Shown here: one piece after another, positions 1 through 60,810 of the stretch | Numbering within the stretch: the stretch's first letter is position 1 | Layout of the letters: every line of letters begins with the position of its first letter | IMG/VR virus record: IMGVR_UViG_3300009545_000007 | Coordinates: 1-60,810 of that record | From: a virus | Strand: one strand, 5' to 3' | Length of the DNA: 60,810 nucleotides | Translations under genes and position numbers: made by a program | Notes under the pieces: model-generated | The model's database searches: none | Seen by the model: the letters and a program-made list of their open reading frames with translations, nothing else | Told to the model about the DNA's origin: nothing

Positions 1-123
1 ACCGCTGGTGCGTTATCGGGTGGTTCCAATGCCCCGCTAATCCGGGTAGTTTCGGACAACGCCAACAACTCTAGCCTGCAAGCCAATCAGGTGGTAGCGA
101 GTTACCTTAACCCATTCGTAGCA
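1..123. repeat. Terminal redundancy, copy 1 (contig closure overlap)
   Basis: These 123 bases recur exactly at 60688-60810, and the reading frame of the capsid gene continues through the overlap. This is what an assembler leaves when a circular or circularly permuted molecule is written linearly. It is more likely an assembly overlap than a biological terminal repeat, because it falls in the middle of the major capsid gene. Confidence 0.93.
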
Positions 124-390
124 GGCCAGCCGCAGGTTATCCCGGTGATGATTCACCCAACCTTACCGGCCGGTACTATCTTGGGATGGTCTGACGATTT
201 GCCCTTGCAGTATCAGGACTCGAATGTGCCGAACGTGGCTGAAATCAAAGCTCGCCAGGATTACTACGAGATTGATTGGCCGCAAGTAACCCGTGAGTAC
301 CGGAGCGGTGTTTACACTGAGGAAGTATTGACGATATACGCACCTTTTGCCCTCGGCGTAATCAACAACATTACCCCTGGTCTTACTTAG
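1..390 (+). CDS. Major capsid protein, 3' part (gene crosses the contig ends)
   Basis: C-terminal 129 codons of the capsid gene that begins at 59578. Base 1 is codon position 1 and corresponds to base 60688, giving a joined protein of 499 aa. The part here starts within the duplicated segment and ends at a TAG at 388-390. It includes residues such as 'YLNPFVAGQPQVIPVM' and 'TILGWSDDLPLQYQDS', which fit the P-domain/A-domain end of HK97-fold capsid proteins. The assignment rests mainly on position after the portal and prohead protease genes. The next gene begins 21 bases downstream with a clear AAAGGGAG ribosome binding site. Confidence 0.85.
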   Translation, partial: TAGALSGGSNAPLIRVVSDNANNSSLQANQVVASYLNPFVAGQPQVIPVMIHPTLPAGTILGWSDDLPLQYQDSNVPNVAEIKARQDYYEIDWPQVTREYRSGVYTEEVLTIYAPFALGVINNITPGLT

Positions 391-411
391 TCTTAAAGGG
401 AGTAACGAGCC

Positions 412-942
412 ATGTCTATACAGTACGCAGGTCAGGGTGCTCCTTCTAACGGCACTAGCGGTACGCGGGCAAGTGATGTGTATTTTGGTGATTATTATTA
501 CGATGTCACCAATGGCATCCAGTACCAGAATACCAGCCTTACCCCGCTTAGCCCAACCTGGACAAAAGTCAGCGCCTTAAACAGCGCTGGCAATTCCAGC
601 ATTAGCGGTAGTTTGACGGTGGCAGGCGCTACTGTCAACACCCCTGACACCACTCAAGTGGTGACGGTAGCCTCTACGATTGCGGTTGACGCTTCCTTGA
701 TTTTGATTAGCAGCGCCTCCGCTTTAACGATCACGGCTCACCCCGCGATTGCTACAAGCGGGGTAGCTACCGGCACTCGTATTATTGTCAAAAACACCAA
801 TGCGTCAAACGCTATCACCCTAACCGATGATGGCACCGATAGCGGTAGCAAAATCAAGGTCCGGTCTAGCACGACTATTGCGATGGCGGCGGGCCTTACT
901 TACCAGTTTGTCTTTGATGGTACAAATTGGATTGTCACTTAA
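412..942 (+). CDS. Putative capsid decoration / structural protein
   Basis: 176 aa, rich in Ser, Thr, Ala and Gly, with no membrane segment. The N-terminal third (about residues 20-50) has the 'DVYFGDYYYDVTNGIQYQN' type of sequence seen in phage fibre and decoration proteins. The rest predicts as beta-strands with alternating T/V and ends in a 'TYQFVFDGTNWIVT' strand common in fibre and head-fibre proteins. It lies directly after the major capsid gene, where head decoration or head-fibre genes usually sit. AAAGGGAG at 395-402 sets the ATG. The role is inferred from position and composition. Confidence 0.5.
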   Translation: MSIQYAGQGAPSNGTSGTRASDVYFGDYYYDVTNGIQYQNTSLTPLSPTWTKVSALNSAGNSSISGSLTVAGATVNTPDTTQVVTVASTIAVDASLILISSASALTITAHPAIATSGVATGTRIIVKNTNASNAITLTDDGTDSGSKIKVRSSTTIAMAAGLTYQFVFDGTNWIVT

Positions 943-964
943 TCAATAGGGTAATGGTGGCGCT

Positions 965-1711
965 GTGAGTTTTGACCCAACAACCGTAATCGGGCAGTCA
1001 TATTTGACGGTAAACCAATTCAAACAAATGGCTTCGGCTTTCGGTTGTGGCGGCGCCACCATTACTTTGTTCAGTGATATTGAAATCCAGGCGGCACTAT
1101 CTGCGGTTTCGAGGGCTATAGAGAATTACACTAATCTTGATTGGTCTGCTAGCCCTCGAACTGAATCACAGAACATTGACCTTTATACCAACCGTATCCG
1201 GGTAGACTTCGCGCCTGTTACCGCTATCAGCGCTGTAACCATTCCCAACTTTGGCGGCACTGTAACGGTTTCGGTGGCTGATTTGAAGGTAAACAATTTA
1301 GAGAACTATATTGAGTTACCGCAATCAGCAATCACGGCCATGAACCTACCAACTCAAAACTACTACGGTAACGCCATTACTAGCCCTTTGGTGTGCCAAA
1401 TTACTTACACCTCGGGGCAAACCTTACCGCCTAAGAACATCTTGACAGCCACGGGCTTTGCTACCGCATGGGTGCTGAATATGGAAGCGGCGAACAGGCA
1501 GACATTACTTGGTTTGAATACTGCGACTACAGGCGAGGATACAACAACCAGGGCGGGCAACGGCTTTGCAGATTTGGCAGACATTGCACTAGCCACGCCC
1601 GGAACGGCAAAGCTTGCGCTGCGCGGAATGGAAAGGGTAGTGCCGAGAGGCTACCCGTCAAGAGGGAACGGTACACTTGGGCGTTACTGGCGCAGCGGGG
1701 GTTACTGCTAA
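965..1711 (+). CDS. Putative head-tail connector (adaptor) protein
   Basis: 248 aa with a GTG start. The N-terminal part has a helix-rich pattern ('LTVNQFKQMASAF...EIQAALSAVSRAIENYTNL') like phage gp6/gp15-type head-tail adaptors, followed by a beta-rich region and a basic C-terminus ('MERVVPRGYPSRGNGTLGRYWR'). It sits between capsid and tail-tube genes, the usual connector position. Its stop overlaps the next start (TAATG at 1709-1713), suggesting translational coupling. No catalytic motif is visible. Confidence 0.55.
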   Translation: MSFDPTTVIGQSYLTVNQFKQMASAFGCGGATITLFSDIEIQAALSAVSRAIENYTNLDWSASPRTESQNIDLYTNRIRVDFAPVTAISAVTIPNFGGTVTVSVADLKVNNLENYIELPQSAITAMNLPTQNYYGNAITSPLVCQITYTSGQTLPPKNILTATGFATAWVLNMEAANRQTLLGLNTATTGEDTTTRAGNGFADLADIALATPGTAKLALRGMERVVPRGYPSRGNGTLGRYWRSGGYC

Positions 1712-2049
1712 TGTCGGTTTCAAAACCTAACAGCACAGTAACCCTAAAGAGCGCTGACGGTACGGTACTGGTAGCCAGCGCCATTTCATCTATTCAGCCA
1801 GTGACGGCAAAGGATTTGGCAAAGTTACTAGCGGGACAGGATTTAATCAATACCATCTCGGTAAAGATATTTTGCGACATCCCAACCAACGTTAGTTATG
1901 TGCCAAGCCAAGGCGATTACGCCACGATTAATACCTGCCCAACCGCTCCGATGTGGGTAACTGATTGGGATTTTGAAGTGGTAGAACCTCATCCAGGGGT
2001 TAGGCCGCACTTGACACTTTATTGTTACCGAAAGATTACAACACCCTAA
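1711..2049 (+). CDS. Hypothetical head-tail joining protein
   Basis: 112 aa. The ATG at 1711 shares its A with the stop of the previous gene (TAATG), which selects this start over longer upstream readings. Sequence is mixed beta/alpha with no recognised motif. Between an adaptor-like gene and a gene of tail-terminator size, it could be the head-closure (stopper) protein. That is inferred from gene order only. Confidence 0.5.
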   Translation: MSVSKPNSTVTLKSADGTVLVASAISSIQPVTAKDLAKLLAGQDLINTISVKIFCDIPTNVSYVPSQGDYATINTCPTAPMWVTDWDFEVVEPHPGVRPHLTLYCYRKITTP

Positions 2050-2585
2050 TGGCAACCGCTTTTACAACCAAGATTGAGAAATACATCTCGGACTATATAG
2101 CGACTATTGCTAAAGTAGGTGGCGCTAACCTTGACCCTGATTTGTCCACTAACCAGCAGCTTTTAAGCACTGATTACGGCTACGGCATATTGCAGCAAGA
2201 ACGCAAGTTAGGGGCGTTGGTAAGGGTTGAATATGTCCTCAAGGAAAAGAATGAGGATGCAGGCGGCATGGGCGATGGCGGGCGTGACGAATGGGCTTAC
2301 GGGCGCATATTGGTTCATGGGCTGTCTAAGCTTAATACCAGCCCAAGAGCAGCTGGTATTGATGCCAAGATGATAGATCAAGTGACTTTCTTGCATCTGT
2401 TGGGTAAAGGACCGGGCGATACAGGTTTTCAGTCCAGCACTACACCAGCCCGCGAGTTTGCCGAAATCCTTAACCATCTTAGAACCGAGTATTGGATAAG
2501 CAGTGATACCGGCACAGATAATACGTTCGTGGGAATGTTTACCCAAACCTGGCAAGTAAACGGGCAGGCTTTAGGGATAGCGTAA
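2049..2585 (+). CDS. Hypothetical tail terminator-position protein
   Basis: 178 aa. The ATG at 2049 overlaps the preceding TAA (TAATG), so the four genes from capsid decoration onward are tightly coupled. The protein is soluble, with an acidic glycine-rich stretch near residues 70-85 and a predicted alpha/beta pattern. Its place immediately before the tail tube gene and its size fit a tail terminator or tail completion protein, but no family motif was recognised. Confidence 0.45.
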   Translation: MATAFTTKIEKYISDYIATIAKVGGANLDPDLSTNQQLLSTDYGYGILQQERKLGALVRVEYVLKEKNEDAGGMGDGGRDEWAYGRILVHGLSKLNTSPRAAGIDAKMIDQVTFLHLLGKGPGDTGFQSSTTPAREFAEILNHLRTEYWISSDTGTDNTFVGMFTQTWQVNGQALGIA

Positions 2586-2679
2586 GAAAACTGACCGGGC
2601 AGTATATCCCGGTAAACGATGGGCCAAAAGCTCATAAATCGGGGCGCATGTCGCTTCTTGCACGAAAGGATTTAATCAA
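2586..2679 (+). promoter_or_regulatory. Leader of the tail tube gene: hairpin plus shared GCACGAAAGG box
   Basis: ACCGGG and CCCGGT, separated by 8 nt, form a hairpin near the start of this gap. Further down CTTCTTGCACGAAAGG (2654-2669) places a GAAAGG ribosome binding site 10 nt before the ATG. The same GCACGAAA(G/C)GG box precedes the major capsid gene (59555-59569) and the tail tip gene (12388-12404). A GGCCAAAAGC string at about 2623 is also shared with the capsid leader. Confidence 0.5.
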
Positions 2680-4353
2680 ATGACAGTAACCGCAGCGTCG
2701 AAGCTTTTTGCTTCGCCTACGTCCATAATTGCAATCGGGCGGCAAGTAGCGCAAGGTTCACCCCGCCTCGCAAACCTTTACAAACTTGTAGAAATGCAAG
2801 TCACCCCCAAGCACGACTCGAATATGTCTGACCGGGGGATTGAAGTTGGCTCTAACAGCATCACCCAACGGCGTAGCCAAAAAGAGAGCTTTATGCCGGA
2901 GGTGGACATTTCAGGCCATCTTACGGTTGGAGCCGCTCAAAACTTGCGCCTTATGAACGGGTATATGCCGCTCACCGAAGGCACCGACCCCGGAAGCCCT
3001 ATCGCAACCACCCTGAGCGCTGCTATCACTACCCGTCACCAGAAATATGCCGCGCTCACCGATGTAACCGGACTAGTGGTGGGTGATTGGCTACAGATTG
3101 GGGCGCTTACTACCCCTGGTAGTCCGGTGCAGGCCGACAAAGTGGAGGTGCATGAAATAGTCTCGATTGGCGCAACCAGCGCAGTACAGGTCATCAAGCT
3201 ATGGGCCACGGGCGGCACCTTCACGGTAAGCTTTGGCGGGCAAACTACTTCGGCTCTTGCCTATAATATTACGGGGCCAAACCTACAAACTGCTTTACGC
3301 GGTTTATCCAGCATTGGCGCGAGTAACATTAACGTGAGCGCCATATCCGGTAGCGGCACCTACGCTGACCCTTATGTGTGGACTTGCACCTTTGCCGGTT
3401 CTTTGGCAAGCCTCAATCAGGCTGTAATGACCGTTGACGGTTCTAGCCTCACTCCGGTAGCCACCACGACCGCTAGAGGCTCAGGCGTGTATGTCAGGGA
3501 GACCGTTGTAGGTTGTGCCGCTTCGCAGGTAGCTTTCAAGGGTGGGGTGCTTTACACCTACGCGACCGCTACGGCTGTAAAAAAGGTAGACAACGCCAAA
3601 GCCTGTACTACCTACGAACTACATATTCAACCTGACAACTTGCTTGACGGCGATCTCTACACCATTTATTACCGGATCGCTAATCCTGATATTACTATCG
3701 AGGGCATATTGTACGATGTGGCGGCGGGTGGTATTAACCCCTCATTCCAAACCGGCTCAATCGCTACTGTATCGAGTCAGGCTAAAGCCCTGATAGTCGA
3801 TAGAACCCCCGGCAAGATGGAATCTATCTACGCCACCCTGATTGCTGACCCTTCGGACGTAACCGTGAATAACACTCGAGGCAGTTTTAGCCTTTTGAGT
3901 AACACCTATGATGCGCCCCAGTCCATCAACTTTCAGGAAGCCGCAGAGCTTTATGATGATGTGGTGCTGACCAAGTATTACAAGCAATCGAACGTCCACA
4001 TTGGCTTTACCATTACGGCCTCCACGGGCGGCAAGTTCGTCAAAGACTTCTTTGACCAAATCATATTCAATGGTGCTTCCAGTTACACCGTTAGCGATGT
4101 GATACCGGAAGCTGCTTTGAACTTCACGGCACTTTCTTCCCACTCGATTAGTACGGGCGTTTACTACGAACAATCCCTGGTAGCCCCTAACTGCCAGTTT
4201 GCCGGGTACAATCCTGAACTCAGCACCAACCAACCAGTGATGGGCAATATTGAGCTTTGCAAGATTGTGGTAAACGAAAGTACGGGGGCGGAAGCCTGGT
4301 ACTGGAAAGCGGTTAATACCTGTACCAGCGACGTTTACTCAGCTAACTACTAG
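2680..4353 (+). CDS. Major tail (tube) protein
   Basis: 557 aa. The N-terminal 100 residues and the last 180 have the strand-rich pattern of siphophage tail tube proteins ('VEMQVTPKHDSNMSDRGIEVGSN', 'FMPEVDISGHLTVG'). Between them sits a long beta-rich insertion (about residues 110-290) that probably projects from the tube as a decoration domain. It is preceded by connector genes and followed by small chaperone-type genes and the tape measure. The strong leader box also suits a major structural protein. The tube assignment is good; the insertion domain fold is unknown. Confidence 0.7.
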   Translation: MTVTAASKLFASPTSIIAIGRQVAQGSPRLANLYKLVEMQVTPKHDSNMSDRGIEVGSNSITQRRSQKESFMPEVDISGHLTVGAAQNLRLMNGYMPLTEGTDPGSPIATTLSAAITTRHQKYAALTDVTGLVVGDWLQIGALTTPGSPVQADKVEVHEIVSIGATSAVQVIKLWATGGTFTVSFGGQTTSALAYNITGPNLQTALRGLSSIGASNINVSAISGSGTYADPYVWTCTFAGSLASLNQAVMTVDGSSLTPVATTTARGSGVYVRETVVGCAASQVAFKGGVLYTYATATAVKKVDNAKACTTYELHIQPDNLLDGDLYTIYYRIANPDITIEGILYDVAAGGINPSFQTGSIATVSSQAKALIVDRTPGKMESIYATLIADPSDVTVNNTRGSFSLLSNTYDAPQSINFQEAAELYDDVVLTKYYKQSNVHIGFTITASTGGKFVKDFFDQIIFNGASSYTVSDVIPEAALNFTALSSHSISTGVYYEQSLVAPNCQFAGYNPELSTNQPVMGNIELCKIVVNESTGAEAWYWKAVNTCTSDVYSANY

Positions 4354-4361
4354 GAGAAATT

Positions 4362-4577
4362 ATGACCGAGACAACATCTTTGCTTGGTGAGATAAATGTT
4401 CTTTTTGAGGAAATCAAACTACACGACTTCAATGATGAGTTTGATTTAGTCCACATGAAAGAAGATCTCATCAGGCAAAAGGTGTTGGAACTGATAGCAG
4501 GCGGGTTTCACAACCCAACGTGGTTAGCTAAAAGGGCGTTAACTACTAGCGAGTTAGGTTCACCACGAAGGTTTTAG
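4362..4577 (+). CDS. Hypothetical small protein after tail tube
   Basis: 71 aa, acidic and helical in the first 50 residues, ending in a short basic tail. TAGGAGAAATT just upstream gives a clear ribosome binding site 8 bases after the tail tube stop. Position suggests a tail assembly accessory protein. No family recognised. Confidence 0.5.
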   Translation: MTETTSLLGEINVLFEEIKLHDFNDEFDLVHMKEDLIRQKVLELIAGGFHNPTWLAKRALTTSELGSPRRF

Positions 4578-4645
4578 CGATTAGCCGGGTTAGCAAAGGG
4601 CTGGCCCGGTAGTAAGTTTTAGGGAGAGAATGGTAGGTTATTGCG

Positions 4646-4765
4646 ATGAGTGACAAGGACAAAGAGGCATTATTAGCCATTTTCAAAGAGGGCTTGAGTA
4701 AACCCTTTTTGTGGCAAATTTTCAAGATGCGTTCTGATTATCGCAAAATCCTAAAGCAGCAGTAA
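4646..4765 (+). CDS. Very small hypothetical protein
   Basis: 39 aa (starts MSDKDKEALLAIF, ends YRKILKQQ), highly charged and predicted as one or two helices. It lies in the same direction between two chaperone-region genes. GGGAGAG precedes a nearby ATG, but the ribosome binding site for this start is weak. It could be a real micro-protein or a chance reading frame. Confidence 0.35.
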   Translation: MSDKDKEALLAIFKEGLSKPFLWQIFKMRSDYRKILKQQ

Positions 4766-4779
4766 GGGAGAATGGGAAA

Positions 4780-4950
4780 ATGAAAACATATTTAGATGGC
4801 AAAATTTCCTCTGCCAAAAAGAAATTAAAGCGCCTCCTAAAAGAGCGTGACTTAATACGCCAGTATAATCGGGCGGTTGGTGATGCATTCCGGCAAGCTG
4901 AACGAGCTAAAGCCGATTTAGAACGGGAGGCAAAGCGATGCACCAATTAA
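4780..4950 (+). CDS. Small lysine-rich helical protein
   Basis: 56 aa, basic and almost fully helical (starts MKTYLDGKISSAKKKLKRLL), likely coiled coil. TAAGGGAGAATGGGAAA supplies a ribosome binding site. Its last 13 bases overlap the start of the next gene in another frame, a typical coupled arrangement. Function unknown. Confidence 0.5.
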   Translation: MKTYLDGKISSAKKKLKRLLKERDLIRQYNRAVGDAFRQAERAKADLEREAKRCTN

Positions 4951-5567
4951 ACTCAAAGGTAGTTGAAGCACTTGGCTACCGCTGGACGCTCAGCAGTGTC
5001 GATATAGCAGCCGAGCAAGGCAGGGCACAACTCGAATCCGAAGTTCGCGCCTATTTAGGTTCATTGTCTCGCCCAGCTTCACGTTATGGCGCTAATGCTC
5101 TTTTAAGCGGTTATTACCCTGATATATTATCCGCAACCGAAAAACTAGAGTTATGGGAAATTCCCCTACCGGATGAAGAAACCACTGAAGGGCATTGGTC
5201 CGATGTTACTGACACAGTGCTGGACTGGTTTTTTGATGTAGACGGGTGGATTAAATTTGTCCGTGGGCAGATGGAAAAGAGCAAGGCTAAAGAACTTTCT
5301 GATCTGTGGAAAGTAGCTAAAGATCTTAACCCTGGCTGGTATCCAGAAATAACCCTAAAAGATGCCGACGAGGAAACCAAAAAGGCTTCCCAAGAGCTTG
5401 ATAAGATGGCGGCGTTTGTAGATAGCCCGGATGATAGCCCGCACCCTGATACCGCTAAAGCCGCAGAAAATGCCGCAAAAGTGGCTGACCATGTAGAAAC
5501 CAAAGCTAAGGAGGCTGGCAAAGTCGGCCCCGTTACCTTTCGTGGAAAGAGCAAAGGCGCGGCGTAA
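4938..5567 (+). CDS. Putative tail assembly chaperone, N-terminal frame
   Basis: 209 aa, acidic and helix-rich, ending in an Ala/Lys-rich coil. It lies between the tail tube gene and the virion morphogenesis gene and overlaps the next, out-of-frame gene by 26 nt. That is the architecture of the lambda gpG/gpGT chaperone pair. AAGGAGG at 5508-5514 sits inside the gene shortly before the overlap. The downstream frame is +1 relative to this one, so a classical -1 slip would not join them. The chaperone role is inferred from context. Confidence 0.5.
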   Translation: MHQLNSKVVEALGYRWTLSSVDIAAEQGRAQLESEVRAYLGSLSRPASRYGANALLSGYYPDILSATEKLELWEIPLPDEETTEGHWSDVTDTVLDWFFDVDGWIKFVRGQMEKSKAKELSDLWKVAKDLNPGWYPEITLKDADEETKKASQELDKMAAFVDSPDDSPHPDTAKAAENAAKVADHVETKAKEAGKVGPVTFRGKSKGAA

Positions 5568-5880
5568 CGGCTCCAATCGCTACCAGAATCTAAAGCTACT
5601 TGAGAGTAAGGCGCAAGAGGCCACGTTAATTCACGAGCTTTCACTACTTGCGCCCTTCAACCCGGCAGACCTGCGGCTATATCAGCTTATGGAAACCTTT
5701 GATTGGAAGTATCTACCGGACGACTTACAACGGCAAAACGCTGGACTTATGTCAAGGCTCATGAATATTAAGTTAGCTTACCAGATTGCAGACGACTTCT
5801 TAGAGATTGGCGAAAAGGCTCAAAGGCAACTAGAAACGATGCAAGGCTTTTTCAATAACGCAGCAAACAAAGATGAGTAA
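5542..5880 (+). CDS. Putative tail assembly chaperone, C-terminal frame
   Basis: 112 aa from a GTG at 5542, with no proper ribosome binding site at the usual distance. The frame is open upstream only to 5497. The protein is helical ('DLRLYQLMETFDWKYLPDDLQRQ') and resembles small proteins encoded after tail chaperone genes. It may be made independently by coupling at the overlap, or as a +1 frameshift extension of the previous protein. Confidence 0.5.
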   Translation: MERAKARRNGSNRYQNLKLLESKAQEATLIHELSLLAPFNPADLRLYQLMETFDWKYLPDDLQRQNAGLMSRLMNIKLAYQIADDFLEIGEKAQRQLETMQGFFNNAANKDE

Positions 5881-6361
5881 CCTAGTCATAAAACTTGATA
5901 AGTTGCCCGGTGGGTTCCTTGATGAAAAGAAGCTTGAGGCCGGAATGAAGCCAGCGCTTGAGGCATGGTCTGCGGGTTTTGTTACGGCAATCGGCAAGGG
6001 CTTTGAAAACCAAAGCACACCGGGCGGCGGTAACTGGAAGCCTTTAAGCCCTGGCTACGCTCAGCGCAAAGCCAAGATGGGCGGCAGTAAGATGTTAGTC
6101 CTGACAGGCAAGTTAAAGAGTGTGGCTATCAATCCAAAAAAGCAGCTTGGTAATAGCGGTGATAGTGGGTCAGGGCAATCCTCAAACGATACTAAAACCA
6201 GTCTCACCATGACGCTTTCAGTCAGTGACCCTAAAGCCGCTACTCATGAATTTGGCCGGGGTAACATTCCAGCCCGCCCGTTTTTTACCGTGACCGGGCA
6301 GGCTAAAGATGATTTGCGAAAAATTGTTCAAGTTGCACTATTCAAGGCGGTTATGGGATGA
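5873..6361 (+). CDS. Virion morphogenesis protein (gpG-like / Phage_tail_S family)
   Basis: 162 aa. The 'NWKPLSPGYAQRKAKMGG' segment followed by 'LVLTGKLKSVA' and the C-terminal 'THEFGRGNIPARPFFTVT' are the signature of the Mu gpG / P2 gpS tail completion family. The HEFG and PARPFF motifs are intact at about residues 125-140. These proteins act in head-tail joining or tail completion. Overlaps of 8 and 4 nt with its neighbours place it in the same operon as the tail genes. Confidence 0.75.
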   Translation: MSNLVIKLDKLPGGFLDEKKLEAGMKPALEAWSAGFVTAIGKGFENQSTPGGGNWKPLSPGYAQRKAKMGGSKMLVLTGKLKSVAINPKKQLGNSGDSGSGQSSNDTKTSLTMTLSVSDPKAATHEFGRGNIPARPFFTVTGQAKDDLRKIVQVALFKAVMG

Positions 6362-6600
6362 ACGAATTAATCAAAACCCACATACTGAAACATAACCCCT
6401 CGCCTGTTTACGGTCACACCCTAGCCGAGATTTATCAAGATGTGGCGGGGCGCTACTGGTTATACAAAACCTGTTCTAAGGCAGGATGCCCCGGCCACCG
6501 GCTCACCAGCCTTTTGGCTTTGCAGGTTCAACAGTGGGTAAAAGATGGCGAGGCTATACCTGTTACTAAAACTGTACTGGCTTACTTAGCGGCTTCGTAA
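6358..6600 (+). CDS. Hypothetical protein
   Basis: 80 aa, starting ATGA-overlapped with the virion morphogenesis gene. It contains 'YWLYKTCSKAGCPGHRL', where two cysteines and a histidine might bind metal, then helical sequence. Its 3' end overlaps by 19 bases the 3' end of a gene on the opposite strand. Function unknown. Confidence 0.45.
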   Translation: MNELIKTHILKHNPSPVYGHTLAEIYQDVAGRYWLYKTCSKAGCPGHRLTSLLALQVQQWVKDGEAIPVTKTVLAYLAAS

Positions 6601-6872
6601 TCATCTTCGATCAGCTTAACTTTAAGCACCTCGATAGTAATTTTAACCGTAGTACAGTCTGGTATGCTGTTTTTCTGTAAGAAATCTTTAAGCCCGATTA
6701 CATGGTAAGCAAAACCCCAACTATCGGTATAACCGTCTGTTATTTCGCCCTCAAAAATAAATTGTTTACCCACCCAAGTATTATTTAAGTTTTTGCGGAT
6801 TTCATCACGTTCAGTTTGAAATTTTCTATCCTTCATTTCGAGGTAAGCTTGTTCTATCTCTGCGTCTGTCAT
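6582..6872 (-). CDS. Hypothetical protein, lone leftward gene inside the tail module
   Basis: 96 aa, charged, with an N-terminal helix and a predicted beta-rich body containing 'WVGKQFIFEGEITDGYTDSWG'. It is AT-richer than surrounding tail genes and transcribed against them, as expected for a moron acquired as its own transcription unit. An extended -10-like TGCTATAAT lies upstream on its strand at about 6920. Function unknown. Confidence 0.5.
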   Translation of the reverse strand: MTDAEIEQAYLEMKDRKFQTERDEIRKNLNNTWVGKQFIFEGEITDGYTDSWGFAYHVIGLKDFLQKNSIPDCTTVKITIEVLKVKLIEDDYEAAK

Positions 6873-6954
6873 AAAGCACCTTGACTTGTTGTGTTAAATT
6901 ATAAATTAGATGAATTAATTATAGCATATTTTAAATCAGCTTAAAGAGGCAAAT

Positions 6955-7683
6955 ATGAATACAGCAGATCTCCAAGTGTTCAACCAGGCCGTACAACTTG
7001 CCAACTCCGGTAACAAACTCCAAGCCCACAGTCAGTTAAAAACCCTTCAACCACAAAACCCCATAGACCCTAACCTTTTAATGTGGCTTGCCTTTACCTC
7101 GCCTAGCCCATATGAAGCTGAAAACTACCTGAATAACCTATTGATGGCAGACCCTAATAACTCGAATATTCCTGCTATTCGTGGCTGGCTAAACGAGCAA
7201 AAAGCGCTCATGCCGGTAGCCCCGCAACCGATTAGAGTACAGCCACCGCAGCCACTTAGACCTCCCAAAGTTCAATCACGGCGTTCCTTTAGCCCGTTAT
7301 TGTTTGGCGGCATTGCGGTACTGGTAGCGCTGGTTATAGCGGTTGTACTGTTTATCAGGGCACAACCTGCGCCGCTACCGGCCGATGGCGAGTATGTAAA
7401 CTATAGCAGCGATAGAGAACTTATCACCCGGTCCTCAGTAGGCCAGCATGTACGGGTGCCTGCTACCATTGATTATGTTCCACCGGGGGATAAAGAGGAA
7501 ACCTTTACTTTGAATGGTTCTTACGGGCTGGTTGACTCTGGTATTATTCTGCGGATACCGGATGATAACAAACGCAATGTGTCGTTCAAGACTGGCAAAA
7601 ATGTTTACTTTGGACTAGTCACGGGGCGTGAGACTATCGAGGGTAAACCGTATCTTGTGATAGAGGTTGAGCAGGTCAAATAA
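6955..7683 (+). CDS. TPR-like membrane-anchored protein (moron candidate)
   Basis: 242 aa. Residues 1-75 form TPR-like helices ('LANSGNKLQAHSQLKTLQ', 'PNLLMWLAFTSPSPYEAENY'), then a Pro-rich linker and a single membrane helix at about 117-136 ('LFGGIAVLVALVIAVVLFI'). A C-terminal beta domain of about 100 residues with an OB-like pattern follows. The N-terminal repeat resembles bacterial, notably Chloroflexota, TPR proteins rather than a tail protein. With its divergent neighbour at 6582 it looks like a host-derived insert that alters the cell during infection or lysogeny. Exact role unknown. Confidence 0.55.
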   Translation: MNTADLQVFNQAVQLANSGNKLQAHSQLKTLQPQNPIDPNLLMWLAFTSPSPYEAENYLNNLLMADPNNSNIPAIRGWLNEQKALMPVAPQPIRVQPPQPLRPPKVQSRRSFSPLLFGGIAVLVALVIAVVLFIRAQPAPLPADGEYVNYSSDRELITRSSVGQHVRVPATIDYVPPGDKEETFTLNGSYGLVDSGIILRIPDDNKRNVSFKTGKNVYFGLVTGRETIEGKPYLVIEVEQVK

Positions 7684-7684
7684 C

Positions 7685-7712
7685 TTGATTTATTACCTTA
7701 ATATGTTACAAT
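7685..7712 (+). promoter_or_regulatory. Promoter upstream of the tape measure gene
   Basis: TTGATT (7685-7690), a 16-nt spacer and TACAAT (7707-7712) make a good sigma-70 type promoter. It lies immediately after the moron gene stop. Transcripts would begin near 7719 and meet the hairpin at 7772-7806 before reaching the tape measure start. A 10-nt palindrome ACGTATACGT at about 7740 lies between them. Confidence 0.55.
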
Positions 7713-7771
7713 GATGTTGTAAATATATCTTTCCACCCAACGTATACGTGCCCTTCGTCCTTTGTGATTTA

Positions 7772-7810
7772 GGCCCGTTGGTCAATTATCTAATTGACGG
7801 CGGGCCTTTT
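7772..7810 (+). terminator. Hairpin with short T-run abutting the tape measure start
   Basis: GGCCCG (7772-7777) pairs with CGGGCC (7801-7806) and GTCAATT (7781-7787) with AATTGAC (7792-7798), leaving an ATCT loop and an internal bulge. TTTT follows. This is intrinsic-terminator geometry, but the tape measure ATG follows 2-3 bases after the T-run with no ribosome binding site. It could end a ~90-nt leader RNA or act as an attenuator. Confidence 0.6.
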
Positions 7811-7812
7811 GC

Positions 7813-10800
7813 ATGGCTGACGAGCAAAAAGTTTCTTACTCAGCCACCTTAGATATATCTAAGGCTGTTAAGTCTGCCAAAGAATTAGAAAAAACCCTTC
7901 AATCAGTAGCTAAAGTTATTGGCGGTGGCACTGGTGGCGGAGCCGCTCAGCAATCTAGCAGCCTAAAAAAGCAAGTCCAGGAACAGCTAAAAGCCAATCA
8001 AACCGTATCGGCCGCGCTAAAGCAAAATGACGACTACAGGCGGCAAATCAGCCAAAGAGCCGAACGCGATCAAAACCTTTCCCTTCGCAATAGCATCCAG
8101 CAAAAGAAGCAAGCGCTTGCCGAACAGACCAAGCTTGTTAAGAAAGCGGCACAAGAGGAAGTCCAGCAGGCGCAGTTTGTAGCCAAAACCCGCAAAACCC
8201 TTTTAGGCCAATCAGGGCAGCTTACCCAGCATAGTAACCGCCAATTCGGGCAACTGGCTGGTATTGGCTTGCAACTGGCAGGCCAGGGCATCATGCAAGC
8301 CGGGGCTTATGGCCGTCAACTTTACGGCTCCGGCATAAGCAGTTATCAAAACCTCAATAACCAGTATTCGATTAACCCAAACCTAACAGCGGCTAATCGC
8401 AATCTTACCCGTTCCCAACTCAGTTTAGGCAACCAGTTAAGTGGCTACCAGGCGTTTAAAACCAATGCTCAGGCGGCTATCAATAGCAGTCCATTTGCCG
8501 CACCCCTTGCCATAGGCGGGGATGTGTTAGGCGCAGCCGCGCCTGCTGTTGGTGGCATTACTCAAATGTTAGGGGCGCTCAAAACCGTCAACCCGAAAGC
8601 GGCTGAATCGGTTGGCGAGATGCTCTTAAAGGTTGGTGGCATTGCCGGAAAAGGCGGGGTACTTGGAGCGGCTGCGGTAGCAGGTGGCGTAGTTGGAATC
8701 AATGTAGGGAACGCGCTAAACAAGGCTATTAACCCCAATGCTAAGGAGCAAGATTGGGGTGATGTTCTAACCACCGTCAAGAAAACCATAGCTCTTGATG
8801 TGGGTGCCGCCACCGGCATGAATAAGCAGGTGGTGGGTGGGGTAGGTTCAATACTTGGGGCTACACCAAACAATCATTCCGATGTAGGCTCAGTATGGGC
8901 AGATATTTGGGGTGACGGTAAAGGCGCTGACGCTATCCGGCAAAGTAATGCCAAAAAGGATTCCACAAAAGCGGCGGCGGAGGCAGTAGCCAAACAAGCC
9001 ACTTCCGCAAATGAATTTAAAAAGGTTATCGCCAGCCCTCAATTCCAAATCCAGGCGGCTGGTATTCGGAATCAGATTTCCGATTTCAACTATGACAGTG
9101 CCCGCCAGGAACGATTAGCCCGCCGTGATTTCAGCCGTCAAAAAGCGGATATAGGGACTAGCCGCACTCGCGCCAAAGAAGATCGAGCTTTTCAGGTTGA
9201 AGGCTTTTCAATCCAATCCGGGCGTACTGACGAGGACTACGCCCGCAACCGTAAGCGTACCGAGGAAGATTACGCCCGCACTGTTCAAAAGAATGAGTTA
9301 CAGATTAGCCGGGTACGCCGCGATGCCTTAACCACCGCTACCCGCCAGAATCAAGATTTTGCCCGTTCCAGAGTCCGATTTGAACAGGACACCGCCCGCC
9401 AAACTGTAAGGCTTGAGCAGGATACTTCGCGTGACACTACCCGGCTTGCTCAGGATACGAGCCGCAGTTCATTACGTTTGACCGAAGATACCAACCGGGA
9501 AAAGACCCGTTCGGATGAGGATTACGCCCGCAGTAAGGCGGTGATGGCCCGTGATAATGCCCGAAGCGAACAAGATTTAAGCCGCAATTACCAGCAAAGT
9601 TTACTCTCGATTGTGGCACCGGGCCTTACTTCTTCCAAAGGCTATCAGATAGCCAAACTTCAAAGCGACTTCAAGCGGGAAAGTACCCGTATGCGCGAAG
9701 ATCAGGCGCAGGCCGGGCAGGACTTAGAGCGCGGTAGATCACGTAATCTGGAAGATATAGGCCGCGAACAGCAGCGTGGTAGCGAGGATATAGCCAGGGG
9801 TCAACAACGTGGTAGCGAGGACATAGGCCGCTCTTACACACGTGGGCAAGAGGACATAGCCAGGGGTAGCCAGCGTTTTGGTGAGGATACCAACCGCGAA
9901 CAAAGCCGTGCCTCTCAAGACCTAGCCAAACAAACTACCGATGCCCTTACTGATTCCTTTATCAGCGCTAAAGAGGCCGAAATCGAGCATACCCGCGCCA
10001 TCCAAGATCAGGACCGCGAATATGCGCGGGCAAAACAAGATTTGCAGCGGGAAGAAACTCAAGCGGCCAGAGAGTACACCCGTACCGTTGAAGATTTAGA
10101 CAAGGCAACTAAGCGCCTAACCGAGGATTTCACCGAAACCCTAACCGACATTCAACACGCCCGCGAAACCTTTGCTCGTGATACGAACCTGCAATTAACC
10201 CAAATGGGTATTGATTTAGCCGATAAGACGGGTTCCAACAAGAACTACACAGCAGATGAAGTCTCAAACGCGGCGGGGCTTGGCAAGGTAAACAGCGCTA
10301 ACCCGAATAGTACCGATAATGGCGGCGATTATGCTTCCGGCCTTGCAAAACACCTTTTAGGCCAATTTGCTACCGGCACCGACTATGTGCAACAAACCGG
10401 GCCATACGTGTTGCATCGTGGCGAGGCTGTCATTACTGCGGCTCAAAACCAGGCAGGCGCTAATCAGGCGGTAGCGGGTGGCGCTAATGCTGCGCAACTT
10501 AACCCTAACTCGCCGTGGCAAACCTTCATGCGGCAAATGGCTGGTGGTACGTTCGGGCAATCGGCCGGGGGCGCATCCAGTAATAGCGGCTTCGATCTAG
10601 GCGCTATCCAAAACAGCGCGGCAAGTAGCGCGGCTGGAATGTTGGGTGGTTTGGCGGGCGGTGGCGACACTAACGGGGCTGTTCACGACCAGGCATGGTA
10701 CACCGCGCAATCAAGTGCCGCGTGGCAAAAGCATAACGCTGACCTGGTAGCCAACATCCAATCACAAGCGCCCGGGAGTGAAGCAACCGCAGGGTGGCGC

Positions 10801-11172
10801 AATCAGATGTTAGCTCAATTCCAGATGTACAACAATGGTGGCGGTGGGTTAGCGGGGATGGCTAGCGGTGCTAGTGGCGGGGCTTTTAGCAATCCCTACA
10901 CCTCCGGCAGCTTGGGCGGTAGTGGTTTGTCTAACGGTTCCCTTGAGGGTAGCGGCCCTAATTGGATGGACAGTCTGCCCTCAGTTATCCAGCTAAAGCG
11001 GCAAGGCTATCACCCACCAATGAGGGGCGGTGGGGGCGGTGGGCTTAACTATAACCCTACTTACAATATTAACGGTGGCGGTTCTATGCACCCTCAAATC
11101 AGGCAAGAAATAGACAGGCACAAAACTGCGCTTAATGGCATTATGGGCGGTCTTACCGGGAGTGTGTATTAA
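7813..11172 (+). CDS. Tail tape measure protein
   Basis: 1119 aa. The start 'MADEQKVSYSATLDISKAVKSAK' is typical of tape measure proteins. Residues 1-110 are coiled coil, and about 140-300 contain Gly/Ala-rich hydrophobic stretches (possible membrane-inserting part). Residues 430-830 are an unusually regular array of short charged repeats of the kind 'RxxEDxxR'. The C-terminus is Gly/Asn-rich with a 'VLHRGEAVITAAQNQ' motif common in tape measure C-termini. At about 0.15 nm per residue it would fit a tail near 165 nm. No lytic transglycosylase or peptidase motif was seen. No Shine-Dalgarno sequence precedes the ATG. Confidence 0.85.
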   Translation: MADEQKVSYSATLDISKAVKSAKELEKTLQSVAKVIGGGTGGGAAQQSSSLKKQVQEQLKANQTVSAALKQNDDYRRQISQRAERDQNLSLRNSIQQKKQALAEQTKLVKKAAQEEVQQAQFVAKTRKTLLGQSGQLTQHSNRQFGQLAGIGLQLAGQGIMQAGAYGRQLYGSGISSYQNLNNQYSINPNLTAANRNLTRSQLSLGNQLSGYQAFKTNAQAAINSSPFAAPLAIGGDVLGAAAPAVGGITQMLGALKTVNPKAAESVGEMLLKVGGIAGKGGVLGAAAVAGGVVGINVGNALNKAINPNAKEQDWGDVLTTVKKTIALDVGAATGMNKQVVGGVGSILGATPNNHSDVGSVWADIWGDGKGADAIRQSNAKKDSTKAAAEAVAKQATSANEFKKVIASPQFQIQAAGIRNQISDFNYDSARQERLARRDFSRQKADIGTSRTRAKEDRAFQVEGFSIQSGRTDEDYARNRKRTEEDYARTVQKNELQISRVRRDALTTATRQNQDFARSRVRFEQDTARQTVRLEQDTSRDTTRLAQDTSRSSLRLTEDTNREKTRSDEDYARSKAVMARDNARSEQDLSRNYQQSLLSIVAPGLTSSKGYQIAKLQSDFKRESTRMREDQAQAGQDLERGRSRNLEDIGREQQRGSEDIARGQQRGSEDIGRSYTRGQEDIARGSQRFGEDTNREQSRASQDLAKQTTDALTDSFISAKEAEIEHTRAIQDQDREYARAKQDLQREETQAAREYTRTVEDLDKATKRLTEDFTETLTDIQHARETFARDTNLQLTQMGIDLADKTGSNKNYTADEVSNAAGLGKVNSANPNSTDNGGDYASGLAKHLLGQFATGTDYVQQTGPYVLHRGEAVITAAQNQAGANQAVAGGANAAQLNPNSPWQTFMRQMAGGTFGQSAGGASSNSGFDLGAIQNSAASSAAGMLGGLAGGGDTNGAVHDQAWYTAQSSAAWQKHNADLVANIQSQAPGSEATAGWRNQMLAQFQMYNNGGGGLAGMASGASGGAFSNPYTSGSLGGSGLSNGSLEGSGPNWMDSLPSVIQLKRQGYHPPMRGGGGGGLNYNPTYNINGGGSMHPQIRQEIDRHKTALNGIMGGLTGSVY

Positions 11173-11180
11173 AGGAGAAA

Positions 11181-11639
11181 ATGATGAGCAAGGAATTAGA
11201 CGCAAAAATAGAAGCATTGGAAAAAGAAGTAGCGCAATTAAAGCGGATAAAAGAGCTTGAGGGCGAATTGGCAGAACTGAAAAAGGAAACCAAGCAAGAG
11301 GGTTGCCAGTACCATCACCACTTTTACCCCTGGTATCAAGCTTGGTATCCGGTTTACCCGCAGCCTGTACCAACTTGGGAACCCTACAAAGTTACTTGGA
11401 CTAACCAAGGCGGCACTACCACGATTAGAACTGACACCCTAAAGAGCAAAGGACATACCTTAAAACTAGATGAAAACCCTATGGATAATGCGATATATGC
11501 ATCGAATAGTACATCTGGTGTCAGCGTTATAGGGACTAATGTTGGCTTAAGTAACGCTAAAGGGTTATTTGTTAATACCGATGCCGCATCAAGAGGTTTG
11601 GGTGTGTCAGTCAACAAAACATTCGACGGGATTTACTAA
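11181..11639 (+). CDS. Hypothetical tail-associated protein with coiled coil
   Basis: 152 aa. Residues 1-40 are a heptad coiled coil ('LDAKIEALEKEVAQLKRIKEL'), then an aromatic, proline-rich linker ('YHHHFYPWYQAWYPVYPQP') and a Gly/Ser/Asn-rich beta region like fibre proteins. AAAGGAG stands 7 nt before the tandem ATGATG. It follows the tape measure and may be a trimeric tail tip or fibre-attachment component. The His/Tyr/Trp-rich linker is unusual and could bind metal. Confidence 0.45.
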   Translation: MMSKELDAKIEALEKEVAQLKRIKELEGELAELKKETKQEGCQYHHHFYPWYQAWYPVYPQPVPTWEPYKVTWTNQGGTTTIRTDTLKSKGHTLKLDENPMDNAIYASNSTSGVSVIGTNVGLSNAKGLFVNTDAASRGLGVSVNKTFDGIY

Positions 11640-12043
11640 TGTCCATCACACCATCCAGCCTTCAAGCATACTCGATTAGCCGTGACAACGGTTCAACCTG
11701 GCTTAACTTTCCCAAGTTACCGACTAGCCGTGACCCGCAGCCTATGTCGGCTTTTGCGCAACGGGTAAACGCCACTAAACAGGTTGGTATGTTTTGGAAT
11801 CTTGAACTCACTTGGGGGCTAATGACTCCGGCGTGGTACTACCAAACGGATTCAATGTATAGCCCGGCAAATCAAGAGATTTTGCTTAATTACCTGACTG
11901 ACAGCCTCAACTCAGATGGTACGCCAATATGGGTGTATGCGCCTGCGGTTTGGGCTGAACCGCCCCGTTCAAGGCGGCAAGCTTCGCTATTTTATGATGT
12001 TGTGGTGCCTTTTACTTTAGTGGAGTGGTATTTACCAAGCTAA
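11639..12043 (+). CDS. Putative distal tail protein-like
   Basis: 134 aa, start overlapping the previous stop (TAATG). Beta-rich with 'ISRDNGSTWLNFPKLPTSRD', 'WYYQTDSMY' and 'LFYDVVVPFTLVEWYLP'. These resemble small tail tip proteins that sit between the tape measure and the tail hub. No definite family; assigned by order and composition. Confidence 0.4.
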   Translation: MSITPSSLQAYSISRDNGSTWLNFPKLPTSRDPQPMSAFAQRVNATKQVGMFWNLELTWGLMTPAWYYQTDSMYSPANQEILLNYLTDSLNSDGTPIWVYAPAVWAEPPRSRRQASLFYDVVVPFTLVEWYLPS

Positions 12044-12339
12044 TGAGGATAGATATTCCATTCGAGGTAAAACGCGGGACTATTGCGATAGCTACCTGCT
12101 TAATCATAGGGGTGCTGGTAATCGCCTTTTCACTTTGGGTTGTGTACGGGCCTAAAGCGGTAGCGCCTAGTTACCAACCAGTGCCAACCGTCACGCCACA
12201 GGATTACTACTATTATCTGGTAAACCCACAAGATTACTACGATGGTAAGTGCTTGATAGTAAGTCAGGGTGCAGCACCGGAAGCTTACGCGGCACATCCG
12301 GGGATTAAACAGTGTGAATTTAAGACCGTAGCGCCTTAG
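12043..12339 (+). CDS. Small membrane protein in the tail module
   Basis: 98 aa, ATG overlapping the previous TAA. One membrane helix at about residues 12-35 ('GTIAIATCLIIGVLVIAFSLWVV') follows a short charged N-terminus. The tail is Tyr-rich with a duplicated 'QDYYYY/QDYYDG' element and two cysteines. It could be an inner-membrane spanin-like or receptor-interference protein, but location among tail tip genes gives no firm role. Confidence 0.4.
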   Translation: MRIDIPFEVKRGTIAIATCLIIGVLVIAFSLWVVYGPKAVAPSYQPVPTVTPQDYYYYLVNPQDYYDGKCLIVSQGAAPEAYAAHPGIKQCEFKTVAP

Positions 12340-12387
12340 CTACATTCGGCCTTAGTGCCGTCTTACACGATTAAATGGGGCTTTTCG

Positions 12388-12404
12388 CCTCTCGCACGAA
12401 ACGG
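12388..12404 (+). promoter_or_regulatory. Shared GCACGAAA box before the tail tip gene
   Basis: CCTCTCGCACGAAACGGG matches the leaders of the capsid and tail tube genes over CTCGCACGAAA. It provides the purine-rich ribosome binding site for the GTG at 12413. A small hairpin CGGC/GCCG lies upstream at about 12347. Confidence 0.45.
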
Positions 12405-12412
12405 GATAACTT

Positions 12413-14257
12413 GTGACTTATTCGCTTAATACTGCAAACCGCATAGGGGTTCGTTATTGGGCTGTTCTGGACATCGGCACCCAATACAACTTTGAATATG
12501 ATGATGATGAGCCAGGCGGCTATGTGCTGTCAGATTCAACCATCCTCGGCACCGTGACAGGCGTTCCTAAACTTGGCTCAGCCATGTATATGGCTTTCGT
12601 GAATGAGGAAGTCAACGCCACGTGGTTTGGCTCTACCGATACTCCTACCGATTGGGGCGATGGTGGCGGGGGTGGCATGACCCATACCTATAGCGCGGTT
12701 GGTAGCTATTGGGTGAGCATTGGAAGCCCCGCGCAGGCAGTACGCCGCATAGTTGTGATTTATCGAACAAAGCCCGAGGGCGAGTACAGCCCTGGTAATA
12801 TCTCTTACCCGATTGAAATTGACCGATCCACCGAGGGCAATATTAATACCGGGTTTTCCTTGAAATGTACCCTACACCTTGATAGCTTATCAGAATTGGA
12901 AGCTACTTACGGCGTGCTTTACAACCGCACAATGGTTGGCATCTTCTGCCAGGAGTACCGCAACGGTGAAGCTTTCGGCAATATCACGCTGGTAACGGGC
13001 GGGTGGATTGAAAGCCCCTCGATAGCCAAAGAAGCAGGGCAAAGAACCATTCAATTCATTTGCTACGGTCCTAACTACTGGCTGTTAAACCAGTATAACC
13101 GCGAGATGTATTTTATTGACCCTACCGTGATGAAACAAGCTTTTGCGCTGGATGGGGCCAATCAGTTTAAGGGGAACGACGCCCTTAATTACGACATTCT
13201 AGGCTCGGGCTACGTGCCTAACCACTTCCTCAAGTGCGATTGCACTATCTGCGCTATGCACCTTTTGGGCCACGTGCGAGTATACGCCTCGGCTGGTGAT
13301 ACACCCGGCACCGCCATCAACCCATCACTTCAAGGACCGTCCGAAGTAACCGCCTACGGCACTATAGGCCAGTTTTGGGATGTGGATGTGGATAGTGATT
13401 TTGACGAAAACGCCGGGGTAGATAGCGCGGGCTTCACCGATTACAGCATCAACAACGGGCAGTTGCTATCTAATGTCAAGCAGACCATAGATAACGAAGG
13501 CTACCGCTATTATGACCGGCACGACCTAAAACAGCGTTACGAACGCCGCCCGTACTACCTTAACACCCCAAGAACGCCTGTAATGGATATTACCGACATT
13601 ACCAAGCTTCTGTCAGGCTATCCCGATAGCTATAGGCCCACTCGCAGCCAACAGAAGAACGTCAAAGCCGTGATCGTGGAAAAACCACCGCTTGCGGTAA
13701 TTTCAGATGCAAATCAAGCCACTGGCGGGTGGCACGTCACATTTTCAGCTTTGGGGCTGGTGTGCGCTCAAAACGGTAGTGACCCAACCACTCAAAAGTG
13801 TGGTAGTCCAAACGATGTAGATATGCAAACTGCGCTTTGGAATGTTTGGAATGAAGCGCTCCAAGCTGGCACATTTGGCGGTAACTCACAAATCTTTGAC
13901 CCGCTAAACCAAAGCCTTAACACTTCCGGCACTGACCCGTTCTATGCCATCTATCCAAACCCGGTGCGCTCTTTTGGGCAAACCATTGGGCCACTCAAGT
14001 ACATCTTTACCTTGAGTCCGCAAGATTACGCGCAAGGTCGAGACAAAGAAGAACGGGCAAGCTGGACAATAACCGTACCCATTGGGCAGGTGCTAGGGCC
14101 GGGGCTTGGTGACACTATCACGATTACCGATGCTACCACCGAGCTTAATTATGACTGGACGGCTAAAAGCTTTGATGTAGTAGGCCAGAGGATGATGCTA
14201 GACAAAGACAGGCTATTGCAGGTTTTACAGGTGATCGAGTGTGACCCAGATGAATAG
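12413..14257 (+). CDS. Tail tip / baseplate hub-like protein
   Basis: 614 aa, GTG start. Large, beta-rich and aromatic. Residues 130-270 contain 'ISYPIEIDRSTEGNINTGFSLKCTL' and 'LVTGGWIESPSIAKEAGQRTIQF', resembling hub proteins that close the tail tube. The C-terminus ('WTITVPIGQVLGPGLGDTITITDATTELNYDWTAKSF') looks like the last domain of tail-associated hub proteins. A region with several Cys ('CDCTICAMHLLG', about 280) is unusual. It stands after the distal tail candidate and before fibre genes, as expected. Confidence 0.5.
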   Translation: MTYSLNTANRIGVRYWAVLDIGTQYNFEYDDDEPGGYVLSDSTILGTVTGVPKLGSAMYMAFVNEEVNATWFGSTDTPTDWGDGGGGGMTHTYSAVGSYWVSIGSPAQAVRRIVVIYRTKPEGEYSPGNISYPIEIDRSTEGNINTGFSLKCTLHLDSLSELEATYGVLYNRTMVGIFCQEYRNGEAFGNITLVTGGWIESPSIAKEAGQRTIQFICYGPNYWLLNQYNREMYFIDPTVMKQAFALDGANQFKGNDALNYDILGSGYVPNHFLKCDCTICAMHLLGHVRVYASAGDTPGTAINPSLQGPSEVTAYGTIGQFWDVDVDSDFDENAGVDSAGFTDYSINNGQLLSNVKQTIDNEGYRYYDRHDLKQRYERRPYYLNTPRTPVMDITDITKLLSGYPDSYRPTRSQQKNVKAVIVEKPPLAVISDANQATGGWHVTFSALGLVCAQNGSDPTTQKCGSPNDVDMQTALWNVWNEALQAGTFGGNSQIFDPLNQSLNTSGTDPFYAIYPNPVRSFGQTIGPLKYIFTLSPQDYAQGRDKEERASWTITVPIGQVLGPGLGDTITITDATTELNYDWTAKSFDVVGQRMMLDKDRLLQVLQVIECDPDE

Positions 14258-14309
14258 GAGAGAGGATGTGCAAGGTGGGCCGATTGATTACGGCTGCTAT
14301 TTGCAACTA

Positions 14310-14510
14310 GCGCGGGTGAGGATTCGAACCTCGTACCTTTTTGCTATGGGCTTATTAGCTAGCCAGCCCCGCCGCGTGTCTATCCACGCCGCCGCCTTGT
14401 ACAAAAGAATTATATCACAAATAGAAAAGCGCGAAGTGCCCTGTGTCGAACAGGCGCGCATCCATCCCGTAGCTATTCGGGGGTTCTGACAAATCGCGCA
14501 AGGAAATTAT
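14310..14510 (-). other. tRNA-like sequences in a 260-nt gap (degenerate)
   Basis: 14258-14517 holds no convincing gene. On the minus strand, GAGG-TTCGAAT-CCTC (around 14320-14335) is a perfect tRNA T-arm, and upstream GTGGATAGACACGC matches the D-arm region of leucine tRNAs. The acceptor halves do not pair well and the anticodon arm is unclear. A second T-arm-like CCTG-TTCGACA-CAGG lies near 14443-14457, with GCGCGA/TCGCGC capable of pairing as an acceptor. These look like decayed tRNA genes or a fragment acquired from a tRNA locus. Confidence 0.3.
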
Positions 14511-14517
14511 AGCATAG

Positions 14518-15546
14518 ATGGCAATTAAAACCGAAAAACTAAAGATAGCCTACTTTGGCGGCGGTCCTGGTAGCGGCCCAGTGTTTCGAGCGCTGGCTTT
14601 GTGGAAAGCTATCCAGCGTTCGGGCATGGCAGACAAGATAGACTTTAGGGCAACGGTGTTTTGCCCTGGTTACACTCACCTGCTAGGTAAATGGGGTGTG
14701 CCTTGCTTTCCCGAACATATAGTTTTTCAAAACACCTTCCCACGCCCTGAACAGGCTTTGCAGCACCTGTTCAAGCACTTTAACCCTGACGTGTTTATTA
14801 GCAGCTACATCATTAAGCATGTGCAGGAACAGCTTGACGCAATGGACGTGGTTAGTCACAAAAACGATGGTAAGTGCAAAGCGTGGCTACTCATGCGTGA
14901 CGTGGCTCCTGATACCTATAGCTGGCTAAAGAAGTGGGATTATGACCCTACTTTGTGGCAGGGTATTTTCACGATTGAACCAACCGCCTATGAGGAATTG
15001 AAAGCAGCCTGCTACCCATCGACCATCAAAACCATCCACCCGGTTAATCCGGTGATTTCGGTATGGCCGGATGAGCTTTTGCCAGCAGATGAGGCCAGGG
15101 CCGCGCTGTTAAAGCTTGGTGGTATCAGGGACTACGGACGGCCACTTGCGCTGGTGGCGCACAACGGACAATCAGGGCAAGAAATGGTAAAGATTAGCCA
15201 GAAACTTGGCAAGGTGTTGGGTAGCCTAAAGCAGCATACCCAAAATGTGTTCTTGTCTCAAAACCACTTTTCTAACGGCCTTTACCTTGAAAAGCCTGTA
15301 GCGCTCTATTTTGGAGGGGTTGATACTCTGGTGGCCGCGCCCGGACCTAATATGTTTTGGGAATGGCAGATGCTTGCAGCCTCACGCCCTAACACTAAAG
15401 CGGCGTGGTTCCCTCAAGCCAGGGACTATGACCCGCAAGAGCTAAGGGTGACTCGCTACAGTCAAGATGGCGGTTACTTTGCAGGTAAACCGTTTGTGAA
15501 TGGGGCCGACCAGATTATAGCCAGAGTTACGGAGGGGTTGGTATGA
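14518..15546 (+). CDS. GT-B fold glycosyltransferase-like protein (MurG-like)
   Basis: 342 aa. The N-terminus 'IAYFGGGPGSGPVFRALALWKAI' has the glycine-rich loop of MurG-type GT-B enzymes, though the usual GH after the loop is replaced by GP. The C-terminal half has 'LVAAPGPNMFWEWQMLAA', matching the sugar-nucleotide binding motif around a conserved Glu. Enzymes of this type transfer sugars from UDP or similar donors. Lying between the tail hub and fibre genes, it may glycosylate fibre or tail proteins, or modify the host surface. Overlaps the fibre gene by 4 nt, so co-translated with it. Confidence 0.6.
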   Translation: MAIKTEKLKIAYFGGGPGSGPVFRALALWKAIQRSGMADKIDFRATVFCPGYTHLLGKWGVPCFPEHIVFQNTFPRPEQALQHLFKHFNPDVFISSYIIKHVQEQLDAMDVVSHKNDGKCKAWLLMRDVAPDTYSWLKKWDYDPTLWQGIFTIEPTAYEELKAACYPSTIKTIHPVNPVISVWPDELLPADEARAALLKLGGIRDYGRPLALVAHNGQSGQEMVKISQKLGKVLGSLKQHTQNVFLSQNHFSNGLYLEKPVALYFGGVDTLVAAPGPNMFWEWQMLAASRPNTKAAWFPQARDYDPQELRVTRYSQDGGYFAGKPFVNGADQIIARVTEGLV

Positions 15547-16868
15547 GGAAATCGGCAACCTCCGGGGTATTCTCGCCAATCGGCCCGGATGATAGCCTCC
15601 TAAAGCCCTACGCGGTGTCAATGGGGCAAAACATTGGGGATGCTCGGGATAGGGCCGCGCCTATCGTGGTTAAAGCGGGCAATGTGCAAGGACAACTGCA
15701 AGTGCCAGGGCTAAAGGGCAAGGTATGGGGCCAGCGGCCTTTGCCGGGGGGCGGTTCCACGGCCATTATGTTCTACATGGAAACCGACGAGAACAATAAC
15801 CCAAAGCAACCAGGAGCGGAAGATTTACAGGTTGGTGATTCAATACTACTCCAGGCCAATACCGATAGTAACCCGGTAACGTGGCGCTACGATATGCGTG
15901 CCAGCCAGGGCTCAAACTATAGCGGCTATGACATTGAAACCAGCCCGTGTTCTAACCCTAATGGTAGCGTGTGTTGGGGTGAGGAATTTCCTTGCCCCGG
16001 TTTCCCTACGCATACCTATGTGCCGGGTGATAGCCCCTTCGGGCAGGTAAATACTACCGGGGGTAATCACGGCCACCAGAATAGCGCTTTGAGAACCGCT
16101 AACCCGCCTGTTACGCCTGACGACGCTTTCATGTGGCAGTCAACTGACAATAATATAACTTACCGTTGGGATAACACCGCCACCAAATGGTTTGTTCAAT
16201 CGGGCCGCACGAGTGGTACTTTTGTGGTGCGGCAATGTTCGGTAGACATAGATGCGGGGCAAGTTTGTGCGGAAAGCGGCACCGATGCGGTGGTACTGGC
16301 TGATAACACTACACTAGCCCAATTCGGCAAAGTGATAGGGATAGCGACGGAAAGCCGTACCGCAGGGCAGTTCATTGTCATACAGGAAAGCGGGGATAAG
16401 CAGCAAACCAACTTTTTTACCACCAATGCCAAGCTTTACCTTGATACGGCGGGCGGCTTAACCACCACCCCGCCAACCTTGAATGGTAGCGGATCGCAGC
16501 TTATCTTCCAGCAAATAGCGATTGCCAAGCAGGGCTATATAACCATCCGGCTTGGTACGCCTATCCTGACTCTGGCAACCCCTACTACTACGCCGGTGAT
16601 TATCCCCTCGGCTGGTGGGGATGGGCTTGAGGTTGGAGTACCACCGGGCTCTAGTTTCGCGGCTGATTTTGGGGATGGGGCAAGCACTACTTATACGCTC
16701 ACACATGGGTTAGGTACTCTGGACATTCTGGTTAAAGTACGCGCTACGGCCGCACCTTATGCAGATGTCGAGGTGGATGTGGAACGGCCCGACACAAACA
16801 ACGTGACACTAGGGGTTAATCCTGCTCCGGCAACTAACGCGCTTAGAGTAATGATACAAAAGTTATAG
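15543..16868 (+). CDS. Tail fibre / tail tip structural protein
   Basis: 441 aa. A Pro/Gly-rich N-terminal region carries 'GNVQGQLQVPGLKGKVWGQRPLPGG'. A Cys-containing middle (about 140-170) is followed by a beta domain at 235-285 like the DUF2190 capsid/fibre module. The C-terminal 65 residues, 'FGDGASTTYTLTHGLGTLDIL...VTLGVNPAPATNALRVMI', are a common phage fibre beta-domain. Overlaps the glycosyltransferase-like gene (ATGA). Likely the base of the fibre whose distal part is the next gene. Confidence 0.6.
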   Translation: MRKSATSGVFSPIGPDDSLLKPYAVSMGQNIGDARDRAAPIVVKAGNVQGQLQVPGLKGKVWGQRPLPGGGSTAIMFYMETDENNNPKQPGAEDLQVGDSILLQANTDSNPVTWRYDMRASQGSNYSGYDIETSPCSNPNGSVCWGEEFPCPGFPTHTYVPGDSPFGQVNTTGGNHGHQNSALRTANPPVTPDDAFMWQSTDNNITYRWDNTATKWFVQSGRTSGTFVVRQCSVDIDAGQVCAESGTDAVVLADNTTLAQFGKVIGIATESRTAGQFIVIQESGDKQQTNFFTTNAKLYLDTAGGLTTTPPTLNGSGSQLIFQQIAIAKQGYITIRLGTPILTLATPTTTPVIIPSAGGDGLEVGVPPGSSFAADFGDGASTTYTLTHGLGTLDILVKVRATAAPYADVEVDVERPDTNNVTLGVNPAPATNALRVMIQKL

Positions 16869-16875
16869 GGGCAAC

Positions 16876-19446
16876 ATGACAACGCAATCATTCAGGCCAG
16901 TAGATTTTAATAACAACCCGCTTTCAAATATTGTGGTGGAAAACGTCACAAGCTTACCTGCGGCTGGTAACGAGGGCCGCTTGGTGTTGCTCACTACCGA
17001 CGACACTCTTTATTGGGATGACGGTACAACCTGGCAACCGGCCGGTAGTGGTGCCGGGGGTGGCGTTACCTCTGTTACTGCCAGCGCCCCAATAGCCAGC
17101 TCAGGCGGCACCACGCCTAACATATCACACAATACCTCTGGTGTGACCGCAGCCACCTATACCAACGCTACGGTTGCGGTAAATGCTACCGGGCATATCA
17201 CCAGCGCGTCAAGCGGTACGGCCCCGGTAACGAGTGTAAGCGGTACGACTCCAATCTCATCCAGTGGTGGCGCTACCCCTACCATTAGCCATGACAATTC
17301 GGGAGTTTCAGCCGCTACCTATACCTACGCCACCATTGATGTTGATGTGAAGGGCCACGTTACCGCAGCCAGCAATGGGACGGCCCCGGTTACAACCGTT
17401 ACCGCTACCAGCCCTATAGTGTCTTCTGGTGGCACTACGCCAAACCTTACCCACGCTACCAGCGGGGTATCTGCGGCAACCTATACCAATTCAACCGTCA
17501 CGGTGGACAATAAAGGCCACGTCACCAGTGCCTCAAGTGGCACCGCGCCCGTTACCAGCGTGTCAGGCACCGCACCAATTTCAAGCTCAGGTGGTACAAC
17601 TCCAACGATTACCCACGATGCCAGCGCCGTAACCCCTGGTAGTTACACCAGCGCAGATATTACGGTGGATGCCAAGGGGCACATCACAGCCGCCTCTAAT
17701 GGCTCAGGTGGTACGGTGCCGGATGCCTCGACTACCGTCAAGGGTATAACTAAACTTTCGGTTGCGCCTGTTAGTGGCACTAACCCAATAGCGGTTGGTG
17801 ACAACGATTCAAGAATGACCGATGCAAGAACTCCAACGGGCTCAGCTGGTGGGGATTTGAACGGCACCTACCCCAACCCTAGTGTCAATAAAGCTACTAC
17901 CTCAGTCTACGGCATTTCTAAATTAGCAACGGCCCCTGCTAGTGCGGGTGTGCCAATTGTGGTTGGGGATAATGATAGCCGTTTAACAGACTCTAGAACC
18001 CCTACGGGTAGCGCGGGCGGGGATTTGACGGGTACTTATCCAAATCCCACCCTCACAACCTCTGGTGTGAGCGCTGGTAGTTACACCAGTGCCAATATCA
18101 CGGTAGACGCTAAAGGGCGGGTTACTGCGGCGGCTAATGGGGCTGGTGGCGGCACTGTAACATCTGTAACCGGCACCGCCCCTATAGCCTCTAGTGGCGG
18201 CACTACGCCTGCTATATCGGTTGCCATTACTACCACCAACGATGGCGGGGCAGTCGTCAAACAATCCTCAACCCCGGGCACCGCTCAAACCGGACACAGC
18301 AATATTAACGGCACCGGCACCTTCGGCTCAAGCTCGAATACAGGCAAAGCGTTACTAGGCACTAATAACAGTTCTAGTAACGCTACCGCAGATTTAACCA
18401 ATGTCCACGCCACTGGCAACGCCCTGGTAGCGCAAAACAGCAGCACTACCATCGCGACTATTATTGGGGCTAATTCGAGTGCGGGGCCTGCTATTCAGGC
18501 CATATCAGCTACAGGTGGGATTGGTTTTACTGCCAGTTATAGCAACACATCTAATATGGCGGAATTTCGCAATAGTGGCGCTGGCAAGGGCGTGTTAGCA
18601 ACTTCTACCAGCGGTAACGCAGTTGACGCAACGGCCACGACTGGTAGTGCTGGTGTGTTTGCCAATAATGGCTCTGGAACTACTGTTACCGCCACCAATA
18701 GCGGGGCGGGGGATGGGGTACTCGGTACAACTGCCAATAACGCTCAGTTTGGCGTAAAGGCAACTAACACGGCCGGTACGGATGGGGCAGGCGCGGCCGC
18801 TAAGTTCGATGGCGGCACCCATACTATCGGGGTGATTGCCGTAACTAACCACGCCACTAAAACCGCAGTTGATGCCAGCAATGCCGGGGGTGGGCCAGGG
18901 ATTAAAGTTGATAGGCTGCAACTTGGTACAAGTTACTGGCTGGATAAAGGTTCAAGCTTTCCAGGTTCTCCTACTAGCGGCGACCAGTTTTACAGAACTG
19001 ACAGAAATCTACAGTATTACTACGATGGTACAAGGTGGCTGTCCACCACCCTATATTCCCTAAGCTTAGGGGTAATCAACGGGGCTGGTATTCCTTATAG
19101 CGCTGGTGGCGTAGTGAACTTCTCTGACCGCCCTTTTAACTACGATATGTATATCGTTGATTTTATGGCCAGGTTTCAGGTAGCGGCAACTTTCGATGTT
19201 ACTAACAACTGGAGTATCCAGTTACAACGGACTGATAGCTCGAACACCAATACCACTGTCAGTACCATTTCAACATGGGTAACGGCCCGAAGCGCTTCAA
19301 CCTTCTATTTTGATGTGAACGGGACAATCAACACAGTGGTAACGATTGCTAACGGGTGGCGGTTTATCGTCAATCTTGTAAAAAATGCCTCACCAGGGGC
19401 TATTACAATAGGTGTGCCCAGCATGACATACCGACTTGTGGGTTAG
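16876..19446 (+). CDS. Long repetitive tail fibre protein
   Basis: 856 aa. After a 60-residue N-terminal domain ('TLYWDDGTTWQPAG' motif, frequent in fibre proteins) come four tandem 54-residue repeats (about residues 64-279). Two 55-residue repeats of the 'VVGDNDSRLTDSRTPTGSAGGDL' type follow, a motif known from many fibres, then a long Ser/Thr/Asn/Ala beta-helix-like region. The end (from about residue 680: 'DRNLQYYYDGTRWLSTTLY') is a distinct globular domain likely to bind the receptor. The protein is Lys/Arg-poor and Thr/Ser-rich, as expected for a secreted beta-structured adhesin. Confidence 0.75.
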   Translation: MTTQSFRPVDFNNNPLSNIVVENVTSLPAAGNEGRLVLLTTDDTLYWDDGTTWQPAGSGAGGGVTSVTASAPIASSGGTTPNISHNTSGVTAATYTNATVAVNATGHITSASSGTAPVTSVSGTTPISSSGGATPTISHDNSGVSAATYTYATIDVDVKGHVTAASNGTAPVTTVTATSPIVSSGGTTPNLTHATSGVSAATYTNSTVTVDNKGHVTSASSGTAPVTSVSGTAPISSSGGTTPTITHDASAVTPGSYTSADITVDAKGHITAASNGSGGTVPDASTTVKGITKLSVAPVSGTNPIAVGDNDSRMTDARTPTGSAGGDLNGTYPNPSVNKATTSVYGISKLATAPASAGVPIVVGDNDSRLTDSRTPTGSAGGDLTGTYPNPTLTTSGVSAGSYTSANITVDAKGRVTAAANGAGGGTVTSVTGTAPIASSGGTTPAISVAITTTNDGGAVVKQSSTPGTAQTGHSNINGTGTFGSSSNTGKALLGTNNSSSNATADLTNVHATGNALVAQNSSTTIATIIGANSSAGPAIQAISATGGIGFTASYSNTSNMAEFRNSGAGKGVLATSTSGNAVDATATTGSAGVFANNGSGTTVTATNSGAGDGVLGTTANNAQFGVKATNTAGTDGAGAAAKFDGGTHTIGVIAVTNHATKTAVDASNAGGGPGIKVDRLQLGTSYWLDKGSSFPGSPTSGDQFYRTDRNLQYYYDGTRWLSTTLYSLSLGVINGAGIPYSAGGVVNFSDRPFNYDMYIVDFMARFQVAATFDVTNNWSIQLQRTDSSNTNTTVSTISTWVTARSASTFYFDVNGTINTVVTIANGWRFIVNLVKNASPGAITIGVPSMTYRLVG
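17065..17712 (+). repeat. Four tandem 162-bp repeats inside the fibre gene
   Basis: Units begin at 17065, 17227, 17389 and 17551, each exactly 162 bp and in frame (54 aa). All share the pattern 'SSGGTTP..SH...GVSAATYT...V.V..KGHVTAAS.GTAP'. Synonymous differences between units show they are old enough to have diverged at DNA level while the protein pattern was kept. Copy-number change by recombination would alter fibre length. Confidence 0.85.
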
Positions 19447-19483
19447 AAATTGACAGGGGTGCCGCCCCTCACCTAACCAAACT

Positions 19484-19582
19484 GTCAGGCCGGAATAGGT
19501 AAGGGAACGGCAATAACAATCATATAGAGACAATGTTGAACGTGTCAATTGCACATTTTGTAACAACATTGTTGGGCCTGAC
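19484..19582 (+). promoter_or_regulatory. Nested inverted repeats before the lysis genes
   Basis: GTCAGGCC (19484-19491) pairs with GGCCTGAC (19575-19582), and inside it ACAATGTTG (19530-19538) pairs with CAACATTGT (19564-19572). AGGGG/CCCCT at about 19456-19469 forms a further hairpin just after the fibre stop. The ~100-nt unit lies in the 159-nt gap between fibre and lysis genes and could be an RNA control element for lysis or a tiny insertion. Confidence 0.4.
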
Positions 19583-19605
19583 TTTAGAAACGCAGGTGCG
19601 TAACG

Positions 19606-20124
19606 ATGGATTTTAGTTTTTTATTCAAAGCTGAAACCTGGGGGGCAGTCTTTGGCGTAGGTAGTGCGGTAGTTGGCGGTTGGACCTTATTTTCAGCCAA
19701 GCGTAAAAAAACTGAAACTAAACACGAAGTTGATAAACAACTTAGTGAAACCGTTACCCCCATTATTCAGCATGTAGAAGAAAACAGGATAGCCCTCCAG
19801 GGCTTAAAAACCTTGATTGATGAGGTACAGTCCGAGAGAGATTACTATAAATCCGCACTGATAGCGGAACGTGAAGAACGCAAAAATGAATTAGCAAATC
19901 TTAAAGCTGAAATAGCTAAAATCAAACAGGAGCGCACCGCTGAAACCCTTGAAAATCAGGCTACCATCCAACAATTACAAACCGAACTCGATAGGGTAAA
20001 AACACAGCTTAACGCAACTTTGGCGCTTAACGAAGAATACTTGACTGAAAATAAACAGTTGAAAGCAAGAATTGATAAGCGCAGTACAGGTGAATTACGT
20101 GGCGAGTCACATGATACAAATTAA
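19606..20124 (+). CDS. Membrane-anchored coiled-coil protein (spanin or holin-accessory candidate)
   Basis: 172 aa. A single N-terminal hydrophobic segment (residues 11-29, 'GAVFGVGSAVVGGWTLFSA') is followed by a basic stop-transfer cluster and a ~130-residue coiled coil rich in Glu, Lys and Gln. This is the plan of an inner-membrane spanin, although no lipoprotein partner is visible. It is the first gene of the lysis cassette and overlaps the next by 14 nt. Confidence 0.45.
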   Translation: MDFSFLFKAETWGAVFGVGSAVVGGWTLFSAKRKKTETKHEVDKQLSETVTPIIQHVEENRIALQGLKTLIDEVQSERDYYKSALIAEREERKNELANLKAEIAKIKQERTAETLENQATIQQLQTELDRVKTQLNATLALNEEYLTENKQLKARIDKRSTGELRGESHDTN

Positions 20125-20437
20125 CCTGGACTATGGAACAATCAACCGTTTAGATGGTTTACTCTTATTTCTCATATGGGGGCTGAGTGCCTTTGATTTA
20201 ATTCGTCATTTCCCTAATCCCAATTGGGAAACACTAGCCGCCTTATTATTCTTAATAATGCTCAGGGCTTTATTTTTTGCCAGGTTGCCCGATGCATGGG
20301 GATTGACTGATTTCTCAGATCTTGTAGATGGCCCGGTGATTAGGTTTGTAACTTACTTCGCGGGGCTTGAGTTGATTGGTTACGGTTTGTGGGTACGGCA
20401 CTGTAAAAGGCAACGTAAAAAGTTATTGGAGATGTAA
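20111..20437 (+). CDS. Small polytopic membrane protein, holin-like
   Basis: 108 aa with three hydrophobic segments at about residues 14-30, 42-59 and 79-96, and a basic C-terminus ('WVRHCKRQRKKLLEM'). Three-helix membrane proteins with a charged tail next to an endolysin are typical class I holins. The ATG at 20111 lies inside the end of the preceding coiled-coil gene. Confidence 0.5.
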   Translation: MIQINLDYGTINRLDGLLLFLIWGLSAFDLIRHFPNPNWETLAALLFLIMLRALFFARLPDAWGLTDFSDLVDGPVIRFVTYFAGLELIGYGLWVRHCKRQRKKLLEM

Positions 20438-20441
20438 AAGA

Positions 20442-20714
20442 ATGATTGATTTACTAAAAGAGTTTGTAATAACCTACAAACCTTTTATCGAGACTTTGAT
20501 TATAGGCGGGCTAGGCGCTGCAGTCGATGCTATCATTTTAGCTTTAACCGATGGAAAGCCGGATGGCAGCATATTCGCAATTGTGAATGTAGGGGTCTTA
20601 GCCTTCCTCAGCTATTGCACATCAAAAGGACGTGAGCTTGTGGCTAAGGATGTGCAAGCCGAGGCTGACAAGCGGGTGGCCGAAGTGCAAGCACCGTCAA
20701 ACACTAACTTTTAG
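20442..20714 (+). CDS. Holin-like two-helix membrane protein
   Basis: 90 aa with two membrane helices at about 18-35 and 45-60, a short loop containing 'DGKPDGS', and a charged helical tail. Resembles phage holins of the phi LC3/r1t kind. Four bases separate it from the previous membrane protein, whose stop codon region provides GGAGATG as ribosome binding site. One of this gene and its neighbour is likely the holin, the other an antiholin or accessory. Confidence 0.5.
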   Translation: MIDLLKEFVITYKPFIETLIIGGLGAAVDAIILALTDGKPDGSIFAIVNVGVLAFLSYCTSKGRELVAKDVQAEADKRVAEVQAPSNTNF

Positions 20715-20723
20715 GAGGTACTT

Positions 20724-20981
20724 ATGTATTGGGGGTATGTTCCGCAGTTACCCGGTGGTATTCAGGTTCAACCGTGGCATGGGATTATCCCGCCACCCGA
20801 ACAGAACCACACCCATTGCCCGCATTGCGGCGAAGCTATCTATCATAAAGCTACGCCTTATTGGAGCGGGCCGGCTTGGGTTGTTACCACTAACACCACT
20901 ATTGATTGGGGCCGGACTAACGAGGCTGATAGCGGTAATACTGGAAACCTGACTTTTAGTTCATCGGAGGTAGTGAAATGA
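20724..20981 (+). CDS. Hypothetical protein with CxxC zinc site
   Basis: 85 aa with AGGAGG 8 nt before the ATG. The sequence 'QNHTHCPHCGEAIYHKA' offers His and two Cys for metal binding. The N-terminus is Pro/Tyr/Trp-rich and the C-terminus Thr/Asn-rich. Located in the lysis cassette; role unknown. Confidence 0.45.
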   Translation: MYWGYVPQLPGGIQVQPWHGIIPPPEQNHTHCPHCGEAIYHKATPYWSGPAWVVTTNTTIDWGRTNEADSGNTGNLTFSSSEVVK

Positions 20982-21175
20982 TATTCACATGGAAAGGCGC
21001 GACTTTTATCGCTAGTTTGATTTGCTTAGCACTTGCCGCACTTAGTGCCTTTGCTGGCAACCTGAGTTATCCGGCAACCCCGGCGCCAGCTAACCCTTGG
21101 TTTACCAGATTTGGCGGGTTCTTTTTCGTGCTTGGAGTACTTTTGTGGGAAATTTCAGACCACATCAATGTTTAA
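20978..21175 (+). CDS. Small two-helix membrane protein
   Basis: 65 aa with hydrophobic helices at about residues 8-26 and 43-60, separated by a Pro-rich loop. ATGA overlap with the previous gene and TCGGAGG upstream. A third candidate for holin or antiholin function in this lysis cassette. Confidence 0.45.
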   Translation: MIFTWKGATFIASLICLALAALSAFAGNLSYPATPAPANPWFTRFGGFFFVLGVLLWEISDHINV

Positions 21176-21210
21176 TCCGTTTGCCACATAAACAGGTTTA
21201 GGAGGTAAAC

Positions 21211-21489
21211 ATGAGTTTGCAATGTAGATTAGTAGATATTCACGAAATCAGGGCTAAAGGTGAGCAAGTGCAACCCGGTGACATGTGGTATTACGGCAAA
21301 ACGCTGGTAATCAAGTTACCCTGTGGCGATGATTGGGCACCTGTACATCCTAACGGTGCCGGTTGGGATATTACCGGAGAGCCGCCAAATATTACCGCAA
21401 GCCCTTCGATTATGGATGAACATTATCACGGCTGGCTAAAAGACGGCGTGTTCAGTGATGATACGGACGGTAGAACCTATGGTGGATAA
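21211..21489 (+). CDS. DUF6527-like small protein
   Basis: 92 aa with TTTAGGAGG before the start. The pattern 'PGDMWYYGKTLVIKLPCG' then 'WDITGEPPNITASPSI' and 'YHGWLKDG' matches the small DUF6527-type family found in phages and bacterial gene clusters. Members are thought to bind metal through the conserved Cys/His. Some relatives are reported with ubiquitin-like gene clusters as peptidases, but this copy has no such neighbours. Role here unknown. Confidence 0.45.
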   Translation: MSLQCRLVDIHEIRAKGEQVQPGDMWYYGKTLVIKLPCGDDWAPVHPNGAGWDITGEPPNITASPSIMDEHYHGWLKDGVFSDDTDGRTYGG

Positions 21490-21727
21490 AAGGTTAAAGC
21501 CCGCACGACTTGTGCCGATAGCCCAAATCCTGACAGAAGAAATTCATGCTAGAGGTTGGACTATTCAACAGTTTGCCGAAGAACTAGATTTGGATGAGCA
21601 GTTAGCGCAGGGGCTATTCTTTGGCGCTTACCGTATGCATCCAGATTTAGCCGATAGAGTAGGCAAAGCCTTTGGCACTAGCGGGGAAATGTGGACTAAT
21701 TTCTTTAGGCCGTATGATGAGGACTAG
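21479..21727 (+). CDS. HigA-like helix-turn-helix protein
   Basis: 82 aa. 'LTEEIHARGWTIQQFAEELDLDEQLAQGLFFG' followed by 'LADRVGKAFGTSGEMWTNFF' matches the HigA/VapI antitoxin fold, including the AFGTS..MW motif. No HigB-like toxin lies beside it; the overlapping upstream gene is of another family. It may act as a lone transcriptional regulator. The ATG at 21479 overlaps the upstream gene by 11 nt. An earlier in-frame ATG at 21455 is also possible. Confidence 0.6.
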   Translation: MVDKRLKPARLVPIAQILTEEIHARGWTIQQFAEELDLDEQLAQGLFFGAYRMHPDLADRVGKAFGTSGEMWTNFFRPYDED

Positions 21728-21741
21728 ATTGGCTGGTAACT

Positions 21742-21972
21742 TTGTTTGTCGAGCAAGATAGGTTAAACCGAATTGCCCGCGCTGAGAGATTTAGAAACGA
21801 TGCTGTTAGAAATGGTACTGGATGCAAAACTTGCCGCTGTGACTATTCCGGCGTTAGATGGGTAAAAGAAGAATTGGTTAATGGGGTGTGTAGCACGTGC
21901 CGCCTGCGCGGGAACCGGCTACCACAAGTTTACTATACAGATGAAATTACGGGTTATAGCCTGGATGCTTAG
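21742..21972 (+). CDS. Hypothetical zinc-finger protein
   Basis: 76 aa from a TTG start, with 'CKTCRCDYSG' and 'NGVCSTCRLRG' giving a four-cysteine zinc ribbon at about residues 27-55. It sits between the HigA-like and endolysin genes. The start is uncertain because no strong ribosome binding site is present. Function unknown. Confidence 0.4.
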   Translation: MFVEQDRLNRIARAERFRNDAVRNGTGCKTCRCDYSGVRWVKEELVNGVCSTCRLRGNRLPQVYYTDEITGYSLDA

Positions 21973-21981
21973 GAGGGATTG

Positions 21982-22770
21982 ATGGCACTTAAAGAACCAC
22001 CAATTGTATATAGACTATTGGACGGTAGGTCTACCGACCCGGCTAGAAAAAGGCCATCATGGGCTAAACCCCGTTTGATTGTTTGTCACATCCAGCAGGG
22101 AACTAATGACCTACATGACTACTGGAACGGCTCAAATATAGATGCTGATTGTACTGTGTGGTGCCAGCAGTCAGGAATATTGAACCGTTTTTTGCTGGAT
22201 GATGTGACACCCTGGACTAATGGTGACACTAGTAATCCAACCCTATCCAATCCGGTGATTAACGACATCTACATAAACAAAATACCGATTTATGGTCCTG
22301 CACCTAATGGCACTGGCATATTCAACCATTACAGCTTAACCGTCGAACACCAGGGCTTTGACTATACTGGAATAACAGCAGCGCAAGCGGAAAGCACTGC
22401 GCAAATGGCGGCTTACTGGTGTTCAATCTACAATCTTGACCCTATGGTTAGCATCGTTGGGCATCGGGATATTGGCAAGAAAACCTGCCCAGGTGCTAAG
22501 TTTCCACTTGAACAAGTTAGAGCTAGAACAAAGGAGTTATTAACCGCTATGAACCCCAACCCTTACAATTACGCCGTTGGAAAAGGTTTTTTAGATTATC
22601 TAAAAGATGTGATCCACGAGCAAGCCGCCACCGAAGAACGATACATTAAAAATGCGCCCGGTGGGGTTAGCGTTTTAAGAACGATGCAAGGTAGTCTTTT
22701 AATGGCTACTCAGGATATAGCGCCTGGCGGCTCTTACCTGCCAAGTTGGACAATTACCAAACTGGCCTGA
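21982..22770 (+). CDS. Endolysin, N-acetylmuramoyl-L-alanine amidase
   Basis: 262 aa. An Amidase_2 (type 2, PGRP-like) domain spans about residues 20-190: 'LIVCHIQQGT' supplies the first zinc histidine, 'LTVEHQGF' the conserved Glu/His stretch, and 'VGHRDIGKKTCPGAKFP' the classical GHRD..K..CPG end with the last zinc ligands. It cuts the bond between muramic acid and the peptide stem. The C-terminal ~70 residues are not a recognised wall-binding repeat. TTAGGAGGGATTG precedes the ATG. There is no signal peptide, so release through a holin is expected. Last gene of the late operon. Confidence 0.85.
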   Translation: MALKEPPIVYRLLDGRSTDPARKRPSWAKPRLIVCHIQQGTNDLHDYWNGSNIDADCTVWCQQSGILNRFLLDDVTPWTNGDTSNPTLSNPVINDIYINKIPIYGPAPNGTGIFNHYSLTVEHQGFDYTGITAAQAESTAQMAAYWCSIYNLDPMVSIVGHRDIGKKTCPGAKFPLEQVRARTKELLTAMNPNPYNYAVGKGFLDYLKDVIHEQAATEERYIKNAPGGVSVLRTMQGSLLMATQDIAPGGSYLPSWTITKLA

Positions 22771-22878
22771 AATATACCCAACTCTCTCATTCTCTCCCAC
22801 CCGCGCCCCTCTTGCTTCACTCCCGAGGCAAGGGCGTGGCGCGGGTAATCTCTCCATTTTAAGCTTCATTTTCAGCAC

Positions 22879-22909
22879 AAAAGCCACTAAACTGCGGTGG
22901 CTTCTTTTT
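22879..22909. terminator. Bidirectional terminator between late and leftward operons
   Basis: AAGCCAC (22881-22887) pairs with GTGGCTT (22897-22903). CTTTTT follows on the plus strand, and the minus strand has TTTTGTG after the stem. It closes the rightward late transcript after the endolysin and the leftward operon that ends at 22908. Confidence 0.75.
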
Positions 22910-23336
22910 ATCCCACTAAACCAAATTCTTTATTCATTCGTTCTCGCCACGTCTTAGACTTTTGCCCTGATGCCAATTGTTCAATTATCTTCAATCGTAC
23001 CGCTTCTACATAGGGCTGATTGTACGATTCAGGGTTATATGTCCCAACCAAATCAATTGCTTGTTTTGGCGTATCAATAAAAGTCGATTTAGCACTGGAC
23101 TGGCAATCCCAACCCGTATAATCACAACCGCCCTGTAAATAAACCATCCTTTTATCAATCAGGCGCAAAATCCAAACCCAATCCCGTTCATCACCTTCAC
23201 CTTGATAAACAGCTAGTACCTTATCTATATCAGGAAGTCCAAAACCGTCTTGCGGGTTCTCATGCAAACATGCCGTTAAATCCCAATCAATACCCTTTTC
23301 GATATCCGCATATTCGTAATAAGCTTTTTCTTCCAT
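22908..23336 (-). CDS. Hypothetical protein
   Basis: 142 aa, acidic and aromatic. The 'WILRLIDKRMVYLQGGCDYTGWDCQS' segment is reminiscent of small phage proteins of unknown role that describe a Trp/Cys-rich beta-sheet. AAGGGG stands ahead of the ATG. Last gene of the leftward operon; its stop touches the terminator stem. Confidence 0.5.
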   Translation of the reverse strand: MEEKAYYEYADIEKGIDWDLTACLHENPQDGFGLPDIDKVLAVYQGEGDERDWVWILRLIDKRMVYLQGGCDYTGWDCQSSAKSTFIDTPKQAIDLVGTYNPESYNQPYVEAVRLKIIEQLASGQKSKTWRERMNKEFGLVG

Positions 23337-23340
23337 TGCC

Positions 23341-23652
23341 TTACCCCTTCTTACTGTTCAATACCTGATTAACCAGTGCTATAGCCGCCTTGTGGCCTTC
23401 TAGCGCTTCCTGTTCGGTGCTATAGCGTTCTTGCCACTCATCAAGCTCTGGTATGCCATCACAAAATATCATAGTTTCAAATATCAAGGGCGGGCCGTCC
23501 CTGAAATTATGATTTACTCCTAGCCAAACGGTTGATACTAAGATACCTTCATAATCTGTCCTATCAACTATTTTATAATTTTCATCCTCTAAAAGCCTGC
23601 CCAACTCATTTATGCCGATAGGCTCACCTTGCCTATTGTAATAATAGCTCAT
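23341..23652 (-). CDS. Conserved phage small protein ('TVWLG.NH' family)
   Basis: 103 aa. 'GILVSTVWLGVNHNFRDGPPLIFETMIF' and 'ERYSTEQEALEGHKAA' match a small protein family found in many unrelated phages and some plasmids, without assigned function. GGGGAGTAGGGG precedes the start. The motif order suggests a beta-hairpin then a helical C-terminus. Confidence 0.6.
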   Translation of the reverse strand: MSYYYNRQGEPIGINELGRLLEDENYKIVDRTDYEGILVSTVWLGVNHNFRDGPPLIFETMIFCDGIPELDEWQERYSTEQEALEGHKAAIALVNQVLNSKKG

Positions 23653-23677
23653 AACCCCTACTCCCCTTTCAACTTAT

Positions 23678-23929
23678 TTATGGCAAGCAGTCCAGTAATT
23701 TAGAAATATCATCAATTTTGTCTTTCAAAGAGGCTCTTAATCTCTCAATTTCTGCCTGCTGTGCTTCCTCAAGTGTTTTGTAATGCGGGCCATTGTAGTA
23801 GGAATAATACTCATCATTCTCTTTTAACACCTGGCCGCTTACGGTTGTGGCGGTTTTTAGCCACCAGACCTCAGTTATAGAACTCCTCAAATAAAACTTA
23901 CCTCTCACAAGGTCTTGTTTTTCCCACAC
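23678..23929 (-). CDS. Hypothetical protein
   Basis: 83 aa from GTG, with AGGAGG 8 nt upstream. The N-terminal half predicts as beta-strands with several Trp/Tyr; the C-terminal half is a coiled coil ('LEEAQQAEIERLRASLKDKIDDI'). Function unknown. Confidence 0.5.
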   Translation of the reverse strand: MWEKQDLVRGKFYLRSSITEVWWLKTATTVSGQVLKENDEYYSYYNGPHYKTLEEAQQAEIERLRASLKDKIDDISKLLDCLP

Positions 23930-23938
23930 TTAAACCTC

Positions 23939-24397
23939 CTACCCTAGCGCCTCAATTGCGTTAGCGCCTTCACGAAGGGCGTTAGCTTTGTCCAGACACG
24001 TGTAATAAGGCGCTGGCCCATAACTATCAAGTGCTTTATCAGCCTGTAACGAATAATCATCCGCCATAGCATCCAACCGCTCTTTAGCCTCCTGCAAAGC
24101 CTCGGCGCGGCCTGCCTTAAACGATGCTTCTTTTTCCTTTTGCAAGGTGATTGCAAACAGTTCGTTTCTGGTTTCAAACAACAAGCATAGCATTATTACC
24201 GAGTGGCAAGCCCGGCAGTGTTTTTGGTCAGGGCTTCCATCGGTAGCCAGTCTATAGCACTTCGCACATAAAACCCACACTCTAAGGTGAGCGGGGCATT
24301 TCAAAGTATTATCACCCTCTGGCACCAATCGGGTATCACAGGTCGGGCAATGCTCGATAAAAGTCTTTTCCCTGATAATCTCAGCAATATTAAACAT
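23939..24397 (-). CDS. Zinc-ribbon protein with helical tail
   Basis: 152 aa. Cysteine pairs 'CPTCDTR', 'CPAHLRVWVLCAKC' and 'KHCRACHS' in residues 17-65 could bind two zinc ions. A long helix rich in Ala/Glu/Lys follows. Its leader AGGAGGTAGTTGGATG is identical to that of the next upstream gene. Possibly DNA- or RNA-binding; no family recognised. Confidence 0.5.
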   Translation of the reverse strand: MFNIAEIIREKTFIEHCPTCDTRLVPEGDNTLKCPAHLRVWVLCAKCYRLATDGSPDQKHCRACHSVIMLCLLFETRNELFAITLQKEKEASFKAGRAEALQEAKERLDAMADDYSLQADKALDSYGPAPYYTCLDKANALREGANAIEALG

Positions 24398-24408
24398 CCA
24401 ACTACCTC

Positions 24409-24780
24409 CTAAACCTGTTTTGCCTTATCCCGGACATTAACCAGAAGTGTCATAACCAGATTTTCTTTGGTTTCAGTTATAACTTGAAAATCTCCCCAAT
24501 AAGGCGGTTCATCTGCCCGGTAGTTAAATACCCGGTGTGACCATTCCCTAATATCTTCGGTACATTGCCAGCCTTGCCGTTTTAAGCGAGTGCAATACAC
24601 CCTGTAAACCCGCCAAACATCTCTAAATAAAACCTCCTCTGGCAATTCTTGAAAACGCTTTTTCCAGGGTATTTCTACCCAAAGGGGCGGCTCAATGTCT
24701 AGCACTATGGAAGGGCTAATTATAGGGAAGCCCCTATTACCTACCCCTATCCCGTATAATTCAGTAATCCCAAAGTTCAT
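24409..24780 (-). CDS. Hypothetical protein
   Basis: 123 aa, basic and Trp-rich, no motif recognised. Shares the 16-nt leader AGGAGGTAGTTGGATG with the following gene, so the ribosome binding sites of these genes were probably duplicated with them or copied. Confidence 0.45.
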   Translation of the reverse strand: MNFGITELYGIGVGNRGFPIISPSIVLDIEPPLWVEIPWKKRFQELPEEVLFRDVWRVYRVYCTRLKRQGWQCTEDIREWSHRVFNYRADEPPYWGDFQVITETKENLVMTLLVNVRDKAKQV

Positions 24781-24812
24781 CCAACTACCTCCTGCCGCCG
24801 TGGGTGGGGCGG

Positions 24813-25115
24813 TTATCTTATGTTCTTAGATTCGGTGTCATAGGAAACATCCATCACCAGATGGAAATAACCCAAACCCGCCTCACTCGGTAATATTTGC
24901 CAGGTGTTAAGTACGGGCTGGATAATCCAAAAATCCTCAGTGTCAATATTAGAGCAAATCGGCTCGTAAGTGGATAAATCACCTATAACAGTATTCAGAA
25001 TATCGCCAGCTTGCTTAATCCCAATGTGTTCGCACACTATAAAATCTCTATGCATAACCCTCACCCCTGCTTTGAAGCCCGCGCACTTGTGGCGGCGGGC
25101 CGCTGCTTTTTCCAT
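24813..25115 (-). CDS. Hypothetical protein
   Basis: 100 aa when started at the ATG that overlaps the upstream stop (TAATG at 25117-25113). A start 8 codons earlier is possible. Mixed alpha/beta, several Cys/His. The coupling pattern matches the rest of the operon. Function unknown. Confidence 0.45.
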   Translation of the reverse strand: MEKAAARRHKCAGFKAGVRVMHRDFIVCEHIGIKQAGDILNTVIGDLSTYEPICSNIDTEDFWIIQPVLNTWQILPSEAGLGYFHLVMDVSYDTESKNIR

Positions 25116-25354
25116 TACCTGGTTGATACAGGTTCCCATATTTCAGCACAGTAGCAGCATAAGGCTTTTGCGTAACGAGCCTCTACTTTGCCGCACTTAC
25201 TGCATAGGCGTACAGGGTTGGCTACCATTCGCCACTTTTCAAGCCATTCCTTAGCCGCCAGGCGGCGTTCAGCGCACCGCTCTTGCTTCAAATTATACTC
25301 AGCTTCGTCGGTTAAGCCAACATAGATTTTGCTGGCTGGTAGTTGGGTTGCCAT
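25115..25354 (-). CDS. Hypothetical zinc-ribbon protein
   Basis: 79 aa. 'RLCSKCGKVEARYAKALCCYCAEIW' in the C-terminal half is a four-cysteine ribbon. The N-terminus is helical and basic. Start and stop overlap both neighbours by one base (TAATG). Function unknown. Confidence 0.5.
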   Translation of the reverse strand: MATQLPASKIYVGLTDEAEYNLKQERCAERRLAAKEWLEKWRMVANPVRLCSKCGKVEARYAKALCCYCAEIWEPVSTR

Positions 25355-25605
25355 TACTTCACACCCCTTCCAGTAGCCTCATCAACCGACATGTCACCAT
25401 AGCCGTTCTGATAAAGCCACAATAGCCCACTCTGAAAAATCTTGGTTTGCTTGCTGTCGGTGTTATGCAGGTAGCGCACCGCTTCATCTTTGCTAGTGCC
25501 CGCCCACGTCTGAAACACCTTTGCCTTTAGTTCAAGCTGTGCCTCGGTGCAATCGCTCAGCGCGGTTTGCTTCATTAGTTCCACGAACTCTTTAACGGTT
25601 GTCAT
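25354..25605 (-). CDS. Hypothetical protein
   Basis: 83 aa, helical throughout, with one cysteine and no metal site or membrane segment. Overlaps the upstream membrane-protein gene by 14 bases. Function unknown. Confidence 0.45.
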   Translation of the reverse strand: MTTVKEFVELMKQTALSDCTEAQLELKAKVFQTWAGTSKDEAVRYLHNTDSKQTKIFQSGLLWLYQNGYGDMSVDEATGRGVK

Positions 25606-25813
25606 TCCAAAACCTCAACTTTCTGCCGTCTTTGTACCGGCTAACCCATGCTTTACCCACTCTCCGCTTTTGGCGCTGTAACCAGATGATGGTAGTGATT
25701 ACCACTATCACGGCTGCCTGCCACCAATACTCGACTGCCAACTCTAGCACCTTGCCGAAAAGCAAAAGGGCTGCCGCTACCAGGGCAACCACTACTATAG
25801 TTTTACCTATCAT
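25592..25813 (-). CDS. Small two-helix membrane protein
   Basis: 73 aa with two hydrophobic segments (about residues 5-22 and 28-45) and a strongly basic cytoplasmic tail ('RQKRRVGKAWVSRYKDGRK'). It overlaps the next membrane-protein gene by 4 nt, so the two are probably made together. Could affect the host envelope during early infection, e.g. superinfection exclusion; this is inference. Confidence 0.45.
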   Translation of the reverse strand: MIGKTIVVVALVAAALLLFGKVLELAVEYWWQAAVIVVITTIIWLQRQKRRVGKAWVSRYKDGRKLRFWNDNR

Positions 25814-25986
25814 GGCCGTGGCCCCGCTGCTACCCCGATGTAACCAACCCAGGCAATCGCACCGCCCAGCAATGTGGCTACTATTAGCGCAATCAAAAGG
25901 ACTGTGAAGATTATCAGGGCTCTTGAGGGTTTAGCTGGCTCGTTGTAATCCCCTTCGTGTAGCCAATTGTCTTTAGAGTTGCTCAT
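25810..25986 (-). CDS. Small single-helix membrane protein
   Basis: 58 aa when started at the ATG overlapping the previous stop (TAATG). One hydrophobic segment of about 25 residues ('ALIIFTVLLIALIVATLLGGAIAW') after a charged 24-residue N-terminus. Paired with the adjacent two-helix protein. Confidence 0.45.
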   Translation of the reverse strand: MSNSKDNWLHEGDYNEPAKPSRALIIFTVLLIALIVATLLGGAIAWVGYIGVAAGPRP

Positions 25987-26177
25987 TATCTCATCCCCCA
26001 TCCGCAATCAGCACACGCGCCACAATAGCCGCACCTGGGGTCAGGGGATTGGCTCACGTCTTTGCCGCTTCTGGCACCCTCCAATTCCTGTTGGGATACT
26101 TCGGCCAGTTTGCGGGCCTTGTTGCCGCCCGCTTGTAACTTGATTAACTCGCTAATTGAAAAATTAGGCTTGTTCAT
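25986..26177 (-). CDS. Hypothetical CxxC protein
   Basis: 63 aa from the ATG at 26177 (an upstream TTG start is possible). 'RCGYCGACADCGW' at the end carries four cysteines. Function unknown; a stand-alone zinc knuckle is likely. Confidence 0.4.
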   Translation of the reverse strand: MNKPNFSISELIKLQAGGNKARKLAEVSQQELEGARSGKDVSQSPDPRCGYCGACADCGWGMR

Positions 26178-26257
26178 ATAGAATGTGAATCCTTTCTGCA
26201 AAGTTAGGAGTTAAGCCCCGCATCCCGCCAAGTTTGCCGGGGCTTAACCTTTGGTTG

Positions 26258-26701
26258 TTATTTGTGCCTTAACTCCCTCATTAGGAGTAAAACGATAGCT
26301 GGTATAATGTCACGATAACCGGGTTTCCAATACTCAATCCCGGCATTAGCGCAAAGATCTACTACCAGATTGTTGTAATGTAGCCACGCAGTATCAAACT
26401 CCTTGCTTCCGGTTTCGTGAACTTTCCCCTGTTGGATAAGTCTGGTAATCAGCCTATACTTGCCTTCTGGCTCATTGGTTATATCTTCCCACTTATAACC
26501 ACCGCAATGATAAATCTTACCCCTATCGCTGATAAAGTAATCTTTAGTAGTGGCACGCCTATCCCACTCTTGACCAACTTCAACCACGACCGGAGTAGGG
26601 GTTTCAAATTCATGATCGTAAGCAATAAAGTTGCCCATCCCATCCTCTGCTACAATCTCATATTCTGGTTGGCGATCTTGAGGTTCCATTGGATTTACCA
26701 T
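26258..26701 (-). CDS. Hypothetical protein
   Basis: 147 aa. The N-terminal half is acidic and beta-rich around 'EVGQEWDRRATTKDYFISD' (resembles short 'GQ.W' domains of small phage proteins); the C-terminal half is helical. GGGGAAGG precedes the ATG. No family assigned. Confidence 0.45.
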   Translation of the reverse strand: MVNPMEPQDRQPEYEIVAEDGMGNFIAYDHEFETPTPVVVEVGQEWDRRATTKDYFISDRGKIYHCGGYKWEDITNEPEGKYRLITRLIQQGKVHETGSKEFDTAWLHYNNLVVDLCANAGIEYWKPGYRDIIPAIVLLLMRELRHK

Positions 26702-26747
26702 CACTTTTACCTTCCCCTGTCAAATTTGACAGTTAAAAATTTGTTTG

Positions 26748-26945
26748 TTAAAACCCTTGTAATTCTTTAAGCCAGTCGCAAATCGCCATATATCGGGCTT
26801 GCAACTTTTTAAAATCGTCAACTCTGTTTTGCCAAAGTCTAGGATGATTAACCGGGTCAGTGCTTTCTGCTAAAACCGCAGCCTCATCCATTCTAACGAC
26901 TAAATCTTTTTTATGACCTTCGATTAAAGTTATAATTCCATCCAT
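26748..26945 (-). CDS. Hypothetical small helical protein
   Basis: 65 aa, starting at the ATG that follows GGAGGTGGGAGTG. Helical throughout with a 'HPRLWQNRVDDFKKLQARYMA' core. Preceded by the repeated leader hairpin described separately. Function unknown. Confidence 0.45.
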   Translation of the reverse strand: MDGIITLIEGHKKDLVVRMDEAAVLAESTDPVNHPRLWQNRVDDFKKLQARYMAICDWLKELQGF

Positions 26946-26985
26946 CACTCCCACCTCCCTCTCCCCTCCACGCGAGGGGTTTTGG
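26946..26985 (-). promoter_or_regulatory. Repeated leader hairpin next to the ribosome binding site, copy A
   Basis: On the minus strand a CCCCTCGCGTGGAGGGG hairpin is followed by GAGGGAGGTGGGAGTG and the ATG. Almost the same ~42 nt occurs at 27526-27563 before another gene. On the plus strand the stem is followed by TTTTGG, so it could also terminate antisense transcripts. Confidence 0.5.
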
Positions 26986-26993
26986 TTGTCTTG

Positions 26994-27245
26994 TTACTTC
27001 TTGGTAATCATCACGCTACAGCCAGGGCGGGTACAGCAATACCACTTGTTGCCTTCTTCTTCATGGTCAAATACCAATTCATAGCCACACTTGGGGCAGC
27101 CTTTAGCGTGTTTTCGCTTAATAGCTTTTATTTCTCTAGCGAGAATAGGCGGGTAACTTACCCCTGGTTGTTTCGGTAAAGTGTCAAGTGCTAGTATTGC
27201 CCTCTCAATAGCGTGGCTAAATCTCTCTAACTGTTCTTTGTCCAC
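26994..27245 (-). CDS. Hypothetical zinc-ribbon protein
   Basis: 83 aa from the GTG at 27245, chosen because AAGGAGG lies 7 nt upstream; an in-frame ATG at 27269 has no such site. 'KGCPKCGYEL' and 'WYCCTRPGCSV' form a C-terminal zinc ribbon. The N-terminus is helical. Function unknown. Confidence 0.5.
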   Translation of the reverse strand: MDKEQLERFSHAIERAILALDTLPKQPGVSYPPILAREIKAIKRKHAKGCPKCGYELVFDHEEEGNKWYCCTRPGCSVMITKK

Positions 27246-27285
27246 CCCATCACCTCCTTCCTCCTCCATATAGGAGGAGGTTTGT
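27246..27285 (-). promoter_or_regulatory. Anti-SD-like hairpin leader
   Basis: On the minus strand CCTCCTCC pairs with GGAGGAGG across a 5-nt loop, and a second AAGGAGG follows just before the GTG at 27245. The CCTCC arm could pair with either purine tract, so ribosome access may switch between two structures. Confidence 0.5.
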
Positions 27286-27324
27286 TAATCCTCGGTTGTC
27301 TAACTTTCACGCCTGTTGAAGTGT

Positions 27325-27525
27325 TTACTTTTGAACCGGCTGCTGGAAATTTATCTTAGGTAGCCTTACCGCTGAGCCGCAAGTATCACAAAGTATTATC
27401 TTGCCGCTCTCATACTCGCCAGGGCCAAAAACATAAGACCCGCTTTTCTCACTGATTATTTCCTCGCACTCAGGGCAATAAACATTCACCGCCGCTATAA
27501 TCACTTTAGTTGTCTTTGTTTTCAT
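27325..27525 (-). CDS. Hypothetical zinc-ribbon protein
   Basis: 66 aa from the ATG following GGAGGTGGGAGTG. 'VYCPECEEI' and 'ILCDTCGSA' form a four-cysteine ribbon at residues 16-50. Beta-rich between the pairs. Function unknown. Confidence 0.5.
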   Translation of the reverse strand: MKTKTTKVIIAAVNVYCPECEEIISEKSGSYVFGPGEYESGKIILCDTCGSAVRLPKINFQQPVQK

Positions 27526-27563
27526 CACTCCCACCTCCTCTCCCCTCCACGCGGAGGGGTTTT
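27526..27563 (-). promoter_or_regulatory. Repeated leader hairpin next to the ribosome binding site, copy B
   Basis: Minus strand CCCCTCCGCGTGGAGGGG hairpin, then GAGGAGGTGGGAGTG and ATG. Near-identical to copy A at 26946-26985. The downstream genes themselves are not similar, so the leader rather than the gene is duplicated. Confidence 0.5.
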
Positions 27564-27571
27564 GTTAATCT

Positions 27572-27841
27572 TCAGGCTAAATTATTTTTCTTAGCTTTTT
27601 TACCTGGGCAATCATCTGAACATCGGTCGCATTTTTCCATGCTGTAAATCTCAGACGGCTCCCCCAAAATAGTGTGATACTTTGAAGCGTCGTGATTTAG
27701 GTAACTAACGGCTGCGGCAGTCGCGTTCAAATCTTGGTTGGCACAAAACTCATAGAACTCGGTTTCGTACTCGGTCACTAGGTCGTCCCCATCATCATAG
27801 TGAGTGATGGCCGTGTCTACCAAAATACAATGGTCGTTCAT
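27572..27841 (-). CDS. Hypothetical acidic protein
   Basis: 89 aa, acidic, with a C-terminal 'EKCDRCSDDCPGKK' three-cysteine motif. Starts one base after the upstream stop codon. Function unknown. Confidence 0.45.
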   Translation of the reverse strand: MNDHCILVDTAITHYDDGDDLVTEYETEFYEFCANQDLNATAAAVSYLNHDASKYHTILGEPSEIYSMEKCDRCSDDCPGKKAKKNNLA

Positions 27842-28306
27842 CTAGTTACCCTCTCCTTTCTCTTTTTCAAGCCTTGCTTTGATAATTCTCAGTAAGGTTT
27901 TTGAGTCTATTTCGGTGCAATCTGCCAACCACGCCAACGTCTTTTTCAAAAGTTGCTCGGTTTCACTTGGCGGGTTTGGCAAACTAAATTCCCAGGGTTT
28001 TAATAATTCTGAATTTTCGATTTCTTGAAAGCTCGGTAAATTGTCAACTTCCATAGGTTTTAATCTAATCCCTACCGAGTGCCCATTAATAACCGAAAAT
28101 GCTTTAATCCCTAACCCTATCGCAGTAGCATTGGCAAAAGCTAAAATAAATTCACGAGGGTATGACTGGTCAAAATTTGCTATCATTTTGTGACTGACCC
28201 CACCGTGTTCATTTGAATAACGATAAGTCAAGCCATACCAGATGTGTGTCCTACCCTTTTCAAAACTAACCTCATTTATGTATAGGTATAATGATTTTTC
28301 TTCCAC
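27842..28306 (-). CDS. Hypothetical protein
   Basis: 154 aa from a GTG that overlaps the upstream TAG (TAGTG). Beta-rich first half, helical Lys/Glu-rich C-terminus. AT-rich codons relative to the late genes. Function unknown. Confidence 0.45.
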   Translation of the reverse strand: MEEKSLYLYINEVSFEKGRTHIWYGLTYRYSNEHGGVSHKMIANFDQSYPREFILAFANATAIGLGIKAFSVINGHSVGIRLKPMEVDNLPSFQEIENSELLKPWEFSLPNPPSETEQLLKKTLAWLADCTEIDSKTLLRIIKARLEKEKGEGN

Positions 28307-28473
28307 TACAGCGCCGCCAGCTTTTGATATTCTTTTTGGGTAATCACGATTTCGCTATTGCCTTCACGGTTACGGATAACGAAGCGCCCCGCACCGTATT
28401 CAGTACCCTTATCAATAGCTTCCCAGCCGTGGAAGCGAACACATTGTTCATTGGTAACTTTCCAGTAAATCAT
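28306..28473 (-). CDS. Small hypothetical protein
   Basis: 55 aa (starts MIYWKVTNEQCVRFHGWEA). 'YGAGRFVIRNREGNSEIVITQKEYQKL' suggests a compact beta-beta-beta-alpha domain. AGGAGG and GGGG lie just upstream of the ATG, with a GCCGCAG/CTGCGGC hairpin behind them. Its stop overlaps the next start. Confidence 0.5.
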   Translation of the reverse strand: MIYWKVTNEQCVRFHGWEAIDKGTEYGAGRFVIRNREGNSEIVITQKEYQKLAAL

Positions 28474-28534
28474 CCCCTTACCTCCTGCCGCAGGCTGCGG
28501 CGTTAAATCTTGTGGTGGGCCGGTTGGTTACGGC

Positions 28535-28699
28535 TTACCCTGCTAATAATTCTTTGATAACTTCTAACTCAGCTTTGATCTGCTCAATTTCAGCCTGGGC
28601 GCTCTTTGGGAAATAGGTTACTAGGTTTACAAGTTTGTTGGTAAGTCTGGTTTGCTCTTTATAAAGTTCGTTACGGGCTTCGCGCTCTTTGGCTGTCAT
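28535..28699 (-). CDS. Small coiled-coil protein, first gene of leftward operon
   Basis: 54 aa (starts MTAKEREARNELYKEQTRL), predicted as two helices forming a hairpin. GAGAAGAAAA precedes the start. It is the promoter-proximal gene of the leftward operon, 46 bases from the promoter -10. Function unknown; the position suits an early regulator. Confidence 0.5.
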   Translation of the reverse strand: MTAKEREARNELYKEQTRLTNKLVNLVTYFPKSAQAEIEQIKAELEVIKELLAG

Positions 28700-28744
28700 T
28701 TTCTTCTCGCTTTCTGGTTTGTTTTGTTTGCTCTTTACTCTCTT

Positions 28745-28773
28745 ATTGTATCACTAGCGTATCACTCTGTCAA
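28745..28773 (-). promoter_or_regulatory. Leftward early promoter
   Basis: On the minus strand TTGACA (28773-28768), exactly 17 nt, then TACAAT (28750-28745): near-consensus sigma-70. Two of the GTATCAC repeats lie in its spacer and -10, so binding there would block it. Drives the 22.9-28.7 kb operon. Confidence 0.85.
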
Positions 28774-28830
28774 GAGTTTTACAGACCAATTTGCGAAATT
28801 CGTATCACAATAGCATTGCAAGTGTATCAA
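28748..28830. promoter_or_regulatory. Operator repeats GTATCA(C/A) in the divergent control region
   Basis: GTATCAC at 28748, 28759 and 28802 and GTATCAA at 28824, all in the same orientation. Two overlap the leftward promoter and one lies inside the rightward promoter spacer. The arrangement is that of a Cro/CI-type operator set, probably bound by the 28871-29134 product. Confidence 0.6.
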
Positions 28831-28844
28831 TTTAATGCTATGAT
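28816..28844 (+). promoter_or_regulatory. Rightward promoter for the Cro-like gene
   Basis: TTGCAA (28816-28821), 17-nt spacer, TATGAT (28839-28844). The gene's GAAAGGGGGTG ribosome binding site follows within 15-25 nt. Confidence 0.75.
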
Positions 28845-28870
28845 AAGTTGAGTTGAAAGGGGGTGATTAA

Positions 28871-29134
28871 ATGAAACTATGGGCCATGATGCAAGAAAAG
28901 GGCTATTCCACTAGAGAACTGGCTAAAAAAGCTGACATAAGTACCGGCACTCTTAGCTTTATTTTATACGGACGGAATGGAAAACCTTACTTAGCTGGGC
29001 CAGGGGTACGCCGAAAAATATGTGATGTGCTAAAGTGCGAACCAAGAGATATTGATGAATTTGCGGCGGCAATAGATGATTACATAAAAAAAGAAAATCG
29101 CCGGAATAATGTGGAACTAGCCCCGGCGATTTAG
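28871..29134 (+). CDS. Cro/CI-type helix-turn-helix regulator
   Basis: 87 aa. 'LWAMMQEKGYSTRELAKKADISTGTLSFILYGR' is an XRE-family HTH (Q..G.S...LA..A.IS...LS....G) at residues 3-35. The rest is helical with no protease domain, so it should not be cleaved in an SOS response. It faces the leftward promoter across a repeat-filled operator region and probably represses both promoters. Its 3' end contains the stem of a minus-strand terminator. Confidence 0.75.
   Translation: MKLWAMMQEKGYSTRELAKKADISTGTLSFILYGRNGKPYLAGPGVRRKICDVLKCEPRDIDEFAAAIDDYIKKENRRNNVELAPAI
29083..29132 (-). terminator. Leftward intrinsic terminator inside the Cro-like gene
   Basis: On the minus strand AAATCGCCGG and CCGGCGATTT (29123-29132 and 29095-29104 on plus) form a 10-bp stem with an 18-nt loop, directly followed by TCTTTTTTTATG. 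It would stop leftward or antisense transcripts before they enter the switch region. Confidence 0.7.
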
Positions 29135-29206
29135 AGACAGGCGCGACAGTTTGACGGCTCCGCGCTTTGCCTATTTTATATAATATCACGAAAAGGAGGC
29201 AAGCGA

Positions 29207-29563
29207 ATGAACGATGGGACAGAAGAAACAATCGAATATATGACAGAAGAGGAAATCATTACAGAAGGCCGCAAAATAGGTAAGTGGCAAAAAGAACTTT
29301 ACGCCCGTTTTGGAGAGGAATTAAAACCAATCCTTACTAGGATTAGTATTGAGGAGGTTTTAACCGTAAGGCAAGCTTTTTATGAGGTTCTTCAAGAACG
29401 TGACAACCTGAAAGCCGAAAACGCCGCCTTGCGTGAGCGGGTGGCGCGGTTGGAAGTTCGAGAAGCCGAGTTGATAGCACTCCTTGCGAATGATGAGGAA
29501 GCCTATGAAAAAGCCCTAGATGCAAAAAGGGCGCTGGAAGTCAGGGAAAGTGGGGAGGGATGA
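29207..29563 (+). CDS. Hypothetical coiled-coil protein
   Basis: 118 aa, strongly acidic, with a leucine heptad coiled coil at residues 60-115 ('LQERDNLKAENAALRERVARLE'). AAAAGGAGG lies ahead of the ATG. Overlaps the macro-domain gene by 4 nt, so likely co-translated and possibly a partner. Function unknown. Confidence 0.5.
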   Translation: MNDGTEETIEYMTEEEIITEGRKIGKWQKELYARFGEELKPILTRISIEEVLTVRQAFYEVLQERDNLKAENAALRERVARLEVREAELIALLANDEEAYEKALDAKRALEVRESGEG

Positions 29564-30006
29564 TTGAGCTAGTCAAAGGTGATATTTTCAAAAGCGAGTG
29601 CCAGGCGCTTGTTAACCCGGTTAATTGTGATGGTGTCATGGGTGCTGGCCTTGCTTTGAAGTTCAAAAAGAAGTTTCCACATAACTTTTATGATTATGAA
29701 ACTGCTTTGAAAATCGGTGAGTTGAAACCGGGTAAGGTGTTTACCTGCCTATATTACAAACAGGAAATTATCAATTTCCCAACCAAAAACCATTGGCGGG
29801 ATAATTCTACCTATACCCTAATCACAACTGGACTAGATGCGCTGCAAAAAGAAATAAAAGAACGGGGTATTAAGTCGGTAGCGGTCCCTGCCCTCGGTTG
29901 TGGATTAGGCGGGTTAAACTGGAATGATGTTTTACCGCTAATCGAAACTAGGTTAGGCGAGGATAAACTACCGGGTGTATTGGTTAAAGTTTATCCACCA
30001 AAGTAG
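29560..30006 (+). CDS. Macro-domain (ADP-ribose processing) protein, DarG-like
   Basis: 148 aa, the full length of a single macro domain. 'IELVKGDIFKSECQALVNPVNCDGVMGAGLALKF' carries the N..N..GVMG.GLA signature, and 'AVPALGCGLGGLNW' the second ADP-ribose loop. 'KIKEKFP..F.DYE' spacing and the CDGVMG variant are closest to DarG-type domains, which remove ADP-ribose from DNA. DarT/DarG is a known anti-phage toxin-antitoxin system, so this protein may protect phage DNA or reverse host ADP-ribosylation. No DarT toxin lies beside it. Substrate is inference. Confidence 0.75.
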   Translation: MIELVKGDIFKSECQALVNPVNCDGVMGAGLALKFKKKFPHNFYDYETALKIGELKPGKVFTCLYYKQEIINFPTKNHWRDNSTYTLITTGLDALQKEIKERGIKSVAVPALGCGLGGLNWNDVLPLIETRLGEDKLPGVLVKVYPPK

Positions 30007-30048
30007 GGTCCACGCGGTTTATTGATTAGTTTTTGGGAGAGTTTGAGA

Positions 30049-30795
30049 ATGAACAGAATTATTGGTTTAGTAATCTTTTGGGTGTTGGTCGGCGCGATGC
30101 TGATATTTACCGCCGCCCATACTATCAATTTTATCGGGCAGACTTTGCCCGGTGACAACCAGGCTACAGGCTTTTTTGCATTAGCGGCTTTTGATGTTGG
30201 CTTGGTTGGATGGGCCTGGGTGTTTCAACACGTAGCCAGGGGTACGGCACAGCGCGCTATTTCGGCCATTATGGTGGGTTTTTCTTTCCTCGGATTAGCA
30301 GCCGCATTCTTTGCTGATACTTGGATACAAGCCGGTAAGAGCAAAATAGCAGGCAAAGCTAACGAAGATTTTGTAAGCGTTGCTATTTGGGTTACTGCTG
30401 GTATTGTGTTGTTACACGTTTTGGCCGGGGTAATCTTCCACCTGACAGACCCAAAGTTGAAAAAGCAACGGGATGAGGAAGATTTAGAGAGTGCTATTGA
30501 GGAAGAAGCCCGCAAGATGGCTCGTCAAAATGTGAAAGTGTTAGCGGCTCAGCTTGCACCTAGACTTGCAAACCATACCCTTAACCAGATGTCTACTCGC
30601 TATTTATCTGGTGTACAGGAAATGCAAGTGCTGCCACCCGCACCTAGACCAGAGCCTAAAAAGGATTTAGCCCAAACCACACCCCTTTACTTTTCGGCCG
30701 ATGGTGGGGATAATGGAACTGAGCAAGAGGAGGCCGGGCCGGATAATGGGCAATCCCCTTTTCACTCAATAGTGAAGCGGTTGAAGGGCCGGTAA
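30049..30795 (+). CDS. Four-helix membrane protein (frame 0 product)
   Basis: 248 aa from the ATG preceded by GGGAGAG. Four hydrophobic segments lie at about residues 5-27, 38-58, 71-92 and 107-131, followed by a cytoplasmic helical tail with Glu/Lys/Ala clusters and a Pro/Asp/Gly-rich end. It stops at TAA 30793-30795. Shortly before, C CCT TTT at 30756-30762 is a canonical -1 slippery heptamer in the right phase, opening a 58-codon extension. Located next to the macro-domain gene in an early rightward operon. No family recognised. Confidence 0.6.
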   Translation: MNRIIGLVIFWVLVGAMLIFTAAHTINFIGQTLPGDNQATGFFALAAFDVGLVGWAWVFQHVARGTAQRAISAIMVGFSFLGLAAAFFADTWIQAGKSKIAGKANEDFVSVAIWVTAGIVLLHVLAGVIFHLTDPKLKKQRDEEDLESAIEEEARKMARQNVKVLAAQLAPRLANHTLNQMSTRYLSGVQEMQVLPPAPRPEPKKDLAQTTPLYFSADGGDNGTEQEEAGPDNGQSPFHSIVKRLKGR

Positions 30796-30938
30796 CAACC
30801 GTAGCTCTCAAACCTAAAAGGGTAAAAACCCGTACTCGCAAATGTGCTACTCCCGGTTGTGAAATCCGCTTTGTACCTACCCGTTCGGATCACATTTACC
30901 ACGACCGGAACTGCGGTAAAAATATCCGAAAAAAGTAA
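30762..30938 (+). CDS. Probable -1 frameshift extension: zinc-finger tail of the membrane protein
   Basis: 58 codons in the -1 frame from the slip site to TAA 30936-30938. The frame has no ATG, GTG or TTG after its upstream stop at about 30744, so it cannot easily be started on its own. It encodes a Lys/Arg-rich linker and then CATPGC..12..H..HDRNC, a convincing C2H2C/C4-type zinc finger with basic end. Slippage would give a 296-aa fusion of membrane protein and zinc finger. Stem candidates lie downstream (CGGTTG 30778-30783 with CAACCG 30796-30801) and AGGAGG lies 22 nt upstream. Confidence 0.55.
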   Translation, partial: SLNSEAVEGPVTTVALKPKRVKTRTRKCATPGCEIRFVPTRSDHIYHDRNCGKNIRKK

Positions 30939-30976
30939 TGACGTGGCGTCATATTAAGCTCGTAGCGAGTAACTAA

Positions 30977-31264
30977 ATGTCGCAAACAATCGCCAATCCT
31001 ACCACTAATAAAAAGCTCGGTAAGCGTTACGTTTTCCGGGCTTTACTCGTACCTGCTACCTGGACAATGGCGGCGGCGGTAAGGCTACTTAAAAGCGAAG
31101 GCTCAGAGAAACACCCTTGCCGCTATATCCTCATCAATAACAGTTACTTTGTATTTGGGGATGATGGGAGCGATGCGCGGAACGGACACCCGCTAACCTG
31201 CATGATACCGCCACCTGAATTACTCGCTGAGTGGAATAAGACTAGATTTGTGGAAAGTGATTAG
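30977..31264 (+). CDS. Hypothetical protein
   Basis: 95 aa, basic N-terminus, 'HPCRYILINNSYFVFGDDGSDARNGHPLTCMIPP' in the middle suggests a small beta domain, with two cysteines. Two small palindromes (TGACG/CGTCA and CTCG/CGAG) fill the 38 bases upstream, and no ribosome binding site is obvious. Last gene of the rightward early operon. Confidence 0.45.
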   Translation: MSQTIANPTTNKKLGKRYVFRALLVPATWTMAAAVRLLKSEGSEKHPCRYILINNSYFVFGDDGSDARNGHPLTCMIPPPELLAEWNKTRFVESD

Positions 31265-31414
31265 TTTGACATAAACACTACGCACCCCGCCCCACCTCCC
31301 GCCACTTTCTATGCAATCTGCTATGTTGCAAGGGGTGGTAAGATGTAGGCGGTGACATAGAATATCCTCAATGCATAATCTACAAAGCGCGGCCTGGCGG
31401 TTGCGCCTTTTTAC

Positions 31415-31446
31415 TTTGCCTAAAATTTGCACTCCTATGGTACAAT
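31415..31446 (+). promoter_or_regulatory. Extended -10 promoter reading antisense into the repressor region
   Basis: TGGTACAAT (31438-31446) is an extended -10 element; TTTGCC (31415-31420) is a weak -35. The stretch TATGGTACAAT...GTAAACA is shared with the late promoter before the terminase genes (53317-53337). No plus-strand gene follows for 1.5 kb. Confidence 0.5.
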
Positions 31447-31623
31447 GTAAACATCAGTCTAAACTTATATCGCTTTAAAATCCCTCGCTTTTATCAGCTA
31501 ATTATGATATTTTTAATCGAAAATAATCATTGGATGTTAATATCGTCATTTTACAATTTAATGATTATTTGCCAAAATAATAAGCAATAACTGATATTAA
31601 TAAACCCCAATTGATAATTTTAG

Positions 31624-31657
31624 ACATAAAAATAGGCCACTCTCTTATAAAGTGACC
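31624..31657 (-). terminator. Terminator of the leftward repressor operon
   Basis: On the minus strand GGTCACT and AGTGGCC (plus 31651-31657 and 31635-31641) form a 7-bp stem with a 9-nt loop, followed by TATTTTTATG. It lies 22 bases after the stop of the 31679 gene. Confidence 0.65.
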
Positions 31658-31678
31658 CAGCCGTGTAAAACTCTTACC

Positions 31679-32014
31679 CTATTCTATAAGCCTATAGGTT
31701 AGGGAATCTGGCATAACTAAAGGTACTTTGAGCTTGTCAAACCCTTCTTGCCGAGTACCATTACACTCAGGCAGTTCCTTGATACTAATCTTGATCGGCC
31801 ATAGCTGATAACAGGGTTCATTATCCATCAATCTCTTGCACCTGGCAATAAGTTCCGAGGCTATTGCCCCGGCCTGCTCTGGTAAATTCCGGTACTCCTC
31901 CGCAATCCTTATAATTATATTCCCCTTGACGGTCCTTACTAACCCGCCCTTTACATCTCCATACCACGTGCCGAAGTCAACCATGACAAAATTAGGTTCG
32001 TTGGTTTTTTCCAT
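31679..32014 (-). CDS. Hypothetical protein in repressor operon
   Basis: 111 aa from the ATG with GAGGGAC upstream (a start 9 codons earlier is less well supported). Alpha/beta, with 'MVDFGTWYGDVKGGLVRTVKGNIIIRI'. Downstream of the repressor on the same strand and ended by a terminator. Function unknown. Confidence 0.45.
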   Translation of the reverse strand: MEKTNEPNFVMVDFGTWYGDVKGGLVRTVKGNIIIRIAEEYRNLPEQAGAIASELIARCKRLMDNEPCYQLWPIKISIKELPECNGTRQEGFDKLKVPLVMPDSLTYRLIE

Positions 32015-32195
32015 ACTAAGTCCCTCGCTCGTAAAACTCATAATAACTAAAATTGGGTTGTGGGGGGGGCGTTCTACATTGAAACTAGAAATATAGACAT
32101 ATAAAATTTGTAATGCATGGCACTATAATACACGCCAAACATTACGAACTTAATTACGATAGAGACATTTTACCACGAGTTTTATTTGATTTAAA

Positions 32196-32759
32196 TCACA
32201 CGGATTGCTCAGTATCATCTTTTGGGGTTGACTTGGAGCTATTTTGTTTTTTGAAAAATTTAATAAAATCTTCAAGGCTATTAGCTTTACCCTCAAATGC
32301 GGTAGCTAACGCATACATAGCTTCCATTTGCTCATCATTCAGGGATGCCAGGGGGTCACGAGCCGGGGTTGGGGTAAATGGCTCACTGCCATATTCTCTT
32401 TTCCATAAAATAAATTTCAGATAATCTTCTAGCTCGACCATTTCTTCCACTGTAAAGTCAACAGGCAGTTGTAGCATTTTGGAATTTTTCAAAAGCCCGT
32501 CCGGGCCTAACCTATCAGCCAGGGCGTTGAAGAATTGGCCGGGATTATCACTCATGCCTAATGCATCCGCTACCCTTACAATCCAATCAATCGACGGTTG
32601 CTCATGGCCGTTTTCAATCATTGAAATGTAATTTTGCTTGGTTTCGGCTGCGGCGGCTAACTCATATTGGTTCATCCGCACCATCTTGCGACGTTGCTTG
32701 ATGAACTCCCCGAGCTTACTTGGGTATAACAATTGTTTTTTGTCCAGACTATTCAGCAT
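32196..32759 (-). CDS. CI-like repressor with XRE helix-turn-helix
   Basis: 187 aa. Residues 14-70 are an XRE HTH ('LGEFIKQRRKMVRMNQYELAAAAETKQNYISMIENGHEQPS'). The C-terminal ~100 residues are helical and acidic, and lack the Ser-Lys peptidase of lambda CI, so induction would not use RecA-stimulated cleavage. It is transcribed away from the strong promoter at 32939 and its probable operators (CTGATATTTTG) flank that promoter. Likely master regulator of the 33-41 kb operon. Confidence 0.7.
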   Translation of the reverse strand: MLNSLDKKQLLYPSKLGEFIKQRRKMVRMNQYELAAAAETKQNYISMIENGHEQPSIDWIVRVADALGMSDNPGQFFNALADRLGPDGLLKNSKMLQLPVDFTVEEMVELEDYLKFILWKREYGSEPFTPTPARDPLASLNDEQMEAMYALATAFEGKANSLEDFIKFFKKQNSSKSTPKDDTEQSV

Positions 32760-32794
32760 ATTTAATCAAACCCTGCACTCAAATACTTAACCTG

Positions 32795-32822
32795 ATTCTA
32801 ACAACCTATAATCGAAAATCAA
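32795..32822 (-). promoter_or_regulatory. Repressor promoter
   Basis: On the minus strand TTGATT (32822-32817), 16-nt spacer, TAGAAT (32800-32795), 36 nt before the repressor ATG. Agrees with the divergent layout of the region. Confidence 0.55.
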
Positions 32823-32866
32823 TACCAGATTAGATAATACAAAATAATCAGTTACATAAGCTATAG

Positions 32867-32953
32867 CTGATATTTTGTTACCCAACTCAGCTTTGAAAAA
32901 ATCACCTTGTTGGGTATCACTTCTGGCTGATATTTATATTGACAAAATATCAG
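32867..32953. promoter_or_regulatory. Operator half-sites CTGATATTTTG
   Basis: CTGATATTTTG (32867-32877), CTGATATTTAT (32927-32937) and the exact inverted copy CAAAATATCAG (32943-32953), which lies inside the rightward promoter spacer. A further ACCCAAC/GTTGGGT inverted repeat lies between. Related sequence occurs at 31591. The obvious binder is the adjacent repressor. Confidence 0.55.
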
Positions 32954-32967
32954 TCAGGGCTTACAAT
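32939..32967 (+). promoter_or_regulatory. Main rightward early promoter
   Basis: TTGACA (32939-32944), exactly 17 nt, TACAAT (32962-32967): near-perfect sigma-70. The CAAAATATCAG operator overlaps the -35 edge and spacer. Drives the DNA-metabolism operon from 33015. Confidence 0.85.
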
Positions 32968-33014
32968 GAATATACAATCTAGTTTCACAAAATTATAAGA
33001 AAAGGACTTTTAAA

Positions 33015-33182
33015 TTGCCAGCACATAAAAAACCCGAAGATGAGAAATCTGAAACCCAGTGTCTTTACATTAAAAAAACTTTACTGGACTGGCTCAAATC
33101 CATTTCGCCAAATAAAGGTGATATGAGCCGCCACGTAAACGCCGCCCTTGAAATGTACCGCAACTCGTTTAGCAACAATTAA
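33015..33182 (+). CDS. Ribbon-helix-helix-like small protein
   Basis: 55 aa from a TTG start (AAAAGGAC 7 nt upstream). 'LYIKKTLLDWLKSISPNKGDMSRHVNAALEMY' fits the strand-helix-helix pattern of CopG/Arc repressors. As the first gene after the strongest early promoter it probably regulates it, as many RHH proteins do. The TTG start may keep its level low. Confidence 0.55.
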   Translation: MPAHKKPEDEKSETQCLYIKKTLLDWLKSISPNKGDMSRHVNAALEMYRNSFSNN

Positions 33183-33206
33183 CAGTTAGAAAGGGCCACC
33201 TAAACC

Positions 33207-33545
33207 ATGCCACGTTATGAATACCACAAGACAGGTCGGATTTACGGTTTGATTGACCCTAGAGATCAAGAAATTAAATATATCGGTTCCACGAGTAAAT
33301 CTCTTAATGCAAGGTTGGCAGGGCACCGAACTAGTCATGGTGAATGTGCTCGTCATTTATGGATTCGTGATGTTCAATCCAGTGGTTACCAGCCAGAAAT
33401 TTTTGAAATTGAAAAATTATGGGTTTCAAAATTAGCTGAAGCTGAAAAGTTTTGGATTAGTTATTTCAAAATGCTAGGAGCAAACCTGACTAATATGCCA
33501 ACTCATAAACGAGTAAGCAAAAAACTAAAGCTACCCACTAACTAA
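33207..33545 (+). CDS. GIY-YIG nuclease domain protein
   Basis: 112 aa. 'IYGLIDPRDQEIKYIGSTSKSLNARLAGHRT' has the GIY..YIG core (here IYG and YIG), the catalytic Arg after S..L..R and the following His. A Glu for metal binding is likely in 'LAEAEKFWISYF'. Small stand-alone GIY-YIG proteins in phages act as homing endonucleases or repair nucleases. No intron is apparent nearby, so its target cannot be read. Confidence 0.75.
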   Translation: MPRYEYHKTGRIYGLIDPRDQEIKYIGSTSKSLNARLAGHRTSHGECARHLWIRDVQSSGYQPEIFEIEKLWVSKLAEAEKFWISYFKMLGANLTNMPTHKRVSKKLKLPTN

Positions 33546-33593
33546 CTCTACTCAACCGGCCCACGCCACAACACTAAATAAGGAGCCACCACA

Positions 33594-33728
33594 ATGTCAC
33601 AACAACAATCCAATCTAGCCCAATCCATTATTGACAGCCAAAAAGCCATTGACGAAGAAATTCAGGCGCTACTCAAAGAAAAAGAAGCGCTGGCGGCTGA
33701 ACTGGCTAAGCTCGGTAAAGGGCGGTAG
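33594..33728 (+). CDS. Small coiled-coil protein
   Basis: 44 aa (starts MSQQQSNLAQSIIDSQK), a charged single helix with Ala/Leu heptads. AAGGAGCC lies 8 nt before the ATG. Two bases separate it from the DnaA-like gene. Possibly a small partner; function unknown. Confidence 0.5.
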   Translation: MSQQQSNLAQSIIDSQKAIDEEIQALLKEKEALAAELAKLGKGR

Positions 33729-33730
33729 TT

Positions 33731-34069
33731 ATGCCAAAAGCAATTGAACTTTTACAGCCCCGAGCCTTGAGAGTGTGCGGGATACCGCTCGACACCATAA
33801 GGACAAAAATAGAAAAAAGTTTCAAGCTTGGCGATAGAGAACTACTGGCGATTGATCGGCACCGCGACATAGTGATACCGCGCCACGTCTTTTGCCACTT
33901 CTGCAATTCACTAGGCTACGGGTCGTCCGATATAGCGCGGTTTCTTGGTATGCACCACTCGACTGTTATCCACTCGATAAGCAAGGCTGAGGAATTGATG
34001 AGGCGAGAGCCTAATCTGAAATTTCACTATAACAAAATTTCGAGGGAATTAAAGGAGGAAGTAGCGTAA
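33731..34069 (+). CDS. Stand-alone DnaA domain IV-like DNA-binding protein
   Basis: 112 aa. Residues 40-95, 'RHRDIVIPRHVFCHFCNSLGYGSSDIARFLGMHHSTVIHSISK', match the Bac_DnaA_C domain: basic loop, HTH and the signature DHSTV (here HHSTV). No AAA+ ATPase domain is present. Such proteins can bind DnaA boxes to recruit or block host DnaA, or recognise a phage origin. The gene overlaps the next by one base. Close to early replication genes, so an initiation or host take-over role is likely. Confidence 0.75.
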   Translation: MPKAIELLQPRALRVCGIPLDTIRTKIEKSFKLGDRELLAIDRHRDIVIPRHVFCHFCNSLGYGSSDIARFLGMHHSTVIHSISKAEELMRREPNLKFHYNKISRELKEEVA

Positions 34070-34305
34070 TGAAACCACATCAATCCGATTACGAAAAGTT
34101 TGAGCAGCTTAAAGACGACAGTGTTAGCTTATCTCGCCAGTGGCTTGAAACCTCGGATGAGCCGACCTTAAAAGCGTTGGTGAGTGACTATCAAAATATC
34201 GTGGAACGCCAGCGACAAATCATTAACCAGCAAACAGGCGGTATTGAGGCCATTTTGGAAGTTATGGCAGTTGAGCTAATGATGGATGAGAGCCTGGGGC
34301 GTTAG
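34069..34305 (+). CDS. Hypothetical helical protein
   Basis: 78 aa, acidic, all helical, start overlapping the DnaA-like stop (TAATG; AAAGGAGG upstream). Possibly a functional partner of the DnaA-domain protein. No motif recognised. Confidence 0.5.
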   Translation: MKPHQSDYEKFEQLKDDSVSLSRQWLETSDEPTLKALVSDYQNIVERQRQIINQQTGGIEAILEVMAVELMMDESLGR

Positions 34306-34790
34306 CTCGATAGCCCGTGTTGCCTCGTGCAATGCGGCGGGTGTGGGATTTAAGTTAAGGCCAATTACGCTTTTTCTTAGTTAGCAAAATCCTGCATCCA
34401 CCGGATTGCATGTAGCAATCCTAACGGTATCTCAACTTCTTTGTTACCCGCAAAGCAGTTGGTACATTAGGCGCTTTGGCAGTTCCGGCCGGAGCGCCAC
34501 ATAAACATTAACAACCCTTATATGCCAAACCACGAGGCTAATAATATCGGGGTAGAAAGGAATATCTCTTTCTAGGGTTAAATGTTCAATTTACAACTTC
34601 ATTCTAGCAAGAAGTATTTATTCTTGCAGTCCAACTGTCAGGCAACCCTGAGCCGCTTAATCAGGGATACATGCGGGTTTGCAGACCACAGGGAGTTCAC
34701 GACTTCCGGCCCGCACCTCAATAGTTAAATGCGAGCACACAAGCGCCTGGGCTTGCAGAAGGGCAAGGGCGCTGCATCAAAATCAAGGAG
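34306..34790 (+). ncRNA. Candidate large structured non-coding RNA or leader
   Basis: About 490 nt without a gene on either strand, filled with hairpins: CCCG/CGGG with inner TTGC/GCAA (34314-34341); GATTGC/GCAATC within ACCG/CGGT (about 34400-34428); GGCGCT/AGCGCC (about 34469-34498); AGAAAG/CTTTCT (34553-34574); CAAGAA/TTCTTG (34608-34626); CCCTGA/TCAGGG (34646-34666); TGCGGG/CCCGCA enclosing GGGAGT/ACTTCC (34672-34715); GCGCC/GGCGC enclosing CTTGC/GCAAG (34744-34772). The density far exceeds other gaps here. It ends at the AAGGAG of the next gene. Confidence 0.45.
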
Positions 34791-34795
34791 AGTTT

Positions 34796-35476
34796 ATGAG
34801 TGGTGACTTAGACCTAATCAAAATGTTAGCGGAAGCGTCAGGGGTAAATCTTGCCAACCCTGCGGCCCTCGGCGCTTTCTTATCAGGTGATATTGAGGAT
34901 GCCATTGTAGCCAGTACACCGGGCGGGATTGTGGCACAAGAGGCCGCAGGCCAACGGGCTTTAGTTAGCGGCGAGTATCTACCGAAAGACCGCTTACCAC
35001 GTGAGCAGTTAGAGCAATTAGGGTTTAAGTTCGGCAAGGATAAAGACGACCTTTTTATTTATTGCCAGTTCCCCGAGGGATGGCGCAAGGAAGCCACCGA
35101 CCATAATATGTGGAGTAAGCTGGTCGACCCGCAAGGGCGCGAACGCGCCATGATGTTCTACAAAGCCGCGTTCTATGACCGCAGCGCCTTCATGGGTTCT
35201 CTGAAACCCCGTTATCAAGTCTCGAAAGAGTATGGCGCTTACCCCGAAAAAGATAATTACGATAGCCACTATAACCATTTCCGAGTTGTAGACAACAACA
35301 CTGGCGAAACCATTTTTCACACCGAAGATTACGAAAATTACAAAAAGGCTAAATCCGAGGGCCGCGAACATAACTGGCGTGATGAGGATGCTTTAGAAAA
35401 AGCCGCTAACGGCGTGGCTACAAACTGGCTTGCCAAAACTTATCCCGATTACGAAAGCCCTTTGGCTTACTGGTAA
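34796..35476 (+). CDS. Hypothetical early protein downstream of the structured leader
   Basis: 226 aa. The ATG follows AAGGAGAGTTT. N-terminal helices carry 'GIVAQEAAGQRALVSGEYLPK'; then a strand/helix domain with 'FGKDKDDLFIYCQFPEGWRKEATDHNMWSKLVDPQGRERAMMFYKAAFYDR', a pattern I have the impression recurs in phage proteins of unknown role. Highly charged and soluble. Good ribosome binding site and long leader suggest high, regulated expression. Confidence 0.5.
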   Translation: MSGDLDLIKMLAEASGVNLANPAALGAFLSGDIEDAIVASTPGGIVAQEAAGQRALVSGEYLPKDRLPREQLEQLGFKFGKDKDDLFIYCQFPEGWRKEATDHNMWSKLVDPQGRERAMMFYKAAFYDRSAFMGSLKPRYQVSKEYGAYPEKDNYDSHYNHFRVVDNNTGETIFHTEDYENYKKAKSEGREHNWRDEDALEKAANGVATNWLAKTYPDYESPLAYW

Positions 35477-35703
35477 ATCGTTAGGTCCAAGTTGAAAAGA
35501 AGCCGGGTAGAGCGAGTACCCGGCTGTAGGTGTGCATTTAGCAGCGCCGATGAGGTGGCGCTTGAGGATTTTAGAGGGCTAAGAATTTTTTTATTTTAAG
35601 GTGCCATTGCAACTAAAACAATGATACCAAACGGGTTAAGTGGTGAAAAGGGGTCTAGGGGTTATGGGTAGGTTGGTAAATGTATCAATAGGATTGATAA
35701 AAA
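35477..35703 (+). other. 227-nt gap with two strong hairpins
   Basis: AGCCGGGTA (35501-35509) and TACCCGGCT (35517-35525) form a perfect 9-bp stem; AGCGCC (35543-35548) and GGCGCT (35557-35562) a second. A T-rich stretch follows at about 35589-35599 but not adjacent to a stem. Possibly a processing site or weak terminator after the 34796 gene. No gene seen. Confidence 0.45.
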
Positions 35704-35931
35704 ATGAACAAACCGCGCATCGAGTTATTTCCTCCGAAAGAGGATTTAGAGGCGCTATGGGAATTGTTAGAAAAAGCCAAGACTGAAAGCGGCCTAGCAA
35801 AGCAGCAAAATATCGTTGAGGCAACTGAACAAGTTGAATTGTTGATAGATGCCTACGAAACGTACCAGCAGGCAAGAAAAGGACAGAGTTATGAACGACC
35901 ACACACAAACCCAACCAATCAGCGAAGATAA
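35704..35931 (+). CDS. Hypothetical helical protein
   Basis: 75 aa, acidic N-terminus and a helix pair. Overlaps the next gene by 41 bases in another frame. No clear ribosome binding site. Function unknown. Confidence 0.4.
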   Translation: MNKPRIELFPPKEDLEALWELLEKAKTESGLAKQQNIVEATEQVELLIDAYETYQQARKGQSYERPHTNPTNQRR

Positions 35932-36070
35932 GGCCATTATCGAACTCATTCAGGAGTTAAAAGCCCGTATTCAGGTTTTAGAAGAAGATAGCCAGGATAG
36001 CGAAACCCGCCTTGAGATAATCGAGGACCGGGTATTTTCCGATGTAACAGGGGAGCCGGAAGATGGATAA
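35891..36070 (+). CDS. Small acidic coiled-coil protein
   Basis: 59 aa from the ATG with AAAGGACAG upstream; 'AIIELIQELKARIQVLEEDSQDSETRLEIIEDR' is a continuous coiled coil. Function unknown. Confidence 0.45.
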   Translation: MNDHTQTQPISEDKAIIELIQELKARIQVLEEDSQDSETRLEIIEDRVFSDVTGEPEDG

Positions 36071-36329
36071 ATCAGACGAAAACGAGGCTTTAGCTAAAGC
36101 TTTGATAATGCCGCCTAAACCTTTGCCGCCAGTTGATACCGCCCGCAGTTGGGTAACTTTCAAAGGCCGCGTGTTCACCGAACGCCCGCCGCTTCCTATA
36201 GCCCGCATAAGGTTTGGTGGGCGTTCTGAGCATCTAAGGTGGGATGGTACAGCATGGGTAACAGATAACACGTTTAAGCAGCAAAACCTATTTGAGCCAG
36301 CACCAGACCAAGACCCGATTGACGCGTGA
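36063..36329 (+). CDS. Hypothetical protein
   Basis: 88 aa with AGGGGAGCCGGAAG before the ATG. Pro-rich N-terminus then 'RIRFGGRSEHLRWDGTAWVTDN', a short beta domain with a WDGTAW motif. The inserted TnpB cassette begins just after its stop, on the other strand. Confidence 0.45.
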   Translation: MDKSDENEALAKALIMPPKPLPPVDTARSWVTFKGRVFTERPPLPIARIRFGGRSEHLRWDGTAWVTDNTFKQQNLFEPAPDQDPIDA

Positions 36330-36343
36330 CAATTCCAACCTTT

Positions 36344-37525
36344 TCAGGAGGCATCTACAGATTGGTTACTGAGAGAATTTTGCCCAATTCTCAAAATTAC
36401 TTTAGCGGCTGCAACATCACGGGGTAGAGAACAACCGCACTCGCAAGAGTGCCAACGTTCACTAAGTTCTTTAGCCTTGATATTGCCGCAATCAGGACAA
36501 GTCTGTGAAGTGCCGTTGGGCCGAACTTTAATCAGCTTACTACCAGTGTATTCTACTTTGTAGGTAAGCATATTGATAAAAGTTGACCAACCAGCATCAA
36601 CAATAGACTTTGAAAGACCGCTTTTAGCGGATGCACCGTTAGGCAAGAATGTTTGAGTAGTTTCGTCAAATTTAGGTTTAGCGCGTTTTGTGAGGTTACT
36701 AACTTGAAGTTTTTCAACCACAATCAAACTATAAATTTTAGCCAGCTTAGTGCTCAGCTTGTGGTGAAAATCCATACGCTGATTTCTAGTTTTGCGGTGT
36801 GCCCTGGTAACTGCTTTTTTAGCTTTGATTTTACGAAGATGGTTTTTATCGGTGTATTTAAGCCAATCAGCATGGCGCTGCACTTTGGCAAGGCTCTTTT
36901 GAGACTTACGGTAATGGCGTGGGTTTTCGGTTTGGTTGCCATCGGAATAACTAGCAAAATACTCCAATCCAACATCTATACCTATTTGTGGCCCCTCGTG
37001 AGTTGCGGGTTGTTCAAAATCATACTCAACACTAAATACAACATGCCAATCAAAGCCAGAACGTTTAATGGAAATGGTTTTTACTTTGCCAATAACTTCA
37101 CGATGTATCCGAACTTTGATAGTGCCAATCTTAAACAGTTTAAGTCTGTTATTAACCAAAGACCAACCACCATCCATAACAAAACTATTATATCTTTTAC
37201 TGTTTTGAAACCGTGGGTATCCTGGTGCCCCACCTCTTTTGCAGCGGGAGTAGAAAGCTTTGAAAGTTTTATCTACACGTTGCAAAACTTCCCTCAAAGT
37301 ATGTGCGAGAATTTCTTTAAGTTCTGGCCTAAACTCTTTTATCTCGGCCATCTGCCTATCCTGATCGTAAAAATTTATACTTTTGCGGCACATTCTCCAT
37401 GCATCCCGGCGTTCTTGAATAGCGGCGTTGTAAAGTTCACGGCAAGAACCAAGAATATGTTCAAACTTCTTTACCTGGGCTTTAGTTGGGTAAAGTTTAA
37501 ATTTATAAGTTTTGTGAGTAATCAC
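36344..37525 (-). CDS. tnpB: TnpB RNA-guided nuclease (IS605 OrfB)
   Basis: 393 aa from a GTG. The OrfB N-terminal domain occupies 1-170; RuvC residues are present: D184 in 'GIDVGLEYF', E271 in 'LIVVEKLQVSNL' and D370 in 'LPRDVAAAKVI'. The zinc site is 'CPDCG' (343-347) plus 'CECGC' (361-365). All catalytic residues are intact, so an active RNA-guided DNA nuclease is likely rather than a TldR-type dead repressor. TnpB proteins use an RNA made from the 3' end of the element. The start overlaps the small upstream gene by 4 nt (GTGA). Confidence 0.88.
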   Translation of the reverse strand: MITHKTYKFKLYPTKAQVKKFEHILGSCRELYNAAIQERRDAWRMCRKSINFYDQDRQMAEIKEFRPELKEILAHTLREVLQRVDKTFKAFYSRCKRGGAPGYPRFQNSKRYNSFVMDGGWSLVNNRLKLFKIGTIKVRIHREVIGKVKTISIKRSGFDWHVVFSVEYDFEQPATHEGPQIGIDVGLEYFASYSDGNQTENPRHYRKSQKSLAKVQRHADWLKYTDKNHLRKIKAKKAVTRAHRKTRNQRMDFHHKLSTKLAKIYSLIVVEKLQVSNLTKRAKPKFDETTQTFLPNGASAKSGLSKSIVDAGWSTFINMLTYKVEYTGSKLIKVRPNGTSQTCPDCGNIKAKELSERWHSCECGCSLPRDVAAAKVILRIGQNSLSNQSVDAS

Positions 37526-37659
37526 TTTTGCAACCGCTCCAACTCAACTTTAAGAATGCGTTCTAAAACTTCGTACTGTTTTTCACCTGTCATAGCAGCA
37601 ATTATGCGGATTAACCGCAAAGCTTCAGGTGTCATTTTAGTTGTTATTAGCTTTTCCAT
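37522..37659 (-). CDS. Small RHH/helical protein coupled to TnpB
   Basis: 45 aa (starts MEKLITTKMTPEALRLIRI, ends LKVELERLQK). A short strand then two helices, like a minimal ribbon-helix-helix antitoxin or repressor ('MTPEALRLIRIIAAMTGEKQYEVLERIL'-type pattern). It starts just after the cassette promoter and its TGA overlaps the tnpB GTG. It may regulate tnpB. Confidence 0.6.
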   Translation of the reverse strand: MEKLITTKMTPEALRLIRIIAAMTGEKQYEVLERILKVELERLQK

Positions 37660-37666
37660 AGGTGTA

Positions 37667-37695
37667 ATTATACTACATTTAGAACTAAAAATCAA
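37667..37695 (-). promoter_or_regulatory. Promoter of the TnpB cassette
   Basis: On the minus strand TTGATT (37695-37690), 17 nt, TATAAT (37672-37667), 7 nt before the first ATG, so the leader is very short or absent and the small gene may be leaderless. Its -35 coincides with the TTGAT target-like motif, so the insertion site may supply part of the promoter. Confidence 0.7.
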
Positions 37696-37732
37696 ACCGC
37701 CGCTTCGGTGCCGGTAGTCGAGGGGTGTGAGG

Positions 37733-37918
37733 ATGCTTTACTTACATCACGGCTTCCCAGGGTACAGATTAGCCCCAAATGCCGCTACTTGGGAAGGGCA
37801 ATTATTTCCCAACCGTGAGGCAGTAGACAAATGGCTAAAAGAAAACGGGTATGAATGGGCCTGCCAACTTAATGGCTATATTGAAGTATGGGATAAAAGT
37901 AATGCTAAACGATATTGA
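37733..37918 (+). CDS. Hypothetical protein
   Basis: 61 aa from an ATG with GAGGGGTGTGAGG upstream (a GTG two codons earlier is possible). Aromatic, 'AVDKWLKENGYEWACQLNGYIEVW'. Overlaps the next gene by 17 nt. Resumes the rightward operon after the TnpB cassette. Confidence 0.4.
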   Translation: MLYLHHGFPGYRLAPNAATWEGQLFPNREAVDKWLKENGYEWACQLNGYIEVWDKSNAKRY

Positions 37919-38108
37919 AAAGGCCCGCCTGACTGTTATGCAGGCGCGGCGGCAAGAGTGCGAGGAATGGCAGATAGTCGCCAAAGCCGTTGAGAAGTCC
38001 ATACAAGCGCCTGAGCCGCCTGGTGCGGCCCGTGAACTGTTGTTGCCTGCCCTGTGGGTGCTGGCGGTGGTTGTGGTAATTGTGGTGCTGTTGGTGGTGG
38101 GGCGGTAA
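37902..38108 (+). CDS. Small C-tail membrane protein
   Basis: 68 aa. Charged helical N-terminal half, then one hydrophobic segment (residues 47-66, 'LLLPALWVLAVVVVIVVLLVV') at the C-terminus with Arg at the end. Overlaps the methyltransferase start (TAATG). Function unknown. Confidence 0.45.
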   Translation: MLNDIEKARLTVMQARRQECEEWQIVAKAVEKSIQAPEPPGAARELLLPALWVLAVVVVIVVLLVVGR

Positions 38109-38866
38109 TGTTGAACGAAATCACACTAGGTAAATGGGAGGATTGGCTTCCGAAGGTTGAAAGTCAATCGGTTAGATTGGCGCTGTTAGATATGCCTTAC
38201 GGAACTACTGCTGATGATTGGGATGTCATACCAGTTCTTGAAGATTTATGGGCTGAATTAAAACGAGTGCTATTGCCTAACGGGGCTGCGGTTTGTACCG
38301 CTAACCAACCTTTTACCACAATTCTAATCAATAGTAATTTCAAATGGTTCAAGTATTGTTGGGTGTGGGATAAAGTACGCCCTGTAGGGTTTCAAAATGC
38401 CAGATATAAACCAATGATGCAGCATGAAGATATATGCGTATTTAGTAAAGCTTCCCACGTTTACAACCCACAAATGAGAAAGCGCAGCGAGGTTAAACGC
38501 TCCAAGTGTTATTCAATATCAAAAAGCAACAGTATAAGCTCGTTAGATAATCAGATTAGAGAATACACAGAACGTTACCCGGCTTCCATAATTGATTTTA
38601 GCAACGCTGTTCAAACTGGGAAAATTCATTCTACCGAAAAACCATTAGAGCTTTTTGATTACCTAATCCGCACCTACTCCAACCCCGGTGACACAGTGCT
38701 TGATTGCTTTGCCGGAAGCGGCACCACGGCACTTGCTGCGGTTGCTACAGGCCGCAATTTTATCTGTATCGAACAGGATAAAGAATACTGGACTAAAGCC
38801 ACCAAGCGCCTTGAACTAGCCCGCATGCAAGGCCGCTTTAACTTTGACTTGGAAGGTGTGAGCTAA
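38108..38866 (+). CDS. DNA methyltransferase, N6-adenine/N4-cytosine class
   Basis: 252 aa. Motif IV is 'LLDMPYGTT' (DPPY variant DMPY) at about residue 28; motif I, the SAM-binding 'DCFAGSGTTALAA', lies near residue 199, and 'STEKPLELFDYLIR' precedes it. The order IV before I is the beta class. It would methylate adenine N6 or cytosine N4 in a short site, protecting phage DNA from host restriction or marking it. No restriction enzyme is encoded alongside. Overlaps both neighbours by one base. Confidence 0.85.
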   Translation: MLNEITLGKWEDWLPKVESQSVRLALLDMPYGTTADDWDVIPVLEDLWAELKRVLLPNGAAVCTANQPFTTILINSNFKWFKYCWVWDKVRPVGFQNARYKPMMQHEDICVFSKASHVYNPQMRKRSEVKRSKCYSISKSNSISSLDNQIREYTERYPASIIDFSNAVQTGKIHSTEKPLELFDYLIRTYSNPGDTVLDCFAGSGTTALAAVATGRNFICIEQDKEYWTKATKRLELARMQGRFNFDLEGVS

Positions 38867-39399
38867 TGCTAACAAACATCGACAACCCCATCGGCCCGTC
38901 GCCGGAGGTGGAAAAGAGAACGGATGAGATACTGCTTGAACTGGACAGCATAACCAAGTTCAATCGTGACTATAACCTTTTGCTCTTAGACGTGGTTGTG
39001 CCTGATTTACCGCCTAGTATCAACGATATGTACGCCACAGTGAACGGGCGGCGTGTTAAATCGGCTGCGGCTCGTGCCTTTGTAAAAACAGTCGAGGCCG
39101 CTATCCTTACCGCTTATCGCTATTACCCAACTATCCCCACCAATAAACAGCTAAAGTTTAGCCTTGCCTGCTACTACCCAACTCACATGTCAGACGGCAA
39201 ACGCTCAGGCCAATTAAAACTAAATGATAGCGATGGACGACTCAAAGCGGGCAAGGATGCCACTTTTGCCGCTCTTGGGCTGAAAGATGGCAAGGTTTAT
39301 CAGGATGCCACTTTGAAAGCGCATGGCACCCCTGGCTTACTCAAGCTTTATCCCGGTGGCTATTGCCGGGTGACACTCACGGTTATTGGCGATTTGTAA
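38866..39399 (+). CDS. RusA-like Holliday junction resolvase
   Basis: 177 aa. 'PPSINDMYATVNGRRVKSAAARAFV' and 'KAGKDATFAALGLKDGKVYQDATLKAHG' match RusA, including the Asp cluster used for metal binding. An extra N-terminal segment of about 45 residues precedes the domain, longer than E. coli RusA (120 aa). Resolves branched recombination or replication intermediates before packaging. Works logically with the Rad52-family and Cas4-like proteins encoded downstream. Confidence 0.7.
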   Translation: MLTNIDNPIGPSPEVEKRTDEILLELDSITKFNRDYNLLLLDVVVPDLPPSINDMYATVNGRRVKSAAARAFVKTVEAAILTAYRYYPTIPTNKQLKFSLACYYPTHMSDGKRSGQLKLNDSDGRLKAGKDATFAALGLKDGKVYQDATLKAHGTPGLLKLYPGGYCRVTLTVIGDL

Positions 39400-39417
39400 T
39401 TTCATAAGGAGAAATCA

Positions 39418-39618
39418 ATGGCTACTGCTTATTACGAGGTTATTCGATTAGTTTTCGACATCAAACCAGATTACACAGAAGTTGAGGTTTGGTGCGGCCC
39501 AACCAGTGACGGCACGTTAGGGGTGCAAGGTGTGCATAAAAAGACTTTTCCGAAAGACCGGAACATTGCTAGCATCTTAGAAAATGAAGTAGCAAAAAGC
39601 GAATACCTGACTTGGTGA
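39418..39618 (+). CDS. Hypothetical protein
   Basis: 66 aa, AAGGAGAAATCA before the ATG. Alpha/beta, 'FDIKPDYTEVEVWCGPTSDGTLG'. Function unknown. Confidence 0.45.
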   Translation: MATAYYEVIRLVFDIKPDYTEVEVWCGPTSDGTLGVQGVHKKTFPKDRNIASILENEVAKSEYLTW

Positions 39619-39745
39619 TAGCCGCATGGCCTACGGGCCGTAACATTGCGGCAACCAATGAGTAATCAACTTACTCATTCAAAATCAAGTTTGCACAACC
39701 GGGGCGGGGTTTGAGCCGCTCCGGGCTTTATCAAAAGAGGATGAA
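39619..39745 (+). other. Structured gap with perfect hairpin
   Basis: AATGAGTAA (39657-39665) and TTACTCATT (39671-39679) form a perfect 9-bp stem with a 5-nt loop. GCCGCA/TGCGGC around GGCC/GGCC forms another just before it. No T-run. Possibly an mRNA processing or attenuation site in the operon; no gene. Confidence 0.4.
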
Positions 39746-40216
39746 ATGACACAAACCTACTACCCAACCGAACAGCGCACTATCGAGCAAGAGCAAACCC
39801 TGCACTCGCTACTCGCCTGGTGCTATATCAATCAAACCCAACTGCCAGCGCTATTTTATAGCTACTCTCGAAACCAGCACTACCAAAAGCATCAAGTCTA
39901 CAACTACGAAAAGCCGCACCGTCTTTATGGGCACGTAACCACCAACCGCCTAGAAGCGGCTACCCTGCTACTCCTAGAGGGCGGTGTGGGCTGTATCTGG
40001 CTTGAGGATGGTAACGACTGGCGACCGGGTAAAAGGGTTTGGGTGATGGGGCTAGAAAGCTCTATGTACGAGACTAGCTTTAGCTTTGAGGATGATATAG
40101 CAGGCGCTAAATGGGCGGGTGATTGCGCTTGTGACGACCATGAGCCGCACAGACCTTGTAAGCATAAGACGGCGGCGATCCTGTTAGCAATGGCTTATCA
40201 GGGGTTAAAGAAATGA
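39746..40216 (+). CDS. SWIM zinc-finger protein
   Basis: 156 aa. The C-terminal 'CACDDHEPHRPCKHKTAAILLA' is a SWIM motif (CxC...CxH) that binds zinc and usually DNA or protein partners. The N-terminus is helical and Tyr-rich. SWIM proteins associate with recombinases and helicases; alongside Rad52 and Cas4-like genes, a recombination role fits. GAGGATGAA precedes the ATG; 4-nt overlap with the next gene. Confidence 0.6.
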   Translation: MTQTYYPTEQRTIEQEQTLHSLLAWCYINQTQLPALFYSYSRNQHYQKHQVYNYEKPHRLYGHVTTNRLEAATLLLLEGGVGCIWLEDGNDWRPGKRVWVMGLESSMYETSFSFEDDIAGAKWAGDCACDDHEPHRPCKHKTAAILLAMAYQGLKK

Positions 40217-40545
40217 TTCACCCTATAACGGGCAAACCAGTACCTCAAGAGGTTCTTGACACATCCGAAATTCGATTTCGCTATGACAAACCCGGCCGAC
40301 CTCAAAACACTGAGCGCCCTAAATCTTTTACTCGTGACAAAATGATGGTTTTCATCCGGGGCTATATTGAGCAGTTTTGCATGTTCCCATCGGTGCGCGA
40401 AATAACTGACGCTTGCTATATAAGCTCGACTAGCGTTGTTGATTACAACCTTAAACGGCTAGTTCAAGAGGGGCGGTTAGAACTGATTAAAGGTGGCGCA
40501 GCCAGGGCATACCGTATTCCTGGTATGCGCGTGGTGTTTGAATAG
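40213..40545 (+). CDS. LexA-type DNA-binding domain protein without protease
   Basis: 110 aa. Residues 42-105 ('MMVFIRGYIEQFCMFPSVREITDACYISSTSVVDYNLKRLVQEGRLELI') have the LexA winged-helix pattern, with P.VREI and the ..S.V..L..L..G signature. The Ser/Lys peptidase half is absent, so it cannot self-cleave. It may bind LexA-like operators to mask the SOS response or regulate phage genes. Confidence 0.6.
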   Translation: MIHPITGKPVPQEVLDTSEIRFRYDKPGRPQNTERPKSFTRDKMMVFIRGYIEQFCMFPSVREITDACYISSTSVVDYNLKRLVQEGRLELIKGGAARAYRIPGMRVVFE

Positions 40546-40581
40546 TGGCTATATGACTTGGACATATGAAAGGCATCTACA

Positions 40582-41526
40582 TTGATTTACCCCACAGTTA
40601 TAACCGATAAAGCGCAAACCCTGCTATCGCACATCCCGCCCCGCGCTGCTTTCGAGTACCGCAGTTCAAAGGTAGCGGTAGCAGATTTGCCGGGACTGGT
40701 GGCAGAACACCGCAAGGAAGCCGCTCAGCACTACACGGGCAAAGCCAAGAAGTTTATCAGCTTTAGCGAAATAGATTCGTGTAGCAGAAAAATTGCCTAT
40801 TCATTCTTTCCTGAGCATTTCCCGCCCGAGGATAGCGGCAATGTGGATGTACGGGATGAGGCGGCGGTAATCGGCACCGTAGGCCACGCCGCCTTGCAGA
40901 AAGCGGCACTCGCGGCCGGGGTGGTGGCGTTCAATGGCGATAAACCGCTAGTTGAGGCGTGGGCCAGCGATGTGGCGGCTACCAGGGAAATCAAAGACGC
41001 GCTTTGGAATACCTACGGCTTATCCGGCAAGCTAGACATGGTAGAGATGATACCGTTTGAGCCCCGCCGTTACACCGAATTGAAATTTATCAAGGACAAG
41101 GATTATAGCTTCGCTCAGTACTGGTTCAAAGAAAGCAAGAAAACACCCGGCAAAATCAATGTGCCATTCTGGTTTAAGCCAGGGCAGGCGCAATTAACGA
41201 TGTGGGCGCTCGGGCTGGATACCACCCGGTTTATTGTGGTGTCGCGTGAGGGTGACTGGCTAAAGGATGCGATAGAACTCTTTTACAAGCGGGATGAGGG
41301 ACTAATACACCACCTGTTGAATAAGGCGCTGTACATCCATATGCGGGTTGATAACGCGCGGGATTACCTTAACCCTGAGTTTGAGCCGCACCTGCCTATT
41401 TTGATGTCCAGTGTAGATGATATGTTGCCGATTAGGGAACCGGGCGAGGATGGCAAGAACTGCACTTATTGCCCATTCAAAAAGCACTGTTTGCCAGAGG
41501 TAGAAAACGGCCCTGGAGCCGTCTAA
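40582..41526 (+). CDS. Cas4-like PD-(D/E)XK nuclease with Fe-S cysteines
   Basis: 314 aa from a TTG (AAAGG 8 nt upstream). 'GTVGHAALQKAA' (GxxxH), 'LSGKLDMVEM' (Asp), 'YTELKFIKD' (ExK) and 'GQAQLTMWAL' (Q-motif) give the nuclease core. A single Cys at 'DSCSRKIAY' plus 'CTYCPFKKHC' at the end supply four cysteines for an iron-sulphur cluster, as in Cas4 and AddB. Likely a 5'-3' exonuclease that feeds the Rad52-type annealing protein, the role of lambda Exo. Last gene of this operon; the convergent HTH gene overlaps its stop. Confidence 0.75.
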   Translation: MIYPTVITDKAQTLLSHIPPRAAFEYRSSKVAVADLPGLVAEHRKEAAQHYTGKAKKFISFSEIDSCSRKIAYSFFPEHFPPEDSGNVDVRDEAAVIGTVGHAALQKAALAAGVVAFNGDKPLVEAWASDVAATREIKDALWNTYGLSGKLDMVEMIPFEPRRYTELKFIKDKDYSFAQYWFKESKKTPGKINVPFWFKPGQAQLTMWALGLDTTRFIVVSREGDWLKDAIELFYKRDEGLIHHLLNKALYIHMRVDNARDYLNPEFEPHLPILMSSVDDMLPIREPGEDGKNCTYCPFKKHCLPEVENGPGAV

Positions 41527-41768
41527 CTAATTGCTACCAGGGCCAGCGTTTTTGGGCTTTCTTTTTTCACTAAAGGTTGATCTTTTAAAAACAGCAAATC
41601 ATCAACCGAACAGTTCAAGGCTTTTGCCAGTTTGCCGATTGTATCAAGCCTTGCGCGTTTCAAATTATTTTCGAGGTGATAGATAGTGTTACGGTGTACA
41701 CCAACTGCGTCTGCTAATTCTTGGACACTTAACCCGGCTTTTGCTCGGAATTTACCTAACTCGTTCAT
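41523..41768 (-). CDS. XRE-family helix-turn-helix regulator
   Basis: 81 aa. 'FRAKAGLSVQELADAVGVHRNTIYHLENNLKRARLDTIGKLAKALNCSVDDLLF' is a complete XRE HTH domain. Its tail is short and basic. Transcribed from a leftward promoter that overlaps the operator set of the rightward 41.95 kb operon, so autoregulation and repression of that operon are likely. GGAGAGA precedes the ATG. Confidence 0.75.
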   Translation of the reverse strand: MNELGKFRAKAGLSVQELADAVGVHRNTIYHLENNLKRARLDTIGKLAKALNCSVDDLLFLKDQPLVKKESPKTLALVAIS

Positions 41769-41810
41769 GCTCTCTCCTGATGTTTACTTATGCACATTTG
41801 TAACACCTTT

Positions 41811-41910
41811 AGCATACAGCACATTTTGCGGCAAGTCAATAGATTTTTCTAAAATTGGTATGCAAAAGTATTGACTGGTATGCATTACTGTGTTACTATA
41901 TTGGTGTGCA
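41811..41910. promoter_or_regulatory. Divergent promoters and GGTATGCA operators
   Basis: Leftward: TTGACT (41839-41834), 17 nt, TATGCT (41816-41811). Rightward: TTGACT (41871-41876), 17 nt, TACTAT (41894-41899). GGTATGCA occurs at 41857 and 41877 and GGTGTGCA at 41903, the last two in the rightward promoter spacer and just past its -10. The adjacent HTH gene is the likely binder. Confidence 0.75.
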
Positions 41911-41950
41911 AAGGTATTGATAAGTATTCAATTATGTAAAGGTAAGAACA

Positions 41951-42175
41951 ATGACACGCAGTAACCTAGCTCGTACCGACTCACTAGCCCGTTCTTCCCG
42001 CGAGGAAGTAGCCACCGATAACTTTAGCGGTATGAGTCTTGACCAGTTTTACAAGATGCTTGGCAAGGCGGCTAAAGCCGAGTATGAGGCAGGAAATATC
42101 AGTCAGGCTTTCTACATGGCACGTATCGAAGCCCTGCGGATTGAGTATCGGAACTTGAAAGCAAGAGGGATTTAA
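41951..42175 (+). CDS. Hypothetical protein
   Basis: 74 aa, AAAGGTAAG before the ATG. Basic Ser-rich N-terminus and two C-terminal helices. First gene of the 41.95 kb operon. Function unknown. Confidence 0.5.
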   Translation: MTRSNLARTDSLARSSREEVATDNFSGMSLDQFYKMLGKAAKAEYEAGNISQAFYMARIEALRIEYRNLKARGI

Positions 42176-42176
42176 G

Positions 42177-42389
42177 ATGAAATACCAAATTTACATGCAA
42201 GCAACAGACGGCAAATGGATAGTAGTACCGAATAGCAAAGCCTTTGCCACGATTGAGGAAGCGCAGTTACAGGTAAGAATTTTAGCTAAGCGCCTATCGC
42301 CTAATGTTAATCTCGGCATCCACGAAGGTGCTGACCACTCCAAAACGGCTAACCTGTCTGGTGAGCCTAGCTATATCTGGAAGCGGTAA
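42177..42389 (+). CDS. Hypothetical protein
   Basis: 70 aa, beta-alpha-beta-like ('YQIYMQATDGKWIVVPNSKAFATIEEAQLQVRILAKRL'). Resembles small DUF-type modules with a 'G.W......F.T..EA' pattern common in phages. Function unknown. Confidence 0.45.
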   Translation: MKYQIYMQATDGKWIVVPNSKAFATIEEAQLQVRILAKRLSPNVNLGIHEGADHSKTANLSGEPSYIWKR

Positions 42390-42393
42390 ACCA

Positions 42394-42987
42394 ATGCAAC
42401 GGCTTCGTGTGCTTGTGGGGTGTGAATATAGCGGAACGGTACGAGATGCTTTTGCCGCAAAAGGACACGATGCATGGAGTTGTGACCTGTTACCGAGCGA
42501 AACAGAGGGCCAGCACATACAGGGTGATGTTCTGGAAGTGCTAGGCGAGGGATGGGACTTGATGATAGGCCACCCACCATGTACACATCTGGCAGTATCC
42601 GGCGCAAGGTGGTTCAAGGAAAAATTACAGCAGCAGACCGAAGCCCTTGAATTTGTTCTAAAGCTTATGAACGCGCCAATCCGCCATATAGCGATTGAAA
42701 ACCCGGTTAGCATCATTTCAAGCCGGATACGGCCACCAGACCAGATTATACAACCCTATCAGTTCGGACACGGGGAAATGAAAACAACCTGCTTATGGCT
42801 AAAGAATTTGCCAAAGCTAAAGCCCACAATGATTGTAAGCGGTAGAGAACAGCGCCTCTGGAAGCTACCACCGAGCGAAGATAGATGGATGCTAAGAAGC
42901 AAAACCTATCAGGGGATAGCTGACGCGATGGCCGCTCAGTGGAGCGAACTGGAATACTACCAGACGGAACTAAAACTAATTTCTTAA
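42394..42987 (+). CDS. DNA cytosine C5 methyltransferase-like protein
   Basis: 197 aa. 'LRVLVGCEYSGTVRDAFAAKGHDAWSCDLLPSE' is the SAM-binding start, 'MIGHPPCTHLAVSG' the catalytic PC loop, and 'IAIENPVSII' the ENV-like motif; 'QPYQFGHGEMKTTCLWLKNL' follows. It is much shorter than typical C5 enzymes and has no full target-recognition domain. Short phage versions of this type are common; whether they methylate DNA or modify bases otherwise is not settled. Confidence 0.65.
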   Translation: MQRLRVLVGCEYSGTVRDAFAAKGHDAWSCDLLPSETEGQHIQGDVLEVLGEGWDLMIGHPPCTHLAVSGARWFKEKLQQQTEALEFVLKLMNAPIRHIAIENPVSIISSRIRPPDQIIQPYQFGHGEMKTTCLWLKNLPKLKPTMIVSGREQRLWKLPPSEDRWMLRSKTYQGIADAMAAQWSELEYYQTELKLIS

Positions 42988-43002
42988 CACGGGAGTAACG
43001 AC

Positions 43003-43260
43003 ATGACAACCCAATTTAGCAAGGCTTTAGACCTTTACCTTACCACCGAGCCGGAACCTTATTACATGGATGACCTTTTCCCGGCTGAAGTATGCAGTAC
43101 CAGCCGGATGCAAAATGATTGCGATTGCACCGGGCCGCAATGTGTCACTGAGCTAGTAGAGGATTGCATAGCTTGCCCGGTGTGCAAAGCAGTAATGACC
43201 CTCGAATGTTACGAGGAATACCATTGGGATTTACACATTGATGCAGACCCGTTGTACTAG
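43003..43260 (+). CDS. Hypothetical Cys-rich protein
   Basis: 85 aa, acidic with seven cysteines ('CDCTGPQCVTELVEDCIACPVCKAVMTLEC'). Probably zinc binding. GGGAGTAACGAC precedes the ATG. Function unknown. Confidence 0.45.
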   Translation: MTTQFSKALDLYLTTEPEPYYMDDLFPAEVCSTSRMQNDCDCTGPQCVTELVEDCIACPVCKAVMTLECYEEYHWDLHIDADPLY

Positions 43261-43270
43261 GAGTTAAACC

Positions 43271-43477
43271 ATGACCAAGATTTTATTCTCGCCTACGGTA
43301 GAAACCGCCACCGCCTCACCTGAGCTAAAGCGCAAGCAGGAAAAGCTACGCAACCGGATTGATAGCGTCAACCGCCTGCGGGAACGGTTGATAGTGGAGC
43401 TAGACGAAGTGACGGGCAAGCTGGGCGAGAAGCCTAGCCAGGATGAAACGAAAAGGATTTGCGGCAATGCTGACTGA
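43271..43477 (+). CDS. Small coiled-coil protein
   Basis: 68 aa, AGGAGTTAAACC before the ATG; 'LKRKQEKLRNRIDSVNRLRERLIVELDEVTGKLG' is coiled coil. Its 3' end overlaps the Rad52-like start. Possibly a small partner of that protein. Confidence 0.45.
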   Translation: MTKILFSPTVETATASPELKRKQEKLRNRIDSVNRLRERLIVELDEVTGKLGEKPSQDETKRICGNAD

Positions 43478-44096
43478 AAAACAAATTGAGTTGTTAAAGC
43501 AACCGCTCGACATGAGCCGGATAGCCCACCGTAGCCAGGGCGGTAAACAACTAAGTTATATCGAGGGTTACGATGCGATTGACAAGGCCAATGAAATTCT
43601 AGGCTTTGGCTCGTGGGGTTACGACATTATCAGCTTAACCCCTGGCACTGGTAGCAATAAAGACGGCGAGGTTAAGAACTTTTACACGGCTATCTTGAAA
43701 CTCACGGTTGAAGGTTGCCACCCGGTTACAGATGTTGGAGTAGGCATAGTGGCTGGGAATAGCCCGGAAAGCCACGAAACCGCCATTAAAGGCGCTGTGA
43801 CAGATGCAATGAAGCGGGCGCTTAGAACCTTCGGCAACCAGTTCGGCAATAGCCTGTATGACAAGGATAGTCCGGTTACGAATAGCCAACCTGCCAGGGC
43901 TGCGGCTCGACCGGTCCCGGCACAGCCAGTGAAAACCAACGTGCCCGTACCGCTTAAACCTGAAAAGGCTTGCGTCAAGTGCGATGGCCCTTCGATTTAT
44001 CGGGCTGGCGAAAAGGATGGTAAAGCGTGGCAGGGTTACTTTTGCCAAGCTAAAGATTGCGGCCATAAAGAATGGCTACATTTGAAACAAGGATAA
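43467..44096 (+). CDS. Rad52/Rad22-family single-strand annealing protein
   Basis: 209 aa. 'LDMSRIAHRSQGGKQLSYIEGYDAIDKANEILGFGSWGYDI' and 'AIKGAVTDAMKRALRTFGNQFGNSLYD' are the hallmarks of the Rad52 annealing core, residues 1-130. A Pro/Ala linker follows, then a zinc ribbon ('CVKCDGPSIY...CQAKDCGH'), an unusual end for this family. It binds ssDNA and promotes annealing; paired with the Cas4-like nuclease it makes a phage recombination system. AAAGGA lies 10 nt before the chosen ATG. Confidence 0.75.
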   Translation: MLTEKQIELLKQPLDMSRIAHRSQGGKQLSYIEGYDAIDKANEILGFGSWGYDIISLTPGTGSNKDGEVKNFYTAILKLTVEGCHPVTDVGVGIVAGNSPESHETAIKGAVTDAMKRALRTFGNQFGNSLYDKDSPVTNSQPARAAARPVPAQPVKTNVPVPLKPEKACVKCDGPSIYRAGEKDGKAWQGYFCQAKDCGHKEWLHLKQG

Positions 44097-44100
44097 AACG

Positions 44101-44349
44101 ATGGAACTACAACCTACTACCAGCCCAACTAACTTTCAGCAATACCCGCTGCCTTATCAATTCAATTCTGGTAACACCCTACAAGTTACCTACTACAAAG
44201 GGGTAACTATTAAACGGGCTGCTAAGTGCGATAAATGCGGCCATGAAGGTTTGGCAGATAAATTCCCACCTGCCTTTTCTGAACTTAGGACTTCAAGAGA
44301 TTGTGAAAGTCTAGTGATACTTTGCTGGACTTGCTGGAATAACTACTAA
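44101..44349 (+). CDS. Hypothetical zinc-ribbon protein
   Basis: 82 aa. 'AKCDKCGHEG' and 'LCWTCWNNY' form a four-cysteine ribbon; N-terminus Gln/Thr/Tyr-rich. Follows the annealing protein by 4 bases. Function unknown. Confidence 0.45.
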   Translation: MELQPTTSPTNFQQYPLPYQFNSGNTLQVTYYKGVTIKRAAKCDKCGHEGLADKFPPAFSELRTSRDCESLVILCWTCWNNY

Positions 44350-44379
44350 GCCCTCCATCCCGACAGATGAGGCCGTCAC

Positions 44380-44403
44380 TAGCCCCGTACCCGACGCGGG
44401 GCT
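44380..44403 (+). terminator. Hairpin between small genes
   Basis: AGCCCC and GGGGCT form a GC-rich stem around an 11-nt loop in the 78-nt gap after 44349. TTGGGCTGG follows, with no T-run, so efficient termination is doubtful. Confidence 0.35.
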
Positions 44404-44427
44404 TGGGCTGGCGGATAAGAGCGAATT

Positions 44428-44694
44428 ATGAAAATCAATCTAGCACACCTGGCACTAACGATACAGCAGGATAAAGACGGCGTACCAATGCCGGATAAAG
44501 TCAAAGAGCGGTTAAAAGAAATTAAGCGGCTACTAATTGAATTGAGCGAAGTGCAATCAAGAGAGCAAGCCGATGCGATTTCAGCCGAAGTTTGGAAGTC
44601 TAAAATTTTAAGCCATTTCGATAAGATGGCCCTTGACCCGGTTTACCACTCACGTTGTAGGGAACTACCAACAACCAAAGGAGTTAAAAATTGA
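44428..44694 (+). CDS. Hypothetical helical protein
   Basis: 88 aa, charged, helical. GATAAGAGCG precedes the ATG. Overlaps the following TTG start (TTGA). Function unknown. Confidence 0.45.
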   Translation: MKINLAHLALTIQQDKDGVPMPDKVKERLKEIKRLLIELSEVQSREQADAISAEVWKSKILSHFDKMALDPVYHSRCRELPTTKGVKN

Positions 44695-44945
44695 ACCCAT
44701 ATTTTAATACCAGTAAGACCCCATATCAAAGCGAGTTGGACAAACTCAAAACAACCAGGGCTATTCTGTCAAAAGAAAACGAGGCGCTGCGAGAAGCCTT
44801 GTACGCTGCTAATGACCTGCTATGTGGTGTGGAACGGGGTGAAACAGTAGATCGGCAAGTAGAAGTGTTCAGACAAAAGCTTGAAGCTTTTAACAAGATG
44901 AGCGGCAACCCTGTTTTTCGGGTAGATGTTAAAAGGGTTAAATAA
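44691..44945 (+). CDS. Hypothetical coiled-coil protein
   Basis: 84 aa from a TTG with AAAGGAG upstream. 'LDKLKTTRAILSKENEALREALYAAND' is coiled coil. Stop overlaps the next start (TAATG). Function unknown. Confidence 0.45.
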   Translation: MNPYFNTSKTPYQSELDKLKTTRAILSKENEALREALYAANDLLCGVERGETVDRQVEVFRQKLEAFNKMSGNPVFRVDVKRVK

Positions 44946-45808
44946 TGGCTAAGTTGAGTTTTGATGAAAAATCTAAAATTAGAGACAGACTTTACACCCC
45001 TGGGTATAGTAACACTTATACCGGAAGGCGTAGAAGATACGACTTTAGATGGCATGATTCAGGCAATGGTTATTCTACAAGATTATATTTTCCAAAAGAA
45101 GTTTTTCCAGAAAACACCAATTATGTTTCATTACAAATGGAACCGAAATATAAGAGGGTTATTTTAAGACCCCATCTCCATCTTCCTATCCGACAAACCA
45201 ATTTAATTTTTAGAAAAGTTGTTTCTAAAAAAACTAACGACCTTGATGGACCCACTCGATATATATCTTTCCCTAAATCTCTTGCCGAAACTACTATGCT
45301 ACTCAACACGAGTTTTATCACTGATTCAGGCAAAATCATAATCCAGTTGCCGGACCATGCAACGTTCTCTGACTTTGAAACTTGGGCAAGCAGTCGAAAT
45401 TCAGGGCGTACTAGAAACATAGATTTGTTACGGGTAGATAACATCTCAAAAGAAATTTGGATTTCGAGAAACCGATGGCCTGCCAATGCAGAATACATAA
45501 AATTTCAGCTTCTAAACCTGAAAACAACAAAATACCTAGACCTTTTGCCTGTAGCTAGATCAGGACATATAGCAATTGATGGGGAAATAACTCAAGGACA
45601 GTTTGTTGGGTTAAAGGGGGCCGTAAAGGTGCATGGTCCTATTGGTATAAGTCTAAGGGCCAGGGGCAAAAAGTTTTTCAAAACAAATCCAAATATAAAC
45701 GCTGGTTATTGGTACTTAACTAACAATGGCAAACAGCGCCCCGATGGGGTTTTTCGCTATAAACCACTTAATAAACATCAATTTGATGAGTACGGCAATG
45801 AACTTTAG
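44945..45808 (+). CDS. Unrecognised protein with threefold internal repeat
   Basis: 287 aa, AT-richer and more basic than its neighbours. Three segments share a strand-helix-strand-strand pattern: about 45-75 ('TRLYFPKEVFPENTNYVSLQ...VILRP'), 105-137 ('RYISFPKSLAETTMLL...IIIQLP') and 170-203 ('EIWISRNRWPANAEYIKF...LDLLP'). The pattern of strand, short turn, hydrophobic strand and LxP recalls AbrB-like swapped hairpins, but the resemblance is weak. Base composition and lack of relatives suggest recent transfer. Confidence 0.5.
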   Translation: MAKLSFDEKSKIRDRLYTPGYSNTYTGRRRRYDFRWHDSGNGYSTRLYFPKEVFPENTNYVSLQMEPKYKRVILRPHLHLPIRQTNLIFRKVVSKKTNDLDGPTRYISFPKSLAETTMLLNTSFITDSGKIIIQLPDHATFSDFETWASSRNSGRTRNIDLLRVDNISKEIWISRNRWPANAEYIKFQLLNLKTTKYLDLLPVARSGHIAIDGEITQGQFVGLKGAVKVHGPIGISLRARGKKFFKTNPNINAGYWYLTNNGKQRPDGVFRYKPLNKHQFDEYGNEL

Positions 45809-45981
45809 GACTGAGGCGGTTTTAACAAAGCTTCAACATCCTGGCGACGGAGTAACCAATTTTGACGCAAGAGGTTAGGGTTAATTTCATTAGCAGGTTT
45901 AAGACGACCCCGCTCGATCATGCGGCGTACCGTCATGTGACTGACTTTCAAAAGTTCAGCCGCTTCTTTTATCGTTATCAT
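45805..45981 (-). CDS. Excisionase/MerR-like helix-turn-helix protein (HTH_17)
   Basis: 58 aa. The ATG at 45981 is chosen because AAAAGGAG lies 9 nt upstream and the promoter -10 lies inside a longer reading. 'MITIKEAAELLKVSHMTVRRMIERGRLKPANE' and 'WLLRRQDVEALL' are a classical HTH_17/AlpA-Xis winged-helix. Such proteins act as excisionases or regulators. With no integrase here, a regulatory role on the adjacent divergent promoter is more likely. Confidence 0.7.
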   Translation of the reverse strand: MITIKEAAELLKVSHMTVRRMIERGRLKPANEINPNLLRQNWLLRRQDVEALLKPPQS

Positions 45982-46011
45982 TTCGTTATTCTCCTTTTCA
46001 CTCATTCCCAC

Positions 46012-46058
46012 ATTATACATGCCAAATTATTGTATAGCAAGTGGTAATGTGTTATAAT
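46012..46058. promoter_or_regulatory. Back-to-back divergent promoters
   Basis: Leftward: TTGCTA (46040-46035), 17 nt, TATAAT (46017-46012). Rightward: TTGTAT (46030-46035), 17 nt, TATAAT (46053-46058). The two -35 boxes share one base, so polymerase cannot occupy both at once. AGTGGTAATGTG and GTGTGAATAAGTGTTAGTGTGAATG repeats follow the rightward start. Confidence 0.8.
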
Positions 46059-46114
46059 GTGAATGTGTGAATAAGTGTTAGTGTGAATGTTATGTCAAAC
46101 CATAAGGAGCGATT

Positions 46115-46753
46115 ATGGAATCGGAAAACGAACTTAGCCAACTTATGAGGATTACTAACGAAGTTCGGGACTGCGATATGGAAGGCCCCGGCTTACGGTT
46201 TTACGCTGTAAAGTGGGATGAAGATACCCGTTTGATTTTTCCGAAAGATGAAAACGGTTTAATCCCAAGCTATGAACAGGCGCAAGCCATAATCGAAGGA
46301 TGGTTGAAATTTTACCATTTTATACCGCCTACTTTGCTGGAATTAATTAATTCCGATACCGAAATTAAAAAGGTTAAAGAGGAACAGGAATACGCAAGGC
46401 GCAAAGAAGCATACGAGCAAAGGATGCAAGAGAACCACCTTGCGCGTCGGAACGCACCCCGGCTAAACCCTGGCGTAGTTTACTTAATTAGAGCTGAAAA
46501 CGGCTATTACAAAATAGGCCGGACTAAGGATTTAGAAACCAGATTGAAAGCGTTGACCAAAAACAGCCCGTTCAAACTGGAAGTAGTACACACAATTGCG
46601 GTTGATGATACCGTTATTTTTGAGCGGGAATTGCACGAAACTTTCTCTGCAAAGCGTCGTGAGGGTGAGTGGTTTTTACTTGAGGATAGCGATATTGAAA
46701 TAATCAAATCCCTCGGGGAACCATCAAACGATATAGACGACATTCCTTTTTAG
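46115..46753 (+). CDS. T5orf172/MUG113-type GIY-YIG protein
   Basis: 212 aa with AAGGAGCG before the ATG. The C-terminal domain, from about residue 120, reads 'VVYLIRAENGYYKIGRTKDLETRLKALTK', then 'ERELHETFSAKRREGEWFLL'. This is the T5orf172/MUG113 branch of the GIY-YIG nuclease superfamily, with the Arg and Glu retained. The N-terminal 110 residues are helical and specific to this protein. First gene of the replication operon; may cut or protect DNA. Confidence 0.7.
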   Translation: MESENELSQLMRITNEVRDCDMEGPGLRFYAVKWDEDTRLIFPKDENGLIPSYEQAQAIIEGWLKFYHFIPPTLLELINSDTEIKKVKEEQEYARRKEAYEQRMQENHLARRNAPRLNPGVVYLIRAENGYYKIGRTKDLETRLKALTKNSPFKLEVVHTIAVDDTVIFERELHETFSAKRREGEWFLLEDSDIEIIKSLGEPSNDIDDIPF

Positions 46754-46776
46754 ATTTAGAGCGAGGGATATGACTT

Positions 46777-47754
46777 ATGGGCACGAACGAATACCGCAAA
46801 ACACAAGCTTTGCTTGCAGACGAAAAAAACGCGGTCCTTTACCGCCCCAAATGGGCAAAAGCTTTGGGTAGTATTACATCTGCAATTTTACTCCAACAAA
46901 TCAATTATTGGTGGGTAAGCAAAGGGCACAAAGAATTTTACAAATTCCGCTCCGAGTGTAGCCACGATCTTTACTGCGAAGGGGATAGCTGGATAGAGGA
47001 ATTGGGCTTTGGTGATTACGAGTTTGACGGTGCCCTTAAATCGCTTGCTACCAGGGTAAAAGCTGGCGATAGCAAGCAATCCATCTTAGATGTGACTGAA
47101 CCAACTTTCAACGAAAAAGGCGTAATGACTAACGCTAACTGTCTGGTGATCTACTGGATTAGCCGGGGGCACGTTCCTTACTTCGAGCTTAACGAAGCTC
47201 TATTCCACAACCTAGTCCAAGCCTTATACGAACCTGTAAAAGCCAATCGGGAAAAACCCGATTGGGAAAAAGCCAATCGGGAAAAACCTGTAAGCCAATC
47301 GGGAAAAACCCGATTAGATATAGAATCGGGAAAAACCCGATTAGATAGGACAGAGACTACCAGAGACTACACAGAGACTAACACTATAGAGGCGCAAAGC
47401 GCCCCACCACCCGAACCCATTTTTAAACAACCTAGCCTATCGGATGTTTCGGAAGCAACTAAGGCATATGCTGAGATTTGTCATATCCGGCCAGATGAAA
47501 CCCAAAGGGCCGCTATTAACAGAATTGTATCTAACCCTGATTTTTTCAGGGAAGTTTGCCAGGGCTGGCGCTTAGCAGGATATAACGTCAAAAACTTACA
47601 GGGGATACTTGAGTGGTATCAGGAAGGTAAAACTAGCAATGGAACACTTATCCCATCTACAGGAAAAGTTACAAATATTTCAAAACAGGGAACGGCCCGA
47701 GCCGGCGCCAATGCCTTTATCCAGCGACAGCTTAACAAGCAGCAAGCAGGATGA
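46777..47754 (+). CDS. Replisome organiser / replication initiation protein
   Basis: 325 aa. The N-terminal ~140 residues resemble the winged-helix domain of phage replisome organisers ('AKALGSITSAILLQQINYWWVSKG'). The linker at 150-210 is repetitive (KANREKP, SGKTRLD, TETTRDYTETN), as in many DnaD-like phage initiators, because its DNA carries origin repeats. A helical C-terminal domain (about 220-300) follows that could load the host helicase. No ATPase motif. This is the only initiator-type replication protein seen besides the DnaA domain. Confidence 0.7.
   Translation: MGTNEYRKTQALLADEKNAVLYRPKWAKALGSITSAILLQQINYWWVSKGHKEFYKFRSECSHDLYCEGDSWIEELGFGDYEFDGALKSLATRVKAGDSKQSILDVTEPTFNEKGVMTNANCLVIYWISRGHVPYFELNEALFHNLVQALYEPVKANREKPDWEKANREKPVSQSGKTRLDIESGKTRLDRTETTRDYTETNTIEAQSAPPPEPIFKQPSLSDVSEATKAYAEICHIRPDETQRAAINRIVSNPDFFREVCQGWRLAGYNVKNLQGILEWYQEGKTSNGTLIPSTGKVTNISKQGTARAGANAFIQRQLNKQQAG
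47245..47380. repeat. Iterons inside the initiator gene, probable origin
   Basis: AATCGGGAAAAACCCGATT, a palindrome with a 5-nt centre, occurs fully at 47245-47263, 47297-47315 and 47324-47342 and as a half-copy at 47275. Three copies of CAGAGACTA(C) follow at 47351, 47361 and 47372. As in lambda O and other phage initiator genes, such repeats mark the origin bound by the encoded protein. Confidence 0.7.
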
Positions 47755-47998
47755 GCCGATTAACTTTATCGAGAAAGCGCACCGCATCCTACAGGATCGT
47801 AAAACCCGCCTGGCTTTTTTCTACCAATCGCTAACCCCTGAGCAGCTAGGCAACCGCCAGCTAGAACACACCGAACCTTGTACCGGGGTATTGTCCTACT
47901 GGCATGGCGAACTAGATTATAGCAAGTTGGATAAAGGCGCGGGGTGGGTGGTAATGTCGTGTTTCGTATGTGCTGAGAAGAAAGCACCGTGGGATTGA
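47639..47998 (+). CDS. Hypothetical protein overlapping the initiator gene
   Basis: 119 aa from an ATG with AGGAAGG 11 nt upstream; it overlaps the initiator by 116 nt in another frame. The C-terminal part ('CTGVLSYWHGELDYSKLDKGAGWVVMSCFVCAEKK') looks like a real domain with three Cys. A later start near 47711 would reduce the overlap. Possibly a helicase-loader-type partner, but no motif supports it. Confidence 0.4.
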   Translation: MEHLSHLQEKLQIFQNRERPEPAPMPLSSDSLTSSKQDEPINFIEKAHRILQDRKTRLAFFYQSLTPEQLGNRQLEHTEPCTGVLSYWHGELDYSKLDKGAGWVVMSCFVCAEKKAPWD

Positions 47999-48074
47999 CT
48001 AACTACGGCCCCCACAAAGCCCGCCCCGAAGTCGAGCGGGCGCTGAGGGGATAAGTTTAGGAAAGGATAACTAA

Positions 48075-48347
48075 ATGTGTACTAAAGTGGTAAATAAGCG
48101 TTCAGGCGTAAAGTTCGATGTCTATATAGGCCGTCCTTCAAAATGGGGCAATCCGTTTGTTATCGGTAAGGATGGCAACCGGGAACAAGTTATAGCCAAG
48201 TATGAGACTTGGCTAAAAGCACCAGAACAGGCCGGGTTAATCGCCTCGTTGCCAGAACTAAAAGATAAGACTTTAGCGTGTTGGTGTAGACCATCAGCTT
48301 GTCATGGTGACGTGTTGGCAAGGTTAGTTGATGAGATGGCAGCATAG
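48075..48347 (+). CDS. DUF4326 protein
   Basis: 90 aa. 'DVYIGRPSKWGNPFVIGKDGNREQVIAKYETWL' and 'LACWCRPSACHGDVLARLV' are the DUF4326 signature, a small widespread phage and bacterial family with conserved Cys/His. Function not known. AGGAAAGGATAAC before the ATG. Confidence 0.75.
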   Translation: MCTKVVNKRSGVKFDVYIGRPSKWGNPFVIGKDGNREQVIAKYETWLKAPEQAGLIASLPELKDKTLACWCRPSACHGDVLARLVDEMAA

Positions 48348-48375
48348 CCCGAAGGGGCAAGGAAGGTAAAGAGCG

Positions 48376-48603
48376 ATGAAAATTACCAAACGATTTGCAG
48401 GTTTCAAGACTTACGCCCCGGTTTACAGTTTAGGGCTTGATATGTCGGTGTGGCCGCGCATCAGGCTTGCTAGTCGCCGCCAGGTTAGTCTCGGGATTAT
48501 ACCGGATGAATTGTCCGGTAACAGCCAGTGTCACAAGTGGTTTAATGCTAGACGTTACCCGAAAGGCAAAGTGTATGTGGAAGCTAGAAACACCAGAGCT
48601 TGA
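48376..48603 (+). CDS. Hypothetical basic protein
   Basis: 75 aa, basic, beta-rich. The ATG has GGTAAAGAGCG upstream. 3' end overlaps the next small membrane gene. Function unknown. Confidence 0.4.
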   Translation: MKITKRFAGFKTYAPVYSLGLDMSVWPRIRLASRRQVSLGIIPDELSGNSQCHKWFNARRYPKGKVYVEARNTRA

Positions 48604-48700
48604 GTATTACACCATCCTGGCCCTTTGCGGGGTGGTTTTTATCGGCTGTGGGGTGGTGTTGGTTAGGCAAGTTGGCAGGTTGTGGAAAGGGGAAATTTAG
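48575..48700 (+). CDS. Very small single-helix membrane protein
   Basis: 41 aa (starts MWKLETPELEYYTI), one hydrophobic helix at residues 12-31 and a basic tail. GAAAGGCAAAG lies upstream within the preceding gene. Function unknown. Confidence 0.4.
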   Translation: MWKLETPELEYYTILALCGVVFIGCGVVLVRQVGRLWKGEI

Positions 48701-48928
48701 GTGGAATTTTCCGAACGCGAATTGGTTTTGCTAGAACGAATGTTTTTTGTGAAGTTTATGGGATTATCTAGTGATTTTAACCAGAGGTTACAGGATAGCG
48801 ATTTTAACAGCGCTAGTAATATCCAGGCCGTGTTTGAGGAATATAAAGCCTTATCGATTAAATTTGGGCTATGGGAGGGCGCATTAAAAGCATTGGAGGT
48901 TTTTGAATGGTTTACGTTGACGAAATAA
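48701..48928 (+). CDS. Hypothetical protein
   Basis: 75 aa from a GTG adjoining the previous stop, with AAAGGGGAAATTTAG upstream. Helical. Overlaps the DUF4031 gene by 22 nt. Function unknown. Confidence 0.45.
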   Translation: MEFSERELVLLERMFFVKFMGLSSDFNQRLQDSDFNSASNIQAVFEEYKALSIKFGLWEGALKALEVFEWFTLTK

Positions 48929-49218
48929 TGACAATTTGGCCTAAGTCTAGTTTTGTAGCCAAGTTTGGCAACCAGTGGTGCCACATGACTTGTGATGGTA
49001 ACTTGGATGAGTTACACGCCCTGGCTGAAAAGATAGGATTAAAACGCCAATGGTATCAGCCAAAGTCTACACCGCACTACGATTTGACACCCACCTACCG
49101 CGAGAAAGCTCTAGCGGCTGGTGCGGTTTACAAGAGCGCTAGAGAACAGGCAAAAGATAGGATAGCAGCAAGGGAAGCCGCCAGAAGTCTAACTGCTGGC
49201 AAAGACATTTCCGATTAA
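48907..49218 (+). CDS. DUF4031 protein
   Basis: 103 aa. 'VYVDEIMTIWP' at the start, 'WCHMTCDGNLDELHALAEKIGLKRQWYQ' and 'HYDLTPTYREKALAAGAV' are the DUF4031 signature. The family is small, common in actinobacterial and other phages, and unassigned. GGAGG lies 9 nt before the ATG. Confidence 0.8.
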   Translation: MVYVDEIMTIWPKSSFVAKFGNQWCHMTCDGNLDELHALAEKIGLKRQWYQPKSTPHYDLTPTYREKALAAGAVYKSAREQAKDRIAAREAARSLTAGKDISD

Positions 49219-49334
49219 CCGCATTCCAAGCAGATTTGGCGGCTCACGGCAAAAGGCGCGAACAAGGTACGATTTAACTACTGAAAATCAAGGGGCCTTA
49301 AAACGGCTTAAAACTGGATTATAGAAGGTGCAAC

Positions 49335-49511
49335 ATGGCTATCAAGAAACTTACCAATCAAAAGAGTACAGAAGCGGTATCTTATGACATGTGCCATTTC
49401 TGTATGGACATTTACCCGAGTGGTGAGCAGCACGATTGCGAACCGAAACAGAAGGGCCAGTTTGCTTTGTTGCCGGGTAAGAAGAAAGCTGAAAAGGAGG
49501 TGGGCAAATAA
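49335..49511 (+). CDS. Small zinc-finger protein
   Basis: 58 aa (starts MAIKKLTNQKSTEAV). 'DMCHFCMDIYPSGEQHDCE' offers three Cys and a His for zinc. Lys-rich C-terminus. Stop overlaps the next ATG (TAATG). Function unknown. Confidence 0.5.
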   Translation: MAIKKLTNQKSTEAVSYDMCHFCMDIYPSGEQHDCEPKQKGQFALLPGKKKAEKEVGK

Positions 49512-49711
49512 TGGTAATCAAAACTAAGTGCAAAACCGAGGGTTGCGATAAGCTAACCGATTGGCCTATGGGGTATTGTTCGGCTGAGCATACTGCTAAC
49601 GCCATCTTGGAGTTCTACGAAGCCTCGTTAAAGGCTGGTGTTAAGGTGCCGCCTTTATTTACGAATGAGGGGCGTTATGAGGTAACGGTGGATGACAGGG
49701 AGGTGGCGTAA
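49511..49711 (+). CDS. Hypothetical zinc-binding protein
   Basis: 66 aa. 'CKTEGCDKLTDWPMGYCSAEH' is a compact Cys3-His knuckle at residues 7-27. Coupled to both neighbours by one-base overlaps; AAAGGAGGTGG upstream. Function unknown. Confidence 0.5.
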   Translation: MVIKTKCKTEGCDKLTDWPMGYCSAEHTANAILEFYEASLKAGVKVPPLFTNEGRYEVTVDDREVA

Positions 49712-50049
49712 TGGGACTATTTGACGATGTAAAGGTTGAACGGGAATTGCCGGATTGTCCAACCTATCTAAGCCAGTTTCAAACCAAGAGTTTGGATTGC
49801 ATGATGGGTAGTTATACCATTACCCAAGAGGGCCGGTTGATTGAACATGCCTTTGGGATAGAAAGTATTCCCGAAGGTGAGCGTAAAAACCAGTTCGATT
49901 TATTTAACCGGGTTGAATTGGGTGATGTTGATACCAATTACCACGGCTGGCTAAACTTTTACGCTGACAGTAACGGCGAGTGGTACGAATTTAACGCCAA
50001 GTTTACCGATGGGGTGATGGTGGAAGTGGTGAGGGTTGAAAACAAGTGA
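49711..50049 (+). CDS. Hypothetical protein
   Basis: 112 aa. 'MGLFDDVKVERELPD...SQFQTKSLDCMMGSYTITQEGRLI' matches a recurrent phage protein with the 'GMFD.......LP......FQTKSL' opening. Beta-rich. GGGAGGTGG upstream. Function unknown. Confidence 0.55.
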   Translation: MGLFDDVKVERELPDCPTYLSQFQTKSLDCMMGSYTITQEGRLIEHAFGIESIPEGERKNQFDLFNRVELGDVDTNYHGWLNFYADSNGEWYEFNAKFTDGVMVEVVRVENK

Positions 50050-50273
50050 ACATCAAAGGACTAGAAATCCGCCCCGGCGAGTGTCACAAGCTATCAGGTG
50101 AGTTAGTGGTTTGCTTGAAGTGTGGCGAGCCCGAATATTTTTGGCTTACCCATGTTGAGCAGGTAGCAAGCGGGCCGGTGGGCACTGGTTACAAGTGGCT
50201 AAAGTTCAAAGAGGGCAAGAAAGACATTCAGGGTTTCGTTTGCCCTGGTTGTCAGGTTAAGGAGGTAGCATAG
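50046..50273 (+). CDS. Hypothetical zinc-ribbon protein
   Basis: 75 aa from GTG (GTGA overlap with previous). 'VCLKCGEPEYFWL' and 'FVCPGCQV' form a zinc ribbon. Function unknown. Confidence 0.45.
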   Translation: MNIKGLEIRPGECHKLSGELVVCLKCGEPEYFWLTHVEQVASGPVGTGYKWLKFKEGKKDIQGFVCPGCQVKEVA

Positions 50274-50509
50274 TGGTAAAGCTAACATTCGATGTTCAGG
50301 AAGTAGAGCAGGGTAAGCCGGGTGCTGATTTAATCAAGTATATTGCCGAGTTAATCAATTTAGGTTTTATTGATTATTTTGAGTTTGGTAAGTGGTCTAC
50401 TAGCACTTCTGGTAATGTAGAGATTTCGGTAAAGGATGAGCATTTCAAAAACTTGGCACATATCCTTTGCAAGTACCACGCGACCGTTAAACCGGAAGTA
50501 GAGGATTAG
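50273..50509 (+). CDS. Hypothetical protein
   Basis: 78 aa from a GTG with AAGGAGG upstream, overlapping the previous stop. Alpha/beta. Function unknown. Confidence 0.45.
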   Translation: MVKLTFDVQEVEQGKPGADLIKYIAELINLGFIDYFEFGKWSTSTSGNVEISVKDEHFKNLAHILCKYHATVKPEVED

Positions 50510-50511
50510 CA

Positions 50512-50871
50512 ATGACTGAGCAAGACAAGACCCGCCTCCGCGCCGCCATTGCGGTGGAGGTGATGGGGTGGCAACTCGATGATGGCGTTGGTAAGCACTG
50601 GTATACCATTGAACCTGATGGCACTCGTATAAATCGTGCTAACCCACGGTGGAAGCCTGACGAGGATATAGCCGCCGCCTGGCAGGTGCTTTTACATATG
50701 TTCGCGCAAGGTTGGTGGATGAACCCTTTCGCTTATTTTCATGAGGATGGCTGGTCTTTGCACCTAAAGCATAAAGAACACGCGCATGTTTATATTGATG
50801 GTGCTGAGAGTGATTGTATAGCGGTGTGTTTAGCCGCTTACAAGGCCGTCAAGGGGAGGGATTTTGAATAA
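50512..50871 (+). CDS. Phage ABA-sandwich-like protein
   Basis: 119 aa. 'LRAAIAVEVMGW', then 'NPRWKPDEDIAAAWQVLLHMFAQGWW' and a C-terminal 'AVCLAAYKAV' follow the pattern of the phage ABA sandwich domain (W.P..D..AAW.V...), a small fold common in accessory regions. Function unknown. Stop overlaps the next start. Confidence 0.55.
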   Translation: MTEQDKTRLRAAIAVEVMGWQLDDGVGKHWYTIEPDGTRINRANPRWKPDEDIAAAWQVLLHMFAQGWWMNPFAYFHEDGWSLHLKHKEHAHVYIDGAESDCIAVCLAAYKAVKGRDFE

Positions 50872-51320
50872 TGAGTGAGCAAAACCCAATCGACATAGCC
50901 CGCCAGGTGCTTGAGTTGGATGCTAATCAATTAAGCTCAAGCAATTGGGAATATTTTGAAGGGCGTTTACCTGAACCTGAAAGGGGTAAGGGTAGAATAG
51001 TTATAGCTGAGTGGAACGGTGAAGGTCATACTACTAGCCATTGGATTATGGCACCGCTTAGAGGTTTCCACCAGCGGGTAGGTAGAGTCAAGCTTGATTA
51101 TCAAGCCATTTGTCAATATCGAGAGGCCGCACCAGTGTTGGCTAATACCGTCATTGAACAAGCCGCAGAAATTGAACAGATGAAGGCTGATTTTATTCAA
51201 TTTCTTGATGACACTTATACTAATTACAGATTACCCGAGTGGCGTCAGGAAATCGAGAATAAAATCCAAGAGTTGAAACGAGGGCAAAAGCTTGTTGAAA
51301 AGGAGTCCCCCAATGTCTGA
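50871..51320 (+). CDS. Hypothetical protein, paralogue A
   Basis: 149 aa. The start MSEQNPIDIARQVL and an internal 'APVLANTVIEQAAEIEQM' element are shared with the next gene, so the two are diverged tandem paralogues of an Ead/Ea22-like phage family. The middle differs. Function unknown. Confidence 0.5.
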   Translation: MSEQNPIDIARQVLELDANQLSSSNWEYFEGRLPEPERGKGRIVIAEWNGEGHTTSHWIMAPLRGFHQRVGRVKLDYQAICQYREAAPVLANTVIEQAAEIEQMKADFIQFLDDTYTNYRLPEWRQEIENKIQELKRGQKLVEKESPNV

Positions 51321-52140
51321 GCAAACCCCGCAAGAGCTAGCCCGCGCCGTCCTGGCTCCACTAGAGCATGACGACTGGCAAACCCGTTCTCAAAAGTCTG
51401 TTGAGATGGTGAAGGCTAGTAAGGTGTTGGCTAATACCGTGATTGAGCAGGCCGAAGAACGTAAGAAGTGGGGTAAGCAAGTGGGGTTGTGGCAAAAGCT
51501 GTATTACCCGCTTTATGGCACCCTTAGAGGCGCTCAGGATTTTGTAGACAAGCCGGAAAAGCACGAATGGCTAAAGCGGTTCATTGATGAGTCTGTAAAG
51601 CTTATGGAAGCGGTAGGCGCTGGCGATATGGACTTTGCGGCTATCGAGACTGGTGATGATGAACTGTTCAATTTGCTCAGTGAGCAAAACCGCTTGATGA
51701 ATGAGGAGATGTTAAAGCAGGCCACAGAGATTGATAGATTAAAGTTAGCTGTAGGCAAATTTGCAATATCTGAATTGGAACGTGGTAGGGCAAACTACCC
51801 GCCGAGCAATACGGTTGAGGCTATTGTAGAGAACAATGCTTTACAAGAGGCAAGAGCAGAGATTGAGCGGCTGAGGGCTGCTTTATCAATCGATGTTATA
51901 GCTAAAATAGTTCAAGAACAGGTTTCAGAAGGGCTTGCTAAGTTTGATAAATATATTGCCGATAGGCCGGGGTTACAAGAACATTTGGATAAATTTAGCG
52001 ATAGCGATAAAGGGCTTTTCCGTGAGATGCTGAGAAGAACTTTATTACATTCCATCGGTGATGGTCTGGTTAGATTTAAGTATGGGGCTTTGGGCGATGG
52101 GCAAAAGCCTGCCGAAAATGATGGGGTTGGTGGGGAATAG
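51313..52140 (+). CDS. Hypothetical protein, paralogue B with coiled coils
   Basis: 275 aa. N-terminus MSEQTPQELARAVL and 'SKVLANTVIEQAEERKKW' match paralogue A; the C-terminal 150 residues are coiled coil ('ALQEARAEIERLRAAL'). AAAAGGAG upstream, 8-nt overlap with A. Function unknown. Confidence 0.5.
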   Translation: MSEQTPQELARAVLAPLEHDDWQTRSQKSVEMVKASKVLANTVIEQAEERKKWGKQVGLWQKLYYPLYGTLRGAQDFVDKPEKHEWLKRFIDESVKLMEAVGAGDMDFAAIETGDDELFNLLSEQNRLMNEEMLKQATEIDRLKLAVGKFAISELERGRANYPPSNTVEAIVENNALQEARAEIERLRAALSIDVIAKIVQEQVSEGLAKFDKYIADRPGLQEHLDKFSDSDKGLFREMLRRTLLHSIGDGLVRFKYGALGDGQKPAENDGVGGE

Positions 52141-52160
52141 GAGGGGTGGCGGGTAGGTAA

Positions 52161-52397
52161 ATGAATTTAGAAGAACTCAAACAACATTGGATTATTTATC
52201 CGATCTATCACGATCAGGTGTTACCCGATACTTTTTCAATTAGCCGTAACCTTATATCAGGGCAAATTACACTTTGGCTTAATCGGAAAGCTTTTGATTG
52301 TGAGAAATCTTTGGGCGATCAACTCCTTACGGTTTGGGATTATGAGGATGAACGCTGGGTAGATTTTGTGGATACTTATACTTATAATTTTAGATAA
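52161..52397 (+). CDS. Hypothetical protein
   Basis: 78 aa, aromatic beta-rich. AGGAGGGG lies about 15 nt before the ATG. Followed by a ~186-nt gap with ATTATAA...TTATAAT inverted repeats and a possible 17-codon micro-frame at 52397. Function unknown. Confidence 0.45.
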   Translation: MNLEELKQHWIIYPIYHDQVLPDTFSISRNLISGQITLWLNRKAFDCEKSLGDQLLTVWDYEDERWVDFVDTYTYNFR

Positions 52398-52583
52398 TGT
52401 TGAAAAAAGAAAAGGCAAAAGCTAAAGCTTTAGTCGAACAAATATACTAAAAATAGACCCAAGTTTCCACAATTAGCATTGTCATAACTTAGAACCGACA
52501 TAATTATAATTAAATTTTAGTTATAATCGGGTAATATACTTGATACGTTTTGGTGATATATTGTTGTCAATTAGGAGAGGATT

Positions 52584-52997
52584 ATGGACATAGATCAATT
52601 ATCTGCCACGTCCGCAGAGCGTTTTCTCAAGTGGCGTAACGTGACTAAAGAGCGCGATTGGATGTATCCATTTCAAGAGAAGTACGAATATTTTGGCGAT
52701 TGGCCTAAAGGTGCAAACCATTGGGGTTGTGACGGTTATGAAAGTGGTGAGCATCAAATCATTCCAGAATACGCCAAAAATAACGAACTTGCTTTAAGGA
52801 TTTTAGAGGGTAAATTTCAACATCCTAAATATTTATGGCAAATCCAAAAATTACCAAGTGGTAAGATACGGTGTGATATTACGTGGGATGGGCCAACTTA
52901 TAGCGGGGTTGGGTATAGGGTAGCAGAGGCTATTTGTGAGGCGTGTTTAGCAAGTGCCGGTGAGACGGTTAAAAGCCCTAATGGACAAGGTAAATAG
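52584..52997 (+). CDS. Phage ABA-sandwich-like protein
   Basis: 137 aa. 'SAERFLKWRNVTKERDWMYPF' and 'AEAICEACLASAG' at the end resemble the ABA-sandwich type. TTAGGAGAGG 6 nt before the ATG. It starts after the AT-rich gap, so possibly its own transcript. Function unknown. Confidence 0.45.
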   Translation: MDIDQLSATSAERFLKWRNVTKERDWMYPFQEKYEYFGDWPKGANHWGCDGYESGEHQIIPEYAKNNELALRILEGKFQHPKYLWQIQKLPSGKIRCDITWDGPTYSGVGYRVAEAICEACLASAGETVKSPNGQGK

Positions 52998-53028
52998 ACA
53001 GGCTTTTAAGCAGAATTAGGAGGGGATT

Positions 53029-53244
53029 ATGAACGATAAGATAGATTATTCCGTAACAATCACAGGCATATGGGTGCGCGTTTTGGGCAATGATTTAGTA
53101 ATCAGCGTTTCTACAACCGATAATAGAGATGTTGTAGTGATTAAGGAGTTTTGCCCGTATGCCCCGCCTATTTCCCACGCTATAAGCGGTATAGGCATTA
53201 AAAACAAGATAGAGGGTATAGACGATTCAGTGAAGGTTGACTAA
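53029..53244 (+). CDS. Hypothetical protein
   Basis: 71 aa, beta-rich, TTAGGAGGGG before the ATG. Last small gene before the terminase; a CACCAGC/GCTGGTG hairpin follows its stop at once and may weaken read-through. Function unknown. Confidence 0.45.
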   Translation: MNDKIDYSVTITGIWVRVLGNDLVISVSTTDNRDVVVIKEFCPYAPPISHAISGIGIKNKIEGIDDSVKVD

Positions 53245-53297
53245 CCACCAGCGGCCGGGGCTGGTGATGGGGTTGCCTAATGATTTAAGGCAAACAC

Positions 53298-53327
53298 TTG
53301 TTTAAACCTTAGATTATATGGTACAAT
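53298..53327 (+). promoter_or_regulatory. Late promoter before the terminase genes
   Basis: TTGTTT (53298-53303), 18 nt, TACAAT (53322-53327) with extended -10 TGG. TTGCCT/AGGCAA (53273-53293), an inverted repeat directly upstream of the -35, may be a regulator site. Shares TATGGTACAAT...GTAAACA with 31436-31452. Confidence 0.65.
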
Positions 53328-53363
53328 TGGTAAACAGCATTAGTATATTTGGTGGTAATGGTA

Positions 53364-53777
53364 ATGAGCGATACACCTCAAAATTCGGATATTTCAGATT
53401 TTAGCCCTATACAGCGTAAGGCAATCAATTGGTTAGCTTTGCCCAAATCAAAAAGAATACCTAAAACTCAAAAGCAATTAGCCGATAAATTAGGGGTGCA
53501 TGAGGATACTGTTTGCCTTTGGAAGCAACAACCATTATTCAGAAAAGCAGTACAGAACCGAATAGAGGCTTTAGCCACTGACCACGATGCCGATGTAATC
53601 AATGCCCTAGTTAGTAATGCTAAGTCTGGTAGACAAGGCAGTTCCTCGGACCGTAAACTTTACCTACAGTGGCGTAACTGGTTAGTCGAGAATAGCAAAA
53701 CTGAAATTGTGATTGACCCCTACAGCGAAATAATGTCCAAGTTACGTAAAGAGCGCGAAACAGCCGAGAATGGATGA
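53364..53777 (+). CDS. terS: Terminase small subunit
   Basis: 137 aa from the ATG at 53364. Residues 12-60 contain an HTH ('WLALPKSKRIPKTQKQLADKLGVHEDTVCLWKQQ') of the phBC6A51/terminase small subunit type, followed by helical oligomerisation sequence. It recognises phage DNA at the packaging start and hands it to the large subunit, whose gene overlaps by 8 nt. Confidence 0.75.
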   Translation: MSDTPQNSDISDFSPIQRKAINWLALPKSKRIPKTQKQLADKLGVHEDTVCLWKQQPLFRKAVQNRIEALATDHDADVINALVSNAKSGRQGSSSDRKLYLQWRNWLVENSKTEIVIDPYSEIMSKLRKERETAENG

Positions 53778-55284
53778 ACTACTAGACAACCTCAAGTACA
53801 TCGAACTAGTTCTAAAGGTTCGCACCAAAAACGCGAAAACCGTTCCCTTCCGCTTGAATCCTATTCAAAAGCTAGTAGCTAAAGAACGCGCCCTGCGTAA
53901 CATCTACCTCAAGCCCCGCCAAATCGGGTTATCAACTTTCATCCTCGCTTCCAACTTTGCAGACGTGGCAACTACCCCTAACTGGTTTGTCAGGGTGGCG
54001 GCTAATGATAAAGATACTACCGAAACACTATTTCAAACCATTAGGTTTTTTTATGACAGTTTGCCAAAAGAGTTAAAGCCAGTTACCCGCTATGAGAATA
54101 AGCGGGAATTGTTTTTCCCAAGATTAAACAGTGGTATAGACGTGATGACCGCAGGCGGCGATGCACCAGGGCGCGGCACCACCATAAACGCTTTGCACTG
54201 TAGCGAGGTAGCCTTTTGGCGCGGCGATCCTGAAAGCATTTTAGCTGGTATGCTAGAAAGTGTGCCGTTATCGGGCAAGGTGGATTTAGAGTCTACCCCT
54301 AACGGGGTTGGTGGCATGTTCTACCAAAAGTACATGCTGGCTAAATCAGGCGAGGGTGAGTATAAGTCACATTTTTTCCCCTGGTGGTTAGACCCAGGCT
54401 ATAGCCTAACCGATGAGCAAGCGCAAGCTTTGGAGGTAGCAGTAGATAGGCCGCTTAGTGATGATGAGCAGACGCTATTCAACCGTGTAGATTTAACCCG
54501 TGAGCAATTAAACTGGCGTAGGTGGAAAAGTACCAGCGCGTCAAAACTTTTTGCACAAGAATATCCAGAGGACGACGCTAGTTGCTTCCTGGTTAGCGGC
54601 TCCGGCTATTTCGATAGTGAAGCTATTACCCGCGCTAAACAGATTGGCGAACGTGAGCCGCTATCAACCGAGGATAACGGGCATCTCAAGATATGGCAAG
54701 AGCCGAAAGCGGGCCAGCGCTATTTCATTGGCGCAGACGTGGCGGAAGGGCTAAACACCGGCGACTTTAGTGCGGCTTATGTGCTTGACCAATCAGGTGA
54801 GCAGGTGGCGGCGTTACACGGCCACGGGACCCCGCATAGCTACGCTGAGAAGCTTGATAAGCTTGGCAGGCGGTATAACAACGCTTTACTAGCGCCTGAG
54901 CGGAATAATCACGGCCATGCAGTGTTGTCTACTTTGATGTTTGAGTTGGATTACCCAACTCTTTACAAACATGAGGATTATGATAGTTCAAGCGGTGAGC
55001 GGCCGGGGTGGGTTACTTCGAGCAAGACCAAGCCAATAGCTATTAACAACCTGGCTGAGTTCTTAAAAGACGCGCCTGAGTGTTTCCACGATGTTGACTT
55101 GTTTCAAGAGCTTAGAACGTTTGTGGAAAAGGATGGGAAGCTTGGTGCTACTAGCGGCTGTTTTGATGATAGGGTAATGGCGCTGGCGATTGCGCTCACA
55201 GTCAGGGCAAAGCCTAACCCAATGGCTGATATTTTATCTTACTACGCCCGCAAAGCTGAGGAATTGAAAGCAGGTAAGGTTTGA
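53770..55284 (+). CDS. terL: Terminase large subunit
   Basis: 504 aa. ATPase: 'YLKPRQIGLST' (Walker A-like, residues 47-57) and 'ALHCSEVAFW' (Walker B). The nuclease domain has 'IGADVAEGLNTGDFS' (first Asp), 'LAPERNNHGHAV' and 'CFDDRVMALAIAL' (last Asp pair). Full length and intact. Drives packaging and cuts the concatemer. The absence of a biological terminal repeat in the assembly suits headful packaging. Confidence 0.9.
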   Translation: MDELLDNLKYIELVLKVRTKNAKTVPFRLNPIQKLVAKERALRNIYLKPRQIGLSTFILASNFADVATTPNWFVRVAANDKDTTETLFQTIRFFYDSLPKELKPVTRYENKRELFFPRLNSGIDVMTAGGDAPGRGTTINALHCSEVAFWRGDPESILAGMLESVPLSGKVDLESTPNGVGGMFYQKYMLAKSGEGEYKSHFFPWWLDPGYSLTDEQAQALEVAVDRPLSDDEQTLFNRVDLTREQLNWRRWKSTSASKLFAQEYPEDDASCFLVSGSGYFDSEAITRAKQIGEREPLSTEDNGHLKIWQEPKAGQRYFIGADVAEGLNTGDFSAAYVLDQSGEQVAALHGHGTPHSYAEKLDKLGRRYNNALLAPERNNHGHAVLSTLMFELDYPTLYKHEDYDSSSGERPGWVTSSKTKPIAINNLAEFLKDAPECFHDVDLFQELRTFVEKDGKLGATSGCFDDRVMALAIALTVRAKPNPMADILSYYARKAEELKAGKV

Positions 55285-55496
55285 CCCAACCCGCTCGCAT
55301 CCCACAACCTAACATTGACCTGCAAGAGGACGCGACTACTGTTCAGCTTGAGACTGAGTTTTTGCTAAAAAAGCTTTTGTATGACAAGCGGTTCAGGCGT
55401 AACGTGCGGCTGTACTTGGAGTGTGATAACAAGGGCTGGTTTAAGTTCAAGGCGGATAATGGCGAGATTGTCAATTGTACTTTTGAGACTGTTTAG
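55281..55496 (+). CDS. Small hypothetical protein after terminase
   Basis: 71 aa from a TTG overlapping the terL stop (TTGA). Helix then beta ('GWFKFKADNGEIVNCTFETV'). Likely structural-module accessory. Function unknown. Confidence 0.45.
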   Translation: MTQPARIPQPNIDLQEDATTVQLETEFLLKKLLYDKRFRRNVRLYLECDNKGWFKFKADNGEIVNCTFETV

Positions 55497-55510
55497 GAGA
55501 GGGTGAGTAA

Positions 55511-55774
55511 TTGGAAGATAAAATTGAGGGCAAGGTAATTTATTGGAGGGATGCGGGGCGTTGGTATATTTTGTTGAAAGCCCCTGCCTGGGTACTGGAA
55601 GATATTTCACATGAGATGCATAAAGACGGTGACATTATGAGTTATCAAGGCGGTGTGCATTTAATGGGGCACGGTAAGGAAAATATAAAAATGGTGGTTG
55701 GTAGTTTTCCCAAATCGAACCAAGAACCAGAAACTAAGCATTTTGAAAAATCAGACAACAGTATTGTGCAATAA
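55511..55774 (+). CDS. Small hypothetical protein
   Basis: 87 aa from a TTG; GGAGAGGG lies upstream. Beta-rich first half ('VIYWRDAGRWYILLKAP'), polar tail. Function unknown. Confidence 0.4.
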   Translation: MEDKIEGKVIYWRDAGRWYILLKAPAWVLEDISHEMHKDGDIMSYQGGVHLMGHGKENIKMVVGSFPKSNQEPETKHFEKSDNSIVQ

Positions 55775-55787
55775 CCATACCACCCAC

Positions 55788-55817
55788 TTGACAGTTATGC
55801 ACAATATGTTGTAGTAT
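55788..55817 (+). promoter_or_regulatory. Promoter before the portal gene
   Basis: TTGACA (55788-55793), 18 nt, TAGTAT (55812-55817). A transcript from about 55824 would meet the terminator at 55921-55965 first, giving a ~140-nt RNA with no gene unless it reads through. Confidence 0.6.
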
Positions 55818-55920
55818 GTGGGTAAGCAAGCAACAAGGGCGATTTTACAGCTTGCCGGACTCATAATCATTTATTCAAAAGTAAATATTTAATCAGCTTG
55901 AAGTCTGGTTTCTACTAAAG

Positions 55921-55965
55921 ACGGCTGGTAGTGTCTCACTCGGAGGCATTACCGGCCGTTTTCGC
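55921..55965 (+). terminator. Intrinsic terminator just upstream of the portal gene
   Basis: ACGGCTGGTA (55921-55930) pairs with TACCGGCCGT (55950-55959) over 10 bp with one G-U, followed by TTTTCGCTTTTAT. Strong by eye. The portal start follows 19 nt later. Confidence 0.7.
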
Positions 55966-55983
55966 TTTTATAGGCCAAAACCG

Positions 55984-57984
55984 TTGCCGCAATCTACACC
56001 AGGAAGCCGAATAACCTCACTAAGTGAGTTTGCCACCCGCCTGTCACAAGCGGGTTCTTTGGGTTTCCGCACTGCGGTTGACGTGTTCAATGGCCGTCCT
56101 TTTGGTCCTAACCGCCCCATGCCGCCTAGCGTATCGGTACAAGATGAGACAGGCGGGCCGCGCTCCAACCAGTACCGCACTTCAGCAAACCTTGTCATTC
56201 GCCCCCGGCTTGAGTATCCGGAGCTTACACCGTTTGAGCAAATTCGCAATTTATCCAGGTTGTACGATGTGGCGAGTATTTGCATAGATAAGCAAATCAA
56301 ACAGCTTACTTCTCTCGATTGGAACATTGTAGCGCGTGATAAAAAACAGCAAAAAGCTTTCGAGGAAAGCGGGCTTATCCAGGCTGTAACGGACTGGTGG
56401 AAGTACCCAGACCGTGACAATATGTATACGGATTGGTTAACAATCTTACTTCGCAATGTACAGGAAATAGACGCGCTCACCCTTTACCCGATGCGCAACC
56501 AGCGCGGGCAACTGCGCGGCCTAAAGAATATTGACGGCACTCTTATCAAGCCCCTGATAAATGACTTGGGTGAGGTGCTGGCTTACCAGCAAATTATTCA
56601 CGGTTTACCGGCTGGTAACTATATCAAGTACGGGGTGGACAGCCTTAGTGAAGTGTTGCCAATTGAGTTTCCCGCTTACCACACCAACGACTTTCCGCAA
56701 GAAATGATTTACCGCCCGCGTAACCCCCGTCCTGATTTGCCCTATGGCATAGCTCCGGCTGAGTTTGTGATTATGCGGGTGAATACTGCGCTTAGGAAAC
56801 AAACGTTCGATTTAAGCTATTTCACCGATGGCAATGTGCCGGAAATGTTGATAGCCCCGCCTGACGGCAATATGCAAATAGATCAGGTGGTAGCGTTCGA
56901 GCAGCAATTTAACGAAGTGTTGCAGGGTAACGACGCTATGCGGCGTAAGGCTAAGTTTCTGGCCTGGCCTGCTAACGTCCAACTGTTAAAGCAATTCCAG
57001 TATGACACTGCGCTTGACGAATGGATGATGAAAATCACCTGCGCGGCTTACGGGGTAACGCCTGCGGAAATGGGTTTTACGGATGATGTGAACAAGGCCA
57101 CGGGCGAAAGTCAAGAGGATGTGCAGTATCGGGCAGGTATCAAACCCCTAGCCAAATGGCTAGGCGAACTGTTCAATCGCATCATTCAGGAGCCACGCGG
57201 CATGAATTGCCCCGGCCTTGAGTGGCAATGGCAGTATGCCGAAACCTCCGACCAGCTTAAAACCGCGCAGGAGTTTGCCATCTATCTTGATAGGGGTGTG
57301 GCATCGCCTGACGAAGTTAGAAGCCTGCGGTTTGGCGGCGATCTGGAAGGCTCAAGCCCTGGCGGCGCTGGCCTTGCCCCCACCGCTAACAAAGCGCCTG
57401 CCACCTCAAAGCCAGAGCAACAAGAGCCGCAAACCAATGTGGTTGATATGCTCGAACGCAAGAAGGCCATGAAAGGCACCAGCGAAGTACAGACGGGTGT
57501 GATGATAGCCTTCATGTTGCCGCCCGAAGCTGCGGACCTGTTAGCGTGGAAACGTCCCGATGCTGAAAAGCCAGAAGATTTACATATCACGCTTGCCTAT
57601 CTTGGGGACACTACCAAACTAGAGTACAGCGAAAAAGCGATGCTAGATTGCCTCAGCCGGTTTGTAAGTCAGGTAGCGCCCGTTAGCGGTAATGTAAACG
57701 GTTACGGCCGGTTTGCTGGCGAGCATGGGGTTAGTCCGGTGTATGCCAACTTTGACGCTCCGGGCTTACCTGATTTCCGTCAAAAGCTTGTAACTTATCT
57801 GGCCTATGATGGGATTGAGGTAGTGAGTAATCACGGTTACACGCCTCACATTACTCTAGCCTATATCCCACAAAATGACCCAACCCCCACGCTGAATATA
57901 CCAGACCTCAACATTACGTTTGGTGAGGTGGTTTTGGCCTGGGGAAATAACAGGACCGCTATTCCATTGGTAGCAAGGTGTTAG
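55984..57984 (+). CDS. Portal protein with C-terminal 2H phosphoesterase domain
   Basis: 666 aa from a TTG without a Shine-Dalgarno; no ATG, GTG or TTG lies upstream in frame before the terminator. Residues 60-455 match HK97-type portals ('ASICIDKQIKQLTSLDWNIVA', 'AYGVTPAEMGFTDDVNKATGE', a DEVR.LR region after it). After a ~60-residue linker, residues 510-665 form a 2H phosphoesterase with both catalytic motifs: H534-I-T536 ('HITLAYLGDT') and H622-I-T624 ('HITLAYIP'). That family includes RNA ligase/cyclic phosphodiesterases and the anti-CBASS protein Acb1. The enzyme would be carried in each virion. Confidence 0.8.
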   Translation: MPQSTPGSRITSLSEFATRLSQAGSLGFRTAVDVFNGRPFGPNRPMPPSVSVQDETGGPRSNQYRTSANLVIRPRLEYPELTPFEQIRNLSRLYDVASICIDKQIKQLTSLDWNIVARDKKQQKAFEESGLIQAVTDWWKYPDRDNMYTDWLTILLRNVQEIDALTLYPMRNQRGQLRGLKNIDGTLIKPLINDLGEVLAYQQIIHGLPAGNYIKYGVDSLSEVLPIEFPAYHTNDFPQEMIYRPRNPRPDLPYGIAPAEFVIMRVNTALRKQTFDLSYFTDGNVPEMLIAPPDGNMQIDQVVAFEQQFNEVLQGNDAMRRKAKFLAWPANVQLLKQFQYDTALDEWMMKITCAAYGVTPAEMGFTDDVNKATGESQEDVQYRAGIKPLAKWLGELFNRIIQEPRGMNCPGLEWQWQYAETSDQLKTAQEFAIYLDRGVASPDEVRSLRFGGDLEGSSPGGAGLAPTANKAPATSKPEQQEPQTNVVDMLERKKAMKGTSEVQTGVMIAFMLPPEAADLLAWKRPDAEKPEDLHITLAYLGDTTKLEYSEKAMLDCLSRFVSQVAPVSGNVNGYGRFAGEHGVSPVYANFDAPGLPDFRQKLVTYLAYDGIEVVSNHGYTPHITLAYIPQNDPTPTLNIPDLNITFGEVVLAWGNNRTAIPLVARC

Positions 57985-57988
57985 TGGC

Positions 57989-59455
57989 ATGAAAGATATA
58001 TTCAAACAAGCTTTCGCTATATCCAAAATAGACGAAGAAAAGCAAATGGTTTACGGGGTTGTTTCTGGCCCGGACCTCGATACTCAAGATGAGGTTGTGC
58101 CGCCTGCCCTTATGCAAGCCGCCATGCCAAGCTTTATGCAACGTGGCAACCTACGAGAAATGCATAACCACATTGCCGCGGGGAAAGTCAAAGATTGGCA
58201 GATGAACGACCAGGGCGAAACCGAGATAGCCGCCAAAGTGGTTGACCCTATTTCGTGGCTCAAGGTTAAGGAAGGTGTGCTTACTGGCTTTTCGATTGGC
58301 GGTAGTGGGACTACTAAAGTCGAAATGATGAACGGAAGGCCCGTAAAAGTTTATCAGGATTTAGCTCTTACCGAAATCAGCTTAGTTGATTCTCCGGCAT
58401 ACCCGAAAGCTAACATAACTTTATGGAAGGCCCACGGCCTTACCCAGAAAGGTACTAACAAAATGGAAGTTGAAATTCAAGAGGAGCTTGCAAGCGCCGG
58501 GGCCGGGTTGGAAAAACTAGCCAAAGCGTCTACCAGCAAGACCAAGAAAGCGACTAAAGCGCCCGTGAAAGTCACCGCTAAAGCCGCGCCAAAGAAAGCC
58601 ACCCGCAAAGCTGACGATAGTTCAGACGATAGCGGCGATACTGACGAGACAGCCGATGCGCCCGATTTGACCAGTGACCAGATTGTACAGGCCATGCTTG
58701 CGGTACACAACGCTATGGTGATGGCTGGCAATATGGACGGCGCTAGTGGCATTACCGATGCTATCGCCTGTTTTCAGGCCGCGCAGCAAGACCAGGCCGC
58801 TGACGATGCCGGGGATATGGACGACGATGGCGATGTGATGATGGACGACGACTCCGGCGACATGATGATGGCGGATGATACCACCGATAACAACGACGAC
58901 ATCACCGACGACCAGGAGGATGATGCTAACACCGGGCCTGACTTTAGCCTCAAGGCTGACGATGGGCAAGGCGCTGACGATACAGACGATGTTGACGGTG
59001 ATGGCTCAGACGACCAGAAGCCAGATACGGATGCCGATAAAGCCCGCAAGCGCAAAGCCGCCAAAGGCAAGCAGGTTGGCAAGGCGCTGACTCTCCGGGG
59101 TGCTGGTAGCTATCGAGGCTTAATGGCTAAGGTGGCCGCTCATGACCCTGAGCGCGAGTCTGCTATCGCTAAGGCTGTTAGCACCAACTTTTCTAAAGTC
59201 TTGGGTGTGCTTGAAGGGTTCGAGGCGCGTATCGCTCACCTGGAAGGCCAGCCCCGCGCCGGTGGCCCTGCTGTACGGGCCGTAGATAAAGCGCTGGTGG
59301 GTGGCGCTGGCGCTGGCGCTAATGGCGGGATGACTGAGGTTCAAGCCTTACACAAGGCTATGGAGTCCACCAGTGACCCGTTCCTTAAAACCAAGTTGCG
59401 CGAAGAAATAGCCGTAGCGGAAACCCGCACTATGTACAACTTTACCGACCGCTAA
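57989..59455 (+). CDS. Prohead protease (XkdF/S78-like) fused to acidic scaffold-like region
   Basis: 488 aa. Residues 1-140 are the protease: H59/H61 in 'REMHNHIAAGKV', 'GVLTGFSIGGSG', and S131 in 'TEISLVDSPAYPKA'. Residues 165-210 are Lys/Ala-rich, 230-350 extremely Asp-rich, and the last 130 helical. The tail may be the scaffold that is degraded on maturation. The gene lies directly between portal and capsid, as in HK97-type heads. It starts 4 nt after the portal stop region. Confidence 0.75.
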   Translation: MKDIFKQAFAISKIDEEKQMVYGVVSGPDLDTQDEVVPPALMQAAMPSFMQRGNLREMHNHIAAGKVKDWQMNDQGETEIAAKVVDPISWLKVKEGVLTGFSIGGSGTTKVEMMNGRPVKVYQDLALTEISLVDSPAYPKANITLWKAHGLTQKGTNKMEVEIQEELASAGAGLEKLAKASTSKTKKATKAPVKVTAKAAPKKATRKADDSSDDSGDTDETADAPDLTSDQIVQAMLAVHNAMVMAGNMDGASGITDAIACFQAAQQDQAADDAGDMDDDGDVMMDDDSGDMMMADDTTDNNDDITDDQEDDANTGPDFSLKADDGQGADDTDDVDGDGSDDQKPDTDADKARKRKAAKGKQVGKALTLRGAGSYRGLMAKVAAHDPERESAIAKAVSTNFSKVLGVLEGFEARIAHLEGQPRAGGPAVRAVDKALVGGAGAGANGGMTEVQALHKAMESTSDPFLKTKLREEIAVAETRTMYNFTDR

Positions 59456-59554
59456 CCGCTCCCGTTTGGTTAGCATCTTATTTCAAGTCAGGTATCCCCT
59501 GATTTACCACGATAGGCCAAAAGCCTTCAACCGGGTGGCCGGACAATCTGACCA

Positions 59555-59569
59555 CTCTCGCACGAAAGG
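59555..59569 (+). promoter_or_regulatory. Capsid gene leader with GCACGAAAGG box
   Basis: CTCTCGCACGAAAGG gives the capsid ATG a GAAAGG ribosome binding site 8 nt upstream. The box is shared with the tail tube (2654-2669) and tail tip (12388-12404) leaders. A TCAGG/CCTGA hairpin and the GGCCAAAAGCC string lie upstream in the 122-nt gap. Confidence 0.5.
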
Positions 59570-59577
59570 TACAAACA

Positions 59578-60810
59578 ATGCTTGACGATGTGACTAGAAA
59601 AACCATAGAGCAGATCAACTCTATCTATGGTAGAGGGAGCGGAAACGTTAAAAAAGCGGCTTCCGTTACTACTGCGGCGGGACTAACCGCTTACGACCTG
59701 CAAGCCCCTGCCAAGAACCTTTATCCCGTTCTGACCCCTATCCGCAACAAACTGCCCCGTACGGGTGGTATTGGTACTGCTACCCATTGGGTGCAAGTAT
59801 CGGCCATCGGTAACGGTGCCGGGTATGGCGCTATGGGGTGGGTGCCAGAAGGCCAGCGCGCCGGTAAGATGAGCGTAACGACTTCGCCCAAGTCTGCCAG
59901 TTATGTGACGCTTGGTACTGAAATCTCACTGTCCTATGAAGCCTTTAACGCCGGTCGTGGGTTCGAGGATGAAAAGGCCCGGAACGTTATCCGGGGTTTA
60001 CAGCAGCTTATGTTGATCGAGGAAACCGCTATCATTGGCGGCAACAACTCTTTGTCACTCGGCACCACCACAACCCCCACCAGCACGACCGTAGCCAGTA
60101 CGGGCGCGGTGCTGAACACGACCTATAGTTGTATTGCGGTGGCTATGACCTATGAAGGTTATCGCAACTGGATCACCAGTGGCGCGGCTATCGCTACCGG
60201 ACTGGTACAGCAGAACGTAATCACTGGGCAGGATGGCAATACCTATACCCTGAATGGCGGTTATGCCATCCCGAGCGCCAATAAGACCCAAGCCGTTACC
60301 ACGGGTAATGCTCTGGTGTTCAGTGTAGTACCTATGACAGGCGCGTTTGCTTACGCCTGGTATGTAGGGGTTGCCGGTGCTGAGAAATTGCAGAGTGTGA
60401 CGACTGTCGGTACTGCCACTTTTGCCAGCTTAACCACTACTGGACAAACTGCGGCCAGCCTTGCCGCTACCGACTATAGCAAGAACGCCACCGCTTTTGA
60501 TGGCTTCCTTACTACGGCTGCTAGTGGCACCGGGGCTTACTACAACTCCCTGGCTAACGGTTCCAAGCTTACCGCTTCCGGCCACGGCTCAATTACCGAA
60601 ATTGACACCATGTTGCAGTCAATGTGGGATAACTATCAGGTTAGCCCGACTGAGATTTATGTCAATAGCCAGCAGCAAAAAGACATCACCGCTGGTGCGT
60701 TATCGGGTGGTTCCAATGCCCCGCTAATCCGGGTAGTTTCGGACAACGCCAACAACTCTAGCCTGCAAGCCAATCAGGTGGTAGCGAGTTACCTTAACCC
60801 ATTCGTAGCA
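59578..60810 (+). CDS. Major capsid protein, 5' part (runs off the contig end)
   Basis: Starts MLDDVTRKTIEQINSIYGRG. 411 codons are present here (41 of them in the duplicated segment); joined to 1-390 the protein is 499 aa. The N-terminal helix and long loop ('KNLYPVLTPIRNKLPRTGG', 'WVPEGQRAGKM') fit an HK97-fold capsid. A Thr/Ser/Ala-rich insertion at about residues 170-330 may be a surface domain. Context (protease before, decoration after) supports the call. Confidence 0.85.
   Translation, partial: MLDDVTRKTIEQINSIYGRGSGNVKKAASVTTAAGLTAYDLQAPAKNLYPVLTPIRNKLPRTGGIGTATHWVQVSAIGNGAGYGAMGWVPEGQRAGKMSVTTSPKSASYVTLGTEISLSYEAFNAGRGFEDEKARNVIRGLQQLMLIEETAIIGGNNSLSLGTTTTPTSTTVASTGAVLNTTYSCIAVAMTYEGYRNWITSGAAIATGLVQQNVITGQDGNTYTLNGGYAIPSANKTQAVTTGNALVFSVVPMTGAFAYAWYVGVAGAEKLQSVTTVGTATFASLTTTGQTAASLAATDYSKNATAFDGFLTTAASGTGAYYNSLANGSKLTASGHGSITEIDTMLQSMWDNYQVSPTEIYVNSQQQKDITAGALSGGSNAPLIRVVSDNANNSSLQANQVVASYLNPFVA
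60688..60810. repeat. Terminal redundancy, copy 2
   Basis: Identical to 1-123. Removing one copy gives a 60,687-bp circle with an uninterrupted capsid gene. Confidence 0.93.

Follow-up and report, generated by a model that had tools for sequence, protein, structure and literature searches.

The window analysed here, the whole 60,810-nucleotide stretch of IMG/VR record IMGVR_UViG_3300009545_000007, carries a phage-like gene set, which includes a terminase, a portal and a weak match to a tail sheath. The C-terminal domain of the portal (gene at 55984-57984, residues 499-663) also matches PHROGs families of RNA ligase and head maturation protease, and is therefore regarded as a shared extra domain attached to the portal. 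On the minus strand, at 36344-37525, there is an IS605-type TnpB, and almost all its relatives belong to Ktedonobacteria, which suggests Chloroflexota as the host phylum and is the best indication of the host. The gene under study is located directly 3' of a macro-domain protein (29560-30006, Pfam 1.8e-19) and encodes a protein with four transmembrane (TM) helices. These helices appear in a low-confidence AlphaFold2 model, the mean pLDDT for the frame-0 protein and three relatives being 47, too poor for a fold search. Searches of Pfam, NCBIfam and PDB gave no convincing relative of the membrane module, and a single family member matches a PHROGs family, phrog_568, described as 'plasmid stability' (E 0.00026). 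Membership in DUF2637 (PF10935), a family considered as a possible link to Spd-type membrane proteins, was rejected, as no match over the cut-off was obtained and none at the four-TM loci.

A preliminary description of this DNA had proposed that a slippery heptamer within this gene opens a -1 frame encoding a zinc finger, and the layout of the locus bears this out. Indeed, the heptamer codons CCT (30757-9) and TTT (30760-2) are in frame with the ATG at 30049, and the X XXY YYZ rule is therefore obeyed in the window. The -1 frame is preceded by a TAA at 30744-30746 and runs, from the slip site, the 58 codons that had been described, ending with the TAA at 30936-30938; no ATG, GTG or TTG is found before the zinc motif, and the end of frame 0 is also where it had been placed. 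The fusion would comprise 296 residues, 238 of them common with the frame-0 product and 58 new, and the extension reaches 47 codons past the frame-0 stop. As for the finger itself, the cysteine and histidine pattern is present, but the corresponding Pfam match, to the CGNR zinc finger (zf-CGNR, PF11706), scores 16.1 bits (E 0.0099) and does not reach the gathering cut-off of 24, no other match to the window -1 part being obtained in Pfam. The likeness to CGNR fingers relates to the spacing and to a CGKN-like end, whereas other members of the family under study have different treble-clef-like fingers. The codon score computed within the window is intermediate for the extension (0.00), with genes at 0.37 and out-of-frame sequence at -0.72, and gives weak support for its coding. 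An in-frame heptamer followed by a -1 extension of at least 30 codons occurs in 2 of the 120 window ORFs of at least 80 aa, and the other one has its own ATG.

Table 1. Features of the four-TM gene and of its -1 frame in the window.
Feature	Position	Strand	Remark
Start of the mechanically called ORF, TTG, upstream of ATG 30049	30022	+	
GGGAG, 5' of ATG 30049	30035-30039	+	
Frame-0 gene, four-TM protein, 248 aa	30049-30795	+	ATG start; family by HMM
SD-like AGGAGG, 22 nt 5' of the heptamer	30728-30733	+	stimulatory role doubtful at such distance
-1 open frame	30747-30938	+	no ATG/GTG/TTG ahead of the zinc motif
Slippery heptamer C CCT TTT, frame 0	30756-30762	+	same or equivalent heptamer in relatives
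Possible stimulatory stem CGGTTG/CAACCG (30778-30783 with 30796-30801)	30778-30801	+	starts 15 nt past the heptamer
Frame-0 stop TAA	30793-30795	+	overlapping -1 codon 30792-30794 is GTA
Zinc-finger motif C-x4-C-x10-H-x2-H-x3-C, -1 frame	30843-30914	+	CGNR-like

Pattern and tblastn searches with the window protein gave no match in viral contigs, phages, plasmids or genome contigs. The family was found inside Chloroflexota genomes, the first match being locus L039 (3.7e-34), and an alignment-based search then gave more members, together with three IMG/VR records. In total, 44 distinct ORFs match the profiles and, with L054 (25 bits) left out, the tree contains 43 four-TM members from Chloroflexota genomes and IMG/VR, separated by deep branches. 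Identities between the window protein and the other sequences in its alignment are 25-37%. Close relatives of the window phage, in which its own heptamer could be compared, were not found in these searches.

We have analysed in each member the -1 ORF overlapping the frame-0 end, judged blind to slippery motifs, and retained the loci in which a C..C..[CH]..[CH] domain lies in the -1 frame with no ATG, GTG or TTG before it. Ten loci qualify, namely the window (L001) and nine relatives (L040, L041, L045, L060, L062, L076, L105, L107 and L110); L113 has the letter pattern, but far upstream within the frame-0 gene, and was left out. In each of the ten, an X XXY YYZ heptamer lies in frame within the overlap (CCCTTTT/A/C/G, TTTTTTC, AAATTTT or CCCAAAC), the overlap being 7-30 codons long with the exception of L045 (94 codons), and the heptamers found in these overlaps total 13 in frame and none in either of the two other phases. 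Most pairs among the ten share 15-40% identity, the closer ones being L041/L060 (81%), L045/L062 (74%) and L040/L107 (72%). The probability of 10/10 by chance is 2.2e-12 as a product with codons drawn from each gene, and 1.8e-9 with the frame-0 peptide fixed and synonymous codons random, both products being somewhat too small because the three close pairs leave about seven fairly independent cases. The identity of the heptamer varies between lineages over a deep tree and is always a legal X XXY YYZ. A motif-by-motif analysis of codon constraint was excluded as a test, as the sites had been chosen for having a heptamer. In the subfamily formed by L084-L090, which does not have such a -1 domain, no overlap heptamer is found except in L086. 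Judged from substitution rates, the -1 extensions of the relatives are under purifying selection: past the frame-0 stop, the dN/dS of the -1 frame is 0.11 for L041/L060 (43 codons), 0.38 for L040/L107 and 0.17 for L039/L069, and the other two frames of the same DNA have no comparable pattern. Overall, the overlap, the in-frame heptamer and the startless zinc domain of the relatives support the earlier suggestion that a -1 shift yields membrane and membrane-zinc-finger forms, all three being kept in many of them at mostly 15-40% protein identity.

These comparisons also bear on whether the gene is in truth an ordinary fusion, its frame changed by a recent indel or by an error of sequencing or assembly. 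The heptamer is within CCCCTTTT, where an indel is conceivable, and a frame-0 fusion, which had been named beforehand as evidence against a frameshift, is in part observed, in L061 and L125 only and with another zinc-type domain (CLxC), the finger of these two loci being in the -1 frame without a fitting heptamer. However, the startless -1 arrangement is found in ten members from separate assemblies, mostly 15-40% identical and three of them on contigs of about 4 Mb (G064, G354 and G159), and the -1 domains are under purifying selection. Since the arrangement is common to independent assemblies, among them genomes in one contig of about 4 Mb, it cannot be due to a reading error, which was rejected, and error or indel taken together is a very improbable origin of the frame change.

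A distinct scenario is that a small gene of its own encodes the finger and is translated by termination-reinitiation at a GTA codon overlapping the frame-0 stop (GTAA, with GTGA in sister genes), the heptamer being incidental or serving the frame-0 peptide only. This is a real alternative, because 9 of the 10 startless loci have a G before the frame-0 stop, which makes the -1 codon GTA, and because free-standing fingers (e.g. L039) have GTG, within GTGA, where the startless loci have GTA; the window GTA is at this same place. Also, a possible start codon is present ahead of the -1 domain in L039, L065, L068 and L069. GTA, though, is not known to be an efficient start codon, and reinitiation predicts no in-frame heptamers, yet ten of ten loci have one and none is out of phase. 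The heptamer is moreover retained by genes with a possible start: CCCTTTT is kept in L039, L065, L068, L069, L070 and L080, and TTTTTTA in L081. In L039, L065 and L070 the finger is encoded by an additional small ORF that may start at GTG or ATG, so that finger homologues with a putative start of their own, which had been expected to speak against a frameshift, are seen in part; nonetheless CCCTTTT is still present there, upstream of a different -1 domain. We thus regard reinitiation as improbable, and programmed -1 frameshifting at C CCT TTT as the favoured reading, to which we assign on computational evidence a probability of roughly 0.88.

According to the frameshift model, ribosomes translating the four-TM gene would meet C CCT TTT and most would stay in frame 0, yielding the 248-residue membrane protein, whose tail (HSIVKRLKGR) is short. 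A minority would slip back one base, with the Pro and Phe tRNAs re-pairing with CCC and TTT, and in the 296-residue product a flexible linker would join this same membrane module to a cytoplasmic zinc finger, the predicted peptide across the shift in the window being ...DNGQSPFSLNSEAVEGPVTTVALK. The middle loop and the segment following helix 4 have basic residues, which suggests that both ends of the module are cytoplasmic, and the finger would thus face the cytoplasm. We infer that the slippage takes place in the native host.

In respect to stimulatory elements, the two structures of the preliminary description, the 6-bp stem and the CACT/AGTG mini-hairpin, do exist, but their placement as stimulators is weak. 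A stimulatory structure is usually found 5-9 nt downstream of the heptamer, and here the stem starts beyond this range, at 15 nt, and the mini-hairpin touches the heptamer. The 88 nt 3' of the heptamer fold better than shuffles (z -3.15). Upstream, the SD-like AGGAGG at 22 nt is beyond the 6-17 nt range searched in work on E. coli (PMC4066793). Checks for SD-like sequences and for folding found no well-placed stimulator in the window or in most relatives; good hairpins at the heptamer are found only in L079 and L082, being very strong in these (about 6-65 nt behind an in-frame C CCA AAC, z -7.5 and -4.4). The basal shift rate may therefore be low, or other host features may matter. Concerning the slipperiness of the motifs themselves, in E. 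coli C_CC.U_UU.A,.G and.U result in more than 0.10% frameshifting without any stimulator, C_CC.U_UU.C results in high-level shifting, and H_HH.U_UU.Y belongs to the most efficient classes (PMC4066793). These shift-prone classes cover CCCUUUU/A/G/C, UUUUUUC and AAAUUUU, that is, most of the motifs found here. Transcriptional slippage was considered and rejected, as the runs of four C and four T, and the mixed heptamers elsewhere, are too short.

The domains encoded behind the membrane module are diverse, and none of the zinc domains reaches a Pfam cut-off. Treble-clef-like fingers are found as -1 domains in L062 (YTWTCQYCGQPFETEFYSQRYC) and L041 (CSVCGSKYPASSRSRYC), a CLxC..C.H domain in L039, L065 and L068-L070, and a basic domain of WRW/SRYIGK type in L079, L080 and L082. 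Behind membrane modules of different subfamilies, L039 and L065 have nearly identical 3' cassettes, which indicates that cassettes are exchanged. In a further group (L063, L044, L067, L046, L064, L042, L066 and L108) a junction CCT NNN TAA/TAG/TGA GCCGG is conserved and followed by a different -1 domain (LDLDALRQIKWPNAIQVQRRG); within this group C CCT TTG is found only in L064, and A AAC CCT in L042, L066 and L108. L067, among those with CCT NNN TAG/TAA GCCGGACAGCG and a -1 domain but no heptamer, has no start ahead of this domain either. L043, L123 and L124 have TTT CGN followed by the zinc finger in the +1 frame; a forward slip of tRNA-Phe to TTC is conceivable at this motif, which may represent a +1 variant of the device. 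The slip site would connect a conserved membrane module with C-terminal domains that are exchangeable and either of zinc type or otherwise basic. We consider the odds about even that this holds for an entire, hitherto unrecognised recoded gene family of phages and small integrative elements of Chloroflexota, the site being a standing joint for exchangeable domains and the motif being replaced while its function is kept. The motifs would be C CCU UUN, U UUU UUC/A, A AAU UUU and C CCA AAC, and some members, those with TTT CGN (L043, L123 and L124), would perhaps shift by +1.

The relatives sit on compact integrative elements in Chloroflexota chromosomes, and these have varied replication modules. 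An AAA_25 helicase and a primase zinc ribbon are encoded at L118, L119 and L114, and a serine recombinase at L118, L119 and L115, the latter having also RepO- and DnaC-like genes; L117 has a Rep_trans initiator and a tyrosine integrase, and L116 a G2P-like Rep gene with a homologue of the L117 integrase. With the four-TM gene in common, L114-L119 appear to form a group of small mobile elements not described so far. The finger may bind nucleic acid, and the fraction of the membrane protein that carries it would then hold DNA (or RNA) of the element or phage at the membrane; this is a tentative proposal, on which we would place somewhat under a one-in-three chance. It is also quite conceivable, if short of an even chance, that the frameshift is real but that tethering of nucleic acid is not the role of the fusion; the zinc domain would then bind proteins or confer stability within an envelope function, e.g. 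superinfection exclusion. The small SH3_3-domain protein with a lipoprotein-like N-terminus encoded directly before the four-TM gene in L115 and L118 fits such an envelope role, as does the diversity of the zinc domains, none of them above a Pfam cut-off. On the other hand, the -1 domains are short, basic and mostly of zinc type, and the other genes of the elements are for replication and recombination.

Known -1 frameshifts in bacteria and phages are mainly those of tail chaperones and IS transposases, together with those of a few housekeeping genes. The tail assembly chaperones, such as lambda G/GT (Xu et al. 2004, as cited in PMC3711429 and PMC10885494), likewise involve a phage gene with an in-frame X XXY YYZ near its 3' end and a minority product with a C-terminal extension. 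Here, however, the gene is not a tail gene and encodes a membrane protein extended by a zinc finger, and the four-TM relatives are mainly on small integrative elements, with no tail genes in the stretches examined. Also comparable are the IS1- and IS3-family transposases (PMC4066793), in which a gene pair of a mobile element is fused via a conserved heptamer and a nucleic-acid-binding property is joined with another domain; most of their heptamers are A_AAA_AAG or A_AAA_AAA, whereas C_CCU_UUN prevails here, and the first product here is instead a four-TM membrane protein of unknown family. The analogy with SpdB2 of Streptomyces (pSVH1), the closest parallel in function and an integral membrane protein of a small mobile element that oligomerises and binds DNA non-specifically, according to the part of PMC4170104 devoted to it, is architectural and concerns the proposed function only, that of a putative tether. 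No sequence homology to SpdB2 was found, DUF2637 being the only related Pfam family tried, and in that part of PMC4170104 frameshifting is not mentioned for SpdB2.

Our literature searches gave no report of frameshifting in Chloroflexota and none of a phage frameshift by which a membrane protein gains a zinc finger. Also, no such family is mentioned in the portions considered of a survey of prokaryotic frame transitions (PMC3711429), a general review (PMC5009743) and a study on frameshift prediction (PMC10885494). Joining a zinc finger to a membrane protein thus looks like a previously undescribed use of frameshifting. If true, this would be a new use of recoding in phages and in several kinds of small mobile elements within one phylum, and a synonymous change of one heptamer would give a direct handle on the role of the membrane protein for a mobile element. 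Automatic gene calling will probably overlook these -1 domains or cut them short: in L115, simple ORF calling places the start of the finger inside the motif, at MPFDTEIY. Elsewhere in the window, the gene pair at 11181-11639 and 11639-12043 has an in-frame TTTGGGT at 11597 followed by an ATGA overlap, which looks like ordinary translational coupling.
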